A stretch of DNA of 64,000 bases from an uncultured Pelagibacteraceae bacterium (lineage in GTDB: Bacteria; Pseudomonadota; Alphaproteobacteria; Pelagibacterales; Pelagibacteraceae), in assembly GCA_902629575.1 (NCBI GenBank), contig CACORJ010000006.1:1-64000 (forward strand), given 5' to 3'. Position 1 is the first letter of the stretch, and every line of letters begins with the position of its first letter. The translations under genes were made by a program, and so were the position numbers. A model generated the notes under the pieces. It saw only the letters and a program-made list of their open reading frames with translations. It ran no database searches and was not told where the DNA came from. Below are positions 1-64,000 of the stretch, piece by piece.

Positions 1-757
1 CTTTTTCAGAATAATCATGATGATCTGGAAATGATATAGTTTTTTTAACTTTAATATTGTTATCTATTAATAATTCAAAAAAATTTGACGGATTTCCAAT
101 TCCAGCAAAAGCTATGATTTTTTTATCAATTAATTTTTCAGAATTTTTAATTTTATAATTTGTATAAAATATTTCTATATCTGATTTAACTTTTTTTAAT
201 TTTTTCTCAAATTCAATATTTTTTTCTCCATTTATAAAAATACAATCAGCTCTTTTAATAGAAGATATTTTTTCTCTTAATGGTCCTGATGGAATCACTA
301 AGCCATTTCCAATTAATTGTTTTGAGTTAAAACATAATATTGAAAAATCAGATTCTATTGAAAAATCCTGAAAACCATCATCTAAAATGGCAACATTATA
401 ATTATTTTCAATTAATGAGTAAATACTAGATGACCTATTTTCGGAGACAAAAACTTTGCCGCTATTTTCTAGCATTTTTATTTCATCATTTAAATATGGA
501 TAAGATTTTTTAATAAATGCAGGGTTTTTATTTAAAGAATTTAGAATATTAAAAATTTCTCTAGATAGCGGAGTTTTTCCTGTGCCACCAATATAAATGT
601 TACCAATACAAATTATTGGCACATTAAACTTTTTTGGTCTTTTCAGAGATTTGGTTATCCAAAAAATAAATTGAAAAACTATACTAACTGGTAACAATAT
701 AATAGCCAAGAAGTGAGGTTTTTTTAAATCCCAAAACTTTGGTTTTGTAAAATTCAT
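1..757 (-). CDS. lpxK: Tetraacyldisaccharide 4'-kinase (LpxK), C-terminus cut by window edge
   Basis: Reading leftward from an ATG at 755-757, an open frame runs to the window edge (252 codons, so the C-terminus is missing). It has an N-terminal membrane-anchor segment, the P-loop GGTGKTP within GNIYIGGTGKTPLSREIF, and the LDDGFQ motif followed by a kinase-like core. Both motifs are hallmarks of LpxK, which phosphorylates the 4' position of the lipid A disaccharide at the inner membrane. The gene lies 6 bp downstream of waaA on the same strand and below msbA, so all three look like one lipopolysaccharide operon. This implies an outer membrane with Kdo-lipid A. Family identity is secure; completeness cannot be judged. 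Confidence 0.93.
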   Translation of the reverse strand, partial: MNFTKPKFWDLKKPHFLAIILLPVSIVFQFIFWITKSLKRPKKFNVPIICIGNIYIGGTGKTPLSREIFNILNSLNKNPAFIKKSYPYLNDEIKMLENSGKVFVSENRSSSIYSLIENNYNVAILDDGFQDFSIESDFSILCFNSKQLIGNGLVIPSGPLREKISSIKRADCIFINGEKNIEFEKKLKKVKSDIEIFYTNYKIKNSEKLIDKKIIAFAGIGNPSNFFELLIDNNIKVKKTISFPDHHDYSEK

Positions 758-763
758 TTAATT

Positions 764-1999
764 TTATATTTTAATTTCTTTATAAGTTGACTCTAAAATT
801 TTTTTTCCTATAATTTTTAATTTTAGTTGAATTTTTTTTGAATTTGATTTCTTTTTCAATAATTTATTTAAAACACTCGCCATTTTTTTTGGACTATTTA
901 TTCTTCTAGAAATATTATTTTTCTTTAAAAAATTATAGATTTCACTGAAATTTTGAATGTTGGGACCATGTATAATATTACAACCATATCGTGCAGCTTC
1001 CAAAGGATTTTGACCTCCATGGTTAATTAATGAGCCACCTAAAAAAACATTTTTACATAAATTATAAAAAGTTTTTGTTTTTCCATATGAATTTACTAAA
1101 TAAATATCCATATCGGGGTCAATCTTTGTTTTTGGCTCATGTAATTGAACATTAAGATTAAGACTCTCTAAATCCTTTTTTATATCAAAACTTCTCTCAA
1201 TATGCCTAGGTATTAAAATTGTTATCAATTTTTTTATTTTTTTTTTTAAAATTTTATGGGTTTGTCCAATAAATATTTCTTCAGTATTATGAGTGCTAGA
1301 CGCACACCAGGAATTATTTGTTAATATAAAGTTATTAAGTTTTTGATTTAAGTATAAATTTTCAGTCTCGGCCTGAGAATATTTAAGGTTTCCAATAAAT
1401 TTTACATTTTTAAAATTTAATTTTTTCAACAATTTAAAAGATTCTTTACTTGACGCAAGGCAAAGTTCAAAATTTTCAAATAATTTTTTTGAAAAGTTAG
1501 AGAATATGTTCCATCTGTTAAAGGTTTTTTTAGTAATCCTACCATTAAGAAGTATTATAGGAATATTTTTCTTTTTTAAATTAATAATTGTGTTGGGCCA
1601 AAATTCTGAGTCTATAAAAATTGCTTTAGATGGTTTCCAGTGATTTAAAAATTTTTTGATTAAAAAATTTGTATCTATTGGAAAAAATTGATGAACTACT
1701 TTTTTGAAATCATTATTATTTATAACTTTTGATGAACTTAGTGTATTTGAAGTTATTAATATTTGTTTAATAGATTTATTTCTTTCAAGTTTCTCTAATA
1801 ATGGAACTATACTTTGTAATTCTCCAACACTTGCACCATGAAACCACACAAGTTTTCCATTTACTTTTTTTTTATTAAAGAAACCTATTTTTTCAATAAA
1901 TCGTTGAGTATCCTCTTTTTTTTTTAAAAATCTTATTACAAAAATAATTGGTGACAAAATAAATACTAAATTTATTAAGAACCTATAAACAATTAACAT
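764..1999 (-). CDS. waaA: 3-deoxy-D-manno-octulosonic acid (Kdo) transferase
   Basis: The 411-residue protein has an N-terminal membrane anchor, then WFHGASVGELQS, the acceptor-site motif of Kdo transferases (GT30), whose Glu is catalytic. A second Rossmann-like half contains GGSLINHGGQNPLEAARYG, the donor-binding signature. It adds Kdo from CMP-Kdo to lipid IVA at the cytoplasmic face of the inner membrane. The start ATG overlaps the msbA stop by one base (TGATG), so translation is probably coupled, and lpxK follows 6 bp later. Length is normal for the family. Whether it adds one or two Kdo residues cannot be told from sequence. Confidence 0.94.
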   Translation of the reverse strand: MLIVYRFLINLVFILSPIIFVIRFLKKKEDTQRFIEKIGFFNKKKVNGKLVWFHGASVGELQSIVPLLEKLERNKSIKQILITSNTLSSSKVINNNDFKKVVHQFFPIDTNFLIKKFLNHWKPSKAIFIDSEFWPNTIINLKKKNIPIILLNGRITKKTFNRWNIFSNFSKKLFENFELCLASSKESFKLLKKLNFKNVKFIGNLKYSQAETENLYLNQKLNNFILTNNSWCASSTHNTEEIFIGQTHKILKKKIKKLITILIPRHIERSFDIKKDLESLNLNVQLHEPKTKIDPDMDIYLVNSYGKTKTFYNLCKNVFLGGSLINHGGQNPLEAARYGCNIIHGPNIQNFSEIYNFLKKNNISRRINSPKKMASVLNKLLKKKSNSKKIQLKLKIIGKKILESTYKEIKI

Positions 2000-3738
2000 C
2001 AGTCTTTTTTAACTTGTTTATCAAAGAAATTTTTATATTCTTTAGATGAAATAAGTAAATCTTTATGTTTTCCTTCACCAACAACTTTTCCCTCATTAAT
2101 TACATATATTTTATCAGAATTTAAAATTGTTGAAAGTCTATGTGCAATTACGATAGTAGTTCTGCCTAAAGTTAAAAAATTTATTGCTTTTTGAATTTTA
2201 TTTTCTGTATCAGCATCTAAAGATGAAGTTGCCTCATCTAGTAAAATTATTTTACTCTTTTTAAGTAATGCCCTAGCAATTGATAATCTTTGTTTTTGAC
2301 CACCAGATAATCTTACCCCGTTCTCACCAATTATTGTGTTATATTTATCTGGCAATCTCTCAATAAATTCATCAGCAAAAGAAGATTTAGCAACTTCTTC
2401 TATTTCTTCTTCAGTAGCATCAGGTTTTGCATAAATTATGTTATTTTTAATTGTATCATCAAATAAAGTAGTGTCTTGGCTTACAAGAGAAATATTGTTT
2501 CTTAAGGATAGAAGAGTTGTGTCATATACTGGTTGATTATCGATTTTTATACTACCTGAAATCGCATCATAAAACCTGGGTATAAGATTTAAAATTGTGG
2601 ATTTCCCAGCACCACTTTGTCCTACAAGTGCTGTCATTTTTTTACCTTGAAAATTTAGATTGATATTTTTTAGAATTTTACCTTCACCCTTTAAATATTG
2701 AAAATTTATATTTTCAAATGAAATTTCACCATTACTAATTTTAAGTTCTTTTGCTTCATCTTTATCTTTTATTTTTGGTTTATCATCAAGTACTGGCAGC
2801 ACTCTTCTTGCTCCGGCTATCCCTTGATGTACTGTGATGTTTAGTGTAGCTAAAGATCTAACTGGTTGATAAGCAAGCATCATTGCGGCTAAAAATGAAA
2901 AAAAATTACTCACTTCTAATTCATTATTAGAGACTAGCTTGGCAGATATAAAGATTAACAAAGCGATCATTATTCCGGTTAAAAATTCCATTATTGGAGA
3001 AGCGCGTACGAGAACAATACTAATTTTTTGTGCTTTATCTCTTAACTCATTTATCATTTTATTGGCTCTAATTTTTTCATCATTTTCTCTTTGAAAGACT
3101 TTCATAAGTTTATGATTTTTAAAGAATTCAATTAGGTAAGATGTCAAAATTGCTGATTTATTCATTTGTTCAGTTACAGCTTTTCCGATTCTTTTTCCAA
3201 GAGTTCTTGCTGCAACACTCGCTAAAGGTATCATGATTATGGCAATTAAAGACAATTTCCAATTTTGATAAAACATTACCCCCAACAAACCAATTAATGT
3301 CAGGCTATCCTTAAACAAATTCAAAATAGCTGTACTAACAAGATTGGTGATCATACCAACATCATTAGTAAGATTAGTTATAAACTTACCGGAATGTTTA
3401 TTATCTAGATATTGAACATCAGCTTTAATTAAAGCTGAAAACATATCCACCTGAACATCTCTCCTAACATCTTCTGAGACTCCTATCATAATTACTTTTG
3501 CTAAATACAATGATGCACCTTTAATTGAAAAAGCTAGGATAATAAGTAAAGGAATTGTGAAAAGAAGTTTTTTTTCTTGTTCAATAAACAAATGTTTGAT
3601 TGCCGGATCTAATAAATAAGCAACAGCTGATGTGCTTCCAGCTAATAAGACTGTAAAAAAAACTGAAATCAAAATTTTTTTTAGATATTTTTTTGTATAA
3701 TCTTTATATAACCTTTTTAAAATCTGAATATTAGTCAT
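1999..3738 (-). CDS. msbA: Lipid A export ABC transporter MsbA (fused permease/ATPase)
   Basis: The 579-residue half-transporter has about six membrane segments in residues 20-310 followed by an ABC ATPase. Walker A is GQSGAGKST, the signature is LSGGQKQR, and Walker B is IILLDEATSSLD, with an H-loop in IVIAHRLST. Family members of this length flip lipid A-core across the inner membrane as homodimers. Neighbours waaA and lpxK support lipid A as substrate over a drug-export role. ubiA ends 2 bp upstream in the same direction, so the quinone gene may be transcribed with it. Exporters of this class are hard to tell apart by sequence alone, and the assignment leans on context. Confidence 0.93.
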   Translation of the reverse strand: MTNIQILKRLYKDYTKKYLKKILISVFFTVLLAGSTSAVAYLLDPAIKHLFIEQEKKLLFTIPLLIILAFSIKGASLYLAKVIMIGVSEDVRRDVQVDMFSALIKADVQYLDNKHSGKFITNLTNDVGMITNLVSTAILNLFKDSLTLIGLLGVMFYQNWKLSLIAIIMIPLASVAARTLGKRIGKAVTEQMNKSAILTSYLIEFFKNHKLMKVFQRENDEKIRANKMINELRDKAQKISIVLVRASPIMEFLTGIMIALLIFISAKLVSNNELEVSNFFSFLAAMMLAYQPVRSLATLNITVHQGIAGARRVLPVLDDKPKIKDKDEAKELKISNGEISFENINFQYLKGEGKILKNINLNFQGKKMTALVGQSGAGKSTILNLIPRFYDAISGSIKIDNQPVYDTTLLSLRNNISLVSQDTTLFDDTIKNNIIYAKPDATEEEIEEVAKSSFADEFIERLPDKYNTIIGENGVRLSGGQKQRLSIARALLKKSKIILLDEATSSLDADTENKIQKAINFLTLGRTTIVIAHRLSTILNSDKIYVINEGKVVGEGKHKDLLISSKEYKNFFDKQVKKD

Positions 3739-3740
3739 TA

Positions 3741-4604
3741 TTATAATTTGCCTACAATTAATGAAATGAATACCAATAACCCAAGAAAATTATTTGACTT
3801 AAAAATTTTTAAGCAATTTTTTTCATCATCTATTTTCAGTTTATGAATTTGAATAAAATATAATTGATAACCTATAATAGCTAAAACTAAATAATAAAAC
3901 TTGTTAAATTGCATAAGCAGTCCTAGCAAAAATAGGCAAATAATAAAAATTGTATAACATAGTATCAGAAATAACTGTGGTTTAGACTTAAATTTTATTG
4001 ATGTAGATTTTAAACCAATTATCTCATCATCTTTTAAATCTTGAAACCCATAAATCGTGTCAAAGCCAAGTGTCCAAAATATGGCTCCTAAATAGAATAT
4101 TATTGGAATGATATCTATGTTACTTTCAATTGAAGTCCATCCCAAAATTAAACCATAATTAAATGTGATACCTAAAAATAATTGAGGCCAATAGGTAAAT
4201 CTTTTCATCAATGGATAACTAAAAGCTAATGGCATAGATCCAATAGCAAGTAATATAGTTAAATGATTGAATTGAACTAAAACTATGAGGGCTAATGTAC
4301 ACAAAGATATAGAATAAAAAATTGCTTTTTTTACAGAAATTTTTCCTGAAGCGATAGGCCTATCTTTTGTTCTGGAAACTTTTCTATCAAATTTTCTGTC
4401 CACAATATCATTAACTATACAACCTGCTGATCTCATTAAAACTGAGCCAGCAAAAAATAAAATAAGATAAAACAAGAAAAAATTAATGTCTCTAGAAAAA
4501 TCATATGCCGTTGTTAAACCCCAGGCACAAGGCCAAAATAAAAGCATATATCCAATTGGTTTTTTTAACCTTGTAAGTTCAATGAAAATTTTTATTTGAT
4601 CCAT
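3741..4604 (-). CDS. ubiA: 4-hydroxybenzoate polyprenyltransferase
   Basis: The 287-residue integral membrane prenyltransferase has the first Asp-rich motif NDIVDRKFD followed by RTKDRPIASG, and a second Asp-rich region DTIYGFQDLKDDE. About eight to nine hydrophobic helices are visible. UbiA attaches the polyprenyl tail to 4-hydroxybenzoate in ubiquinone synthesis. It heads the minus-strand run ubiA-msbA-waaA-lpxK and diverges from the DUF2721 gene across about 50 bp. Related enzymes (heme O synthase, menaquinone and chlorophyll prenyltransferases) share the fold; the heme O paralogue is separately present at 11417-12328. The DRPIASG context fits the UbiA branch. Confidence 0.93.
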   Translation of the reverse strand: MDQIKIFIELTRLKKPIGYMLLFWPCAWGLTTAYDFSRDINFFLFYLILFFAGSVLMRSAGCIVNDIVDRKFDRKVSRTKDRPIASGKISVKKAIFYSISLCTLALIVLVQFNHLTILLAIGSMPLAFSYPLMKRFTYWPQLFLGITFNYGLILGWTSIESNIDIIPIIFYLGAIFWTLGFDTIYGFQDLKDDEIIGLKSTSIKFKSKPQLFLILCYTIFIICLFLLGLLMQFNKFYYLVLAIIGYQLYFIQIHKLKIDDEKNCLKIFKSNNFLGLLVFISLIVGKL

Positions 4605-4655
4605 AAAATTTACTTGTAAATAACAAACACAACATTGATAATCAAACTGATTCGT

Positions 4656-5060
4656 ATGAGTATTGATTACACAGTTACCGCCTTAATGTTTCCTGCGATA
4701 CCTTTGATGATGGGTGTTTATAGCAATCGATTTCATTCTTTAAGTATTTTAATTAGACAATTACACGATGAACATGTTTATGAAAAACATATCCCTCCTG
4801 AGTGGAAAAAACAATTTCAGAATTTAAGTGGAAGAATAACTTTATTAAGATGGACAATTTTATTTGCCTCTTTTGGTTTCCTTTTTAATATGTTGACAGT
4901 TTTTGCGCTTTACTTTGAAAGTCTATTTATTGCTAGACTTATTTTTGGCTCTTGTTGCTTATCAATGATAATTTCAATAATATTTTTCATAAGAGAAATT
5001 CATATATCCACTAATGCACTTAAACTTCACATGTCAGATATGGATGTTGACGTTAAATAG
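4656..5060 (+). CDS. DUF2721 family membrane protein
   Basis: This small membrane protein of 134 residues has an N-terminal hydrophobic segment, a charged middle (about residues 25-60, with NRFHSLSILIRQLHDEH), and two adjacent membrane helices, ending with a cytoplasmic-type polar tail. The pattern matches the uncharacterised DUF2721 family. I chose the ATG at 4656; an in-frame TTG at 4635 would add seven residues. The 3' end overlaps the convergent quinone reductase gene by 8 bp. Its function is unknown, and no catalytic motif is visible. Confidence 0.75.
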   Translation: MSIDYTVTALMFPAIPLMMGVYSNRFHSLSILIRQLHDEHVYEKHIPPEWKKQFQNLSGRITLLRWTILFASFGFLFNMLTVFALYFESLFIARLIFGSCCLSMIISIIFFIREIHISTNALKLHMSDMDVDVK

Positions 5061-6027
5061 GAATTATAACTGCAGGACCTAAAATTTTTCTATTTTCTAA
5101 ATCTTGGTGAGCTTTTACTATATCATCTAATGAATATTTTTTATAAATTTTTAGAGAAAATTTTCTATTAATGTACATCTCAAAAACTTTTTTTGCAGCC
5201 TCATCAAGTTCACTCTTTGTTGATGTATAATGAGCTATGCTTGGTCTTGTTAAATATAAACCTTTTGGTGCTAAGGATTTTGCAACATTACAAGGATCTA
5301 AAGGACCAGAGGCATTTCCAAAAGAAACCATCATGCCTCTTAATTTTAAACATTCTATTGAATCATCAAATGTTTTTTTTCCTACGCCATCGTAAACTAC
5401 AGGAACACCCAAACCACCAGTAAATTCTTTTACTTTCTGAGCAAAATTATCTTTTGAATAATTAATTACGTAATTACAACCGTTGTCTTTAGCTATTTGA
5501 ATTTTTTCATCTGATCCAACTGTTCCTATCACATTACAACCCAAACTTCTTGCCCATTGACAAAAAATTTGCCCCACGCCTCCCGCTGCAGCATGAAATA
5601 ATATTGTTTCACCAGATTTTACTTGGTAAGTTTTATGAAGAAGATAGAAAACTGTTAAGCCTTTAGTCATTAAGGTTACTACATCTTCTAATTCAATTTC
5701 GTTGGGCACTTTAACTAATTTTTCTGTTGGAAAAATTCTATGAGTAGAATAAGAGCCTATTGGCATTGATGCATAAGCAACTCTATCGCCAACTTTAAAA
5801 TTTTTTTCGTCCGGTCCAATTTTTTCAATTATACCAGCACCTTCAATTCCTATATTGGATGGCAATTCAACAGGGTAAAGCCCTGATCTATGATACGTAT
5901 CAATATAGTTTAGTCCTATGGCCTTATTTTTGATTAAAACTTCACCAGATTTTGGATCATTTAATGTTATATTTTTAATTTCCAAAACTTCTGGACCACC
6001 GTATTTGTTGATTGAAACCGCTTTCAT
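5053..6027 (-). CDS. qor: NADPH:quinone oxidoreductase, zinc-free MDR family
   Basis: The 324-residue medium-chain dehydrogenase/reductase has an N-terminal GroES-like domain and a Rossmann domain with HAAAGGVGQIFCQWA (AxxGGVG in place of the GxGxxG of zinc alcohol dehydrogenases). The zinc-ligand cysteines of alcohol dehydrogenases are absent, as in Qor. It probably reduces quinones or enones with NADPH in the cytosol. Its ATG overlaps the pirin stop (ATGA, 4 bp), so the two are translationally coupled; a joint role in handling reactive quinones or electrophiles is inference. The exact substrate is not determinable. Confidence 0.88.
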   Translation of the reverse strand: MKAVSINKYGGPEVLEIKNITLNDPKSGEVLIKNKAIGLNYIDTYHRSGLYPVELPSNIGIEGAGIIEKIGPDEKNFKVGDRVAYASMPIGSYSTHRIFPTEKLVKVPNEIELEDVVTLMTKGLTVFYLLHKTYQVKSGETILFHAAAGGVGQIFCQWARSLGCNVIGTVGSDEKIQIAKDNGCNYVINYSKDNFAQKVKEFTGGLGVPVVYDGVGKKTFDDSIECLKLRGMMVSFGNASGPLDPCNVAKSLAPKGLYLTRPSIAHYTSTKSELDEAAKKVFEMYINRKFSLKIYKKYSLDDIVKAHQDLENRKILGPAVIIPI

Positions 6028-6860
6028 TTAACGAAAGTACCATTATGATAATCTTGTACGGCTTTTAATATTTCATCTTTGGTATTCATAACAAATGGCC
6101 CACCTCTTGCAATTTTTTCATTTATAGGTTTTCCAGAAATCAATAGAAATTTTGTGTCAGTATTACTTTTTACTTTTAACATCTCTCCTTTTGAGAGTAA
6201 TATCAATGTGCTGTCTTTAACTTTTTCATGTTGCTTTTCACCAATTGTGATTTCGCCTCTTATCAAATAAATAAATGAATTATGAGTTGATGGTAGTTTA
6301 AAATTAAATTCTTTTTTTTTATTTAGTTCGATATCAAAATAAATCGGCTCAATATTATGTCCTTTGACTGGTCCCTCTGCATTTTCAAATTTACCAGCTA
6401 TAACTTTTACTTGCTTATCAGTATCTTTGTATATACTCATTTTTTCTGAGTCTATATAAATGTATTCGGGCTTACTCATTTTAAATTTTGCCGGCATGTT
6501 TATCCATAATTGAAAACCATGCAGTCTACCTTCCGACATAGCAGGCATTTCAGAATGTATAATACCACTTCCTGTCTTCATCCACTGCACATCCCCTGAG
6601 GACATTCGACCTTTAGCACCTGTACTATCCTCATGTTCAAATTCTCCTTGCAGCATGTAAGTAACTGTTTCAATACCTCTGTGTGGATGAGGTGGAAAAC
6701 CTGCAACGTAGTCATCCTTATTTTCCGAACCAAATTCATCTAGCATTAAAAAAGGGTCAAAATAATTAGGTTCAACACCAATGCTTCTTTTAAGTTTTAC
6801 CCCAGCTCCGTCGGATGCTTGAATAGGATTAATAATTTTATCTATTTCTATTAAATTCAT
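6024..6860 (-). CDS. Pirin family bicupin protein
   Basis: The 278-residue protein has two cupin folds. The N-terminal one carries FPPHPHRGIETVTYML and, about 45 residues later, GIIHSEMP, which supply the His/His/His/Glu metal ligands of pirins. Some bacterial pirins (YhaK, YhhW) have quercetinase activity, and others interact with metabolic enzymes. The role here is unknown. It is coupled by a 4-bp overlap to the downstream quinone reductase gene, which suggests phenolic or quinone chemistry but does not prove it. About 83 bp separate it from the divergent DUF924 gene, the likely shared promoter region. Confidence 0.9.
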   Translation of the reverse strand: MNLIEIDKIINPIQASDGAGVKLKRSIGVEPNYFDPFLMLDEFGSENKDDYVAGFPPHPHRGIETVTYMLQGEFEHEDSTGAKGRMSSGDVQWMKTGSGIIHSEMPAMSEGRLHGFQLWINMPAKFKMSKPEYIYIDSEKMSIYKDTDKQVKVIAGKFENAEGPVKGHNIEPIYFDIELNKKKEFNFKLPSTHNSFIYLIRGEITIGEKQHEKVKDSTLILLSKGEMLKVKSNTDTKFLLISGKPINEKIARGGPFVMNTKDEILKAVQDYHNGTFVK

Positions 6861-6943
6861 TAGGTAAACTTAATAAATAAAATCAATTATTCAATGATAC
6901 TTTTTTGTTTAAAATTTAAATAAAAAGTTTAATAAATGCGCTT

Positions 6944-7504
6944 ATGGACCCTAAAGCACAAGCTATACTTGATTTTTGGTTTATCGAAACTCCATCTGAA
7001 AAGCGATTTAAAAAAGATGAAAAATTAGATCAACTAATTAAAGAAAAATTTTTAAGTGACTATGAAAAGGCTAGTGCAAATGAATATGACGATTGGCAAG
7101 ATAGTGCGATGGGTAGCTTGGCTCTAATTATATTATTTGATCAATTTTCAAGAAATATGTTTAGAAATGATAAAAAGGCTTTTGAACAGGACTCAAAATC
7201 AAGATTAATTGTTCATTACTCAATTAAATCAGATTTTTTAAAAGACATGGACCAAAACCAGAGATTTTTTATGCTTTTACCATTGATTCATAGCGAGGAA
7301 ATGTTCGATCATGAAATGGCTTATCACTTTTTGGATTTATTTTTGCAAGAACATCCCGAAATAATTAATATTAAAAAATCTTGGAAAGAACATACAAATG
7401 CTATCAAAAGATTTAGTAGATACCCTCATAGAAATAAAATTTTAGGTAGAGAGTCTACTAAAGAAGAAATTGAATACCTTAACAAACCTAACTCCTCTTG
7501 GTAA
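6944..7504 (+). CDS. DUF924 family protein
   Basis: The 186-residue soluble protein begins with the family pattern for DUF924 (ILDFWF) and carries GSLALIILFDQFSRNMFR, the most conserved stretch of the family, followed by helical repeats including PLIHSEE. Members are all-alpha, TPR-like proteins of unknown biochemical function that are common in Proteobacteria and also found in eukaryotes. It stands alone on the plus strand, divergent from pirin and convergent with a HAD-family gene that ends one base away. No catalytic site is recognised. Confidence 0.82.
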   Translation: MDPKAQAILDFWFIETPSEKRFKKDEKLDQLIKEKFLSDYEKASANEYDDWQDSAMGSLALIILFDQFSRNMFRNDKKAFEQDSKSRLIVHYSIKSDFLKDMDQNQRFFMLLPLIHSEEMFDHEMAYHFLDLFLQEHPEIINIKKSWKEHTNAIKRFSRYPHRNKILGRESTKEEIEYLNKPNSSW

Positions 7505-7505
7505 T

Positions 7506-8168
7506 TTAAACTAGATTATTAAGTTCGTTTAAATTTTTAATCTCCTTTTTTGGTTTATAATCAAGATTATCAAATATATTTTTATTTCTATTTAACCAGA
7601 TAGAATTATAGCCATAATTTCCACCACCTGAAACATCCCATGTATTGGCGCTTAAAAACATAACTTCATTTTTTTTAATTTGATACTTTCTAACCGGTAT
7701 TTCGTAAACTCTTGGATCTGGTTTATAAATACCAACTTCTTCTATAGAAAATATATCATCAAATAAATTTTCTAAACCATTTTTTTTTACTAGTTGTTCC
7801 AGTAGTTTAGTCGTTCCATTAGAAAGAATTCCTAATTTATAATTTTTTTTTTTCAAAGAAATTAATGTTTTAGGCACTTCATCAAAAGTAGAAAGTTTTT
7901 TATATAAGTTTAAAAGTTCTTTTCTCATTGATTTTTCAATATCAAAAACATTCATTGACTTATCAAGACTATCCTCAGTAATTTTCCAAAAGTTTTCATG
8001 TCTATTCATTAAACTTCGAAGCCAAGTATATTCTAATTGAGTTATTCTCCAGTAATCAGCAAAACTCTCCCATTTCTTTCCAATTTTATCTTTGCATTTT
8101 TCTGCAGCTGAATTAACATCAAATAATGTTCCATAGGCATCAAATATTATTGCTTTAATATTTTTCAT
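7506..8168 (-). CDS. Haloacid dehalogenase type II / HAD-IA hydrolase
   Basis: The 220-residue HAD-superfamily protein contains motif I DAYGTLFDVNSA with the nucleophile Asp at about residue 10, motif II ILSNGT, motif III with Lys in GIYKPDPRVYE, and the LSANTWDVSGG segment typical of L-2-haloacid dehalogenases rather than generic phosphatases. The reaction would be hydrolytic dehalogenation of short 2-haloacids, with inversion. Many relatives act on other small substrates, so the substrate remains inferred. It is a single-gene unit, with 17 bp to the divergent rsmE. Confidence 0.85.
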   Translation of the reverse strand: MKNIKAIIFDAYGTLFDVNSAAEKCKDKIGKKWESFADYWRITQLEYTWLRSLMNRHENFWKITEDSLDKSMNVFDIEKSMRKELLNLYKKLSTFDEVPKTLISLKKKNYKLGILSNGTTKLLEQLVKKNGLENLFDDIFSIEEVGIYKPDPRVYEIPVRKYQIKKNEVMFLSANTWDVSGGGNYGYNSIWLNRNKNIFDNLDYKPKKEIKNLNELNNLV

Positions 8169-8185
8169 AATCTAACTTAACATAT

Positions 8186-8887
8186 ATGAGTCATATTAGA
8201 TTATTTTTTTCCGAAACATTATCAATAAAGATGCGTGATAAACTAAATAAGTCTAAATCTCACTATTTAAATAAAGTGATGAGAATTAAAAAAAATGAGA
8301 ATTTTTCATTATTTAATAAAAATGGAGAATGGGAAGCTAAAGTTTTAAATATTTCGCATGGCATAGTTGAATTTGAGGTTATTAATCAAATAAAACAGAA
8401 AAAAAATCATAAAGAGGTATGGTTAGCTTTCTCTCCCATAAAATCTAATTATCAAAATTTTATGATCCAAAAAGCAACTGAGCTTGGAATTACAAAATTT
8501 ATACCAATTATATTCGATAGAACTATAGTCAGAAAAATTAATAAATCTCGTCTAGAAAAAATTATAATTGAAGCTAGTGAACAATCTAACAGGATTAATG
8601 TTCCAATAATAGAGGAGCCACAAAATTTAATGAAACTACTCACGTCTAACTCAATGGATTTAGTTTTTACAGACTTAAACTCAAAAAACAAAAAAGTAGA
8701 TATTTCAAGATTTACAAAAAATCCGTTATGCATAATTGTTGGTCCTGAGGGTGACTTTTCAGAACAAGAGAGAAAAGAGATTCTTAATTTTAAAGGTGTT
8801 CAAGATATTAAAATTAATGATAACATTTTAAGATCTGAAACAGCTGTGATATCTGCAATTTCGATCGTAAATTATGCAATTAATTGA
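8186..8887 (+). CDS. rsmE: 16S rRNA (uracil1498-N3)-methyltransferase
   Basis: The 233-residue SPOUT methyltransferase has an N-terminal PUA-like domain with the expected SHYLNKVMRIKKNE, then the knotted SAM-binding domain with IVGPEGDFSEQE and LRSETAVISAIS, which are RsmE signatures. It methylates U1498 of 16S rRNA in the assembled small subunit. It precedes the cytochrome oxidase operon by 59 bp. A shared transcript is possible, but that gap is among the larger ones here and may hold the oxidase promoter. Confidence 0.94.
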   Translation: MSHIRLFFSETLSIKMRDKLNKSKSHYLNKVMRIKKNENFSLFNKNGEWEAKVLNISHGIVEFEVINQIKQKKNHKEVWLAFSPIKSNYQNFMIQKATELGITKFIPIIFDRTIVRKINKSRLEKIIIEASEQSNRINVPIIEEPQNLMKLLTSNSMDLVFTDLNSKNKKVDISRFTKNPLCIIVGPEGDFSEQERKEILNFKGVQDIKINDNILRSETAVISAISIVNYAIN

Positions 8888-8946
8888 TAAATTGTCGCGA
8901 AAACTAAAGTGTAATTTTTTGAAAAGAGCTTTATATAGCTATTAAA

Positions 8947-11396
<2,450 letters not shown>

Positions 11397-11416
11397 ATAA
11401 AGAGTAAATTAAATTA

Positions 11417-12328
11417 ATGAATAATTTAAGAATTAAAAATAAAACCTTAAGTCAGGAAGATTTATTTAACTTTTCTGAATTATTTAAGTTAATGAAACCA
11501 AGAGTGATGTCATTGGTAATCTTTACTTGTGCCGTAGGTTTATTAACTGCACCAGAATCTGTATCGACAAAAGATGCTATAATAGGAATTTTATTAGTTT
11601 CCCTAGGAGCGGGTGCAGCAGGAGCACTTAATATGTGGTATGAATCTGATCTTGATGCTTTAATGACTAGAACTTGCTTGAGACCAATTCCAACAGGAAA
11701 GGTAAATAGAAACCAAGCTCTAATTTTAGGTGTAACACTATCTATTGTTTCAGTAGTAGCATTGGATTTTTTTACTAATAGAATTTCAGCTGCAATATTA
11801 CTATTAACAATTTTATTTTACGTATTTGTCTATACAATTTGGTTAAAAAGAAGAACGCCTCAAAATATTGTTATAGGTGGAGCCTCAGGAGCTTTTCCAC
11901 CAGTTATTGGATGGACTATTGCGACTGGATCATTATCAATTGAGCCATTAGCATTTTTTCTTATAATATTTATTTGGACACCATCACATTTTTGGGCATT
12001 AAGTTTATATAAATCAGACGATTATAAAAAAGCAAACATTCCAATGCTCCCACTAACAAATGGAGTAGAGAGTACAAAATTAAATATTTTAATATATTCT
12101 TTACTTATGTTACCAGTGATTATTTTTCCATATTTGATTAATTTTGTAAGTTTAATTTTTTTATTACCAGCTTTAATTCTTACGATTTATTATAATTACT
12201 TATGTTATGAACTTTACAATTATAAAAAAAACAAATTTGATCCAAAAAAAGCAAAAACAATATTTGGTTTTTCAATATTATATTTATTTTTAGTTTTTGT
12301 GTTTTTTCTGATAGATAAGATTTTATGA
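11417..12328 (+). CDS. ctaB: Protoheme IX farnesyltransferase (heme O synthase)
   Basis: The 303-residue membrane prenyltransferase carries the Asp-rich NMWYESDLDALMTRT followed by RPIPTGKV, the signature of heme O synthase within the UbiA superfamily, and about nine hydrophobic helices. It farnesylates heme b to heme O, the first step toward heme A for subunit I encoded just upstream. Its stop overlaps the next small ORF by 4 bp (ATGA). No heme A synthase (ctaA) is seen in the window, so that step must be encoded elsewhere. Confidence 0.95.
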   Translation: MNNLRIKNKTLSQEDLFNFSELFKLMKPRVMSLVIFTCAVGLLTAPESVSTKDAIIGILLVSLGAGAAGALNMWYESDLDALMTRTCLRPIPTGKVNRNQALILGVTLSIVSVVALDFFTNRISAAILLLTILFYVFVYTIWLKRRTPQNIVIGGASGAFPPVIGWTIATGSLSIEPLAFFLIIFIWTPSHFWALSLYKSDDYKKANIPMLPLTNGVESTKLNILIYSLLMLPVIIFPYLINFVSLIFLLPALILTIYYNYLCYELYNYKKNKFDPKKAKTIFGFSILYLFLVFVFFLIDKIL

Positions 12329-12450
12329 TAGTTCCTGATAAAAAAACAAAAAGAAAAAATATATTTACTGCATTACTAATAATCGTCTTTATGATTTTTT
12401 TGTTTTTTTTTACTTTATACAACACAGGAGTTTTTGATAGATCTATATGA
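12325..12450 (+). CDS. Small single-helix CoxF-like oxidase assembly protein
   Basis: A 41-codon ORF fits exactly between ctaB and ctaG, overlapping each by 4 bp (ATGA at 12325-12328 and again at 12447-12450). The product has a basic N-terminus (KKTKRKN), one hydrophobic helix of about 18 residues rich in Phe and Ile, then a short tail LYNTGVFDRSI. Alphaproteobacterial oxidase operons commonly carry a short membrane ORF (called CoxF in some species) at this spot. The double stop-start overlap argues for real, coupled translation. The assignment comes from position and topology; the sequence is too short for confident homology. Confidence 0.75.
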   Translation: MIVPDKKTKRKNIFTALLIIVFMIFLFFFTLYNTGVFDRSI

Positions 12451-12980
12451 TGCACAAAAAAAGCTTAACACCATTGATACTGACGGGTATTTTTATAGCC
12501 ATGCTTGGACTTTCTTACGCAGCTGTTCCATTGTATGACTTATTTTGTAGAGTGACGGGATTTGGGGGAACAACACAAATTTCTAATAACGCTCCAAAGA
12601 TAGTTTTAGATAAAGTAGTAAGTGTAAGATTTGATACAAATGTAAATAATTTGTCATGGGAATTTAAAGCTAAAAAAAATGTAATTGACGTGAAAGTAGG
12701 ACAAGTAAATAAAATAGAGTTTGAGGTAGAAAATTATGGCTCAGAGCCGTCTGCAGGTGTCGCTAGCTTCAATGTTTCACCCTCAAGTTTTGGTAAATAC
12801 TATAGTAAACTTGGATGTTTCTGTTTTGAAAAACAAATGCTTAAAGCTGGAGAGAAAGCTACATATGTTATGACTTTTTATCTAGACCCTGAAATGGTCA
12901 ATGATGCCTCTGTAAAAAACTTGGAGGATGTAACTATGTCTTATACTTTTTTCTCGACAGACTACTATAAACAATCATAA
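12447..12980 (+). CDS. ctaG: Cytochrome c oxidase assembly protein CtaG/Cox11
   Basis: The 177-residue protein has one N-terminal membrane anchor and a periplasmic immunoglobulin-like domain containing CFCFEKQML, the copper-binding CFCF motif of Cox11, plus the conserved AAVPLYDLFCRVTGFGGT just after the helix. It delivers Cu(I) to the CuB site of subunit I. The start shown is the first of two consecutive ATG codons; the second would give a product one residue shorter. Its position between the CoxF-like ORF and subunit III matches the alphaproteobacterial cta operon. Confidence 0.96.
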   Translation: MMHKKSLTPLILTGIFIAMLGLSYAAVPLYDLFCRVTGFGGTTQISNNAPKIVLDKVVSVRFDTNVNNLSWEFKAKKNVIDVKVGQVNKIEFEVENYGSEPSAGVASFNVSPSSFGKYYSKLGCFCFEKQMLKAGEKATYVMTFYLDPEMVNDASVKNLEDVTMSYTFFSTDYYKQS

Positions 12981-12989
12981 ATTCATAAA

Positions 12990-13778
12990 ATGTCTGGTGA
13001 AAAAAAACATGATTATCATTTAGTAGACCCAAGTCCGTGGCCTATATATGTTTCTTTCTCGTGTTTTGTATTGGCTGTAGGTTCAGTTTATTATCTTCAC
13101 TCAGATGTATCTTGGGGCATGTATTTAGGCTTTGCATTATTAATTTATGGTGCGTATATGTGGTTTAGAGATGTCGTAATAGAGGCTGAACACCAAGGCC
13201 ACCATACTCCTGTCGTTCAAATTCATCATAGATATGGAATGACTTTATTTATCGCTTCAGAGGTAATGTTTTTTGTTGCTTGGTTTTGGGCTTACTTTGA
13301 TGTTAGTCTTTTCCCTAATGAATTTGTAGGCAATGTATGGCCACCAAAAGATATAGAAACTTTTGATCCTTGGGATATTCCATTAATTAATACACTTGTT
13401 TTATTATTATCAGGAACAACAGTAACATGGTCTCATCATGCTCTTTTAGAAGATGATAGAAAAAGTTTTATTCAAGGCCTAATTCTTACAGTTATTTTAG
13501 GAGTATGTTTTACAGTTTTACAAGCTTACGAATATCATCATGCTACATTTGCTTTTTCGGATCACATATATGGGTCGGTTTTTTATATGGCTACAGGTTT
13601 CCATGGATTTCATGTCATTGTAGGCACAATATTTTTAGCTGTTTGTTTATTTAGAGGAAAAAGAGGGCATTTCAATAAAGACCACCATTTCGGTTTTGAG
13701 GCTGCAGCTTGGTATTGGCACTTTGTTGATGTTGTATGGTTGTTCTTGTTTGCAGCTATTTATATTTGGGGAAGTTAA
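12990..13778 (+). CDS. ctaE: Cytochrome c oxidase subunit III
   Basis: The 262-residue protein has seven membrane helices, with HDYHLVDPSPWPIY at the N-terminus, FIASEVMFFVAWFWAYF around residues 87-103, and GFHGFHVIVGT and AAAWYWHFVDVVWLFLF toward the C-terminus, all diagnostic for COX3. Subunit III stabilises subunit I and the proton-uptake path and carries no redox metal. It lies 9 bp after ctaG, and the SURF1 gene follows directly. Confidence 0.97.
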   Translation: MSGEKKHDYHLVDPSPWPIYVSFSCFVLAVGSVYYLHSDVSWGMYLGFALLIYGAYMWFRDVVIEAEHQGHHTPVVQIHHRYGMTLFIASEVMFFVAWFWAYFDVSLFPNEFVGNVWPPKDIETFDPWDIPLINTLVLLLSGTTVTWSHHALLEDDRKSFIQGLILTVILGVCFTVLQAYEYHHATFAFSDHIYGSVFYMATGFHGFHVIVGTIFLAVCLFRGKRGHFNKDHHFGFEAAAWYWHFVDVVWLFLFAAIYIWGS

Positions 13779-13788
13779 ATTAAATTTT

Positions 13789-14442
13789 TTGAAACATAAG
13801 TTTTTATTTTCTGTCTTTATATTCTTTTTTATTTCCGTTTTCATTGCACTAGGTAGTTGGCAAATAATTAGATTAGATTGGAAAAATAACCTGATTTTAG
13901 ATATTGAAAATTCTTTGAAAATTCCTCCAATTGAACTAACAATGTTAAATAATAAAAATTTTCTTAGAATAAAAACGTCAGGTGATATTGATTTTGAAAA
14001 ACAAATTTATTTATATAATTTAAATGACTCTGGCACTCCTGGATTTGAGGTAATAAATCCAATTATTATAAATGATGAAAATTATCTTATTAATCGTGGC
14101 TGGATACCATTCGATAAAAAAAATAATCAAGAGATTAATATAATAGACCAAAATAACATTATTGGGACTTTAAAGCTACAAGGCCGAAAAAATATTTTTA
14201 AACCAGATAACGATTTAAAAGATAATTATTGGTTTAGCTTAGATAGAGATGATATTTTAAAATTTACAGGAAAAAGTTTTTCAAAATATATTATTTATTT
14301 AGATGGAAATTACCAATTTCCTAAACCAAAAAAAATTACTGCTAATATTTCAAATAATCATAAAAAATATGCTATTACTTGGTTTTCATTAGCGATTTCA
14401 ATTCTTTTGCTATATTTATATTTTAGAAAAAAGAATTATTAA
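13789..14442 (+). CDS. SURF1 family oxidase assembly protein, probable TTG start
   Basis: The protein has a membrane helix at each end and the SURF1 signatures IALGSWQIIRLDWKN near the N-terminus, LINRGWIPFD in the middle, and YAITWFSLAISILLL at the end. SURF1 (Shy1) helps place heme A into subunit I. The first in-frame ATG is at 13696, 83 bp inside ctaE, and would add 31 residues of ctaE shadow. TTG at 13789 gives a normal-length 217-residue protein starting just before the first helix, so I chose it. Its stop abuts the thrC ATG with no gap. Confidence 0.88.
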   Translation: MKHKFLFSVFIFFFISVFIALGSWQIIRLDWKNNLILDIENSLKIPPIELTMLNNKNFLRIKTSGDIDFEKQIYLYNLNDSGTPGFEVINPIIINDENYLINRGWIPFDKKNNQEINIIDQNNIIGTLKLQGRKNIFKPDNDLKDNYWFSLDRDDILKFTGKSFSKYIIYLDGNYQFPKPKKITANISNNHKKYAITWFSLAISILLLYLYFRKKNY

Positions 14443-15816
14443 ATGAATTATATAAGCACAAGAGATAGTCAGAAAATTTTTACTTTTAAGGACGCTTTCC
14501 TTAAAGGTCTGGCAGATGACGGAGGTCTTTTTGTGCCTCAATCATTAAAAAAATTCAAAAAAGAGGAATTAGATAGATTAAATGGTCTTAGTTATAATGA
14601 TTTAGCTGCTGAAATAATTTATCCATTTATTGGAGATTTCATGCAAAAAGATGAATTAATCTCTCTAATATCAAAGTCATATTCAAATTTCAGATCAAGC
14701 GATATTGTGAAAATCTCTGATTTAGGAGATTTAAAAATTTTAGAACTATTTCATGGTCCAACATTGGCTTTTAAAGATATTGCAATGCAAGTAATTGGAA
14801 ATCTATTTCAATACCATCTCGAAAATGATCAAAAAAAAATAAATATTTTAGTTGCAACTTCAGGCGATACTGGCGCGGCAGCTATAGATGCGTTAAGAGG
14901 AAAAAGTAATTTAAATGTTTTCGTCTTGCATCCTAATAACAGAATTTCACCAGTGCAAAGAAAATTAATGACAATTCATGATGAGAAAAATGTATTTAAT
15001 ATTGCAATAGAGGGTAATTTTGACGACTGTCAAAATTTAGTAAAAGCAATGTTTAATGACAAAAAATTCTCTAAAACAATTAATATGTCAGGGGTAAACT
15101 CAATTAATTGGGCAAGAATTATAGTTCAAACAGTTTATTATTTTTATGCTTACTTTAAAGTTGGAAATGATAAACCTCTATCTTTTAGTGTTCCAACAGG
15201 TAACTTTGGGGATATTTATGCTGGTTATTTGGGGAAAAAACTAGGTCTTCCAATTGATAAACTAATCGTAGCTACAAATAAAAATGACATACTTCATAGA
15301 GCAATATCAGTAGGTGATTATTCTCAGAAGAAAGTTGAGGAAACAAACTCACCAAGTATGGATATACAGATAGCAAGTAACTTCGAAAGACTCTTACATA
15401 ATGTGAAAAATTGTAACTCAGAAGTTACAAAAAAGGTAATGAGTGAAATTAAAAAAAACACTTATAAAATTGATAAAAATGATTTAAACGAAATTAAAAA
15501 AGATTTTGTATCCGAAACGCTTGATGAAAATGAAACTTTAAAGGTGATAAAAACGATTAACGAAAAACACCACAGAGTAGTTGATCCTCATACTGCAGTT
15601 GGAATAGGTGCTGTAAAAAAATTAGGATTAGAAAAAAATTGTGTTGTGTTATCAACTGCTCACCCATGTAAATTTCCCCAGGCAATAGAAGATGCAATTT
15701 CAAAAACTGAAAATTTACCAGGCAGTCTAAATTATGTTAATTACAAAAAAGAAAAATTTGAAGTCCTTCCAAATGATATAGAAAAAGTAAAAGACTACGT
15801 ATTGAACTCAATATGA
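14443..15816 (+). CDS. thrC: Threonine synthase
   Basis: The 457-residue PLP enzyme carries the threonine synthase N-terminus YISTRDSQKIFTFKDAFLKG, the PLP-lysine motif FHGPTLAFKDIAMQ, and the phosphate-binding loop ATSGDTGAAAIDA. It converts O-phosphohomoserine to threonine. Length and motifs place it in the long proteobacterial class. The homoserine kinase thrB lies about 900 bp away on the opposite strand (16715-17680), so the last two steps of threonine synthesis are clustered but convergent. thrC abuts surf1 and overlaps the peroxiredoxin by 4 bp. Confidence 0.96.
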   Translation: MNYISTRDSQKIFTFKDAFLKGLADDGGLFVPQSLKKFKKEELDRLNGLSYNDLAAEIIYPFIGDFMQKDELISLISKSYSNFRSSDIVKISDLGDLKILELFHGPTLAFKDIAMQVIGNLFQYHLENDQKKINILVATSGDTGAAAIDALRGKSNLNVFVLHPNNRISPVQRKLMTIHDEKNVFNIAIEGNFDDCQNLVKAMFNDKKFSKTINMSGVNSINWARIIVQTVYYFYAYFKVGNDKPLSFSVPTGNFGDIYAGYLGKKLGLPIDKLIVATNKNDILHRAISVGDYSQKKVEETNSPSMDIQIASNFERLLHNVKNCNSEVTKKVMSEIKKNTYKIDKNDLNEIKKDFVSETLDENETLKVIKTINEKHHRVVDPHTAVGIGAVKKLGLEKNCVVLSTAHPCKFPQAIEDAISKTENLPGSLNYVNYKKEKFEVLPNDIEKVKDYVLNSI

Positions 15817-16298
15817 AACTAATAATAGGAGATCAAATACCAGACATAGAAATTTTTCACCTTGTTGATGGAGAATCTCAAAAAAATAAATTAAGAGAAA
15901 TTCTTGGTAAGGATAAAATAATTTTATTCGGTTTACCTGGAGCATTTACATCAACTTGCTCAAAACTTCATCTTCCAGGCTTTGTTGTAAATGCGGATAG
16001 AATAAAAACAAAAGGAATAAAAAATATATTTTGTTTGTCAGTAAATGATCCCTATGTAATGAATGCATGGGGAGAAATTAATAACACTGAAAATAAAATT
16101 AAGATGTTATCTGATCCATATTTATCATTCACAAAAGCAATAGGTGCAGAAGTTGATAGGAACTCAAAAGGAATGGGAATTAGGTCAAATCGATATGCAA
16201 TGGTTATTGAAAATTTAAAAGTGATAAGTATTCAAGTTGAAAAAGAGACTAAAGAATGTGGCTTAACCTCAGCAGAAAGTTTATTAAATAAATTATAA
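15813..16298 (+). CDS. Peroxiredoxin, Prx5-type
   Basis: The 161-residue thioredoxin-fold peroxidase has PGAFTSTCSKLHLPGF with the peroxidatic cysteine Cys49 and a second cysteine at 149 (ETKECGLTSAES) in the position of the Prx5 resolving cysteine. It would reduce H2O2 or alkyl hydroperoxides using thiol donors; trxB is present at 59160-60104. Its ATG overlaps the thrC stop (ATGA). It ends convergently inside rnhA by 6 bp. Donor specificity (thioredoxin or glutaredoxin) is not visible. Confidence 0.93.
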   Translation: MKLIIGDQIPDIEIFHLVDGESQKNKLREILGKDKIILFGLPGAFTSTCSKLHLPGFVVNADRIKTKGIKNIFCLSVNDPYVMNAWGEINNTENKIKMLSDPYLSFTKAIGAEVDRNSKGMGIRSNRYAMVIENLKVISIQVEKETKECGLTSAESLLNKL

Positions 16299-16715
16299 GT
16301 TTGCAGCATCTCTAGCAAGTAAATCTACTTCATTATTTAAATCATCTGTTGAATGTGCTTTTATCCAATTCCAACTTATCTTATATTCATTATTTAGAAG
16401 ATCTAATTCTTCCCAAAGTTCTTTATTTTTAACTTCTTGCTTATTTGCAGTTTTCCAACCATTTTTCTTCCAATTAAGAATCCATTCTGTTATTCCAGAC
16501 TTCACATATTTAGAGTCTGTAAAAATTTGAACATTACTACCTTTTGGAATTTTTTTAAGGGCTTTTATAGGTGCTAATAATTCCATCTGATTATTTGTAG
16601 TGTCTTTTTTACTTCCTTTTATTTCAGTTTTTTTACCATTAATAAATATTATTGCCGCCCAACCACCTTTACCTGGATTCCCAATACATGAACCGTCTGT
16701 GTATATTTTAATCAT
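16293..16715 (-). CDS. rnhA: Ribonuclease HI
   Basis: The 140-residue RNase H begins IYTDGSCIGNPGKGGWAAI, with catalytic Asp7. It has Glu in NNQMELLAPIKAL, Asp in IFTDSKYVKSGI, and the His loop KAHSTDDLNNEVDLLARD with the final Asp, giving a complete DEDD site. It degrades the RNA strand of RNA-DNA hybrids. It is the last gene of the thrB-side minus-strand run, sharing one base with thrB (TAATG). RNase HII is also present at 32076-32630. Confidence 0.96.
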   Translation of the reverse strand: MIKIYTDGSCIGNPGKGGWAAIIFINGKKTEIKGSKKDTTNNQMELLAPIKALKKIPKGSNVQIFTDSKYVKSGITEWILNWKKNGWKTANKQEVKNKELWEELDLLNNEYKISWNWIKAHSTDDLNNEVDLLARDAANL

Positions 16716-17680
16716 TAATTCAAGTAGTCTTTATAATTTTTTAAATTATTATGTATAATCAATTTTTGAAAATACTCATCTGGATTTTTAATTTTTATTA
16801 ATGCAGTTTTAGGAGTATTCGTAAAATCGAAAAGTCTTGTGAACAAATATCTTATCGCTGCTCCTCGGCATAAAACATTAAGTGATTTTTTTTCTTTTAA
16901 CGAGATCTTTTTAATTCTCTCATAACCATTTATTAAATTTTTAACTTTAGCTTTATTAAGTTTAAATTTTGATTTTGACTTGTCAAAACATAACGAATTA
17001 ACACAAATTGCTAATTCGTACATAAAATAATCATTTGCAGCGAAATAAAAATCAATTATTCCTGATAATTTATTTCTTTTAAAAAATATATTGTCAACGA
17101 ATAAGTCTCCATGAATTATTCCTTTTGGCAACACTTTTGGCCATCTATTTTGAATATCTTGTAAATTTGATTTTAAGAACTTACCTAATTTTGAAAATTT
17201 TTTAGATTTAAATTTTATACTTTTAAGCAATGGATTTAGTTTTTTAATACCCATTGAATTGTTTCTAAATAGCTTTAATTTTTTGGTAGACAGATGTAAT
17301 TGACCTACAGCCTTTCCTATATCATAACAGTTTTTTAAACTCAGTTTTTTTTTATCTTTACCATCTAAAAAAGATACAATGCATGCAGATTTATTCTTTA
17401 TTTTGATTAAATATGTTTCTTTTTTTGTTTTTAAGGGTTTAGGACAATTTATCTTTAATTTGTTAAGATTATCCATCAAATGTATAAAAAAAGGTAAATC
17501 TTTTTTTGAAACTCTTTTTTCAAAGATAGTCAGAATAAATTTTTTATTTTTTGTTTTTAATAAATAATTTGTATTTTCAATTCCTTTTTTAATACCTTTA
17601 AAGCTACGAAAATTTTCAGTATTAAATTTTTTGTTTATATTATTAAGGTCATTCTTACTAATCTTAGTATAAACAGCCAT
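16715..17680 (-). CDS. thrB: Homoserine kinase, APH-fold type (ThrB2)
   Basis: The 321-residue protein has an aminoglycoside phosphotransferase-like kinase fold with the catalytic loop GIIHGDLFVDNIFF and the metal Asp in SGIIDFYFAANDYFMYELA. N-terminal FKGIKKGIENTNYLL matches the alphaproteobacterial homoserine kinase type II rather than the GHMP-fold ThrB. It phosphorylates homoserine for ThrC, encoded nearby. The sequence is very Lys-rich, as usual for this genome. It abuts ispH (TAATG, one shared base). Confidence 0.92.
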   Translation of the reverse strand: MAVYTKISKNDLNNINKKFNTENFRSFKGIKKGIENTNYLLKTKNKKFILTIFEKRVSKKDLPFFIHLMDNLNKLKINCPKPLKTKKETYLIKIKNKSACIVSFLDGKDKKKLSLKNCYDIGKAVGQLHLSTKKLKLFRNNSMGIKKLNPLLKSIKFKSKKFSKLGKFLKSNLQDIQNRWPKVLPKGIIHGDLFVDNIFFKRNKLSGIIDFYFAANDYFMYELAICVNSLCFDKSKSKFKLNKAKVKNLINGYERIKKISLKEKKSLNVLCRGAAIRYLFTRLFDFTNTPKTALIKIKNPDEYFQKLIIHNNLKNYKDYLN

Positions 17681-18624
17681 TAATTTAATTTTTTTGGAAC
17701 TTTAAAAACTACGTTTTCTTTAATTATTTCTACTTCATCTATAGAAACAATAAATTTCTTTTTCAAATTTTTAATAAAGTTTTCTACCAAAACTTCTGGG
17801 GCTGATGCTCCCGAAGAAATTCCTATTACGTTTGATTTTTCAATTAAATCATACGGTATTTCACTTTGAGAATGTATTAGTTGTGCATTTGAGCAACCAG
17901 ATTTTTTAGCAACCTCCACTAATCTTACGGAATTTGATGAATTTCTACTTCCTATTACAAAAAATATATCACAATTTTTGGCAATATTTTTAACTGCCAT
18001 TTGTCTGTTAGTTGTTGCATAACAAATATCTTCTTTTTGTGGTTCTCTAATTTGAGGAAATCTTTCTTTTAAAATATCTATGATATCTTTTGTATCATCT
18101 ACAGATAAAGTAGTTTGAGTTACGAAAGCTAAATTTTTATCTTTTTTAAAATTATAGGTTTTAGCTTCATTTTCATTTTGAATAAGATCAATCGAACCCT
18201 TTGGAAGTTGTCCCATTGTACCGATTACCTCGGGATGATTTTGATGACCGATTAGTATTAAGTGATAACCTGCTTTAAAAAGATTTTCTGCCTCTCTATG
18301 TACTTTTGATACCAGAGGACAAGTTGCATCAACATATGTCATTTTGTAACTTTCTGCATCCAAAGGAATTTTTTTTGGTACACCATGAGCTGAAAAAATT
18401 ACAGGTCTTGTTTTGTCACTTATTTCATCAAGCTCTTCTACAAAAATTGCTCCCTTTTTTTTAAGATCATCAACAACAAATTTATTATGCACTATTTCAT
18501 GCCGCACATAAACTGGGGCTCCATATTTACTAAGAGCTTTCTCTACAATTTCAATTGCTCTTTCAACACCAGCGCAAAAACCTCGTGGAGCAGATAATAA
18601 AATTTTAATTTCTTTGCTTTTCAT
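17680..18624 (-). CDS. ispH: 4-hydroxy-3-methylbut-2-enyl diphosphate reductase
   Basis: The 314-residue iron-sulfur enzyme carries three cluster cysteines in APRGFCAGVERAIEIVEKAL, VDATCPLVSKVHREA and DICYATTNRQ, plus the substrate loop with SSNSVRLVEVA. It makes IPP and DMAPP, the last step of the MEP pathway. It lies immediately below the carotenoid/retinal genes and overlaps blh by 20 bp, so the C5 precursor step is encoded in the same transcript as pathways that consume it. ispE of the same pathway is at 35040-35882. Confidence 0.96.
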   Translation of the reverse strand: MKSKEIKILLSAPRGFCAGVERAIEIVEKALSKYGAPVYVRHEIVHNKFVVDDLKKKGAIFVEELDEISDKTRPVIFSAHGVPKKIPLDAESYKMTYVDATCPLVSKVHREAENLFKAGYHLILIGHQNHPEVIGTMGQLPKGSIDLIQNENEAKTYNFKKDKNLAFVTQTTLSVDDTKDIIDILKERFPQIREPQKEDICYATTNRQMAVKNIAKNCDIFFVIGSRNSSNSVRLVEVAKKSGCSNAQLIHSQSEIPYDLIEKSNVIGISSGASAPEVLVENFIKNLKKKFIVSIDEVEIIKENVVFKVPKKLN

Positions 18625-19528
18625 TTTTTTCTAATAAATATTCGAGCAATATATGCGGAAAAGTTAAAGACGCCAAACCTATAAATATAACCTTTAATAT
18701 AGCGTCATCTAAAACATAGAAATTTGTTAAAATATAAACACTTAATACAAATAATATTGCAGTTATTAAAGTTAAGGGTAGAGCTTGCTTAATAAATTTA
18801 TTAAAGCCTACTTTAATTTCACTCTTATCAAATTCATATATCAATGACAAAGAATGTCTTACTGAATGTAAAAAACAAAAATATATAGTAAAGGCAACGA
18901 GTGGTGATAAAAAAATATTTAGAAATAAAACTGTTAACCAATCTGCTAGAAAAAAACCCTCATTATTTGATTTATAAACTATTATAATATTTGCAATTAA
19001 ACTTATTAAAATAAAACCAAATAAAAAATTTTCATTTGGTAAAATCATATCTACATTAAGAATTTTAAAAATTTCTAATGTTTCATTCGTATGAAAAGTC
19101 AGGGGCGCAATTACCACTAAAGACCCCTTTAAAAAATATAAAAGATTTTCAAATTTCATTTTTATAACATTCCCAACACAGCAATCTTCTTTCCCAAAGT
19201 GATACGAAGCAACAATTAAAAACAACAGTAAAGTTAGTAGGGGAATAAAAACCCATAAAAAAATTATTAATAATGAAATCATTATATAAATCGGAAAAAA
19301 TAAAAATTTATTTTGTATTTTATAAATCTTCATTAAATTAAATCCTTTAACATGATCAAGTGCACCATGTGAAATACCAACTATAGATATTAGAAAAAAA
19401 CACAATATTGTTTGAAAGGGTACAACAATTTCTTTTCTATCTAAAATTTCAGACAATGAAAAAACTATTAGTAAGCAGAAAAAAAATAGAAAAAGGGAAT
19501 ATTGTTTATTAATTCTATATAAATTCAT
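18605..19528 (-). CDS. blh: Beta-carotene 15,15'-dioxygenase, Brp/Blh family (retinal synthesis)
   Basis: The 307-residue membrane protein has about eight hydrophobic helices. The family's iron-binding His motifs are visible: GISHGALDH, ASYHFGKEDC, CFLHSVRHSL, and FPHILLEYLL near the C-terminus. Blh enzymes cleave beta-carotene into two retinal molecules, the chromophore of proteorhodopsin. It directly follows crtY with no intergenic base and overlaps ispH, completing a crtI-crtB-crtY-blh order. No rhodopsin gene is in the window, so a distant rhodopsin is inferred. Confidence 0.92.
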   Translation of the reverse strand: MNLYRINKQYSLFLFFFCLLIVFSLSEILDRKEIVVPFQTILCFFLISIVGISHGALDHVKGFNLMKIYKIQNKFLFFPIYIMISLLIIFLWVFIPLLTLLLFLIVASYHFGKEDCCVGNVIKMKFENLLYFLKGSLVVIAPLTFHTNETLEIFKILNVDMILPNENFLFGFILISLIANIIIVYKSNNEGFFLADWLTVLFLNIFLSPLVAFTIYFCFLHSVRHSLSLIYEFDKSEIKVGFNKFIKQALPLTLITAILFVLSVYILTNFYVLDDAILKVIFIGLASLTFPHILLEYLLEKNEKQRN

Positions 19529-20596
19529 TTAGTAAAATAAGGCTTTAATAAAAGTCCATTTTGGCATTTTTAAAATTATTTTCAAATCTTCAAAAAAATT
19601 ACTTTTATTTGATAAAAATTTTATAACAGTCTTTGGTGAAACCTTAAACATCTTAAAAAATATATCAGGCATCATTTTGGGATTTTTATTTAAAACTCTT
19701 AAAAAAATATCGTCTAAGAATTGGTATTTTTTACTTATCTCAAATTTTCTAATTTTTGAAATGTTTTCAATGTTTTTACAAATATATTTACTATGTTCTT
19801 GAATATTTAAAAAAGTATAACCAGTGCTAAGTCTGGTCATACCTCCAGCAGTTCCAATATTTATTTTATTTTTTGTTTCTTCATATGCTGGATAGAATAG
19901 GGGTATAGCACCCTCTTCTTTATAAGTTATTTTATAATTCTTTAACTTTAAATGATTTTCTACATAATCCTTTATTTGATTGTCATAATCTTTTTGAGAG
20001 TTATCACTCATTTTTGACAACCAAGTTGTTTCAACTAAAGCCTTTGTTTTTGAGTAGGGAAGAGTATAAAAAAAATGAACACTTTCTCTTTGATCACAAT
20101 CAAAATCCATAAGATTAAAAATTTCATCATCAAAAAAATTATTTTCAGTTTCAATTTCTACTCCACAAAAATGTTGCCAAAGGTTAAGATGATTTTTTTT
20201 AATAGACGGAACACTATTAAAAATAAAAGAATTTTTTGAATTGATTTCGCTTATATCTTTAAAGAGGGAAATATTTTTATTTTCTTTTAATCTATTGTTA
20301 ATTTTTTCATAAAATAAACCACTATCAATACTTTGGTATGGATAATTTGCGCACTCTAAATGATTAGTTTTTTTAGGTGTATTAATTGTAAAATTTTTCC
20401 AACTTTTCATAACACAATCATCAAAGTTATGAGAGATCACTTTCCAAAAGGACCAAGTTTTATCCTTTTTATACTCTATTCTTGGCTCTATGATAGCTAA
20501 AGTTTTAGCTTTTAATTTATCATTAATTTCAAGCTCATATGCTAGTGATAACCCTGCACAACCACCACCAATAATTATATAGTCAAATTCTTTCAT
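19529..20596 (-). CDS. crtY: Lycopene beta-cyclase
   Basis: The 355-residue flavoprotein begins with the dinucleotide motif FDYIIIGGGCAGLSLAYEL and has the CrtY-type segments KTWSFWKV, SIDSGLFYEKIN and GTAGGMTRLSTGYTFLNIQ. It cyclises both ends of lycopene to give beta-carotene. It overlaps crtB by 14 bp and abuts blh, consistent with one polycistron. The product beta-carotene is the substrate of the next gene. Confidence 0.93.
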   Translation of the reverse strand: MKEFDYIIIGGGCAGLSLAYELEINDKLKAKTLAIIEPRIEYKKDKTWSFWKVISHNFDDCVMKSWKNFTINTPKKTNHLECANYPYQSIDSGLFYEKINNRLKENKNISLFKDISEINSKNSFIFNSVPSIKKNHLNLWQHFCGVEIETENNFFDDEIFNLMDFDCDQRESVHFFYTLPYSKTKALVETTWLSKMSDNSQKDYDNQIKDYVENHLKLKNYKITYKEEGAIPLFYPAYEETKNKINIGTAGGMTRLSTGYTFLNIQEHSKYICKNIENISKIRKFEISKKYQFLDDIFLRVLNKNPKMMPDIFFKMFKVSPKTVIKFLSNKSNFFEDLKIILKMPKWTFIKALFY

Positions 20597-21434
20597 CTAA
20601 ATTTATTTCTTCATTAATTAAATTATGATTATGTTGCATTTGATCATATTTTCCATTTTTAAATAATAATTTAATCAAGTCAAAAATTGAGAGAAAAGTC
20701 TCAAACATTTTTTCTAAGTTTGAAACATATATCTTTCCTGAATTTTTATAATTTTCTAAATTTTTTGTGTTTAAAATTTTATGTCCTATTTTTCTATAAA
20801 CTCTCCTAGCAACTAAAATAGAAAAACGGAAACCTATTGGTATATCCTTAATTGAATAAAATGAATTTTCATAAAAAGTTTCAGCAAGTTTGATAGTTGA
20901 TGAAATTTTTTCAAAACTTTCATCAATGTAAAAACGATTATTTTTTGCATCTTCAATAACATCTCTTGATATATTGGTAAGCTGCATTGCAATTCCAAGA
21001 TCAATAGCCGATTTAAGAGAATTTCTTTTATTAACTTTTAAAATTTTTGCCATCATTAACCCAACAGTTCCGGCTACTTGATATGAATAAATTAAAAGAT
21101 CTTTTTTTGAGTCTAATTTTACTTCTGTTTTTATGTCTGATTTTATACCTAATAATAAATCTTGAACAACTTTTATAGATATCTCGAACTCCTCGATAAG
21201 ACTCCACATATTTTTGATTATAGAATTTTTAAAATTTTTTTTATGAAAATCGTTTTCGAATTGAGTAAATTTTTTTAATTTATTTTCTATTCCCTCTTCA
21301 TCATCTGCAATATTGTCTGCAACTCTACAAAAATCATACAAAGCTGAACATTCTTTAAATTTTTCTTTAGGCAAAAAATAACCTGCCCAACTAAATGATT
21401 TAGCGTAAACTGATAGATAGCTTGTATTAGACAT
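20583..21434 (-). CDS. crtB: Phytoene synthase
   Basis: The 283-residue trans-isoprenyl diphosphate synthase has both Asp-rich motifs (DFCRVADNIADDEEG and NISRDVIEDAKNNRFYI) plus SFSWAGYFLPKEK at the N-terminus. It condenses two GGPP to phytoene. It shares one base with crtI (TAATG) and 14 bp with crtY. GGPP synthase (crtE) is not in the window, so GGPP must come from a prenyl synthase encoded elsewhere. Confidence 0.95.
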   Translation of the reverse strand: MSNTSYLSVYAKSFSWAGYFLPKEKFKECSALYDFCRVADNIADDEEGIENKLKKFTQFENDFHKKNFKNSIIKNMWSLIEEFEISIKVVQDLLLGIKSDIKTEVKLDSKKDLLIYSYQVAGTVGLMMAKILKVNKRNSLKSAIDLGIAMQLTNISRDVIEDAKNNRFYIDESFEKISSTIKLAETFYENSFYSIKDIPIGFRFSILVARRVYRKIGHKILNTKNLENYKNSGKIYVSNLEKMFETFLSIFDLIKLLFKNGKYDQMQHNHNLINEEINLDERI

Positions 21435-22894
21435 TACAGAATTTTATCTAATACTTTTGCTGACGAAAGCACTCCAGGCACCCCAGCACCTGGATGAGTG
21501 CCTGCTCCCACAAAATAAAGTCCATCGTATATTTCAGATTTATTGTGAAATCTAAAATAAGCAGATTGTGAAAACTTTGGTTGGATTGAAAAACCAGATC
21601 CATGTTTGGTATTTAAATCATTTTCAAAGTAATCTGGCGTTAGATAAAAATCTTCAACAATGTTTTCACCAAGTTTCGGCATAAGATCCCTTTCCATTTT
21701 ATTAATCACTAAATTTTTCATTTTTTCACCTTCGATTGACCAATCAATTTTTGATTGATTATTTGGAACCGGAACCAAAACATAAAAACAATCTTGTCCT
21801 GAGGGAGCCATTGATCTATCAGTTGCAGATGGACGGTGAAGGTAATAACTAATATCGTTATTTAGTTTTTTGTTGTCAAATATATCATCGAGATGTTCTT
21901 TATATTTATTTCCAAATTTTATTGTGTGGTGTTCAACGTTTTCATATCTTTTTTTAGTTCCAAAATAATAAACAAATAGTCCCATTGAATATTCCATCCG
22001 ATTTTTTTTCCATTTAAAAAGAAATGAATTGTTAGTATTTTCATTTAACATTTTTTCATAAACTGCAGGTGGGTCCGCATTACATATTACATTATTAGAA
22101 TTTATAATAGTTTGATCATTAAGTTGAACACCAGTAATCTTTTTTTTATCTGAAATAATTTTTGTTACTTCATAACCTTTGATTACTTCAATTCCCTCTT
22201 CATCCATTAATTTTTCAAAACCTTTTATTATGTTTCCAGTTCCCCCCATTGAATAATGGATTCCCCATTTTTTTTCTAAATATAAAATTAGTCCATAAAT
22301 AGAGGTGGTTGTAAATGGATTTCCACCAACTAAGAGGGGATGCATACTTAACATTCTTCTTAATTTCTCATTTTTTATATAGGATGAAACTAATGAATAG
22401 ACTGATTTGTAACTTTTAAGTTTTAAAAGAGCTGGTAATTGTTGCATCATCACAAAAGGTTTGTCAAATGGGACGTCTGCTAGTTCAGTGAAACCTTTAT
22501 CAAAAATTTTTTTGGTAAAATCCACAAGTTTTTCGTAGCCAACTACATCTTCTTTGGAGATTTCCTTAATCTGTCTTTTCATTTCTATTTCATCTCCAGA
22601 GTAATTAAATTTAGTCTTATCCTCAAAAATAAACTGATACCAAATCTTCAAAGGAGCTATATCTATGTAATGTTTTGGATTTTTATTAAATAATTCAAAC
22701 AATTCTTTAATTAAGTAGGGTGCTGTAATTACTGTTGGCCCTCCGTCATATATGAAGCCATTTCTTTTAAATACTCTTGCTCTTCCACCTAGATCTGGAT
22801 GTTTTTCAATTAAAGTTACATCATGGCCTTTTGCTTTAAGTCGAAGAGCAGCTGCTATTCCTCCAAAACCTGAGCCAATTACAATAGATTTCAT
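21434..22894 (-). CDS. crtI: Phytoene desaturase
   Basis: The 486-residue FAD enzyme has an N-terminal dinucleotide fold VIGSGFGGIAAALRLKAKGH, then DLGGRARVFKRNGFIYDGGP, and the C-terminal CrtI motif FVGAGTHPGAGVPGVLSSA. It introduces double bonds into phytoene, giving lycopene for CrtY. It is the first gene of the crt cluster, with 40 bp between it and the end of atpF. Whether it has its own promoter or is read through from the ATP synthase genes cannot be settled from sequence. Confidence 0.95.
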   Translation of the reverse strand: MKSIVIGSGFGGIAAALRLKAKGHDVTLIEKHPDLGGRARVFKRNGFIYDGGPTVITAPYLIKELFELFNKNPKHYIDIAPLKIWYQFIFEDKTKFNYSGDEIEMKRQIKEISKEDVVGYEKLVDFTKKIFDKGFTELADVPFDKPFVMMQQLPALLKLKSYKSVYSLVSSYIKNEKLRRMLSMHPLLVGGNPFTTTSIYGLILYLEKKWGIHYSMGGTGNIIKGFEKLMDEEGIEVIKGYEVTKIISDKKKITGVQLNDQTIINSNNVICNADPPAVYEKMLNENTNNSFLFKWKKNRMEYSMGLFVYYFGTKKRYENVEHHTIKFGNKYKEHLDDIFDNKKLNNDISYYLHRPSATDRSMAPSGQDCFYVLVPVPNNQSKIDWSIEGEKMKNLVINKMERDLMPKLGENIVEDFYLTPDYFENDLNTKHGSGFSIQPKFSQSAYFRFHNKSEIYDGLYFVGAGTHPGAGVPGVLSSAKVLDKIL

Positions 22895-22934
22895 TTTTAT
22901 AATTTATAGTTTTTTTAGAAAAAATGTAAGCGTA

Positions 22935-23432
22935 TTATGAGTTTATTTTTTTAAACTCTTCTTTTGTCTCATCTAAATTTTTTTGAAATAGTACATCTAA
23001 CTTAGACTTATCAACTGAAGTAGTGATAATCTTTTTAACTGAATCAACGGCCACTTTGACTGAGGCATCTTTTATTTCTTTAATCGCAGCTTCCTTCATT
23101 TGACTGATTTTGTTCTCAGCTAAATTTTTTTTAATCTCAGATGATTTATGAAAATTATCGTTTAAATCGATTATAAGTTTATCACTATCTTTCTTAGCTT
23201 CCTCAAGAATATTTTTACTTACTGATTCAGCCGTGTCTAATTTTTTTTGGGCTTTATCTAATAATGTTTTGGCCTCAGCTCTTAATTTTTCACTTTCACT
23301 AATTTCATTTTTTATATCAGAAATTAATTTATCTAAAATTGAATTAATCTTTTGAGGAATTTTTAAATAGATAAGTCCACCAAAAAATATTATGAAAGAA
23401 ACTGCTACCCAGAAAGTTGCATCAAGAGCCAT
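22935..23432 (-). CDS. atpF: F0F1 ATP synthase subunit b
   Basis: This is one of two b-type subunits. An N-terminal membrane helix (ATFWVAVSFIIFFGGLIYL) is followed by a long charged coiled coil forming the peripheral stalk. I start at ATG 23432 (MALDATFWV, 165 residues) because the upstream in-frame codon at 23447 is GTG, the ATG start fits the family, and a GGGGA lies 8-9 bases before it. The start lies 11 bp inside the end of the b' gene. It is the last gene of the F0 operon and is followed by crtI after 40 bp. Confidence 0.93.
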   Translation of the reverse strand: MALDATFWVAVSFIIFFGGLIYLKIPQKINSILDKLISDIKNEISESEKLRAEAKTLLDKAQKKLDTAESVSKNILEEAKKDSDKLIIDLNDNFHKSSEIKKNLAENKISQMKEAAIKEIKDASVKVAVDSVKKIITTSVDKSKLDVLFQKNLDETKEEFKKINS

Positions 23433-24012
23433 AATATTTATCCCCACTTTTCTTTGTTAGATCTTCAATAATTGCGGAAAGGCTGCTATTATTTATATCG
23501 GCTCCAATCAATTTTTTAACAATTTCAGAAGACGTTTCAATTGCAATTTTATTAATTTTTTCGGGAGCTCCTTTTCTTAATAATTCAATTTCTTTCTCAG
23601 CCTTTTTAATTTCATCATCAATTTGATTATCTAAAACTTCTTTTTTAGAATTTATATCTTTAAGAGCTTTATCTCGTGCATCCCTAAAAATATCTTTTGC
23701 TTTCAACTTTGTTTTAAGAATAATTTGATCGTATTCTTTTTGTTTATTTTCGCTACTTTCTCTTTGTTTTTCTGCTGCCTCAATATTCTCTTGTATTTGT
23801 GATTTTCTAAGTTCTAGATTTGCACTTATCTTTGGTAGAATTAATTTAGATAGAATTATATATAAAGTACCAAAGGTTAACGTAAGCCAGAATATTTGTG
23901 AAATCCAAAACTCAGGATTTAATTGAGGCATACCACCACTTTCAGCACCAAAAACTTCTTTCAGAAAAAAGAAATTAAAAAATATAAACTGAAAAAATAT
24001 TTTTTTAATCAT
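23422..24012 (-). CDS. atpG: F0F1 ATP synthase subunit b'
   Basis: The 196-residue protein has an N-terminal hydrophobic leader (residues 4-21), a membrane segment in NPEFWISQIFWLTLTFGTLYIIL, and a long Lys/Glu-rich coiled coil. Having two distinct b-type genes (b and b') in the order c-b'-b is characteristic of alphaproteobacteria and phototrophs, whose stalk is a b/b' heterodimer. The N-terminal leader before the membrane helix is common for b'. It is separated from atpE by 3 bp. Confidence 0.91.
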   Translation of the reverse strand: MIKKIFFQFIFFNFFFLKEVFGAESGGMPQLNPEFWISQIFWLTLTFGTLYIILSKLILPKISANLELRKSQIQENIEAAEKQRESSENKQKEYDQIILKTKLKAKDIFRDARDKALKDINSKKEVLDNQIDDEIKKAEKEIELLRKGAPEKINKIAIETSSEIVKKLIGADINNSSLSAIIEDLTKKSGDKYYGS

Positions 24013-24015
24013 TTT

Positions 24016-24243
24016 TTAAAATGCAAAAAGAATGATTAACGCTACTACTAATCCAAACAATCCAGTTGCTTCTGCAAGAGCAAATCCTAAAAGCAAATTA
24101 GGAAACTGTTTCTGTGCTGCAGAAGGGTTTCTCATTGCTCCTGATAAATAATTTCCAAATATTATTCCAATACCAACCCCGGCACCAGCTAGAGCAATGG
24201 CTGCTAAACCTGCCCCTATCATTTTTGCTGCTTCTAATTCCAT
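24016..24243 (-). CDS. atpE: F0F1 ATP synthase subunit c
   Basis: The 75-residue hairpin has helix 1 with the Gly-rich AGAGVGIGIIFG, the polar loop RNPSAAQKQ, and helix 2 with the ion-carrying Glu58 in LAEATGLFGLVVAL. The residue after the Glu is Ala, and helix 1 lacks the Gln seen in Na+-binding rings, so a proton ring is inferred. The gene carries a perfect Shine-Dalgarno AGGAGG five bases before its ATG, unlike most genes here, fitting the 8-15 copies of c needed per complex. Confidence 0.96.
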   Translation of the reverse strand: MELEAAKMIGAGLAAIALAGAGVGIGIIFGNYLSGAMRNPSAAQKQFPNLLLGFALAEATGLFGLVVALIILFAF

Positions 24244-24248
24244 TATAT

Positions 24249-24254
24249 CCTCCT
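24249..24254 (-). promoter_or_regulatory. Perfect Shine-Dalgarno of atpE
   Basis: On the minus strand the sequence is AGGAGG followed by a 5-base spacer and the atpE ATG. It sits in the 18-bp gap between atpB and atpE. Most genes in this window have weak or no purine-rich site, so this one stands out and probably raises translation of subunit c relative to a, b and b' from the same mRNA. Confidence 0.8.
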
Positions 24255-24261
24255 ATGTTAA

Positions 24262-24996
24262 TTAATGGTGTAAATTTAATGCATCATTTAAATAGATGCA
24301 GGTTAAGATTGCAAAAACATATGCCTGAAGAAAAGCAACTAAGATCTCCAAACCAGTTAAAGCAACCGAAAAACTCAGTGGAAGCCATCCACCAATTATT
24401 CCGAGACTTACTACAAAGCCTCCGAAAACTTTCATCATAGTATGACCTGCCATCATGTTCGCAAAAAGCCTTACAGATAAGCTTATAGGCCTACTTAAGT
24501 ATGATATAATTTCAATGATAATAATTAATGGCAATAAAACTATTGGAACACCGCTAGGCACAAATAATTTTAAATAGCCAAAACCATGTTTGATAAAACC
24601 AATAATTGTTACGCCAATAAAAATAAAAGCTGCTAGAACGAAAGTCACAATGATGTGACTTGTAACAGTAAAAGTATAAGGTATCATTCCGAACATATTG
24701 CAAAAAAGGACAAACATAAATAATGAAAATATAAAGGAAAAATAAGGTTTAGCTTTAGACCCCGCTGTATCGTTTATCATTTTTGATACAAAAGAGTAAC
24801 TTAATTCGCCAAGAAGTTGGATTTTATTGGGTAATATTGAGTTTTTTTTAGAACCAAAATTAAAGATTATTAAAATAGCCATAGAACTTATAACCATGAA
24901 TAAACTTGCATTTGTAAAAGAAATATCAAATGCGCCTATTTTTATTTCGGGTCCAATTCTATAAACTTCGAATTGGGTCATTGGATTTGCTGCCAT
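24262..24996 (-). CDS. atpB: F0F1 ATP synthase subunit a
   Basis: The 244-residue membrane protein has five to six helices. The essential Arg is in LSVRLFANMMAGHTMM, and the C-terminal helix includes LEILVAFLQAYVFAILTCIYL with the conserved Gln. It forms the proton half-channels against the c-ring. The N-terminus MTQFEVYRI is typical of alphaproteobacteria. It is the second gene of the atpI-B-E-F'-F operon, 8 bp after atpI. The F1 genes are not in the window; alphaproteobacteria usually keep the two operons apart. Confidence 0.96.
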   Translation of the reverse strand: MAANPMTQFEVYRIGPEIKIGAFDISFTNASLFMVISSMAILIIFNFGSKKNSILPNKIQLLGELSYSFVSKMINDTAGSKAKPYFSFIFSLFMFVLFCNMFGMIPYTFTVTSHIIVTFVLAAFIFIGVTIIGFIKHGFGYLKLFVPSGVPIVLLPLIIIIEIISYLSRPISLSVRLFANMMAGHTMMKVFGGFVVSLGIIGGWLPLSFSVALTGLEILVAFLQAYVFAILTCIYLNDALNLHH

Positions 24997-25004
24997 AAAT
25001 AAAT

Positions 25005-25280
25005 CTATTTTTGCATGTTTTTAGCTGATCTAACTACATTTATTATACCTGCAATTACACCAACAAAAAAAAAAATTATTATTAACCATGGCTTAGTACC
25101 AAAGGTCTTGTCTAAAATAAACCCAATAATTGTCCCCACCACAACGGCTGAAACGAGTTCTGTACTGAGTTTAAAAGCAGCACCAATAGACGATGAATTT
25201 TGGTTCTTTGTACCTTGATTTTTCCTCAAAATCTTATTTTTTGCAATCTGTAAGCGAGTTTTAAACTGATCTTTAGTCAT
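25005..25280 (-). CDS. atpI: ATP synthase accessory protein AtpI/AtpZ-like
   Basis: The 91-residue protein has a basic N-terminal stretch of about 30 residues and two membrane helices (ELVSAVVVGTIIGFILDK and PWLIIIFFFVGVIAGIINVV). The GxxxGxxxD pattern and position just before atpB match the AtpI/AtpZ family, which helps assemble the c-ring or carries magnesium in some bacteria. It is 5 bp after smc on the same strand, so the F0 operon may be read through from smc. Confidence 0.88.
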   Translation of the reverse strand: MTKDQFKTRLQIAKNKILRKNQGTKNQNSSSIGAAFKLSTELVSAVVVGTIIGFILDKTFGTKPWLIIIFFFVGVIAGIINVVRSAKNMQK

Positions 25281-25285
25281 ATATT

Positions 25286-27682
25286 TTAAGCGACCATACT
25301 CTCAGCTTTTTGAAGATCTACTGCTACTAACTGACTTATGCCTTTCTCCGGCATTGTCACTCCATAAAGTCTATCCATTTTTGACATTGTTAAGGCGTGG
25401 TGGGTTACAATAATGAACCTAGTATTTGTAATTTTAGTTAATTCATCTAATAAGCCACAAAATCTTGTAACATTTGCATCATCAAGAGGAGCGTCAACCT
25501 CGTCTAAAACACAAATAGGCGAGGGATTTGTTAAGAAAACTGCAAATATTAATGATAGCGCTGTTAAAGCTTGCTCCCCCCCAGATAATAATGTGATTGA
25601 TTGTAGTCTTTTACCAGGAGGACTCACTAACATTTCTAATCCTGCCTCTAAAGGATCATCCGAGTCAACCAATTCTAGCTTTGCATTACCTCCATTAAAT
25701 AGTTTTGTATAAACTTCATTGAATTTTCTATTAACTTTTTCAAACGCTTCGATTAATCTTTCCCTGCCTTTTTGATTTAGTTCATTGATACTTTCTTTAA
25801 GTTTAACTATAGCTGTTACCAAATCTGATCGATCTTGCTCCATTTTTTTAATTTCTATTTCATACTTATTAGTTTCTTCATCAGCTTTTAAATTAACTGA
25901 TCCTAATTTTTCTCTTACTTGTTTTTTTTTGTCTAATAAATCTTCTTGGTCAACATGATTTGGTAGCTCATCAATACCATTTAAATTTGAATTTTCTAGA
26001 ATGTTATCTTCGGTTAAATTAAGTTCCGAACTTATTCTATCTAATAAATCTGATTTTCTTTTATTCAAACCTTCAATAGTGGCACCAGAACTTGCTTTTC
26101 TTTCTCTTATTTGAATTGATTGTTCTTGGATTTCATTCAGTTGCGCCCTTAAGATCTTTATATTTTCATCAGTTACATCTATTATTTTTTCAATTTCAGT
26201 TTTTTCTTGATTAGAAATTCTTAGACTTTCTGAAATTTGACCTTTTTTTTCTGCTTGTATTTTTGGCTGATTATCTAATTTTTCTAATTGAATATTAAAT
26301 TTATTTTTTCTTTCTGAAAGTTCGTTAACCATTTTTTCAGAATTTAAAAGTAAGTTTTTCCAACTGTCGATTTCTTTTTCGATAATCTTTATTCTTTCAT
26401 TTCTTTTAATGGACTCATTTTTAATATTACGATTTTTGCTATATGTATCAGCATAGATTTCTATACTACTCTCAAAAATATTTAGTGCACTCAGGGCATC
26501 CTGGTTTTGTTTACTAGAAATTAGGTTTCTTAGATTATCTATTTCTTTTTTTAATTTATTTTTTGATAAATCTAAATCTTCGTTGGACTGTTTTTCGGTT
26601 TCATAATATTTTGAGTCAATTTGTATAAGGTCATTTTTTTCTTCTTTAAGCCTTTTTTCATTTGAATTTGCATCTATTATTATTCCATTTTCTCTAGAAA
26701 TATCTTCATCTAATGTTTGTAAAGATTTTTTACTATTTTCTATTTCTTGTTGTGTCCTAGTATTTTCTTCATCAAGATTTTGAAGTTCTAAATTAAGTCT
26801 TTGAACTTTTGATAAATTCTCAATATTTTTTTCTCGGAGTGGCCTTACTTTTTCTGTTTCTAATTTTATTTGCTTTTCAAGTTCGCTAATTTTATCATTA
26901 TAGCCTGACACTTCTCCCTCAGCTTCTGTATTGATTTCATTTTCAATCCTAATCTCCTTATCAATTTCAATTAATCTCAAATAATAAAGTCCTGCTTCAA
27001 TTTTTTTTATTTCTTCAGAGATTAGTTTATATTTTGTAGCCTCTTCAGCCTGTTTTTGAAGATTAGCTAACTGTCTTTCTTGTTGTCTCCTTAGCTCATC
27101 AGCTCTTTTTAGATTGTTTTCTGCTGCACCTAATCTTAATTCCGCTTCATGTCTTCTAACATGAAGTCCAGAAATCCCAGCAGCTTCCTCTAAAATTGCC
27201 CTTCTATCCGTTGGTTTAGCAGTTACAATTGCTCCAATACGACCCTGACTGATCATGGATGGTGAATGAGCGCCAGTTGATAAATCAGCAAAAAACATCT
27301 GAGTATCTCTTGCTCTAACCTCTCTATCGTTTATATAAAACTTTGAGCCTTTGTCTCTCTCAATTTTTCTTCTAATATTTATTTCATTTAATTCTCTATA
27401 TTGGATAGGCCCATCATTATTGTTATTACTAACTGAGACTGAAACTTCAGCAATATTTTTTGAGGCTTTATTTGAAGTGCCGGAAAATATCACGTCCTCC
27501 ATACCAGAACCCCTCATACTCTTCGCAGACGTTTCGCCCATAACCCATCTTAAAGACTCTACAATATTTGATTTACCACATCCATTTGGACCAACAATAC
27601 CAGTCAAACCGTTTTCAATTAAGAAATTAGTTTTATCAGCAAAAGATTTAAATCCATTTAATTGGATTTTTTTAAACTCCAT
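25286..27682 (-). CDS. smc: Chromosome segregation ATPase SMC, short form without a visible hinge
   Basis: The 798-residue protein has an SMC N-terminal head with Walker A GPNGCGKSN (residues 31-39) and a C-terminal head with signature LSGGEQALTALSL (from about 699) and Walker B ICVLDEVDAPLDDAN. Between them (about 170-640) is nearly continuous Lys/Glu/Asn-rich coiled coil. Standard bacterial SMC is about 1150-1200 residues with a Gly-rich hinge in the middle; I see no hinge-like globular segment here. Both ends are intact, so this is an internal loss and not truncation. SMC organises newly replicated DNA from parS sites. ScpA and ScpB are not in the window. Confidence 0.92.
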   Translation of the reverse strand: MEFKKIQLNGFKSFADKTNFLIENGLTGIVGPNGCGKSNIVESLRWVMGETSAKSMRGSGMEDVIFSGTSNKASKNIAEVSVSVSNNNNDGPIQYRELNEINIRRKIERDKGSKFYINDREVRARDTQMFFADLSTGAHSPSMISQGRIGAIVTAKPTDRRAILEEAAGISGLHVRRHEAELRLGAAENNLKRADELRRQQERQLANLQKQAEEATKYKLISEEIKKIEAGLYYLRLIEIDKEIRIENEINTEAEGEVSGYNDKISELEKQIKLETEKVRPLREKNIENLSKVQRLNLELQNLDEENTRTQQEIENSKKSLQTLDEDISRENGIIIDANSNEKRLKEEKNDLIQIDSKYYETEKQSNEDLDLSKNKLKKEIDNLRNLISSKQNQDALSALNIFESSIEIYADTYSKNRNIKNESIKRNERIKIIEKEIDSWKNLLLNSEKMVNELSERKNKFNIQLEKLDNQPKIQAEKKGQISESLRISNQEKTEIEKIIDVTDENIKILRAQLNEIQEQSIQIRERKASSGATIEGLNKRKSDLLDRISSELNLTEDNILENSNLNGIDELPNHVDQEDLLDKKKQVREKLGSVNLKADEETNKYEIEIKKMEQDRSDLVTAIVKLKESINELNQKGRERLIEAFEKVNRKFNEVYTKLFNGGNAKLELVDSDDPLEAGLEMLVSPPGKRLQSITLLSGGEQALTALSLIFAVFLTNPSPICVLDEVDAPLDDANVTRFCGLLDELTKITNTRFIIVTHHALTMSKMDRLYGVTMPEKGISQLVAVDLQKAESMVA

Positions 27683-27690
27683 AAGTTAAC

Positions 27691-28278
27691 TTATATCAGT
27701 TTTTCTAAAGTTTTTTTTAAATTTTTGTAATTAAGAGTTTTTTCAAACTTTTTGTTATTAATAATTATCGTAGGAGTAGCATTTACCTTAAATTTCTTAG
27801 CTCCCTCGATTCGATCGTTTAAAATAAAGTTCTCGATATTCTTATTGGTTGTGCACTCATTGTAGTTTAGATTAAATCCTTCTGACTTTACAACTTTTTT
27901 TAAGTTTTCATTAATATCCTCTATTGATTTGCCTTTGACCCATTTTGATTGGTTTAAAAATAAACTTTCTAAAATTTTTGAATTACCATCATTTTTACAT
28001 TGGGATAATTTTGATGCATTAAAAGCTGCTATATCTAACGGAAAATGTCTAAATTCTATTTTTGCTAATCCAGTATCTATATATTCTCTTTTTAATTCAG
28101 GAAAAATATTGATATGAAAGCTTGCACAATGACTACAAGTTAGAGACTCATATGCAATAATTGTAATCTTTGCATTTTCATTTCCTATTTTTATTCTCTT
28201 TATTTCTTTCGAGCCATCAGCTACACTAAGAGAAATTTGAAAGAATAAAATTATTAATATTATTATTGTTTTTTTCAT
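27691..28278 (-). CDS. DsbA-family periplasmic thiol:disulfide protein
   Basis: The 195-residue precursor has a signal peptide (residues 1-20, ending SLSVA), then a thioredoxin domain with the active site Cys48-Ser-His-Cys51 in LTCSHCASFH and the cis-Pro loop VNATPTIII. The inserted helical domain is as in DsbA/BdbD (thioredoxin_4 class). It probably oxidises or shuffles periplasmic disulfides, or serves cytochrome maturation. Its start overlaps the dciA stop by 4 bp, and smc follows 8 bp later. Donor or partner (DsbB) is not in the window. Confidence 0.87.
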   Translation of the reverse strand: MKKTIIILIILFFQISLSVADGSKEIKRIKIGNENAKITIIAYESLTCSHCASFHINIFPELKREYIDTGLAKIEFRHFPLDIAAFNASKLSQCKNDGNSKILESLFLNQSKWVKGKSIEDINENLKKVVKSEGFNLNYNECTTNKNIENFILNDRIEGAKKFKVNATPTIIINNKKFEKTLNYKNLKKTLEKLI

Positions 28279-28763
28279 TTTTGTTTAAAGACTCTTGCAA
28301 ATTCTATTAAAGACTTTTTAATTTTATCATTTTTAATATCTTTAATTTTACTTTGATATTTCTTTAATGTCACATTAATTTCTTTATTCTTATTATTAGA
28401 TAATACTTCTTTGCTATCGTCAAAGCTAATAGCTTTTATTCTTTCTACAACGTCATATCCAAAAAAACTGTTCATCTTATCTAAGATTGTTTTTTTTGAA
28501 TATTCCATCTCAACCTCATGCCCTCTTTTTACCATTACCACTAGAGTACTTACCCCGAATCTGTTAGAATTTTTGAATGATTTAGGAAAACAAATTTTAA
28601 AAAGATCTTTTCCAACTAAATATTTCCAATTATTTAAAGTTTGAGAATAAATATGACCTTTTTTATTAATAATTTTTTTTATATTTTTTGGTAAAGTATC
28701 TTTAAATGATCTTAAGCCTTGAAAGGCAGCACTTCTCTGCTTAGAATATTTTTTAAATTGCAT
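28275..28763 (-). CDS. DUF721 / DciA-family protein
   Basis: The 162-residue protein begins KYSKQRSAAFQGLRSF and contains the DUF721 core NNWKYLVGKDLFKICFPKSF, followed by a beta segment with VSTLVVMVKRGHEVEMEYSK and a charged C-terminal tail. DUF721 includes DciA, the ancestral loader of replicative helicase DnaB in bacteria without DnaC. That role here is inferred from the family. Its ATG is back to back with the mutY ATG (CATATG at 28761-28766), so promoters for both must lie inside the other gene. Confidence 0.8.
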   Translation of the reverse strand: MQFKKYSKQRSAAFQGLRSFKDTLPKNIKKIINKKGHIYSQTLNNWKYLVGKDLFKICFPKSFKNSNRFGVSTLVVMVKRGHEVEMEYSKKTILDKMNSFFGYDVVERIKAISFDDSKEVLSNNKNKEINVTLKKYQSKIKDIKNDKIKKSLIEFARVFKQK

Positions 28764-29744
28764 ATGAAAGAAGAAATATTAGCAAAAAAAATTCTAAATT
28801 GGTATGATTTAAATAAAAGATCATTACCGTGGCGTAAAAATGTTTCACAATCAAAAAAACATTATCATACGTTAGTAAGTGAATTTATGTTGCAGCAAAC
28901 ACAGGTTGTAACTGTAATCCCCTATTTCAATAGATTTATTAATAAGATTCCTAATCTTAAAAAACTCTCAACAATTCAAGATATGGAATTAATAAAACTT
29001 TGGGAGGGTCTTGGATATTATTCAAGAGCAAGAAATCTAAAAAAAACTGCTCAAATCATAATTACTAAACATAATGGAAAAATTCCAAATAATTATGAGG
29101 ATTTAATATCTTTACCAGGTATCGGTAATTACACTGCTAATGCAATCTTAGCTATTGCCTTCAATAAATCCTATATTCCTTTAGACGGAAATATTGAAAG
29201 AGTTTTAAAAAGATATCTTTATTTAAAAAAAGATCAGGAAATACAAAAAAAAAATCTTATACAAAAAAAATCTATTTTTGGAAATTCATCAAGAGCTAGT
29301 GATTATGCCCAAGCCTTGATGGAATTGGGGGCAATGATATGTAAACCAAAAAATCCTGAATGCAGTGGATGTCCTATACCGAAAAATTGCAGGTCTTATA
29401 AAAAAAAAGATTTTGATTTGGCTAAAGTTTCAAAAAAGAATAAAGAAAAATATTTTATTCTAAAAGTTTATAAGAAAAATCAAAAATATTTATTAGTTAA
29501 AAATACAAAATTTAATTTTCTTAAAAATTTGGTAATTTTTCCTATGGAAGAGCTGTCTAAACCTAAAAATTTTCATGAAAATCTAAATTTTAAAATGTCA
29601 AATATGAATATGAACATAAAGATTCAATATTCTAAAAATGTAAAAGGATTTTCCTCATCTTATTGGTTTGATAAAAGAAAATTAAATAATTATATGCTTC
29701 CAACATTTACAAAAAAAGTAGTTAAATACTTAGAAAAAAATTAA
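28764..29744 (+). CDS. mutY: A/G-specific adenine glycosylase
   Basis: The 326-residue enzyme has a helix-hairpin-helix region LPGIGNYTANAILAIAF, catalytic Glu in SEFMLQQTQV, catalytic Asp in LDGNIERVLKR, and a [4Fe-4S] loop with the C-x6-C-x2-C-x5-C spacing (CKPKNPECSGCPIPKNC). A degenerate NUDIX-like domain follows for 8-oxoG recognition. It removes adenine mispaired with 8-oxoguanine. I start at ATG 28764, not at the in-frame TTG 28719, because it fits the family and abuts the divergent gene's start. It shares one base with the next gene (TAATG). Confidence 0.95.
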   Translation: MKEEILAKKILNWYDLNKRSLPWRKNVSQSKKHYHTLVSEFMLQQTQVVTVIPYFNRFINKIPNLKKLSTIQDMELIKLWEGLGYYSRARNLKKTAQIIITKHNGKIPNNYEDLISLPGIGNYTANAILAIAFNKSYIPLDGNIERVLKRYLYLKKDQEIQKKNLIQKKSIFGNSSRASDYAQALMELGAMICKPKNPECSGCPIPKNCRSYKKKDFDLAKVSKKNKEKYFILKVYKKNQKYLLVKNTKFNFLKNLVIFPMEELSKPKNFHENLNFKMSNMNMNIKIQYSKNVKGFSSSYWFDKRKLNNYMLPTFTKKVVKYLEKN

Positions 29745-30889
29745 TGAAAAAAGTAGCTGTAATTGGTGCTGGTATTTCTGGGTTATTTATTGCTAATTTA
29801 TTCAAAAAGAACACAAAGTATAAAGTTACAATCTTTGAAAAAAACAACTTGATTAATTTAAAGGAAGGTTACGGTATTCAATTATCTGTTAATAGCATTA
29901 AAATTTTAAATAATATTAATTTTGATAGATTGAATTTTAACGAGAAATTTAATCCAGATAAGATCAATTTTTATTCAATTAAAAATTCTAGTAAGATATG
30001 TGAACTTGATTTATCAAATTTTAACACTGAAAATTGCAAATATACTACTCTTAAACGATCATCACTAATTAATTTCTTGAAAAAAAATTTAGAAAAAGAA
30101 ATAAAATTTGACCACAGTATCTCAAAGATAGATCATCAAAACCAAATTATTAAAATTTCTTTTAATAATGGTGAAATTTATGAGTGTGATTATCTTATTA
30201 TATCAGATGGAGTTTTTTCAAAGGGTAAAAATCTTATTTCAAAAAATCAAATTGAGCCTCAATTTGATAATACATTAGCAATTAGAGGAATAATAAAAAA
30301 TTCCTCAGATCTAATTGATAAAAAAAATATTTCATTGTTTTTGGGTTCAAATTTTCATTACGTTATTTATCCAGTATCTCCTAATGGGGAACTTAACTTT
30401 ATAGCTGTAATGAAATATAAACTTTCTATAAAAGAACAAAATGATAATTCATTATTTGATAATGATAATTTTATTAAAAAAATTTTAGAAAAAGTCCCAA
30501 ATGTAAAAAAGAAATTTTTTGACAATATCAGGGATTTAAAGATATATCCTGTATTTGTTAGTAATAATTTTTTTAAAATCAAAAACGATAATATTCATCT
30601 TATAGGAGATGCTTTTTTTGCATTTCCACCGTCATTTGCTCAAGGTGCATCACAGTCAATAGAGGGTGCATATGAATTATTTCAGAATATAGAAAATAAT
30701 ACTGAAAGTAACTTTTTTAGAAATAGAGTTGATAAAACTAAAATGGTTAATAATCGCTCAAAACTTAATCAATTTGCATTTCATTTATCTAATCCTTTAA
30801 CAACTTTCATAAGAAATATTTGTTTAAAAAGATTGGTAAAAAATAAAAAGTTTTTAGAGAGCTATCTTGGTAAAGTATATAAAAATTAA
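29744..30889 (+). CDS. FAD-dependent monooxygenase (UbiH/salicylate-hydroxylase-like)
   Basis: The 381-residue flavoprotein has an N-terminal dinucleotide fold VAVIGAGISGLFIANLF, the mid-chain DG motif in CDYLIISDGVFSKGK, and the GD motif in HLIGDAFFAFPPSFAQGASQSIEGA. This is the class A aromatic hydroxylase architecture, as in ubiquinone hydroxylases and many catabolic monooxygenases. The GD motif is followed by PPSFAQG rather than the HPLAGQG common in UbiH/UbiF, so a ubiquinone role is not certain. It is coupled to mutY (TAATG) and ends convergently on ccrM with the shared stop TTAA. The substrate is unknown. Confidence 0.85.
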   Translation: MKKVAVIGAGISGLFIANLFKKNTKYKVTIFEKNNLINLKEGYGIQLSVNSIKILNNINFDRLNFNEKFNPDKINFYSIKNSSKICELDLSNFNTENCKYTTLKRSSLINFLKKNLEKEIKFDHSISKIDHQNQIIKISFNNGEIYECDYLIISDGVFSKGKNLISKNQIEPQFDNTLAIRGIIKNSSDLIDKKNISLFLGSNFHYVIYPVSPNGELNFIAVMKYKLSIKEQNDNSLFDNDNFIKKILEKVPNVKKKFFDNIRDLKIYPVFVSNNFFKIKNDNIHLIGDAFFAFPPSFAQGASQSIEGAYELFQNIENNTESNFFRNRVDKTKMVNNRSKLNQFAFHLSNPLTTFIRNICLKRLVKNKKFLESYLGKVYKN

Positions 30890-31956
30890 TTATTAGAAAT
30901 TAATCTTTGTCTTAAATGATCTATAGGGACCATATTTCCATTTAAGTTGTAGTGCCAATAAGTCCATCCATTACAGCTATCTGCACCTAAAATAGAGGCT
31001 GCTACTTTATGTATAGAACCCTCGGTATTTGCATGTTTTATGCTGCCATCAGCCATGATTTTTGCATTAATCTTCATTTTATTATCAAAAATAGTAGTAC
31101 CTGGTTTAATTATTCCTAACTCAACCAATGATCCAAACGGTATTCTTGGCTTAGTTCTACCGTTTTGCAAAGTATCTAAATAATCATCTTCTATAGGTTT
31201 TGCTTTCTTTAGTCTTTTTTCAGCAGCTTTAAAATAGGTTTTTTCTTTTTCAATTCCGTAATAATTTCTACCCAATTTTTTGGCAACTGTTGCTGTTGTT
31301 CCAGAACCTAAAAAAGGATCTAAAATTAAATCATTTTTATTTGAAGTTGCTAATAAAATTCTGTGAAGTAGAGCCTCAGGTTTCTGGGTAGAATGCACTT
31401 TTTTACCATTCTTTTTTAGTCTCTCAGAACCATTACAAATTGGCAATTCCCAGTTAGATCTCATTTGAAGATCGTCATTTAAACACTTTAGGGACTGATA
31501 ATTAAAAGTATATTTTGATTTTTCAGATTTAGATGCCCAAATTAAAGTTTCATGGGCGTTTGTAAAACGTGTCCCTCTAAAATTTGGCATGGGGTTTTTT
31601 TTATTCCAAATGACGTCATTTAAAATCCAAAAACCTAAATTTTGAATAGCTGTACCAACTCTAAAAATATTATGATAACTACCAATTACCCAAATAGCTC
31701 CATTTTTTTTCAAAATTCTTTTACATTCGCTTAACCATGAATAAGTAAATTCATCATACATTTTAAAATTCTCAAATTGATCCCATTTATCATTTACTGC
31801 ACTTACTTTAGATCTATCAGGTCTTGTTAATTCACTTTTTAATTGAAGATTATAAGGAGGGTCCGCAAAAATTAAATCAAAAGTCTCATTGGGAATTTTT
31901 TTAAGTTCCTTTAAACTATCTCCATTAACTAATTTATTTTTTATGTCAAAATTCAT
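30886..31956 (-). CDS. ccrM: CcrM-type DNA adenine methyltransferase (GANTC)
   Basis: The 356-residue beta-class adenine methyltransferase has the catalytic motif ADPPYN (Asp-Pro-Pro-Tyr at residues 32-35) and the SAM motif DPFLGSGTTATVAKKLG. A C-terminal domain of about 90 residues contains GSIHKVAASILGAD and CNGWTYWHY, which is diagnostic of the alphaproteobacterial cell-cycle enzyme CcrM rather than restriction-associated enzymes. It methylates adenine in GANTC after replication. The ATG at 31956 is chosen over a start at 31998. No restriction gene is near. Two GANTC sites lie 17 and 28 bp before the start (see separate entry). Confidence 0.94.
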   Translation of the reverse strand: MNFDIKNKLVNGDSLKELKKIPNETFDLIFADPPYNLQLKSELTRPDRSKVSAVNDKWDQFENFKMYDEFTYSWLSECKRILKKNGAIWVIGSYHNIFRVGTAIQNLGFWILNDVIWNKKNPMPNFRGTRFTNAHETLIWASKSEKSKYTFNYQSLKCLNDDLQMRSNWELPICNGSERLKKNGKKVHSTQKPEALLHRILLATSNKNDLILDPFLGSGTTATVAKKLGRNYYGIEKEKTYFKAAEKRLKKAKPIEDDYLDTLQNGRTKPRIPFGSLVELGIIKPGTTIFDNKMKINAKIMADGSIKHANTEGSIHKVAASILGADSCNGWTYWHYNLNGNMVPIDHLRQRLISNN

Positions 31957-31973
31957 TTTATAAAAAGAAATTA

Positions 31974-31989
31974 GACTCCAAAAAGATTC
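31974..31989. promoter_or_regulatory. Pair of GANTC sites in the ccrM leader
   Basis: GACTC at 31974-31978 and GATTC at 31985-31989 lie 17 and 28 bases before the ccrM start codon. They are the recognition sequence of CcrM itself. In Caulobacter the ccrM leader also carries two GANTC sites whose methylation lowers expression. The same logic here is inference from position. No CtrA-type TTAA-N7-TTAA element was found next to them. Confidence 0.55.
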
Positions 31990-32060
31990 TTGGGTCAACC
32001 TGCGATTGAATTATTTTAATTTAAATTGTGTAATGTATTTTGATGGTAACAAGATCTTGT

Positions 32061-32076
32061 GGTTCCACGTGAAACT
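32061..32076. promoter_or_regulatory. parS centromere site (ParB-binding)
   Basis: GGTTCCACGTGAAACT matches the bacterial parS consensus TGTTCCACGTGAAACA at all 14 inner positions; only the two outermost bases differ. It sits in the 119-bp gap between ccrM and rnhB, ending at the rnhB stop codon. parS sites are bound by ParB, which recruits SMC and directs origin segregation, and usually lie close to oriC. parA and parB are not in the window. A 14-base match of mixed composition by chance in 64 kb of AT-rich DNA is very unlikely. Confidence 0.8.
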
Positions 32077-32630
32077 TATTTTTTTATTGGGTTAAAACTT
32101 TTTCTATGGTGATTACTTATTCCAAGTTTCTTAATAGCACTTAGGTGTTTTTTTGTTCCATACCCAAAATTTTGATGCCAAAAATAGCCAGAATTTTTTT
32201 TTGCCAGGGCAGTTATAAATTTGTCTCTTGAAACTTTTGCTAAAATTGATGCTGCCGAAATTACCGGAATTTTTTGATCTCCTTTAACTATAGCTTTCAT
32301 TTTGAAATTTTTTAAATCCGGAATTCTATTTCCATCTATTAAAATATAAGACGGTTTTTTTTTCAATTTTTTGATTGCCCTTTTCATAGCAAGCATACTA
32401 GCTTGTAAAACGTTAATTTTATCAATCTCTTTATTTGAAGCTTTTCCGATTGCCCAAATAGAGTTTTTTTTTATATATCTATATAATGTCTCCCTCTTTT
32501 TTTTTGTAAGGCTTTTTGAGTCTTTTAAAATTTTCAAATTGACAGACTTCTTTAAGATGACTGCTGCGGCATAAACTGGACCAATTAAACTTCCCCTACC
32601 AACCTCATCAACTCCGGCAATTATTTTCAT
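32076..32630 (-). CDS. rnhB: Ribonuclease HII
   Basis: The 184-residue protein starts IIAGVDEVGRGSLIGPVYAAAV, with the catalytic Asp-Glu pair, then ILIDGNRIPDL with the third acidic residue and the SAASILAKVSRDKF segment. RNase HII nicks RNA-DNA junctions and starts ribonucleotide excision repair. The ATG at 32630 overlaps the upstream glycosylase stop (ATGA); a TTG one codon earlier is in frame but less likely. Its stop codon touches the parS site. Confidence 0.96.
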   Translation of the reverse strand: MKIIAGVDEVGRGSLIGPVYAAAVILKKSVNLKILKDSKSLTKKKRETLYRYIKKNSIWAIGKASNKEIDKINVLQASMLAMKRAIKKLKKKPSYILIDGNRIPDLKNFKMKAIVKGDQKIPVISAASILAKVSRDKFITALAKKNSGYFWHQNFGYGTKKHLSAIKKLGISNHHRKSFNPIKK

Positions 32631-33349
32631 CAAATTTGAATTTTCAAATCTTTAATTTTTTTATCGATTTTTTTTAAATCTTCCCAGGAATATTTTTTAT
32701 TCTCTGGAAATCTTATTAAGTAAGAAGGACTAAAAGTAATCATAATAGGATATGTTTTATTTTTCAAAATTATCTCTTTCCATTTACCTCTTTCATTTGA
32801 AATTTTAGAACTCGAGGCTGTGACCGACTCCATCGCAGAGCTACCAAATAAAATTATTATTTTTGGATCAATTATTGATATATGATCTTTCAAAAACAAA
32901 GAGTATCTTCTTATTTCATGTGAAGTAGGCTTTCTATCTTCAGGAGGTCTGAAATTTACCGCATAACAAGAATAAATATTTTCTTTTTTTAAATTTATTG
33001 CCAGAAGCATCTTTTTTAATAGATTACCAGATTCTCCCTGAAAAGTTTGACCACATTCTTCCTCTTTTTCACCTGGAGCCTCACCAATTATCATAATTGA
33101 ACTGTCTAAATTCCCATCTCCTAAAATTAATTTATCTGGATTTTTTTTTAAATTACAATTTTGAATTGAATTTATATTTTTTTTTAAATTAGTAAGTTGA
33201 TCAATTTTCTTTTTATTATTATCTACACTATCAATTATTTCTAATTTAATTCTATTCAAAGGTTTTTTATTAAAAATAAAATATGGTTCTATTGAATTAA
33301 TTAACTCTTCTTTATATAATTTATTTTTGTCGGAAAGCTCTTTATTCAT
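32630..33349 (-). CDS. Uracil-DNA glycosylase, family 4-like
   Basis: The 239-residue protein has motif A IIGEAPGEKEEECGQTFQGE and AVNFRPPEDRKPT downstream, and ends with a PSYLIRFPENKKYSWEDLKK segment, matching the family 4/5 UDG fold. It would remove uracil from DNA. The four cysteines that bind the [4Fe-4S] cluster in classic family 4 enzymes are not all present: NCNLKKNPDKLILGDG has one Cys where CxxC is expected, and the later RRYSLFLKDHI lacks the usual Cys. Around 90 N-terminal residues are Asn/Lys-rich and poorly conserved. Confidence 0.8.
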   Translation of the reverse strand: MNKELSDKNKLYKEELINSIEPYFIFNKKPLNRIKLEIIDSVDNNKKKIDQLTNLKKNINSIQNCNLKKNPDKLILGDGNLDSSIMIIGEAPGEKEEECGQTFQGESGNLLKKMLLAINLKKENIYSCYAVNFRPPEDRKPTSHEIRRYSLFLKDHISIIDPKIIILFGSSAMESVTASSSKISNERGKWKEIILKNKTYPIMITFSPSYLIRFPENKKYSWEDLKKIDKKIKDLKIQI

Positions 33350-33357
33350 TAATTTAT

Positions 33358-35040
33358 ATGTTAAAAAAAATTATTATTTTATTAATTGCACTTACATTAT
33401 ATCAGAGCTCGGTATTTTCTAAAAGCTCTAGTTTTGATGAGGTTAATTCTAAAAATTTATCAAAGTACTTTGCTGGCATAGTAGCATTTGAAAATAAAAA
33501 TAACTCAGATGCTCTAAGTTTTTTTCAATCATCTAAAATATTAATTAATCAACATGATCCTTATTTAAAAAGATTTGTAATGTCTTTAATTTTAGAGGAT
33601 AAAGTGTCTCAAGCTATAAATATTCTCAAAATTAACAGGAAAAAAACAAATTCAAATTTTTTTGAGGCACATGTATTGTTAGCCCTAGATAATTTAAAAA
33701 AAAATGATTTTGATAAGGCTGAAAAAATTTTAAATAGTGTACCTGAATCTATTCAAAAAAACCGTTTAGACTTCATAATCTTAGAGACTTTAAAGCAATA
33801 TGTTTATGTTTTTAAAAAACAGAAAATAGATAACAAAAAACAAAATTTTGGCAATCTGACATTAATTTCAGAAACTTTTCAAAGATGTTATTTGGATGAC
33901 AATAAAACTAATTCTTTTTTTTTAAGATTAATAAATAATCCTCAGTCAGATTACTCGCGATATTTATACTTTTATCTTAGTTATCTTATTGAAAAACAAA
34001 ATATAACAGAGGCAAAAATATTAACTGAGGATTTAGATTATATTAATCTTACGCTTTTACTGTCACAGGGAAAAAGCTGGATAGATAAAAAGGAGTTTAA
34101 AGAATTTAAAAAAACATTTTCATGTAGTAATCATAATGATATTTTAGCAGAGTTTCTTTTCCTAATATCAAATCTTTATTCTTCAGAAAATGAGTTTGAA
34201 AAATCAAATTTTTATTTGAGTATATCAAATTATTTAAACCCTAAATTTGTATTTAATTTATCGCTCGTTGCGGAAAATCTCTTTCTCAATGAAAATTACG
34301 AAAAATCTAAAAAAGTATTGGAAAAATTTGATAAAAATCAAGATTTTTATTATTGGTATAGATTAAAAAAAGAAGCTCAAATCATTTCACGTACAATTGA
34401 TCAAAAAGCATCTTTAAATTATATTTCATCAAGATTTGAGCAAATACAAAAACCTAACGAAAAATTTTTATATGATATTGCAAATTTCTATAAAAGATCA
34501 AAAGAATATGAACAAGCAATAAAGTATTATACATTAATTATTAATTCTTTTGATAATAAAAATACTGTAAAAGCTGAATTGCTATACCGCAGAGGTGGTA
34601 GTTATGAAAGATTAAAAGATTATTCAAATGCAGATAAAGATTTATTAAAGTCCCTAGAAATAAATCCTGATGATGCCTACGTCCTAAATTATCTAGCATA
34701 CTCATGGTTAGAGAGAGATAAAAAAATTAATGAAGCAATTAAGATGCTTGAAAAAGCGTATCAACAAGAAGAAAATGATCCTTATATTATAGACTCAATT
34801 GGATGGGCTTATTATTTAACAAATGATTTTATTAGGGCAGAAAAACTTTTGAAAAGAGCTGTCGAATTAATGCCAGATGACCCAATAGTCAATGATCATT
34901 ATGGTGATATTTTATGGAAATTAAATAGGAAAATACAAGCTCGATATTTCTGGTCAACAGTTTTAAAGATGGAAGATGTTGATAAAGAGCTTATTGAAGA
35001 CATTGAACAAAAGTTAATTGATGGACCAAAAAGCTCTTAA
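33358..35040 (+). CDS. Tetratricopeptide repeat protein, probably exported
   Basis: The 560-residue protein has an N-terminal signal-like hydrophobic segment (residues 4-19, ending SSVFS). Repeats of about 34 residues are visible throughout, clearest at the C-terminus: LLYRRGGSYERLKDYSNADK, AYVLNYLAYSWLERDKKINE, YIIDSIGWAYYLTNDFIRAE, and IVNDHYGDILWKLNRK. TPR arrays hold protein complexes together; the partner is unknown. Similar TPR genes precede ispE in many alphaproteobacteria. It is 8 bp from the divergent UDG gene and overlaps ispE by one base (TAATG). Confidence 0.88.
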   Translation: MLKKIIILLIALTLYQSSVFSKSSSFDEVNSKNLSKYFAGIVAFENKNNSDALSFFQSSKILINQHDPYLKRFVMSLILEDKVSQAINILKINRKKTNSNFFEAHVLLALDNLKKNDFDKAEKILNSVPESIQKNRLDFIILETLKQYVYVFKKQKIDNKKQNFGNLTLISETFQRCYLDDNKTNSFFLRLINNPQSDYSRYLYFYLSYLIEKQNITEAKILTEDLDYINLTLLLSQGKSWIDKKEFKEFKKTFSCSNHNDILAEFLFLISNLYSSENEFEKSNFYLSISNYLNPKFVFNLSLVAENLFLNENYEKSKKVLEKFDKNQDFYYWYRLKKEAQIISRTIDQKASLNYISSRFEQIQKPNEKFLYDIANFYKRSKEYEQAIKYYTLIINSFDNKNTVKAELLYRRGGSYERLKDYSNADKDLLKSLEINPDDAYVLNYLAYSWLERDKKINEAIKMLEKAYQQEENDPYIIDSIGWAYYLTNDFIRAEKLLKRAVELMPDDPIVNDHYGDILWKLNRKIQARYFWSTVLKMEDVDKELIEDIEQKLIDGPKSS

Positions 35041-35882
35041 TGAGTTACTTTAAAATAAAATCACATGCTAAAATTAATTTAGCTCTAAATGTGGTAGGTA
35101 AAACAAATTTATTACATAAAATTGAGAGCATTATTTGTTTCGCTCATTTTCATGATGAAATGATTATCAGAAAAATTTTTAGTAAAAGTCATAAAATAAA
35201 ATTTATAGGAAAATTTTCAAAGGCCGTAAAATCTAAAAATACTATTTTTCAATTACTTAAAATTTTAGATCAAAAAAAATTACTTAAGAGTAAATACCAA
35301 GTCATAATAAAAAAAAATATCCCACCAAAATCTGGCCTTGGTGGAGGATCTATGAATGCTGCTAGTCTCTTAAATTTTTTGGTAAAAAAAAAGGTTATTC
35401 GTTTAAAAAAAAAAGAAATGATTAAAATATTAGATAAAATTGGGTCTGATACAAAATTAGGACTTTACTCTAAAGATTTAATTCTGAAGTCTAATAATTC
35501 TATAAAAACTTTCACAAGAAAAATCTTTTTTCATGTTTTGATTGTAAAACCTAATTTTGGTTGTTCTACACGTGAAATTTTCTCTGAAGTTAAAAAATTT
35601 TCAAAACCTAAATTTGATAACCCCTCAAAACATATGCTTAGTCTCAGCTATTTGAAAGATGAAAAAAATGACCTAGAGCCAATAGCAATGAGCAAATATC
35701 CGAAATTAAAAATTTTAAAAAATTTTTTAGAAAAACTACCTAGATCTGAATTTGCGAGAATGACAGGATCAGGATCAGCTATAATTGTATACTTTAACTC
35801 TAGTAAAAAGTCTAAAGAGGCTGAAAAAAAAGTTAAAAAAAAATTTAGAAATTACTGGTGTAAAACATCAAAAACTATATAA
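35040..35882 (+). CDS. ispE: 4-diphosphocytidyl-2-C-methyl-D-erythritol kinase
   Basis: The 280-residue GHMP kinase has the Gly-rich phosphate loop PPKSGLGGGSMNAASLL and a C-terminal ARMTGSGSAIIVYF motif. The N-terminal SHAKINLALNVVG is the substrate-binding start of IspE. It phosphorylates CDP-ME in the MEP pathway, feeding ispH (17680-18624). It overlaps the TPR gene by one base and is followed after 33 bp by tRNA-Gln. Confidence 0.94.
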   Translation: MSYFKIKSHAKINLALNVVGKTNLLHKIESIICFAHFHDEMIIRKIFSKSHKIKFIGKFSKAVKSKNTIFQLLKILDQKKLLKSKYQVIIKKNIPPKSGLGGGSMNAASLLNFLVKKKVIRLKKKEMIKILDKIGSDTKLGLYSKDLILKSNNSIKTFTRKIFFHVLIVKPNFGCSTREIFSEVKKFSKPKFDNPSKHMLSLSYLKDEKNDLEPIAMSKYPKLKILKNFLEKLPRSEFARMTGSGSAIIVYFNSSKKSKEAEKKVKKKFRNYWCKTSKTI

Positions 35883-35900
35883 ATTTATTTTTTTTGTGTT

Positions 35901-35915
35901 ATATCAAAGTGATAT
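35901..35915. repeat. Inverted repeat abutting tRNA-Gln 5' end
   Basis: ATATCA-AAG-TGATAT is a perfect 6-bp inverted repeat with a 3-base loop, ending on the base before the tRNA. It lies in the 33-bp space between ispE and the tRNA, where a promoter or a processing structure would be. The stem has little G+C, so it is weak, and chance cannot be excluded in AT-rich DNA. Confidence 0.35.
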
Positions 35916-35989
35916 TGGGGCGTAGCCAAGCGGTAAGGCACGGGTTTTTGGTACCTGCATCCTAGGTTCGAATCCTAGCGCCCCAGCCA
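35916..35989 (+). tRNA. tRNA-Gln (anticodon TTG)
   Basis: A complete cloverleaf is visible: acceptor stem TGGGGCG/CGCCCCA, D-arm with AGCGGTAAGG, anticodon stem CGGGT/ACCTG with loop TTTTGGT (anticodon TTG), and T-arm CTAGG-TTCGAAT-CCTAG. The discriminator G and the CCA end (35987-35989) are encoded. It lies 3 bp before the gene for the CCA-adding enzyme, so the tRNA and that mRNA are probably one transcript separated by RNase processing. Confidence 0.95.
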
Positions 35990-35992
35990 TAT

Positions 35993-37267
35993 ATGATTAA
36001 TTTTTTATATAAATTTTTAAAAAAAACAAATAATTCTGATTATGTTACAGATGGAATAAAAAATTTATCAAAAATAACTCCTGTAAAAAAAATTTTTGAA
36101 TCAATAAATGAGTTTTCCTTAGATAGTGAAATCAGGTATGTTGGTGGATGTATTAGAAAGATAATTAAAAAAGAGCAAGTTGATGATATTGATCTTGCAA
36201 CTAATTTGGATCCAAACCAGGTATGTTTAGCTTTAAAAAAGAGTAATATAAGTTTTTATAAGACTGGTATAGAGCATGGAACTGTAACTGCTATTATTAA
36301 TGATTATAAATTCGAAATAACCAGTTTAAGAGAAGACGTTGAAACAGATGGACGTCACGCGATTGTAAAATTTTCAAACGATTGGAAAAAGGATGCTTCT
36401 AGAAGAGATTTTACAATCAATTCTATTTATTCTGACTTAGAAGGCAATTTATTCGATCCATTTGGCGGAAGAAAAGATTTAGAAAATGGTATTGTAAAGT
36501 TTATTGGTAATACCGAGTCAAGAATTAAAGAGGATTATCTAAGAATAGTTCGCTATTTAAGGTTCTATTTAAGTTATTCTAATGATTCACATAATCTTAA
36601 AACTTTGAGATTAATTAAAAAAAATATTGAGGGAATTTCATACCTATCAAAAGAAAGATTACTTGATGAATTAAAAAAATATGTGAAAGCAAAAATTTTA
36701 GTTCAACTTTCAAGAGATAAAGAATCATTAGATTTATTTGAAAATATATTCCCTCAAGTAAAAAGAATAAAATTATTTTCAAATCTTAATAATTTTGCAA
36801 AAAATAAACTCGAGGAATTAGATTTTGTTTTTATATTATCTATATTAATAATTGATGGTTCAGATAACACTGATTACTTTATTTATAAATATAATATTTC
36901 AAAAAAAGATCAAAAAAGATTGAAGATAATAGATAATTTTTATAAAGAAAAAATTTCTGTAAAAAGTTTTTCTGAAAAAAATTTAAATGAGCTTTTTTAT
37001 TATAATGGAAAACAATCTGTAATGGATATTTTAAATTACAGATTATTTACTTTAAAAAAAATTGATACAAAATTACTTAAATTTATTGATAAATTTCATT
37101 CAAAGGTTTTACCAGTTATGCCCGTGAACGCAAAATCTCTGATGAAAAAATATGATATTCCGGAGGGAAAGAATCTTGGAAATAAACTTAAAATTATCGA
37201 GGAGGAATGGGTGAAAAATAATTTCGAATTAACAAATAAACAAATTGACGAAATAGTTAGTCGTTAA
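35993..37267 (+). CDS. cca: CCA tRNA nucleotidyltransferase
   Basis: The 424-residue class II nucleotidyltransferase has [20 protein letters not shown] with the Gly-Gly and the Asp-x-Asp metal ligands, then [21 protein letters not shown] and the [17 protein letters not shown] template region, characteristic of CCA-adding enzymes and poly(A) polymerases. The alphaproteobacterial branch is normally the CCA-adding type. It begins 3 bp after a tRNA gene that encodes its own CCA, so the enzyme here would mainly repair ends or serve tRNAs lacking CCA. It shares stop TTAA with greA. Confidence 0.92.
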
Positions 37268-37740
37268 ATATACTCAACATCTTTTATTTCAAAGTTTTTA
37301 ACTCCAGCCGGAGTATTGATTTCAACAAGATCCTTTTTATTTTTTCCTATTAGCCCTTTTCCAATTGGAGATTGAAAGTAAATGAGTTTTTGTGTCAAAT
37401 CTGCCTCATCTTTTCCAACAATTTTATAATTTATCTTTTCACCTGTGTCGAGGTTTTCAAGATAAACAGTAGATCCGAAAATTACTTTACCATCGTTATT
37501 AAGTTTCGTTACGTCTATTACATTTGCTCTTGCAATAATATTTTCAATTTCAGTAATTCTTCCCTCATTATGGGACTGTTCCTCTTTAGCAGCATGGTAC
37601 TCGGCATTTTCCTTGAGATCTCCATGAGATCTAGCTTCAGCTATTGCTGAAACTATCTGTGGTCTTTTTTTTTCTTTTAAAAATATCAATTCCTCTTTTA
37701 ATTTTTCTAGGCCGATAAGTGTTATTGGTTCCTTTTCCAT
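37264..37740 (-). CDS. greA: Transcription elongation factor GreA
   Basis: The 158-residue protein has an N-terminal antiparallel coiled coil with the acidic tip motif [17 protein letters not shown], and a C-terminal FKBP-like domain with [12 protein letters not shown]. GreA enters the secondary channel of RNA polymerase and stimulates cleavage of backtracked RNA. Length is standard. It lies 1 bp after hemF on the same strand and is convergent with cca. Confidence 0.96.
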
Positions 37741-37741
37741 T

Positions 37742-38569
37742 TTATTTCCATTTAGCTAATGGTGGAAGCGACATCAAAATCCCTTCCACATTTCCTCCAG
37801 TTTGCAATCCAAATTTTGTACCTCTATCATAAAGTAAATTAAATTCAGTGTATCTACCTCTTTTAATATATTGAATTTCTTTATCTTTAATTGTCCATTT
37901 TTTATTTATTTTATTTCTTATTATTTTATTAAAAAGTATTTGAAAGGTAATTCCAAGATCTCTTATAAACTCAAAATCTTTTTCAAAATTATCATTTTTA
38001 TAATCAAAAAAAATTCCGCCAATCCCTCTTCTTTCTTTTCTATGAGGAAGATAAAAATATTGATCGCACCATTTTTTATATCTTTTGTAGTAATTTTTAT
38101 TATGTTTATTACACATATTTTTAAGGGTATTATGAATATCTTTTTTTTCCAAATCATCTTTTTTGGATGGGGTAACATCCATACCGCCTCCAAACCATTG
38201 TTGAGTTGTTGAAATAAATCTAGTATTAAAATGCATCGCTGGAATAATTGGATTTTTCATATGCATTACTACCGATATACCTGAAGCCCAAAATCTAGGA
38301 TCTTTACTTGCTCCAAGTATTTTTTTTTGGAATTTTTTTGGGAATTTTCCATAAACCTTTGAGTAATTTACTCCAACTTTATCAAATACTTTTCCATCTT
38401 GAAGAATTCTAAACTCACCTCCGCCTTCATCTTTTTTATGATTTTTTTTCCAAGTTGTTGATTTAAAATTAATCTTTTTATTTTCTAAAACGCTTATGTC
38501 ATTACATATTGCATTTTGTAATAACTTAAACCAATTACTTGTTAAATCTTTTTTAATTTCTAAGTCCAT
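37742..38569 (-). CDS. hemF: Oxygen-dependent coproporphyrinogen III oxidase
   Basis: The enzyme carries [35 protein letters not shown] and [20 protein letters not shown], all HemF signatures, so heme synthesis here is aerobic. It converts coproporphyrinogen III to protoporphyrinogen IX. I start at ATG 38569 (MDLEIKKD, 275 residues), the position usual for the family, which overlaps trmL by 10 bp. An in-frame ATG at 38587 would add MFKANN. The heme made here feeds the neighbouring bc1 and the distant aa3 oxidase genes. Confidence 0.94.
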
Positions 38570-39033
38570 GTTGTTTGCTTTAAACATTCTGATAAGATAA
38601 TAGCAACTGATGATGCAAGATTTAAAGAACGCTTATTATTTTTCATTGGTATTTTTAATTTATTACTAATAATCTTATGTACTTTGCTAGGAACACCTGC
38701 ACTTTCTCTTCCAAATAAAATAGTATCATTTTTTTCAAATTTAAATTCAGTATAAGCTATAGTTGCTTTGGTAGTCATCAATATTATCCTTTCATTTTTT
38801 TTGGTTTCAAAAAAAATATCTGCGCTTTGATAAAAATTTATATCTTTCTCACACATATAATCCATTACGACCCTTTTAAATCTTTTATCAGATAGCAAAA
38901 ATCCACATGGCTCAATTATTTCAAGTTTTGCGCCTAGGCATGCGCATGTTCTGATAATAGCGGCAGTATTTTGGGGAATATCTGGTTCAAATAGTGCAAT
39001 TTTTGGCCCTAGATTTGCAAGATTATGTGTCAT
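38560..39033 (-). CDS. trmL: tRNA (cytidine34-2'-O)-methyltransferase
   Basis: The 157-residue SPOUT protein has LFEPDIPQNTAAIIRTCACL at the N-terminus, the SAM-knot motif ILFGRESAGVPSKVH and RSLNLASSVAIILSE. It is the minimal-length TrmL that methylates the wobble base of tRNA-Leu. The gene overlaps hemF by 10 bp and diverges from petA across 89 bp that contain a perfect palindrome. Confidence 0.93.
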   Translation of the reverse strand: MTHNLANLGPKIALFEPDIPQNTAAIIRTCACLGAKLEIIEPCGFLLSDKRFKRVVMDYMCEKDINFYQSADIFFETKKNERIILMTTKATIAYTEFKFEKNDTILFGRESAGVPSKVHKIISNKLKIPMKNNKRSLNLASSVAIILSECLKQTTWT

Positions 39034-39059
39034 TCTTTCAGTAGAAAAATAATACTTTT

Positions 39060-39083
39060 TTATTATATGTAATCATATAATAA
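39060..39083. promoter_or_regulatory. 24-bp perfect palindrome upstream of petABC
   Basis: TTATTATATG-TAAT-CATATAATAA is a perfect 10-bp inverted repeat around a 4-bp centre, in the 89-bp intergenic region between trmL (minus) and petA (plus), 39 bases before the petA ATG. Such symmetry suggests a dimeric regulator's operator. It could also form a weak hairpin. No known consensus fits it exactly, and AT-rich composition raises the chance rate, but a 20-base perfect match is still notable. Confidence 0.45.
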
Positions 39084-39122
39084 CAAGCTAAATCAATATA
39101 TGAAATTATAGACTTATTTAAA

Positions 39123-39632
39123 ATGGCGGAAAAAAAAACTAAAAGAAGAGATTTTTTATTTACAGCGACTTATGCTGTAGGAGCAGTAGGGGTTGGAGCA
39201 GTAGTTTGGCCTATGATAGACCAGATGAACCCAGATGCATCTGTTAAAGCATTAGCTAGTACCGAAGTAGATGTCAGTTCTTTAAATCGAGGTAAAACAA
39301 TTACCGTGTTATGGAGAGGTAAACCAGTATTCATTAGGAGAAGAACCCAAGAAGAAATTGCTGAGGCAAAATCTGTTAAAATGGAAGAATTAAAACATCC
39401 CGAAAAAGATGAGGATCGTGCAAAAGACCCCGAATGGCTTGTCATGTTAGGTGTTTGCACTCATTTGGGTTGTGTTCCTTTAGATCAAAAGGGTGATTAC
39501 AATGGGTGGTTTTGCCCTTGTCATGGTTCTCATTATGATACGTCAGGAAGAATAAGAAAAGGTCCAGCTCCTACAAATATGGAAATACCGGAATACAAAT
39601 TTGTAGATGCTAATACAATTAAGATTGGATAA
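39123..39632 (+). CDS. petA: Ubiquinol-cytochrome c reductase, Rieske iron-sulfur subunit
   Basis: The 169-residue protein has an N-terminal [20 protein letters not shown] twin-arginine-type signal anchor of the kind used for Rieske export, followed by the soluble domain with Cys112-Thr-His114-Leu-Gly-Cys117 and Cys131-Pro-Cys133-His134 that bind the [2Fe-2S] cluster. It takes electrons from ubiquinol in the bc1 complex. It is the first gene of petABC, and 6 bp separate it from petB. Confidence 0.97.
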
Positions 39633-39638
39633 TTTAGT

Positions 39639-40904
39639 ATGAGTGAACACGAATATATACCAAAATCAAAAGTTGGAAAATGGTTTAATGATAGGCTGCC
39701 ATTACTAACTTTAGCAAATCATTTAACAGATTATCCAACTCCAAAAAATTTAAATTATTGGTGGACGTTCGGTGGAATTTTAACTTTTTGTTTAATAACT
39801 CAAATTGTTACAGGTTTAGTTTTAGCAATGCATTACATAGCTCATGCTGATATGGCATTTGAGAGTGTAGAACATATAATGAGAGACGTAAATTATGGAT
39901 GGTTGATTAGATATATTCATGCAAACGGAGCTTCAATGTTTTTCTTAGCAGTGTACATTCATATTTTTAGATCTTTATTTTATGGATCTTATAAGTCCCC
40001 TAGAGAAATTATTTGGATTATTGGTATTATAATCTACCTTTTGATGATGGCTGCAGCTTTTCTTGGATATGTCCTTCCATGGGGACAAATGAGTTTTTGG
40101 GGAGCGACAGTAATAACTAATTTGTTTAGTGCCATTCCATTAGTTGGTGAGGGGATAGTCACGTGGTTGTGGGGAGGGTATTCAGTAGATAACCCAACGC
40201 TTACAAGATTTTTTACATTGCATTATTTGATTCCTTTTTTAATTTTAGGTTTAGTTGTTTTACACATTTGGGCTTTACACGTGCCTGGTAATAATAATCC
40301 AATTGGTATTGATATTAAAAAACCTTCAAAAGATACAGTCCCGTTCCATCCTTATATTGTTATTAAAGATGGTTTTGCATTATTAATGTTCATGATTGTT
40401 TTTGCTTTTTTTGTGTTTTATACGCCAAATATTTTGGGACATGCTGATAATTATATCGAAGCAAATCCGCTCGTGACACCAGCACATATAGTTCCTGAGT
40501 GGTATCTTTTACCTTTTTATGCAATATTGAGATCAGTTCCGGACAAACTTTTAGGTGTAATAGCAATGTTGTCAGCAATTTTTATTCTAGCAGCACTTCC
40601 CTGGCTAGATACTTCAAAAATTAGATCAGCAGTATTTAGACCACTATTTAGACAATTTTATTGGATCCTAGTAGCTGATGTTTTAATTTTGGGATATGTT
40701 GGAGCTATGCCGGCTGAAGGGCTATACTTATTAATCGCTAGAATTGCTACTGCATACTATTTTATACATTTTTTAGTTATACTTCCGGTTTTAGGATTTA
40801 AGGAAAGAACTATACCTGTGCCCTTAAGTATAACTGAACCTATTTTAGGTGGCTCTCCAAATCTTGCCACGGCAAAAAACAAAGATAGTTTGATAAATCA
40901 GTGA
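39639..40904 (+). CDS. petB: Cytochrome b of the bc1 complex
   Basis: The 421-residue protein has eight helices, with heme-ligand His residues in [20 protein letters not shown] and in [18 protein letters not shown]. The quinol-site motif PEWY is in [13 protein letters not shown], and [19 protein letters not shown] is the cd helix region. It catalyses quinol oxidation at Qo and quinone reduction at Qi. petC begins at a GTG overlapping its stop (GTGA). Confidence 0.97.
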
Positions 40905-41680
40905 AAAATTTCATAAGAATAATATTCTTGATATTATCATTTATTGGTCATCAATTTAACTCTTATGCAGCTGAAAAAGTTGAGTATTTAAAAACAGACT
41001 GGAGTTTTAAAGGTCCTTTTGGTAAATTTGACCGAGCAGCACTTCAAAGAGGATACCAAGTTTACAATGAGGTATGTTCATCTTGTCACTCAATGAAATA
41101 TTTAAGTTATAGAAATTTAACTCAGACAGGGGGACCCGAATTTTCCGAGGCGCAAGCTAAAGCTATAGCAGCATCATTTGAGGTAAAAGATGGACCAAAT
41201 GCGGATGGAGAGATGTTTTTAAGACCTGGAAGATTATCAGATAAGTTCGTAATGCCTTACGAAAATGAAAAAGCAGCTCAAGCTGCAAATGGCGGTGCAT
41301 ATCCTCCAGATATGACTGTATTAGTTAAAGCTAGAGGAGGTGGAGTCGATTACATTTATTCTCTACTTCAAGGATATGAAGATCCTCCTACTGGTGTGAG
41401 TTTAGATGATGGAGTTTATTATAATAAATTTATGTATGGAAATAAAATAAAGATGTCTAACCAACTTTCAGATGGTTTAGTGGAATACTCTGATGGTACT
41501 AATGCTACTGTAGAACAAATGGCAAAAGATGTGACAACTTTTTTAATGTGGACTGCCGAACCTCATTTAGAAACACGTCATAGAATGGGCTTTAAAGCAA
41601 TTGTATATTTAATAATTTTGACTATTCTAGTTTATTTTAGTATGAAAAAAATCTGGTCACGTATTGAAACGGAAGTTTAA
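40901..41680 (+). CDS. petC: Cytochrome c1 of the bc1 complex
   Basis: The 259-residue precursor starts with GTG and has a signal peptide ending near NSYAA (residue 24), a c-type heme site Cys59-Ser-Ser-Cys62-His63 in [15 protein letters not shown], a likely Met ligand in KMSNQLSDG, and one C-terminal anchor helix [16 protein letters not shown]. It passes electrons to cytochrome c and the aa3 oxidase encoded at 8947-14442. Its 3' end overlaps the convergent ychF by 24 bp, the longest overlap of convergent genes here. Confidence 0.97.
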
Positions 41681-42730
41681 AACATCACCATCCTTAACAA
41701 TATAATCTTTACCCTCCAAACGCATTTTGCCATTATTTTTGGAATTAACCCAACCATCATTTTTAACAAAATCATTATACGAAACTGTCTCTGCTCTAAT
41801 AAAGCCTTTCTCGAAATCACTGTGGATCTCACCAGCTGCTTTGGGTGCAGTACAGTTTTTTTCAATTGTCCAAGCTCTTGTTTCCTCAGGTCCAGAAGTA
41901 AAGTACGTATCTAATTCAAGAATTTTATAACCTTTTTGTATTAATAAATCTAATCCAGTATTCTTTAAACCAATCATTTTCATATAATTTTTTTTTTCCT
42001 CATAATCGAGTTCATTTATTTGATTTTCTATGTCTGCTGAAATAATTAGAGTGTTTTCTTGTCCATATTTTTCAATAAAAGTATTCGTATAATTATTACC
42101 GTCAATAATACTCTGTTCATCAACATTACAAACAAAAATTTTTGATTTTATTGATAATAATCCACTTTGATTAAGTTTTTTTTTATCAAAATGATTTTTT
42201 AAATCAGATATATTTTTATCATTATTGATGTATTCAAGGGCTGTTTCAAGGATTCTTAACTGATCATCGTCAATATTTTTTTTTTGATTTTTCTCTAATC
42301 TTTTATGTATAGATTCTAAATCTGCAAGCATCATTTCAGTTTCAATTATCTCTAAGTCTCTAATTGGGTCAACTGTGGAATTTACATTTTGAATATCACT
42401 AGAATCAAAACACCTTACCATATGGATAATAGCATCTACCTCTCTAATATGTGAAAGAAATTTATTTCCTAATCCTTCACCTTTAGATGCACCTTTGACT
42501 AATCCAGCAATATCAACAAAAGAAATAGTAGTGTTGATGATTTTTTTCGATTTCGAGACTCTTGCAAGATTATTTAATCTTTCATCAGGTACCGATACAA
42601 TACCAATATTAGGATCTATTGTACAAAATGGAAAATTTGCAGCTTGGGCTTTATTTGAATTTGTCAGTGCATTAAATAAAGTAGACTTACCAACATTTGG
42701 TAAACCAACTATTCCACATTTAAAACTCAT
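41657..42730 (-). CDS. ychF: Redox-regulated ATPase/GTPase YchF (Obg family)
   Basis: The 357-residue P-loop protein has G1 GLPNVGKSTLFNAL, G3 FVDIAGLVKGASKGEGLGN, and a C-terminal TGS domain with AWTIEKNCTAPKAAGEIHSDFE. YchF (OLA1) binds ATP rather than GTP and associates with ribosomes. It shares one base with pth, so the two form a unit tied to translation quality control. Confidence 0.95.
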   Translation of the reverse strand: MSFKCGIVGLPNVGKSTLFNALTNSNKAQAANFPFCTIDPNIGIVSVPDERLNNLARVSKSKKIINTTISFVDIAGLVKGASKGEGLGNKFLSHIREVDAIIHMVRCFDSSDIQNVNSTVDPIRDLEIIETEMMLADLESIHKRLEKNQKKNIDDDQLRILETALEYINNDKNISDLKNHFDKKKLNQSGLLSIKSKIFVCNVDEQSIIDGNNYTNTFIEKYGQENTLIISADIENQINELDYEEKKNYMKMIGLKNTGLDLLIQKGYKILELDTYFTSGPEETRAWTIEKNCTAPKAAGEIHSDFEKGFIRAETVSYNDFVKNDGWVNSKNNGKMRLEGKDYIVKDGDVLNFRFNT

Positions 42731-43290
42731 TATTTATTATTTACTGTACTTGAAAACAAATCTAATTTTTTGTCAACTAACTCTTTTATAGATTCAGTAA
42801 TATTTTGTGAAATTTTATCAATTCCAATTAGCTCATCGTTATCAAAATTTTGTAAAACATAATCTGATATTTCAATAGGAGCTTTTGGTTTTCCTATACC
42901 AATTCTCACTCTCGAATAATCTTTTCCAATGAATTTGTCGATAGATGCTACCCCGTTATGACCTGCATTTGAACCACCAAATTTTGTTTTAATTTTACCG
43001 AATTCCACATCAAGATCATCATGAAAAACAATCACGTTTTCAACATCGAATTTAAAATATTCTAGTAATTCCCTTATGCATATTCCAGAATTATTCATAA
43101 ATGTAAGAGGTTTTATGGCATAAACTTTTTTTCCTTCAATATTGCCAGTGGTTAACAATCCTTTGAATTTAGGTTTTTGTTTTGAAAGACTAAACTTTTT
43201 ATTAATAGCATCAATAATTTTAAAACCAACGTTATGTCGATTGTTTTCACTGTCTGGTGTCGGATTTCCAAGACCTACAAATAAAATCAT
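42730..43290 (-). CDS. pth: Peptidyl-tRNA hydrolase
   Basis: The 186-residue enzyme has FVGLGNPTPDSENNRHNVGF with catalytic His, FMNNSG and FHDDLDVEFG with the conserved Asp, and GSNAGHNGVASI. It releases peptides from drop-off peptidyl-tRNA. The L25 gene lies 35 bp upstream, and the order rplY-pth-ychF is widely conserved in Proteobacteria. Confidence 0.96.
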   Translation of the reverse strand: MILFVGLGNPTPDSENNRHNVGFKIIDAINKKFSLSKQKPKFKGLLTTGNIEGKKVYAIKPLTFMNNSGICIRELLEYFKFDVENVIVFHDDLDVEFGKIKTKFGGSNAGHNGVASIDKFIGKDYSRVRIGIGKPKAPIEISDYVLQNFDNDELIGIDKISQNITESIKELVDKKLDLFSSTVNNK

Positions 43291-43325
43291 AAATTTAATC
43301 GAAATTTGAATTTCAATTTAATTGA

Positions 43326-44066
43326 TTATTTTTTTGGTTCAGATGCTTTTTTTTCAGTCGGCTTTTTGTCATCAGCATCTTTTTTGTCGCCATCTTTTTT
43401 ATCACCTTCACTTGCAGATTTTTCTCCGTCTGCTGCAGCTTCTGCTCCATCAGTTCCTTCTGCACCCTCCGTTGCCTCTGCTTCAGCCGGTTTTTCAGGT
43501 TCTTTCATAACCGTTGGGGCAGCTAGTGTTGCAATCACGAAATCTCTACCCTGAATAGTTGGAACGACATCACTTTCTAATTTTACAGAAGAAATTTTAA
43601 AACTCTCTCCAATATCTACTCCGTCGAGATCTATAGTCAATTTGTCAGGAATCTTTTCACTTGGACATTTAAGCTCAACTTTTCTTCTAACTATGTTTAG
43701 TACACCACCTCTTTTTAGACCAGGGGATTTTTCGTGGTTAATAAATTCAACAGGTACTTCAATTCTAATCTTAACGCCTGGCAGAACTCTTAAGAAATCA
43801 ACATGAATTGGTTCATCAGTTAGTACATCATAGGTTACTTCTCTAGGCAGCACATTTTGATCTTTACCGTTTAGTTTTAGAGTAACGATATTTGATAAAA
43901 AGTTTTCTTTTTCAATAGTTAACTTTAATAATTTTTTTGAAATAGAGATTTTCTCGTTTTTTTCTTTTCCACCATAAATTATGGCTGGCACATCACCATT
44001 ATTTCTTATAGAACTTAGTTCACCCTTAGTTTTATTATCTCTGGTATTTGCATTTAGTGAAATCAT
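43326..44066 (-). CDS. rplY: 50S ribosomal protein L25 / Ctc with a low-complexity C-terminal tail
   Basis: Residues 1-90 form the 5S rRNA-binding L25 domain (ISLNANTRDNKTKGELSSIR, VPAIIYGGKEK), followed by the TL5/Ctc beta domain (GVLNIVRRKVELKCPSEKIP). After about residue 183 there is a 63-residue tail made almost only of Ala, Glu, Gly, Asp and Lys. ATG 44066 is preferred over an upstream TTG at 44105. Base use in the tail is richer in G+C than the flanks. The tail is probably disordered; its function is unknown. Confidence 0.93.
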   Translation of the reverse strand: MISLNANTRDNKTKGELSSIRNNGDVPAIIYGGKEKNEKISISKKLLKLTIEKENFLSNIVTLKLNGKDQNVLPREVTYDVLTDEPIHVDFLRVLPGVKIRIEVPVEFINHEKSPGLKRGGVLNIVRRKVELKCPSEKIPDKLTIDLDGVDIGESFKISSVKLESDVVPTIQGRDFVIATLAAPTVMKEPEKPAEAEATEGAEGTDGAEAAADGEKSASEGDKKDGDKKDADDKKPTEKKASEPKK

Positions 44067-44110
44067 AAAAACAGAGGTTTTTAACCCATGTTGATAAATA
44101 ATCAAGGTAA

Positions 44111-45043
44111 TTATTTAAATAAATCTGATACTGACGTCGAATTAGAGATCCTTTTAATCGCTTCACCCATCAAGCTAGAAATTGACAAAACTTCAATATT
44201 TTTAGCACTTTTAACTTTACCTCCATTATCAATGGTATCAGTGATTACTAAATTTTTAATAACTGAATTTTTAATTTTTTTTACGGCATCTCCACTTAGT
44301 ACGCCGTGAGTAATATAAACGTAAACTTCTTTAGCCCCTCTGATCTTTAATGCTTTTGCTGCATTAACTATGGTCCCTCCAGAGTCAATTATGTCATCAA
44401 CAATAATACAAACTTTACCTTTGACATTACCAATTACATTCATTACTTGAGATTGACCTGGTTTAGGTCTTCTTTTGTCAACAATTGCTAACTCAGCATT
44501 TAATAGCTTTCCTAAAGCTCTAGCTCTTTCTGTTCCACCAACATCGGGCGCGACACAAATAATGTTCTTACTTTTTATTTTTTTCTTCGCATGTCTCGCA
44601 AATATCGGAGTTGAAAAAAGATTATCTACTGGAATATCAAAAAATCCTTGAATTTGACCTGCATGCAAATCAACTGTTACAATTCTATCTGCACCAGCTT
44701 TTGTAATTAAGTTCGAAACTAATTTTGCAGATATAGAAGTTCGTGGAACAACTTTTCTATCTTGTCTGGCATAACCAAAGTAAGGAATAACTGCAGTAAT
44801 ATTTTTTGCGGACGATCTTTTTAATGCGTCAATACAAAGAAGTAATTCCATAAGATTATCATTTGCGGGAGATGAAACAGACTGAATTATAAAAATACTA
44901 TTTCCTCTAATATTTTCATTAATTTCAATATAAATTTCTCCATCTGAAAATTTTCTGATACTTGAATTTACAAGTTTAGATTTTAAATACTTTGCAATAC
45001 TTTTGCTAAGAGGTTTATTACTATTTCCAGATAATAATTTCAT
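44111..45043 (-). CDS. prs: Ribose-phosphate pyrophosphokinase
   Basis: The 310-residue enzyme has the flexible-loop region [20 protein letters not shown], the metal-binding [18 protein letters not shown] and the PRPP loop [18 protein letters not shown]. It makes PRPP from ribose 5-phosphate and ATP for nucleotide, His and Trp synthesis. In bacteria it is often near rplY and pth, as here; the start lies 7 bp after the stop of the laccase-like gene. Confidence 0.96.
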
Positions 45044-45050
45044 TAAATGC

Positions 45051-45812
45051 TTAATTAAGCATAATTATTGATATATTTCTACCATAATCATTTTGATTAA
45101 GTTTTAATGATCTTCTAGCACTAAAAAAATTATTTTTTTTTATAAAAGTATCAATATTTACCATATCAATATTTTTAATCCTTGCTGATTTAACTTGTTT
45201 TTTTATAAAATCAACTAAATCAAAATAAATCTTATTTTTCATTACTTTAAAATATTTTAAATATTTTTTATCTTTTTTTATAAATTTTTCTTTAAACTTA
45301 TCTTTTACTTCATAATTCATTCTTGATATACTAGGTCCAATTGCAGCTGTCATATTTTTAGATTTGCAACCTTTTAAAATCATATATCTAACAACTTTTT
45401 TAACTATCTCTTTATACGCTCCTCTCCAACCTGCATGGATTGCAGCAATCATTTTTCTTTTTTTGTCAAAAATTAATATCGGAACACAATCTGCTGTAAG
45501 AACTGCTATTGGAAGACCTTTTTTTTCACTGATTATAGCATCTGCACATTTAACTCTTGATTTGATATTTGAGTTTTTTTTTAGGTATATAAAATGACTA
45601 CTATGGATTTGTTTAACAAAAAAAATTTTTTTAGATTTAATTCCCAATTTTGATTTAACAATTTCCAAATTTTTATTAACATTCAACTTATTGTCTCGAG
45701 ATCCAATTCCACAGTTTAAACTTTTATAAATTCCTTTTGATACTCCGCCCCTATTATTAAAAAAGAAATGACTAATTTCTGGAAATTGGGATAATTTTTT
45801 TGAGTTTGGCAC
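45051..45812 (-). CDS. pgeF: Peptidoglycan editing factor PgeF (laccase-domain, YfiH family)
   Basis: The 253-residue protein has [10 protein letters not shown], the Zn/Cu ligand segment [12 protein letters not shown] and [14 protein letters not shown], with the His-Cys-His set of the YfiH family. Members correct mistakes in peptidoglycan stem peptides or act as phenol oxidases in other contexts. The start is a GTG at 45812, sharing a base with the stop of the upstream methyltransferase gene. Neighbour lgt also belongs to the envelope. Confidence 0.88.
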
Positions 45813-46858
45813 TACTTAAATCCAATTTGAAATTTATTTTCAGAATTTTTAATTAGCATAACTTTAAACAATTTTCCCATTTCACTATCATTTGTTAGTC
45901 TTTTTAATCTGTAAAAAATATCTGCTTTTTCACTAAACCTTTTATCTTTGCTCAATATTTCAGCTCTTTGAAAGATACCTAAATTTGTTAAAAATTTTCT
46001 TTGAGTTGTATAATTTATATTCAGCCTATCTGAATTATCTATAAATTTTTGAATTAAATGAAAGTTAATATTGTATGTAATGTCTGATTTGCAAACATTA
46101 TCTAAAACTTTTGAATAATTTTTTTTGTATAAAGCTTTAAGTGTATTGTTTATTTTTTTTGTATTATAACCATAATCAATTATTAAAAGTCCACCTTTGT
46201 TCTTTTTTATTGTATTAGAAATATTTTTTAAATATTTAAATCCCAGTGGGGAATATTCTATAAAATTTTGCTTATAAGAAATTTTGAATTTTAATTTTTT
46301 TTCAAGCTTTAAGATATCAATTTTTTTCTTGGTAAAATTAAATTTTTTATCATTTTCTTTTTGAACTAATTTTTCATACCAATTATTACTATTTTTAAAA
46401 AATTGTTTAATTGGAATTGCATCAAAAAATTCATTAGCTAAAAAAATGCTAGGTAATTTATTTATTTTTAAAAAATTTTTTTTCCAAGTTATATTCTTGA
46501 AATTAATATTAAGTTTTTGTTTTTCTATTAAGGCAGGACTTTTTTCATAGATTATTATGTTACAACATTTTAAGAAGTAGGGAAATTTTTTGAAACTTTC
46601 AATCATTATTCTCATCATTTCACCATTTCCACCACCTAATTCAATAAGATTAAATTTTTTAGGAGAACCGAGACTTTTCCAAAAACTTATTGTCCATATT
46701 GCCATCATTTCAGAAAATAATCTCGAAATATTTGGTGAAGTTGTAAAATCCCCATTAACCCCAAAAGGGTCTTTGGTCATATAGTAACCATTTTTTTTAT
46801 CGTATAAACAATATTCAATAAATTTATCTAGGGGTATCTTATGTTTTTTTTTCAGCAT
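45812..46858 (-). CDS. SAM-dependent methyltransferase, NDUFAF7/MidA family (DUF185)
   Basis: The 348-residue protein has MTKDPFGVNGDFTTSPNISR at the N-terminus and the SAM-binding FNLIELGGGNGEMMRIMIES, followed by LANEFFDAIPIKQF, which are the family's defining segments. The mitochondrial orthologue NDUFAF7 dimethylates an arginine on a complex I subunit. The same target is plausible in an alphaproteobacterium but is not shown here. It overlaps lgt by 20 bp. Confidence 0.89.
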   Translation of the reverse strand: MLKKKHKIPLDKFIEYCLYDKKNGYYMTKDPFGVNGDFTTSPNISRLFSEMMAIWTISFWKSLGSPKKFNLIELGGGNGEMMRIMIESFKKFPYFLKCCNIIIYEKSPALIEKQKLNINFKNITWKKNFLKINKLPSIFLANEFFDAIPIKQFFKNSNNWYEKLVQKENDKKFNFTKKKIDILKLEKKLKFKISYKQNFIEYSPLGFKYLKNISNTIKKNKGGLLIIDYGYNTKKINNTLKALYKKNYSKVLDNVCKSDITYNINFHLIQKFIDNSDRLNINYTTQRKFLTNLGIFQRAEILSKDKRFSEKADIFYRLKRLTNDSEMGKLFKVMLIKNSENKFQIGFK

Positions 46859-47618
46859 TATTTAAAAAATTGTATAACAACAGTCCTATAATAAAAAAAA
46901 TAAAACTTAATAGTTGACCCATTGTAAGATTGTAAAGTAACAAACCAAGTTGTTCATCAGGTACGCGAAAAAATTCTATACAAAATCTAAAACCAGAGTA
47001 GAAAATTAAAAATAAGGAAGATAATTTGCCGGGAAATTTGAAATTTTGTTTATTAAAAAAAAATAAGAGAATTAAAAATAATATCAATCCTTCAAAAATT
47101 GCTTCATAAATTTGAGAGGGGTGACGGTATAGATTATCAATCTTAGTAAATTTAACAGCCCACGGTAAATTAGTTTGGTGACCATATAATTCAGAATTCA
47201 TAAAATTCGATATTCTACCGAAGAATATTCCTATAGGAGAAACTAATGCTACAACATCTAAGTATTCAAAAAAATTACTATTTTGTTTTTTAGCAAAAAT
47301 TATGCTTGCAATTATAATACCTATAACTGCTCCATGGAATGACATTCCACCCTGCCATATTTTAAAAACATCAAAAAAATTATTTATATAGTATTCTAAA
47401 TTATAAAATAAAACGTACCCAATTCTCCCACCAATTATTAAACCAATTATTAAATAAGTTATATAATCATCAAAATTTTTTTTTATATTATTTCTACAAA
47501 AAAAATTTTTTCCTAAATACCAACCAAAAAGTATCCCAAAAATATAAGATAAAGAATACCATCGAATTTCTAATGAAAAAAATTCAATTGCAACTGGGTC
47601 AAAATTGTTAATAAACAT
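46839..47618 (-). CDS. lgt: Phosphatidylglycerol:prolipoprotein diacylglyceryl transferase
   Basis: The 259-residue membrane enzyme has seven helices, with the Lgt signature GRISNFMNSELYG, MSFHGAVIGIIIA around the catalytic His region, and RHPSQIYEAIFEG. It transfers diacylglycerol to the lipobox Cys of prolipoproteins. It diverges from ubiK across 37 bp, a gene pair arrangement known from other alphaproteobacteria. Confidence 0.95.
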   Translation of the reverse strand: MFINNFDPVAIEFFSLEIRWYSLSYIFGILFGWYLGKNFFCRNNIKKNFDDYITYLIIGLIIGGRIGYVLFYNLEYYINNFFDVFKIWQGGMSFHGAVIGIIIASIIFAKKQNSNFFEYLDVVALVSPIGIFFGRISNFMNSELYGHQTNLPWAVKFTKIDNLYRHPSQIYEAIFEGLILFLILLFFFNKQNFKFPGKLSSLFLIFYSGFRFCIEFFRVPDEQLGLLLYNLTMGQLLSFIFFIIGLLLYNFLNNAEKKT

Positions 47619-47655
47619 TACAAACTATAATTATATTATGTAATATTATAAATAT

Positions 47656-47907
47656 ATGAAAAATTCTAAATTCATAGTTGATAAAATTACTAAATTACTC
47701 GAACAAGGCTTGATTTCTTCGAGAGATTTAGCAACAGAAATTATTACAGTTCTGAAATCAAAAAGAGATGAAATTGTTTTTAAGATGAAGATTACAAGTA
47801 AAGATGAATTTGATATACTATCTAAAAGAGTGGAAAATTTAGAAAAAAAATTTGAAAAATTCGACCTTTTAAAAAAAAAAAAAACTAAGCGGGTAAAAAA
47901 ATCCTAA
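47656..47907 (+). CDS. ubiK: Ubiquinone biosynthesis accessory factor UbiK (BMFP family)
   Basis: The 83-residue protein is mostly one helix: an amphipathic N-terminal half, then the coiled coil DEFDILSKRVENLEKKFEKF, and a Lys-rich end. The KITSKDEFDILSKRVENLE core is the BMFP/UbiK pattern. In E. coli UbiK binds UbiJ and supports aerobic ubiquinone synthesis. Lgt-UbiK adjacency helps the call. It overlaps the convergent histidine kinase gene by 23 bp. Confidence 0.82.
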   Translation: MKNSKFIVDKITKLLEQGLISSRDLATEIITVLKSKRDEIVFKMKITSKDEFDILSKRVENLEKKFEKFDLLKKKKTKRVKKS

Positions 47908-49204
47908 CCTCAAGCCCATTCATTTTAGATTTTTCTAATTTAATATTACCGCCATGTGATCTTATAATATCTGAAGCGATCGATAGACCAAGACCAACAC
48001 TGGACTTTGACTCTGCTCTTCCTTTATCTATTTTGTAGAATGGTTTAAAAACATTATCATATTCTTTTTCAGGAATTCCAGGTCCATCATCTTCGATTTT
48101 TATGAAAATATTTTTTACAGTTTTTGACAGTTGGACATTAACTTTTTCTCCATACTTTAGGGCATTATCAATTAAATTATTTATACATCTATTAATCAGG
48201 TTTTTCCTTCCATTAATATAAATTCCATCAATTAAATGAATAGAAATATTTTTATTATTATATTTTTTGATTATTTGTTCAGTTAATTCACTCAAATTAA
48301 ATACTTCATCCTTTTCAAGATAAGATGAGCTAGTAAATTGAAGATATTCATTTAACATTTTTTCCATTTCATTAATATCTTCAGTTAATTTGTTAGAAAT
48401 ATTTTTGTCTTTAATAAAAGCAGTTTGTAATTTCATTCTTGTTAAAGGAGTTCTGAGATCATGACTTATACCCGAAAGCATCTCAGATCTTTGATTAAGA
48501 TGTCTCAATATTCTTTTTCTCATTTTATCAAACTCAAAACCCGCTTGTCTTATCTCGGATGCACCAGACGGTTTAAATTCTCCAATTTCTTCTCCTTTTC
48601 CAAATTTTTCAGCTGCTTTTGCTAAAGCTGTTATTGGTCTAGTTTGATTTTTTAAAAAAATAAGAGAAATGATTATCATTATAAAAGCTGGAACAGTTAT
48701 CCATAAACCAAATATTCTTGCTGATGAACTAGTTAGTCTGTCTTTTGGAATTAGAAACTTAAAGTATCCACCCTGAAACTTTATCCTTAAATCAATTAAT
48801 TCTTTATAATTTGTAGTGTTGAACCAGTATTGATTATTACCAAATCTTGACTTTAGTTCTCTTCTTAAAGTTCTATCAGTTGGACTAAACCATCTTTCAT
48901 CATAAGTATACTTAAATTCAGTGTCTTGAATGAATTCAATATTTAAGTCCTGATAAACTGAAAATAGATTTTTTATTTCATCTTTGTCATAATTATCATT
49001 ATTGTAAACTTCTATAAAAGTTTTAATTTCACTAACTAGTGCACGAGTCATTCCTTTATTTGTTTTAATCCAAAGGCTGTCAAAAAAAACAATGGTAATA
49101 ATCAACTGAATCACTATTACTGGTGTAGCAACAATAAGTAATGCTCTATAGAACAATCTTTTAGGCATTAAATCTTTTATATATTTACTCAATCCATAAA
49201 ACAT
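47885..49204 (-). CDS. EnvZ-like sensor histidine kinase
   Basis: The 439-residue kinase has two membrane helices (about 22-42 and 164-185) bracketing a periplasmic domain of about 120 residues, a HAMP region starting with NQTRPITALAKAAEKFG, the phosphoacceptor His248 in LSGISHDLRTPLTRMKLQ, and a catalytic domain with NLIDNALKYGE and DDGPGIP. Architecture and operon partner fit the EnvZ/OmpR family. It overlaps the response-regulator gene by 20 bp. The stimulus is unknown; in Pelagibacter-like cells few two-component systems exist, so each likely has broad effect. Confidence 0.92.
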   Translation of the reverse strand: MFYGLSKYIKDLMPKRLFYRALLIVATPVIVIQLIITIVFFDSLWIKTNKGMTRALVSEIKTFIEVYNNDNYDKDEIKNLFSVYQDLNIEFIQDTEFKYTYDERWFSPTDRTLRRELKSRFGNNQYWFNTTNYKELIDLRIKFQGGYFKFLIPKDRLTSSSARIFGLWITVPAFIMIIISLIFLKNQTRPITALAKAAEKFGKGEEIGEFKPSGASEIRQAGFEFDKMRKRILRHLNQRSEMLSGISHDLRTPLTRMKLQTAFIKDKNISNKLTEDINEMEKMLNEYLQFTSSSYLEKDEVFNLSELTEQIIKKYNNKNISIHLIDGIYINGRKNLINRCINNLIDNALKYGEKVNVQLSKTVKNIFIKIEDDGPGIPEKEYDNVFKPFYKIDKGRAESKSSVGLGLSIASDIIRSHGGNIKLEKSKMNGLEVRIFLPA

Positions 49205-49862
49205 AACCAGCTCCTCTTATTGTTTGAAGAAATTTTGGTTTTTTTGGATCTAACTCAATTTTCTTCCTTAATCTTGTTATGATAACATCTATCGATCTTT
49301 CTTTGTCTAACTCTATTAGTTTGCCTATTTCAATTCTATTAAAAGTTTTACCAGGATTATTTATCATTTTTTCTAATATAATTTTTTCTGTATTGTTGAT
49401 TTTAAATTCAATATTATTTTTAAAAATTATTTGTTTATTTAGGTCAATCTTAATATTTTCAAATTTAATTACTCTTTTTAAATTAACTTTTTTTGTTTTA
49501 TTTAATATATTTTTAATTCTTAGAATTAATTCCTTAGGCTCAAAAGGTTTTGGCAAATAATCATCAGCTCCGATCTCTAAACCTTCAACTCTTTCTTCTG
49601 TCTGACCCTTAGCTGTTAAAAGTATAATAGGTGTATCTAAATTATTTTTATTTTCCTTAATAAATTCTAGTCCACTTTTTCCAGGCATCATAATATCTAA
49701 GATAATGATATCAAATTTAATTATTTGAACCTTTTCAAATGCATCTTCAGCACTTTCTGCTGTTGTAATTAAATAATCATGTTCATTTAAATATTTTTTA
49801 ACTAATAATCTTATTCCTTCATCATCATCAACGACTAATATATGTGCTAAATATTCATTCAT
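49185..49862 (-). CDS. OmpR-family response regulator
   Basis: The 225-residue regulator has a receiver domain with VDDDEGIRLL (acidic pocket), phospho-acceptor Asp56 in IIILDIMMPG, and Lys in LPKPFEPKEL, then a winged-helix DNA-binding domain ending TRLRKKIELDPKKPKFLQTIRGAGYVL. Its kinase follows with a 20-bp overlap and a MarR regulator precedes with an 8-bp overlap, giving a marR-ompR-envZ operon. Target genes cannot be named from sequence. Confidence 0.93.
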   Translation of the reverse strand: MNEYLAHILVVDDDEGIRLLVKKYLNEHDYLITTAESAEDAFEKVQIIKFDIIILDIMMPGKSGLEFIKENKNNLDTPIILLTAKGQTEERVEGLEIGADDYLPKPFEPKELILRIKNILNKTKKVNLKRVIKFENIKIDLNKQIIFKNNIEFKINNTEKIILEKMINNPGKTFNRIEIGKLIELDKERSIDVIITRLRKKIELDPKKPKFLQTIRGAGYVLWIE

Positions 49863-50292
49863 TTATTATCTTATTTAATACATTGTCAAAATTAATTACT
49901 TCTTCAGATTTCGAATTCAATAACGCATTATAAATTCTTTTTTTTTGTGTTTGAAAGATTTCATTAAATATTTTTTTGCCCTTATCATTTAAAAATATAT
50001 GTTTAATTCTCGTGTCTTGCTCGTCTCTTTTAAATTCAATAATTTCTAGTTTAATTAAATCTTTAAGTACTCTATTAAGACTTTGTTTTGTAACTTTTAG
50101 TCTTTTAATTAATTCCGAGATTGAAATACCCTCATACATAGATAGTAAATGTATTACTTTGTTATGAGCCAGTCCGATTGAGTATCTATCCAGTACTTTT
50201 TTTGAGTCTGAAAATATTTCTCTGTAGCCAATAAATAATTTTTCAATTAAATCCTTTAGCTGTTCATCTTTTAAATAAAGCAGTTCTTTCAT
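49855..50292 (-). CDS. MarR-family transcriptional regulator
   Basis: The 145-residue protein has a helical dimerisation start, a winged helix-turn-helix with GISISELIKRLKVTKQSLNR, and the wing FKRDEQDTRIKHIFL including the conserved Asp-x-Arg. MarR proteins usually bind palindromes in their own promoter and respond to small ligands. It is the first gene of an operon with a two-component pair and is divergent from ilvE across 65 bp, so it may control both. No clear MarR palindrome was recognised there. Confidence 0.9.
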   Translation of the reverse strand: MKELLYLKDEQLKDLIEKLFIGYREIFSDSKKVLDRYSIGLAHNKVIHLLSMYEGISISELIKRLKVTKQSLNRVLKDLIKLEIIEFKRDEQDTRIKHIFLNDKGKKIFNEIFQTQKKRIYNALLNSKSEEVINFDNVLNKIINE

Positions 50293-50308
50293 TTATTGGT
50301 AAGTTATA

Positions 50309-50336
50309 TTGACATATTATAGATACAAAGATAATT
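50309..50336 (+). promoter_or_regulatory. Candidate sigma70 promoter for ilvE
   Basis: TTGACA at 50309-50314, followed by a -10-like ATAATT at 50331-50336 with a 16-base spacer, lies in the ilvE-marR intergenic region; the ilvE ATG is 22 bases further. On the other strand a perfect TATAAT sits at 50316-50321 pointing to marR, so the promoters appear to overlap. Both are consensus-based guesses in AT-rich DNA. Confidence 0.35.
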
Positions 50337-50357
50337 TTCAGTAATAATTTTTTCAAA

Positions 50358-51239
50358 ATGATACCTTATGATAAAAGAAACGGTAAAATTTGGTATAATG
50401 GCCAATTAGTAGATTGGTCAGATGTCAAATTGCATGTATTAAGCCATGGTTTACACTATGCAAGTTGTGTGTTCGAAGGAGAGCGAGTTTACGATGGATC
50501 AATTTTTAAATTAGAGGAACATACTTCAAGATTTTTTCACTCAGCTAGAAGAATGGGTTTTGAAATTCCATACACTGAGAAAGAAATTAATATTGCTACT
50601 AATAAAATAATTTTAACTCAAAAAGTTGAAAATGGGTATGTAAGACCAGTTGCTTGGCGAGGAAGTGAAATGATGGCAATATCAGCACAACAAACTAAAA
50701 TTCATGTTGCAATAGCAACCTGGGAATGGGGATCATATTTTGATCCAAGTTTAAAAGTTGAAGGAATTAAATTAAATATTTCAAATTGGAGAAGACCAGC
50801 ACCAAATACTATTCCTTGGGATACAAAAGCTTCAGGTCTTTATATGATTTGTACACTCTCAAAACACGAGGCTGAAAAACAAGGATTTACCGACTCACTA
50901 ATGTTAGACCATGAAGGTAATGTAGCAGAGGCCACTGGAGCAAACATTTTTTTTAAAGATAAAAATGGAGAGATTCATACACCAATACCAGATTCTTTTT
51001 TAGATGGTATTACCAGGCGTACAGTAATTGAAATTGCAAAATCCAAAAATATTAAGGTTCATGAGAGAAAAATACATCCATCTGAACTTTCAAATTTTGT
51101 TGGATGTTTTTTAACTGGAACAGCAGCAGAGGTAACGCCAGTCTCATGTATTGCTGAAGATCAATTTAAAGTTTGTGAATTAATTATTGACTTAAATGAA
51201 AGTTATCAAAAATTAGTAAGAAAAAAAAAAGCAGCTTAG
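50358..51239 (+). CDS. ilvE: Branched-chain amino acid aminotransferase
   Basis: The 293-residue class IV PLP enzyme has VLSHGLHYASCVFEGERVYDG at the N-terminus, PLP Lys in WDTKASGLYMIC, and EATGANIFFK with LDGITRRTVIEIAK, as in IlvE. It interconverts Leu, Ile and Val with their keto acids. It stands alone on the plus strand between the divergent marR operon and the convergent pgsA, sharing the stop bases TTAG/CTAA with the latter. Confidence 0.93.
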   Translation: MIPYDKRNGKIWYNGQLVDWSDVKLHVLSHGLHYASCVFEGERVYDGSIFKLEEHTSRFFHSARRMGFEIPYTEKEINIATNKIILTQKVENGYVRPVAWRGSEMMAISAQQTKIHVAIATWEWGSYFDPSLKVEGIKLNISNWRRPAPNTIPWDTKASGLYMICTLSKHEAEKQGFTDSLMLDHEGNVAEATGANIFFKDKNGEIHTPIPDSFLDGITRRTVIEIAKSKNIKVHERKIHPSELSNFVGCFLTGTAAEVTPVSCIAEDQFKVCELIIDLNESYQKLVRKKKAA

Positions 51240-51820
51240 TCTTTGTTATCCTCAGAGATTGCATGATCGATACCTTTTCTCATATAATCATATCCTGTAA
51301 AAAGCGTCAAAAATGCTGAAAGCCATAATAAAATTATTCCGATTGTTTGTGCATTATAATCCTGAAAGTTAATAATTTTGTTTCCAGTTTCTCCGGAGAG
51401 CAAAAGTCCAATCGATACCATTTGCAATACAGTTTTTAATTTAGCAAGATTTGAAACTGGAAGTTTAATCTCACCTTTCGCTAAAAATTCTCTTAAACCA
51501 GATATTAATATTTCACGAGTTAAAATTATAATTGCAGCAATGACTTCGTAATTTCTAATCGTTCCATCCATTACTAGAAGGATTAATGCAGTTGCAACTA
51601 TAATTTTGTCTGCTATTGGATCTAATAGCTCTCCAAGTTTGGATTCTTCCCCAAGTAATCTAGCGAGCATTCCATCTAAAAAATCTGTAAAAGATGCAAC
51701 AATGAACAATATTAAAGCAGTCAGATCACCATAGAAACCAGGTAAATAAAAGGCCAAAACAAAAAAAGGAACAATTAAAATTCTACCTACAGTAAGAATA
51801 TTTGGAATTTTTCTAAGCAT
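51236..51820 (-). CDS. pgsA: CDP-diacylglycerol--glycerol-3-phosphate 3-phosphatidyltransferase
   Basis: The 194-residue membrane enzyme carries the CDP-alcohol phosphatidyltransferase motif as DGMLARLLGEESKLGELLDP followed by IADK (D-G-x2-A-R-x8-G-x3-D-x3-D). N-terminal IPNILTVGRILIVPFFVL is typical for PgsA. It makes phosphatidylglycerol phosphate, the route to the PG used by lgt upstream in this window. The uvrC-pgsA order is common in alphaproteobacteria, with 7 bp between them here. Confidence 0.95.
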   Translation of the reverse strand: MLRKIPNILTVGRILIVPFFVLAFYLPGFYGDLTALILFIVASFTDFLDGMLARLLGEESKLGELLDPIADKIIVATALILLVMDGTIRNYEVIAAIIILTREILISGLREFLAKGEIKLPVSNLAKLKTVLQMVSIGLLLSGETGNKIINFQDYNAQTIGIILLWLSAFLTLFTGYDYMRKGIDHAISEDNKD

Positions 51821-51827
51821 AATTTTT

Positions 51828-53663
51828 TTATTCGTGAAAGAAGTTATATATCTTTTTTGCTACTTTTTCCTCTACACCCTCAACTGATTTTATTTCATCT
51901 AAACTCGCTGACTCAACAGCCCTAGCTGATCCAAAATGATTTAATAATGCTCTTTTTCGAATGGAACCAATACCCTCTATTTGATCTAATAAAGATTTGC
52001 TTATTCCTTTTTTTCTTTTTGCTCTATGCGCACTGATTGCAAACCTATGTGCCTCATCACGTACTCTTTGTAAAAAAAATAGGGTAGGGTCGTTTTTTGT
52101 AAATTTGAACTCTTTCCCATTATGAAAAAAAGTTTCATCTCCTTTATTTCTAAATTTTCCTTTTGCTATAGCTATTATTGGAATTTCATTCAATCCTAGT
52201 TCATTTAAAGTTCCTCTAGCTGATGAATATTGACCTTTTCCTCCATCAACTAGAATCAGGTCTGGAAATGTCAAATAATTACCTTTTTCTTGAATTGCAC
52301 GCTTAAACCTTCTTCCTAAAACTTCTCTTATCATTCCGTAGTCGTCCTGTTTGAAGTTTTCATTCTTAATATTAAATTTTCTATACCTTTTTTTCAAAAA
52401 ACCTTCTTCACCATAAGTTATTAATGCACCTACGCTATTTGAACCCTGAATATGACTGTTGTCATACACCTCGATGAGACCAATATTATTTTCAATCTTA
52501 AATTTCTTTGCAATATTATATAATAACTCTTTATTATTCTGACTTTCATAAAGATTTCTGTTCAAACTATTTTTAGCATTCTTAATTGCTAAATTTATTA
52601 CTTTTAGTTTTGAGCCTTTTTTCGCAATTGAAATATTTATTTGTTTATTTTCCTTTTCAGAAAGAGTTTCCTCTATCAATTTCTTCTCCTTGATCTCCTC
52701 ACTAAGTATTATCGATTTTGGAACAGCCTTATTTTCATAGAACTGAGATACAAAAGAATTCAAAATATTATTTAGTTTTTCATCAGGATCGTGTTTTGGA
52801 AAGAAAGCTTGATTACCCCAATTTTGTTTTGAACGATAAAAAAATACTTGAATACAAGTTTTACCTGACTCTTTATATCCTGCAATTACATCTGCTTCAG
52901 TTAAGTTTACATCACTTATTGTCAAAGAAGATTGTATTATATTTAAAGATTTGATCTTATCTCTTACAATAGCAGCTTTTTCAAAATCTAATTCCTCACT
53001 TGCTTTTTCCATTTGAGAAGAAAGTGTTTTTTGTATTTTTCTAGATCTACCTTTGCTCAAAAATTCATCAGCTGCTTCTACTAGTTTACTATAGTCTTGT
53101 TTATTAATCTTTCCCCCGCATGGACCGGCACATCTTTTTAAAAAATAATTAAAGCAAGTTTTTTCTCCTGCTTCTACTTGCTTATCTGTGCAAGATCGTA
53201 ATAAAAAAATTCTCTGAAGAGTTTTAATGGCACTGTTAACAGCTAGGGAGCTTGCAAATGGTCCATAATATTTCCCAGATTTGTTTTTTGCACCTCTGTG
53301 CCTTTCTATTCTTGGGAATTCATGGTCAGATATAAAGATATAGGGAAATGATTTATCATCTTTAAGTAAGATATTAAATTTTGGTTTATGTTTTTTAATT
53401 AAATTAGCCTCTAACAATAAGGCCTCACTTTCATTTGTAGTTGTTGTAATTTCAAGTCTCACAGTTTGAGACAACATTCTCTCAGTTCGAATAATATGAT
53501 TTTTCTCAGAAACATAACTTTTAAGCCTATTGGGTAAATTTTTCGCTTTTCCAACATAAAGAATTTCATTTTTGTTATTTAACATCCGATAAACACCAGG
53601 CAATTTTGGTATTAGAGGGAGCTCTTTTTTAATTACTTCTTTTCCAGAATCAGGACTTAACAT
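51828..53663 (-). CDS. uvrC: Excinuclease ABC subunit C
   Basis: The 611-residue protein has the GIY-YIG-type nuclease ([20 protein letters not shown]), a UVR domain [17 protein letters not shown], the RNase H-like endonuclease with [19 protein letters not shown] and [14 protein letters not shown], and a C-terminal double helix-hairpin-helix. It makes both incisions in nucleotide excision repair. uvrB is four genes away on the same strand, so UvrB and UvrC may be co-transcribed with the folate genes in between. Confidence 0.97.
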
Positions 53664-54075
53664 AGCTTCTTATCTTAGAAATTTGTATTCCAACTGATGA
53701 ACAATTTTTAAGAATTTCTAATTTTTCAATTTTTAGCATAATTTTACCTATTCTTTTGTCCTTGAATAATTCATCAAAAACTGACTCTGCAAGAGTTTCT
53801 AAAAAGTTATAATGCTTTTTTTTCACAAGTTTTTTTATTAATTTAACAATAGTTCCATAATTTACGATTGATCTAAGATCCTTATCATTTGATGGTTTTT
53901 TATCTTGGTAATCTATTTCAAGACTAAATTTTACTTTCTGAGAATTTTTTTTCTCAAAATCATAATAACCAAGCTTTAAATCTAAAATTAATTCATTTAT
54001 TAGAATTTTTTTCTCATAATTAAATAAACTTTTATTTTTATCTATTTTAACAACTTTGAAATTATTTTTTTTCAC
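53650..54075 (-). CDS. folB: Dihydroneopterin aldolase-like protein (FolB domain)
   Basis: The 141-residue protein has an N-terminal extension of about 25 residues, then the FolB fold with [20 protein letters not shown], the substrate region [15 protein letters not shown], and [16 protein letters not shown]. FolB makes 6-hydroxymethyl-dihydropterin in folate synthesis. The start is GTG overlapping the SDR stop (GTGA). It overlaps uvrC by 14 bp. Divergence makes a related epimerase or orphan role possible. Confidence 0.75.
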
Positions 54076-54808
54076 TCTTTTCCTCTCATAATATCAGGTG
54101 TCTGCCAATTTAAACTTTGCCCACCATCGATTGCTAAAATTTGTCCTGTAATAGAACTATTTTTTATAAAAAAGTCAACTGCATTACAAATTTCATTTAC
54201 ATCAACTTGTTGTTTTAGCGGTGTAGCTAAATATTGATTTTTAAAGTGTTTTTCAGACTGTCTTTTATTTTTGATTGTAGGACCTGGTGCTATTCCATTA
54301 ACTCTTATTTTTGGTGAAAGGCTCATTGCACTTGTTTTGGTTAAAGTGTAAAGGCCAGCTTTACTTAAAGTGTATGAAAAAAAATAAGGAGTAAGCTTAA
54401 ATACTCTTTGATCAATTATATTTACAATATTGTTATTTTTATATCTTATATTCTTTGAAAATTCTTTTGATAAAAGCGCAGGGGCCTTAAGATTTATAGA
54501 AATATGATTTTCCCAGCTTTTAGAGGTAAAATTTTCTAATTTATCATTTTCAAATAATGAGGCATTATTAATTAAGCAATCAAAATATTTCATTTTTGAT
54601 TTACAAAATTTAATTATTTTATGTATATCTCTCTCTTTTCTTAAATCACCATTGACCAAATGAACTTTTGTTCCAAATTTTTTTAATTTTTGCTTTAAAC
54701 TTTCTGCTTTAGATTTTGATTTGTTGTATTGAATAGTAATTTCTATATTTGGACCAGATAATTTTTCGGCGATTGCAGCACCTATTCTAGTAGCTCCGCC
54801 AGTAATTA

Positions 54809-54827
<19 letters not shown>
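54072..54827 (-). CDS. Pteridine-reductase-like short-chain dehydrogenase
   Basis: The 251-residue SDR has [16 protein letters not shown]. The position usually held by Gly in TGxxxGIG is Arg, as in PTR1 and FolM, where it favours NADPH. It also has LINNASLF, catalytic Tyr/Lys in [13 protein letters not shown], and IAPGPTI. The start is GTG at 54827, inside uvrB by 19 bp. Coupled to folB, it may reduce dihydropterin or dihydrofolate; the SDR class has many substrates, so this is inference from motif plus neighbour. Confidence 0.8.
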
Positions 54828-58210
<3,383 letters not shown>

Positions 58211-59158
58211 TTATTTTTGCTTCAAAATTTTTTTTGCTGGAATTGTTTTTTTAATCCAATTATTTGGAATAGAATTTATACCTTTTAAAGCTGCAAAGTA
58301 TGCTCCAGTAAAATTTGCTCTTGAACAATTGCACCCACCAGCTTTTATTGTTTTCAAAATAGCATCTTTGTAATTTTTTGAGTTAATAATTGTATATATT
58401 GAGCTATTAAAGGTTCCAGGATAGCTACAAGCCATACCCAGTTTCCTTATAACAGTTGGATCAAACTTAGATTTAAATTTTCTTATTTTTTTAATGTCGT
58501 TAACAATTGTCTTAAAAAAAGAATTTCTGTTAAATTTTTTAATAAATTCTTTGATAGGGTCTTTAGCACCCTTTAATGCAAAATCTATTAAATATAATTT
58601 TGCCAGAGCATATTTAAAACTCATTTTTGAAATTGTTACAATTTTGAAAATTTTTTCTAAACTTTTAAAATCAAAGCCATATAGAAAATAAGGAAGGGTA
58701 GCGCAAAAACCATCTGACTCATTAACTTTTATACCACCAGAAATCTTCTTTTTTAATTTAATGTTTTTTACCGTTTCAATAATATTCTGATGTATCCACG
58801 GTCCCTTAACCATACCACGCCAGTCTTTGACTTTTTTATATTTAGATCTCAGTTTTAAATTTTTCCAATATTTACTTCCAGGGCCAAAGCCTTTAAGGAT
58901 ATTATCTTTAAAACGTTTATCTATATTTTCGTGTCCCTCCAGAAGTGTGCGAAACATAACTTGGCCAATTTCATTGTAACCAGAAACTTTTCCAGTTTTT
59001 ATATTATAGAAAGGGCTTCTATTTTTTTTTAAGAAGGTGAAGTCGTTTTTACCCTTAATATAAATACTCAATTTTTTTTGATTATACACCCAATGTAATG
59101 GCCTGGCTGCTGCATCTGCAACTGTAGCGCCTAAGAAAACGTGGAGATTATTTTTCAC
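58211..59158 (-). CDS. ADP-ribosylglycohydrolase-like protein, crystallin J1 branch, altered metal site
   Basis: The 315-residue protein starts GATVADAAARPLHWVYNQKK and ends with GGCNCSRANFTGAYFAAL and INSIPNNWIKK, matching the overall ADP-ribosylglycohydrolase fold. In active family members the C-terminal motif is GG-D-T/N-D-T that binds Mg2+. Here the two Asp positions appear to be Cys276 and Cys278 (GGCNCSR), and the N-terminal motif is ADAAARP, closer to the J1-crystallin/selenoprotein J branch. Function is therefore unclear; hydrolase activity should not be assumed. The start is GTG, 1 bp after trxB's stop. Confidence 0.8.
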   Translation of the reverse strand: MKNNLHVFLGATVADAAARPLHWVYNQKKLSIYIKGKNDFTFLKKNRSPFYNIKTGKVSGYNEIGQVMFRTLLEGHENIDKRFKDNILKGFGPGSKYWKNLKLRSKYKKVKDWRGMVKGPWIHQNIIETVKNIKLKKKISGGIKVNESDGFCATLPYFLYGFDFKSLEKIFKIVTISKMSFKYALAKLYLIDFALKGAKDPIKEFIKKFNRNSFFKTIVNDIKKIRKFKSKFDPTVIRKLGMACSYPGTFNSSIYTIINSKNYKDAILKTIKAGGCNCSRANFTGAYFAALKGINSIPNNWIKKTIPAKKILKQK

Positions 59159-59159
59159 T

Positions 59160-60104
59160 TTAATGAGATAAAAACTTTTCAGCCTCTAGTGCTGCCATAC
59201 ACCCCATACCAGCAGCAGTTACCGCTTGCCTAAATGTTTTATCCTTTACGTCTCCAGCTGCATAAACACCTGGTACATTAGTTTCTGTTGAGTCTGGTTT
59301 TGTTATCAAATAACCTTCATTATCCATACTAAGTTGATCTTTAAATAACTGGGTGGCAGGGTCATGACCAATAGCAATAAAAACACCGTCTAATTTTATT
59401 TCATCTATTTTATTTGTTTTAACATTTTTAACTTTTATTCCTTTTACATTCTTTGGATCTTTATCTCCAATTACATCCTCAACAACTGTATCCCAAATGA
59501 TTTCAATTTTTTTATTTTCCATAAGTTTTTTTTGAAGCATTTTTTCAGCTCTCAAACTATCTCTTCTATGAATTAATTTTACTTTTGACGCAAATTTTGT
59601 AAGAAACATTGCTTCTTCAACAGCCGCATTACCCCCACCTACAACAGCGACTTTTTTATCTTTAAAGAAAAAACCATCACATGTTGCACATGCCGATACA
59701 CCAAATCCTCTAAACTCTTGTTCAGATTCTATATTTAACCATCTAGCCTGGGCACCTGTAGAAATTATTATACTATCAGCAGTATATTTTTGACCAGTGT
59801 CACCTAAAGCCTCAAAGGGTTTTGTTTTTAAATTTACTGAACTTATGTGATCTTCAATCATTTCTGTTCCAACTGTTTTTGCTTGTTCTTTCATCTGATC
59901 CATAAGCCATGGTCCTTGAATAACATCAGCAAATCCAGGAAAATTTTCAACATCTGTTGTTGTAGTTAGTTGGCCTCCAGGCTCTGATCCATAAACTAAA
60001 ATTGGATTTAACATTGCTCGCGCCGCGTAAACTGCAGCAGTGTATCCAGCGGGACCAGACCCAATTATTAACACTTTTGTGTGTTTAGTTGGATTTTGAT
60101 TCAT
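59160..60104 (-). CDS. trxB: Thioredoxin-disulfide reductase
   Basis: The 314-residue flavoenzyme has FAD motif LIIGSGPAGYTAAVYAARA, redox centre Cys139-Ala-Thr-Cys142 in SACATCDGFFF, NADPH motif VVGGGNAAVEEAMFLTKFA, and the C-terminal GVYAAGDVKDKTFRQAVTAA. It reduces thioredoxin with NADPH and is the probable electron source for the peroxiredoxin at 15813-16298. It diverges from the ELM1-like gene by 21 bp. Confidence 0.97.
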   Translation of the reverse strand: MNQNPTKHTKVLIIGSGPAGYTAAVYAARAMLNPILVYGSEPGGQLTTTTDVENFPGFADVIQGPWLMDQMKEQAKTVGTEMIEDHISSVNLKTKPFEALGDTGQKYTADSIIISTGAQARWLNIESEQEFRGFGVSACATCDGFFFKDKKVAVVGGGNAAVEEAMFLTKFASKVKLIHRRDSLRAEKMLQKKLMENKKIEIIWDTVVEDVIGDKDPKNVKGIKVKNVKTNKIDEIKLDGVFIAIGHDPATQLFKDQLSMDNEGYLITKPDSTETNVPGVYAAGDVKDKTFRQAVTAAGMGCMAALEAEKFLSH

Positions 60105-60125
60105 AAGAAAGCTATATAGTGATTA

Positions 60126-61076
60126 ATGACTAAATTAAAAGGTTTATTATTGACCGAGGGCATGCATGGCATGATCAGCCAAGTCGAGGGTCTTGCAAAA
60201 GCTCTTAATCTTGAATTTATACACGAGAAAATTGAACTAAATAATTTTTGGAAAATGATTCCCCCAAAATTAACGCCTGTAAAAAACTTTGTTTTCAAGA
60301 ACAATATATCAAAAAAATTCAATGTAGTAATTTCTTGTGGAAGAAAAAGTGTAGTTCCATCCATTTATTTAAAAAAAAAGTTTGGAAATAAAATAATGAA
60401 CATTCATATTCAGGATCCAAAAGTATCATTAAATAATTTTGATTTTGTTATTGCACCAGAGCATGATGGTCTTGTGGGTATGAATGTTATAAAAACCAAA
60501 GGAGCAATTCATTATCTTACTGAAAGAGAGTTAGAGGGAAATATTGATTATCTAAAACCTCGAATTAAAAAAAAAAAAGTAATAGTGTTTATTGCCGGTG
60601 GTCCAAATAAGTATTATGATTTTAATGATGAAATAATCGAAAAAATTTTTGTTAAAACTAAAAAAAATTTTATCAATCAAGGTTATCAGCTAATTTTTAT
60701 ACCCTCTATGAGAACACCCCAGAGAATAATAGATAAAGCTCAAAATTTTTTTGATAATGACCAGATTATAATTCACGATATTGATAAGAAAGCTTATTTG
60801 TCATCACTTAAGCTAGCTAATCATATTATTGTAACCTGCGATTCGACATCTATGATATCCGAAGCAGCTATGTCAGGAAGACCAATATATGTGGCTCAAA
60901 TGCCAGCTATTAAAAAAAATATTCGTTTCAAAAAATTTTTTGAGCTTTTTAAATCTCTAGATATAATCAAAAACTTAGAGGACAAAGTGGAAGAATGGAG
61001 TTATAAAAAACTTAATGAAACTCATAGAATATCGGGATATATAGAGAAACAATTTAAAAATTATGACTTTTCTTAA
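60126..61076 (+). CDS. ELM1-family protein (DUF1022)
   Basis: The 316-residue soluble protein has LTEGMHGMISQVEGLAKAL at the N-terminus, VISCGRKSVVPSIYLKKKFG, HIQDPKVSLNNFDFVIAPEH, VFIAGGPNKYYDF, and the C-terminal VTCDSTSMISEAAMSGRPIY. This is the DUF1022 family, named after the plant mitochondrial fission factor ELM1; its architecture resembles GT-B glycosyltransferases, but bacterial function is unknown. It overlaps a 2OG oxygenase by 14 bp, so the two are likely co-expressed. Confidence 0.87.
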   Translation: MTKLKGLLLTEGMHGMISQVEGLAKALNLEFIHEKIELNNFWKMIPPKLTPVKNFVFKNNISKKFNVVISCGRKSVVPSIYLKKKFGNKIMNIHIQDPKVSLNNFDFVIAPEHDGLVGMNVIKTKGAIHYLTERELEGNIDYLKPRIKKKKVIVFIAGGPNKYYDFNDEIIEKIFVKTKKNFINQGYQLIFIPSMRTPQRIIDKAQNFFDNDQIIIHDIDKKAYLSSLKLANHIIVTCDSTSMISEAAMSGRPIYVAQMPAIKKNIRFKKFFELFKSLDIIKNLEDKVEEWSYKKLNETHRISGYIEKQFKNYDFS

Positions 61077-61725
61077 TTCTATACAAAAAAACTCAAAAAA
61101 GTATGAATTTCCATTTAATCACTGGGAATATAATTATGCTTTAAGTGAAGCGGCTATTAAAGAAATAGAGAGCGCAGATATTCCTGATGTAAGCAAACAT
61201 AATCTCAATTATGACGGCACAAGAGCAATTGATGGTGGTGCTGCCGAATTTAGAGAAGGTATAGCTTCAGGTGGTAAGGCAATAAAATTTAGATGTTTTA
61301 TTACAAAAGAAAATGCCCCCCAATTTCCAAATTTAGTAAAATTTATTAATGAACTTCAATCTAAAGAAACATACGAAACGATCTCTAAAATGATTAATAA
61401 AGATTTATCTGGTTCATATGTCAGACTTGAAGTTATATGTGATCGTGAAGGTTTTTGGCTAAAGCCACATTGTGACATTAAAGAAAAACTTATGTCGGGT
61501 TTAATTTTTATAAATAATGCAAATGAGTCAGAAGAATTGGGCACTGATTTTTATAATGAAAAATTAGAAAAAGTTAAAACAGTTCCCTACAAGCATAATT
61601 ATGGTTATTTATTTACAAGTGGTCCCAATACATGGCACGGTATGGAAAAGAAAAAAATTGTTAAAGAAAGAAGGTGTATTCAAGTCAATTATGTTACATT
61701 TAAAACTGATTGGAAAGTCGATTAA
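61063..61725 (+). CDS. 2-oxoglutarate/Fe(II)-dependent oxygenase family protein
   Basis: The 220-residue protein has an N-terminal helical region and a double-stranded beta helix with the Fe(II) triad His136-x-Asp138 (LKPHCDIKEK) and distal His192 (NTWHGMEKKK), with Arg203/Arg204 positioned to bind 2-oxoglutarate. The class hydroxylates small molecules, proteins, or sugars. The coupling to an ELM1-family gene hints at modification of a glycan or envelope substrate, which is speculation. It ends convergently on carB with the shared stop TTAA. Confidence 0.85.
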   Translation: MTFLNSIQKNSKKYEFPFNHWEYNYALSEAAIKEIESADIPDVSKHNLNYDGTRAIDGGAAEFREGIASGGKAIKFRCFITKENAPQFPNLVKFINELQSKETYETISKMINKDLSGSYVRLEVICDREGFWLKPHCDIKEKLMSGLIFINNANESEELGTDFYNEKLEKVKTVPYKHNYGYLFTSGPNTWHGMEKKKIVKERRCIQVNYVTFKTDWKVD

Positions 61726-64000
61726 ATACTTTGTAGAGACGTCACCTCTAATTTTTTTGTTTTAAGTGATTTAATACCTTCAATACATGCAAGTGCTGTT
61801 GACATATTTGTGCAGTACGGCACTTTGTTTTTCAGTGTTGCTCTTCTTAAAGCAATAGCATCGCTTAATCTATGTTCTGTGTTACCACCACCAGTATTAA
61901 TTACTAATGCTATTTTTTTAGAGTCTAGAACATCAACAATATGAGGTGATCCACTACTTACTTTATTAATAATTTTACACTTCATGCCGTGTTTTTGAAT
62001 ATATTCAGCAGTTCCTTTTGTGGCACACAAATTAAATTTTAGTTTTAAAAGTTCTTTTGCAAGCTCTATTCCTTCATCTTTATGAGAGTCTTTTAATGAC
62101 AAAAAAGCAAGTCCTTCTGTAGGTAATGAATTGTAGGATGCTATTTGGCTTTTTGCGTATGCCATTCCAAAATTTTTATCAAATCCCATAACCTCTCCAG
62201 TTGATTTCATTTCTGGACCTAACAATAGATCACTATTAGGAAATTTATTAAACGGAAAAACTGCTTCCTTAACTGCAAACATTCCTTTCGATTTATCTTT
62301 TAGGTTAAATTTTGAGAGTTTCTCACCAGCCATAACTCTTGAGGCTATCTTCGCTAAAGGTAATCCCTTTGCTTTTGAGACAAAAGGAACAGTCCGACTT
62401 GCTCTTGGATTTACCTCTATCACGAAAATTTCATCTTTTTTTATTGCGTATTGAACATTCATGAAACCTTTTACTTTAAGCGCTATAGCTAAATTTTTTG
62501 TTTGCCTCTCAATTTCTTTTATTAGAAAAGGTTTTATTGAAACAGGAGGTAAGCTGCAAGCAGAGTCTCCAGAATGAATTCCAGCTTCCTCAATATGTTG
62601 CATTATCCCCGCCACATGTACTTCTTTACCATCTGATATAGCATCAACATCTACCTCCATTGCATGATCTAAAAATTTGTCAATAAGAATTGGATTTTTT
62701 TCTGCTACTTTAAAGGCTTCCTCTACGAAATTTTTTAATTGGCTTTTTTCATAAACAATTTCCATCGCTCTTCCACCAAGAACATAAGAAGGTCTAACCA
62801 TCAAAGGCAAACCTATTTTTTCAGATATTTCAATTGCTTGTTTGAAGTTTTTTGCAATTCCACTTTCAGCTTGATTTAAATTTAATTTTTCTAAAAGTTT
62901 TCTAAATCTATCTCTATCCTCTGCAAGATCAATAGATGAGTATTGAGTTCCTAAAATCGGAAGATTATTATCATGTAAAAATTTTGCCAATTTAATTGGA
63001 GTTTGACCACCAAATTGCGTAATGATTCCGATTAAATTCCCTCTATCTTTTTCTCTCTTGATAATATTGAAAACATATTCTTCTTTTAAAGGCTCAAAAT
63101 ATAATCTATCGCTAGTGTCATAATCTGTTGAGACAGTCTCAGGATTACAATTAACCATTACAGTCTCAAAACCAGCAGTCTTTAGCGCAAAACTGGCTTG
63201 ACAACAGCAATAATCAAATTCTATTCCTTGTCCTATTCTATTAGGCCCCCCACCTAATATTATAATTTTTTTCTTCATAGACGGGTCAGCTTCACATTCT
63301 GAATTTATCGAGAAATTTCTTTGATATGTTGAATACATATACGGTGTAAAAGATTTGAATTCTGCAGCACAAGTATCCACTTTTTTAAATACTGGCAAAA
63401 TTTTAAGCGCAGTTCTTTTTTTTCTCACTATATCCTCAGATAAATTTGAGAGCTCGGAAAGCTTTTTATCTGAAAAACCTATTGATTTTATTTCGTTAAA
63501 ATCATCAAAAGTTTTAGGTAATCCATTTTTTTTGATCTTATTTTCATTTTCTATAATTTCTTTAATTTGGTCTAAGAACCACGAATCAATTTTTGATAAA
63601 TCATAAATTCTTTTAAGCTTGATTTTTTTCCTCATTGCCTCAGCAACAAGTAAGATTTTATTTGGAATATTTTCTTTGAGTTTTTTTTCAATTTGTCTTT
63701 TATTTAGATTAAATATTCTGTCCAATCCTGAGAAACCAGTCTCAAGAGAAACCAATGCTTTTTGAAGAGACTCTTTAAAATTTCTTCCAATTGCCATTGC
63801 TTCACCTACAGATTTCATTGACGTACCTAGAATTGCTGGAGAAGTCGAAAATTTTTCAAAGGTAAATCTTGGAATTTTGGTTACTACATAATCTATACTC
63901 GGCTCAAATGATGCTGGAGTAACTTTGGTGATTTCATTTTTTAATTCATCCAGCGTATATCCAACCGCAAGTTTTGCAGCAACTTTAGCGATGGGAAATC
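61722..64000 (-). CDS. carB: Carbamoyl-phosphate synthase large subunit, 5' end beyond window
   Basis: The open frame runs off the right edge, so at least 759 residues are seen and the N-terminal carboxyphosphate domain is missing apart from its end (EPSIDYVVTKIPRF). The window shows the oligomerisation region, the second ATP-grasp domain (IILGGGPNRIGQGIEFDYCC, GIITQFGGQTP, LMVRPSYVLGGRAMEI, IEVNPRASRTVPF), and the C-terminal regulatory MGS domain with CATKGTAEYIQKHG. It makes carbamoyl phosphate for Arg and pyrimidines. A Met at 63818 is internal and not the start. Confidence 0.97.
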   Translation of the reverse strand, partial: FPIAKVAAKLAVGYTLDELKNEITKVTPASFEPSIDYVVTKIPRFTFEKFSTSPAILGTSMKSVGEAMAIGRNFKESLQKALVSLETGFSGLDRIFNLNKRQIEKKLKENIPNKILLVAEAMRKKIKLKRIYDLSKIDSWFLDQIKEIIENENKIKKNGLPKTFDDFNEIKSIGFSDKKLSELSNLSEDIVRKKRTALKILPVFKKVDTCAAEFKSFTPYMYSTYQRNFSINSECEADPSMKKKIIILGGGPNRIGQGIEFDYCCCQASFALKTAGFETVMVNCNPETVSTDYDTSDRLYFEPLKEEYVFNIIKREKDRGNLIGIITQFGGQTPIKLAKFLHDNNLPILGTQYSSIDLAEDRDRFRKLLEKLNLNQAESGIAKNFKQAIEISEKIGLPLMVRPSYVLGGRAMEIVYEKSQLKNFVEEAFKVAEKNPILIDKFLDHAMEVDVDAISDGKEVHVAGIMQHIEEAGIHSGDSACSLPPVSIKPFLIKEIERQTKNLAIALKVKGFMNVQYAIKKDEIFVIEVNPRASRTVPFVSKAKGLPLAKIASRVMAGEKLSKFNLKDKSKGMFAVKEAVFPFNKFPNSDLLLGPEMKSTGEVMGFDKNFGMAYAKSQIASYNSLPTEGLAFLSLKDSHKDEGIELAKELLKLKFNLCATKGTAEYIQKHGMKCKIINKVSSGSPHIVDVLDSKKIALVINTGGGNTEHRLSDAIALRRATLKNKVPYCTNMSTALACIEGIKSLKTKKLEVTSLQSI

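Follow-up and report, generated by a model that had tools for sequence, protein, structure and literature searches.

Most bacteria rely on Smc for folding the chromosome. Two Smc chains are normally joined by the hinge, a domain that is said to be required, as a rule, for SMC assembly. Rad50 and RecN consist of a head and a hairpin coil without a hinge, and the partners of Rad50/SbcC are of the Mre11/SbcD type. The ideas that SMC complexes need a closed ring and that DNA passes at the hinge rest largely on engineered proteins. Passage at the hinge is listed for cohesin in the part of a review available to us (PMC10512200). The available part of a study of B. subtilis reports, as measured there, natural arm-length modes of 238, 341, and 515 residues, and finds that shortened Smc arms work at 253 to 267 residues and fail between about 267 and 321 (PMC5344682). 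The Rad50 zinc hook could stand in for the hinge there, so that the fold of the dimerization domain was irrelevant. An ocean-abundant "hinge-less" SMC without CxxC was described from marine Actinobacteria in June 2025 (Sussfeld et al. 2025, PMC12153180); the parts of that paper available to us make no mention of ScpAB or ParB, and "pelagibacter" has 0 occurrences in its main text as available.

We analyzed a stretch of 64,000 nucleotides from an uncultured Pelagibacteraceae bacterium (here, the window), which encodes an Smc of 798 aa. The named organisms nearest to it are uncultured Pelagibacteraceae, with a best-segment identity of up to 79%, and we therefore call its order SAR11 (Pelagibacterales-like). 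With the canonical alphaproteobacterial Smc (SMC_prok_B, TIGR02168, ~1150 aa) it has in common the heads, the base of the coil, the gene neighborhood, and the ScpAB/ParB/parS of its lineage, but it is without a hinge and each of its arm strands is ~100 to 120 residues shorter. The features of the actinobacterial protein, as far as the available text gives them (SMC heads, a coil without a hinge, no CxxC), are also those of the SAR11 Smc; that clade was placed in Actinobacteria by its authors, whereas the gene order here is alphaproteobacterial. Short arms and a dispensable hinge fold are shared with the mini-Smc and Smc(zinc-hook) of B. subtilis, which differ in being engineered and in retaining a dimerization domain, with functional short arms in the 253- to 267-residue range (PMC5344682, available part). 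Like the window Smc, Rad50/SbcC joins an ABC head to a hairpin coil without an SMC hinge, but the window Smc has no zinc hook, and the partners in its lineage are of the Smc type, not Mre11/SbcD. Short-armed Smc proteins of other small-genome alphaproteobacteria (L211 to L215; mean arms of 180 to 228 residues) have a related gene order and, unlike the window Smc, keep the hinge.

In searches of open-licence papers, we found no report of a hinge-less Smc in SAR11. What appears to be new is the absence of the hinge across an alphaproteobacterial order whose smc lies in an alphaproteobacterial gene order and is accompanied by the ScpAB-ParB-parS set. The further, apparently hinge-less family and the hinge-bearing short-arm relatives would also be new.

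Architecture of the window Smc

The reading frame and its parts are as follows.

25286..27682, minus strand: smc, whole ORF of the 798-aa hinge-less Smc (TIGR02168 score and PF02463 match)
27167..27682, minus strand: N-terminal half of the head, residues 1 to 172 (sequence, invariant columns, AlphaFold2)
27566-27592, minus strand: Walker A, GPNGCGKSN, residues 31 to 39 (sequence)
26516..27166, minus strand: ascending arm, a single predicted helix, residues 173 to 389; hydrophobic period 3.52 over residues 176 to 388
26507..26515, minus strand: tip, a 3-residue turn, residues 390 to 392 (AlphaFold2 and comparison with hinge-bearing alphaproteobacteria)
26024..26506, minus strand: descending arm, a single predicted helix, residues 393 to 553; hydrophobic period 3.50 over residues 394 to 553
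25886..26023, minus strand: coil break near the head, residues 554 to 599 (predicted secondary structure; dN/dS 0.027 over residues 554 to 600)
25289..25885, minus strand: C-terminal arm base and C-terminal half of the head, residues 600 to 798 (sequence, conserved columns)
25571-25591, minus strand: LLSGGEQ signature (sequence)
25499-25516, minus strand: Walker B, ICVLDE (sequence)

A sequence-only reading of the window had taken both ATPase heads to be intact, and the motifs, the profile score, and the fold matches to Smc heads bear this out. The protein scored 668.1 bits against the NCBIfam equivalog SMC_prok_B (TIGR02168; cutoff, 567.35), and Pfam SMC_N (PF02463) matched across both of its ends (E of 4.4e-49). 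With regard to the MukB/MksB type, the best-matching families of the window Smc are those of Smc. The motifs of the two-part ABC ATPase head, GPNG.GKSN, LLSGGE, and LDEVDA, occur in all 77 hinge-less rows of our collection, a count for which the first two motif types had also served in choosing the rows. By sequence (PDB search) and by fold (Foldseek), the closest solved relatives are Smc heads. The same reading had called the middle of the protein rich in Lys, Glu, and Asn and almost free of Gly, and residues 330 to 520 indeed hold 26 Lys, 26 Glu, 23 Asn, and 2 Gly.

It had also seen no hinge at 26120 to 26700 (residues 328 to 521 of the 798-aa ORF), and two profiles and a structure prediction agree. 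The Pfam hinge model (PF06470) has no match in the window Smc or in its own genome even at a relaxed cutoff of E≤10. None of the 197 genomes of the order is over its cutoff, with sub-threshold matches (to E of 1) in 20 of the 197 (best E, 0.018). In the class, PF06470 is over cutoff in 88 of 289 genomes, which points to a model that is weak on alphaproteobacteria, and we therefore made a hinge profile of our own (A2), built from 16 alphaproteobacterial Smc proteins. A2 matches 181 of the 289 class genomes at E≤0.01 (best E, 4.7e-59) and picks up diverged hinges even in short proteins of 869 aa (E of 3.5e-25 and 1.4e-21). At the same threshold, it matches none of the order's genomes (0 of 197); a single weaker hit (E of 0.07) lies in a 397-aa frame. 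Comparison with other SAR11 Smc proteins thus extends the absence of the hinge to the sampled order.

The two states were also separated by A2 among 157 collected Smc proteins, in which no hinge scored less than 73.0 bits and no hinge-less row more than 3.2 bits (E of 0.74). This collection comprises 75 proteins from genome-search loci and chosen stretches, 72 from the 80 named loci, and 10 later additions (L141 and L142 among them); named loci L137, L139, L144, L149, L164, and L197 were dropped because no full-length frame was found by motif. The hinge-less proteins number 77, 72 from the order (798 to 881 aa) and 5, two of them identical, from a family outside it (f25); 75 others are 1102 to 1218 aa long. 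At the level of profiles and predicted fold, the absence of a hinge from the window Smc and from the sampled genomes of its order is confirmed.

We modeled the window Smc as a monomer with AlphaFold2, using a shallow alignment of 30 rows (A3; mean pLDDT 82.4, pTM 0.49). The model has a helix at residues 173 to 389, a turn at 390 to 392, a helix at 393 to 553, a break, and then the C-terminal part. No strand of three or more residues is predicted between 145 and 666, hence no alpha/beta hinge, and in particular no hinge fold within residues 330 to 520. In hinge-bearing alphaproteobacterial Smc, a hinge of ~133 residues occupies the position of the 3-residue tip. A monomer model of an 857-aa relative (L130; also on a shallow alignment, A4, of 15 rows; pLDDT 75.4, pTM 0.45) likewise has no strand between 148 and 725, and its tip carries one extra helix at 422 to 444. 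The coil break at residues 554 to 599 of the window Smc may be joint-like, judging from its position.

Arm length was gauged between fixed arm-base positions (residues 173 and 600 of the window Smc), with the tip included for hinge-less rows. By this measure, the mean arm length of the 26 long Smc rows is 316 to 335 residues in 24, mostly 324, and 298 in the other two. The rows of the order have 214 to 256, the family f25 has 215 to 222, and the 180 to 228 residues given above are those of the five short hinge-bearing rows. The arms of the window Smc, which are still a regular coiled coil with a hydrophobic period of 3.50 to 3.52, measure 214 residues; the earlier suggestion that they are about half the usual length was right as to shortening and wrong as to extent, since 214 against ~324 residues is about two thirds. 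Sequence comparison and the predicted fold together show that the protein lacks the hinge and, in both arms, the third next to it, and that the chain would fold back at a tight helical turn.

Distribution, selection and phylogeny

With the window Smc as query, matches were found in 180 of the 197 genomes of the order and in 139 of the 149 of good quality. The open frames among the matches listed are 798 to 891 aa long, with the exceptions of G099 (533 aa) and G049 (632 aa); the latter frame begins at the edge of its locus. One further smc frame (G108) contains an internal TAG. A TIGR02168 search of 36 picked genomes of the order gave a strong Smc match in 30, with no second strong one among the matches listed, and none or weak matches in G019, G058, G093, G100, G111, and G117, six genomes picked because the window Smc query had missed them.

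At least 43 further genomes of the order have an unbroken match across residues 1 to 798, at 73 to 87% identity and in frames of 798 to 812 aa without stops. One of these (G003) is a single-contig genome, and other hinge-less lengths also occur in single-contig genomes (e.g., G001, G005, and G013). Shortening of the frame by assembly error, a prospect that the sequence-only reading had raised, was ruled out by the recurrence of the same unbroken frame in these other genomes. From 69 close pairs of the 595 possible among 35 sequences of 798 aa, we estimated dN/dS as 0.02 in the heads, 0.05 to 0.07 in the arms, 0.03 in the head-proximal break, and 0.12 in the tip, the highest of six regions. With values of 0.02 to 0.12 throughout, every region is under purifying selection, and a pseudogene was ruled out on the same grounds.

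By profile search, a MarineAlpha6-type family outside the order (f25; G219, G350, and G447) is also hinge-less, with frames of 806 to 820 aa and no hinge match. G447 and MarineAlpha6_Bin4 (L142) have identical Smc proteins, and L141, which bears the submitters' label Pelagibacteraceae, groups with f25 on the tree. A hinge is retained in the short Smc proteins of other small alphaproteobacterial genomes (G356, 882 aa; G313, 963 aa; G464, 936 aa; G226 and G453, 869 aa). Ten class genomes outside the order (G212, G219, G240, G260, G332, G350, G382, G418, G422, and G447) have a match to the A1 alignment and no A2 hinge match; the sequences read among them are those of the three f25 genomes. In the class as a whole, 95 of 289 genomes had no A1 match past E of 1e-20 and are hence uninformative.

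A head tree of 54 chosen rows (L216 was omitted as a copy of L142) recovers the order as one clade (100/99) and f25 as another, which is placed with weak support (79/58) beside three short rows that have a hinge. The best tree implies two changes of hinge state, but the data do not reject a tree that unites all hinge-less rows in one clade (p-AU of 0.193). The f25 rows have an odd composition and a long branch on this tree.

Gene neighborhood and partners

The genes beside smc, each named by resemblance, are listed with the number of the 80 named loci in which they have a match. These loci include hinge-less ones, and gene order was inspected for L129 to L160.

25005..25280, minus strand: atpI-like gene, downstream of smc (23 of 80)
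27691..28278, minus strand: dsbA-like gene, upstream of smc (62 of 80)
28275..28763, minus strand: DUF721-like gene (22 of 80)
28719..29744, plus strand: mutY-like gene (49 of 80); its true start is probably downstream of the listed TTG

An atpB-like match was found in 42 of the 80 loci. The set mutY, DUF721, dsbA, smc, atpI, and atpB is complete around L217 and L218 of f25, and complete or partial around the smc of hinge-bearing alphaproteobacteria. Given this shared neighborhood, the window Smc is most likely an orthologue and not a paralogue or an import. By NCBIfam cutoff, gene order, and head phylogeny taken together, it is orthologous to Smc. A phage or mobile origin was ruled out by the conserved gene order and by an IMG/VR scan with A1, which returned 12 weak relatives at 26 to 54% identity (54% over 34 residues; two long matches at 29 to 31%).

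The partners expected of an Smc are widespread in the order. ScpA was found in 97 and ScpB in 99 of 117 genomes, with scpA and scpB side by side in the four in which coordinates were compared (G001, G003, G005, and G013). Neither gene was found in the window's own assembly, a draft of 27 contigs that is 89.5% complete. ParB is encoded by 107 of the 117 genomes, the window's own included. A parS-like palindrome (≤1 mismatch) is present in 100 of the 117, again including the window's own, compared with 21 of 117 for the reversed control; perfect parS-like sites lie ~1.5 kb from parB in G002, G009, and G018. Smc, ScpA, ScpB, ParB, and a parS-like site occur together in all ten single-contig genomes among the 117 (G001, G003, G005, G007, G009, G011, G013, G015, G020, and G026). 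Gene order, purifying selection, scpA and scpB, parB, and the parS-like sites speak for a functional Smc-ScpAB condensin loaded by ParB, and against a Rad50.

Proposed pairing and DNA handling without a hinge

We propose, as a reading with about an even chance of being right, that the window Smc is a subunit of a SAR11 Smc-ScpAB condensin in which contacts between the arms, bridging by ScpA, and engagement of the heads by ATP would hold the two chains together, with no dedicated dimerization domain at the tip. ParB at parS would load the complex as before, and the arms of two Smc chains would zip side by side. ScpA would bridge the two heads, which ATP brings together, and ATP-dependent head engagement with ScpAB would clamp DNA there. 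Such a zip-and-clamp machine could open at its far end, and the hinge route of DNA entry would not exist. More tentatively, and with rather less than even confidence, we postulate that the hinge was lost at the base of the whole order and separately in at least one other alphaproteobacterial family, that ParB-loaded Smc-ScpAB function was kept, and that the arms are not topologically closed, so that DNA is handled at the heads only.

The main alternative hypothesis, which we consider less probable, is that the tip hairpin is a new small dimerization element, with two hairpins packed as a tip-to-tip helical bundle and the Smc-ScpA ring still closed. Within the genus, a hydrophobic core is kept (L377 in 48 of 48 rows, I381 in 43, L387 in 45, I388 in 44, A396 in 46, and L400 in 45, with V/I at 384), and Cys403 occurs in 38 of 48 rows. 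The 857-aa forms have ~30 extra residues on each side of the same tip, and the 798/857 state switches three times on the tree, two of the switches being forced by the starred branches; with ~30 residues gained or lost on both strands and the tip retained, the arms seem to have been resized symmetrically around a kept turn. This core pattern and the longer helical tip predicted for the 857-aa form make a bundle possible. So does the finding, in the available part of PMC5344682, that any dimerization domain tried at that place sufficed in B. subtilis; since Smc(zinc-hook) still had such a domain, some tip contact may be needed. Against this, residues 381 to 400 are the least conserved 20-residue bin between genera (mean identity, 0.21; 24 rows), dN/dS peaks at the tip, and of 1131 inserted residues, 1038 lie at positions 380 to 408. 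The core could equally well reflect a hairpin that folds within a single chain, and the window Smc has Phe, not Cys, at 403. No tip motif common to different genera was seen, which argues against a dedicated dimerization domain at the tip.

It is improbable that the protein has ceased to be a condensin and now serves in repair, as a monomeric or head-only ATPase comparable to Rad50/SbcC or RecN. Its shape resembles theirs, a RecN chain appears in the PDB sequence search at E of 9e-4, Rad50 chains enter the Foldseek results at rank 13, and Rad50 profiles give scores below cutoff. However, the best matches by sequence and by fold are Smc proteins, the gene has the neighbors of smc in alphaproteobacteria, and most sampled genomes retain ScpA, ScpB, ParB, and parS-like sites. 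Membership in Rad50/SbcC was ruled out by the Smc scores together with the lack of CxxC, which is found in 0 of the 77 hinge-less rows; the earlier suggestion of a Rad50-like protein is therefore not upheld. We give very little weight to a hinge that is present but diverged beyond the reach of profiles and folding. PF06470 is weak on this class, and family f2 has a short conserved segment at the tip, EGYDD..W, that recalls a hinge motif. A2 gives that segment no support, although it recovers the hinges of 869-aa proteins, and a predicted 3-residue turn joining the helices would leave no room for the ~133 residues of a hinge. Gene decay or an assembly artifact has almost no credence: the window comes from a 27-contig draft, but hinge-less frames recur in other genomes, single-contig ones included, and dN/dS is low in every region.

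If the hinge was indeed lost and a ParB-loaded Smc-ScpAB kept, the condensin of the order would have arms without topological closure and would handle DNA only at the heads. Evolution would then have removed the hinge in the sampled order, with the loader, the kleisin, and the loading site remaining in most genomes. Very abundant ocean bacteria without an Smc hinge but mostly with its partners would thus be a natural test of the purpose of the hinge. The natural series from long arms with a hinge, through short arms with a hinge, to short arms without one could be used to test models of ring closure, gate, and motor. An alphaproteobacterial lineage now joins the actinobacterial report, and we speculate that genome streamlining may repeatedly favor loss of the hinge.

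The length of the arms also invites comparison with B. subtilis. Full-length alphaproteobacterial arms measure 324 residues here and 341 to 344 in the available part of PMC5344682; on that footing, the 214 residues of the window Smc would lie below the range of 253 to 267 at which shortened arms were functional. The arm shortfall of ~110 residues (100 to 120) is close to the ~100-residue step between the natural modes in that paper.

Resizing of the arms

Within genus g1, the 798-residue and 857-residue forms of the hinge-less Smc differ by the gain or loss of approximately 30 residues in each arm strand, with the same tip between the strands. The state changed three times on the tree, and two of these changes are forced by well-supported branches. 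The pair amounts to an arm-resizing experiment done by nature. Arms are also short in five small-genome alphaproteobacteria (L211 to L215, from genomes G356, G313, G464, G453, and G226), where they are shortened to 180 to 228 residues, counted as the mean between fixed arm-base positions, and the hinge is kept; in L214 and L215 the retained hinge has diverged.

Sequence at the coil tip

Cysteine occupies coil-tip position 403 in most of the genus (38 of 48 aligned sequences), whereas the window Smc has phenylalanine there (26474-26476). Smc proteins of the family f2 type (L031, L033, L034, L035, and L138) keep an EGYDD..W-like segment at the tip, at about residues 418 to 435, with the variant ENYDD in L033. 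This segment loosely resembles the GYE...GDDL...W of the SMC hinge and, on that likeness, may possibly be a hinge remnant; a hinge profile built from 16 alphaproteobacterial Smc proteins gave no support for a hinge in the rows that carry it.

Smc across the order and other reading frames

With the window protein as the query, no Smc match was found in 17 of the 197 genomes of the order, or in 10 of the 149 of good quality; these misses may reflect either gaps or a true lack of the gene. One 814-residue hinge-less Smc frame (G108:C2:149616-152057) is continuous save for one internal TAG.

Two further window frames were recognized by eye only:
21434-22894, minus strand, phytoene-desaturase-like (N-terminus)
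30886-31998, minus strand, CcrM-type DNA methyltransferase-like (DPPYNLQL motif)
The former adjoins the ATP synthase block.
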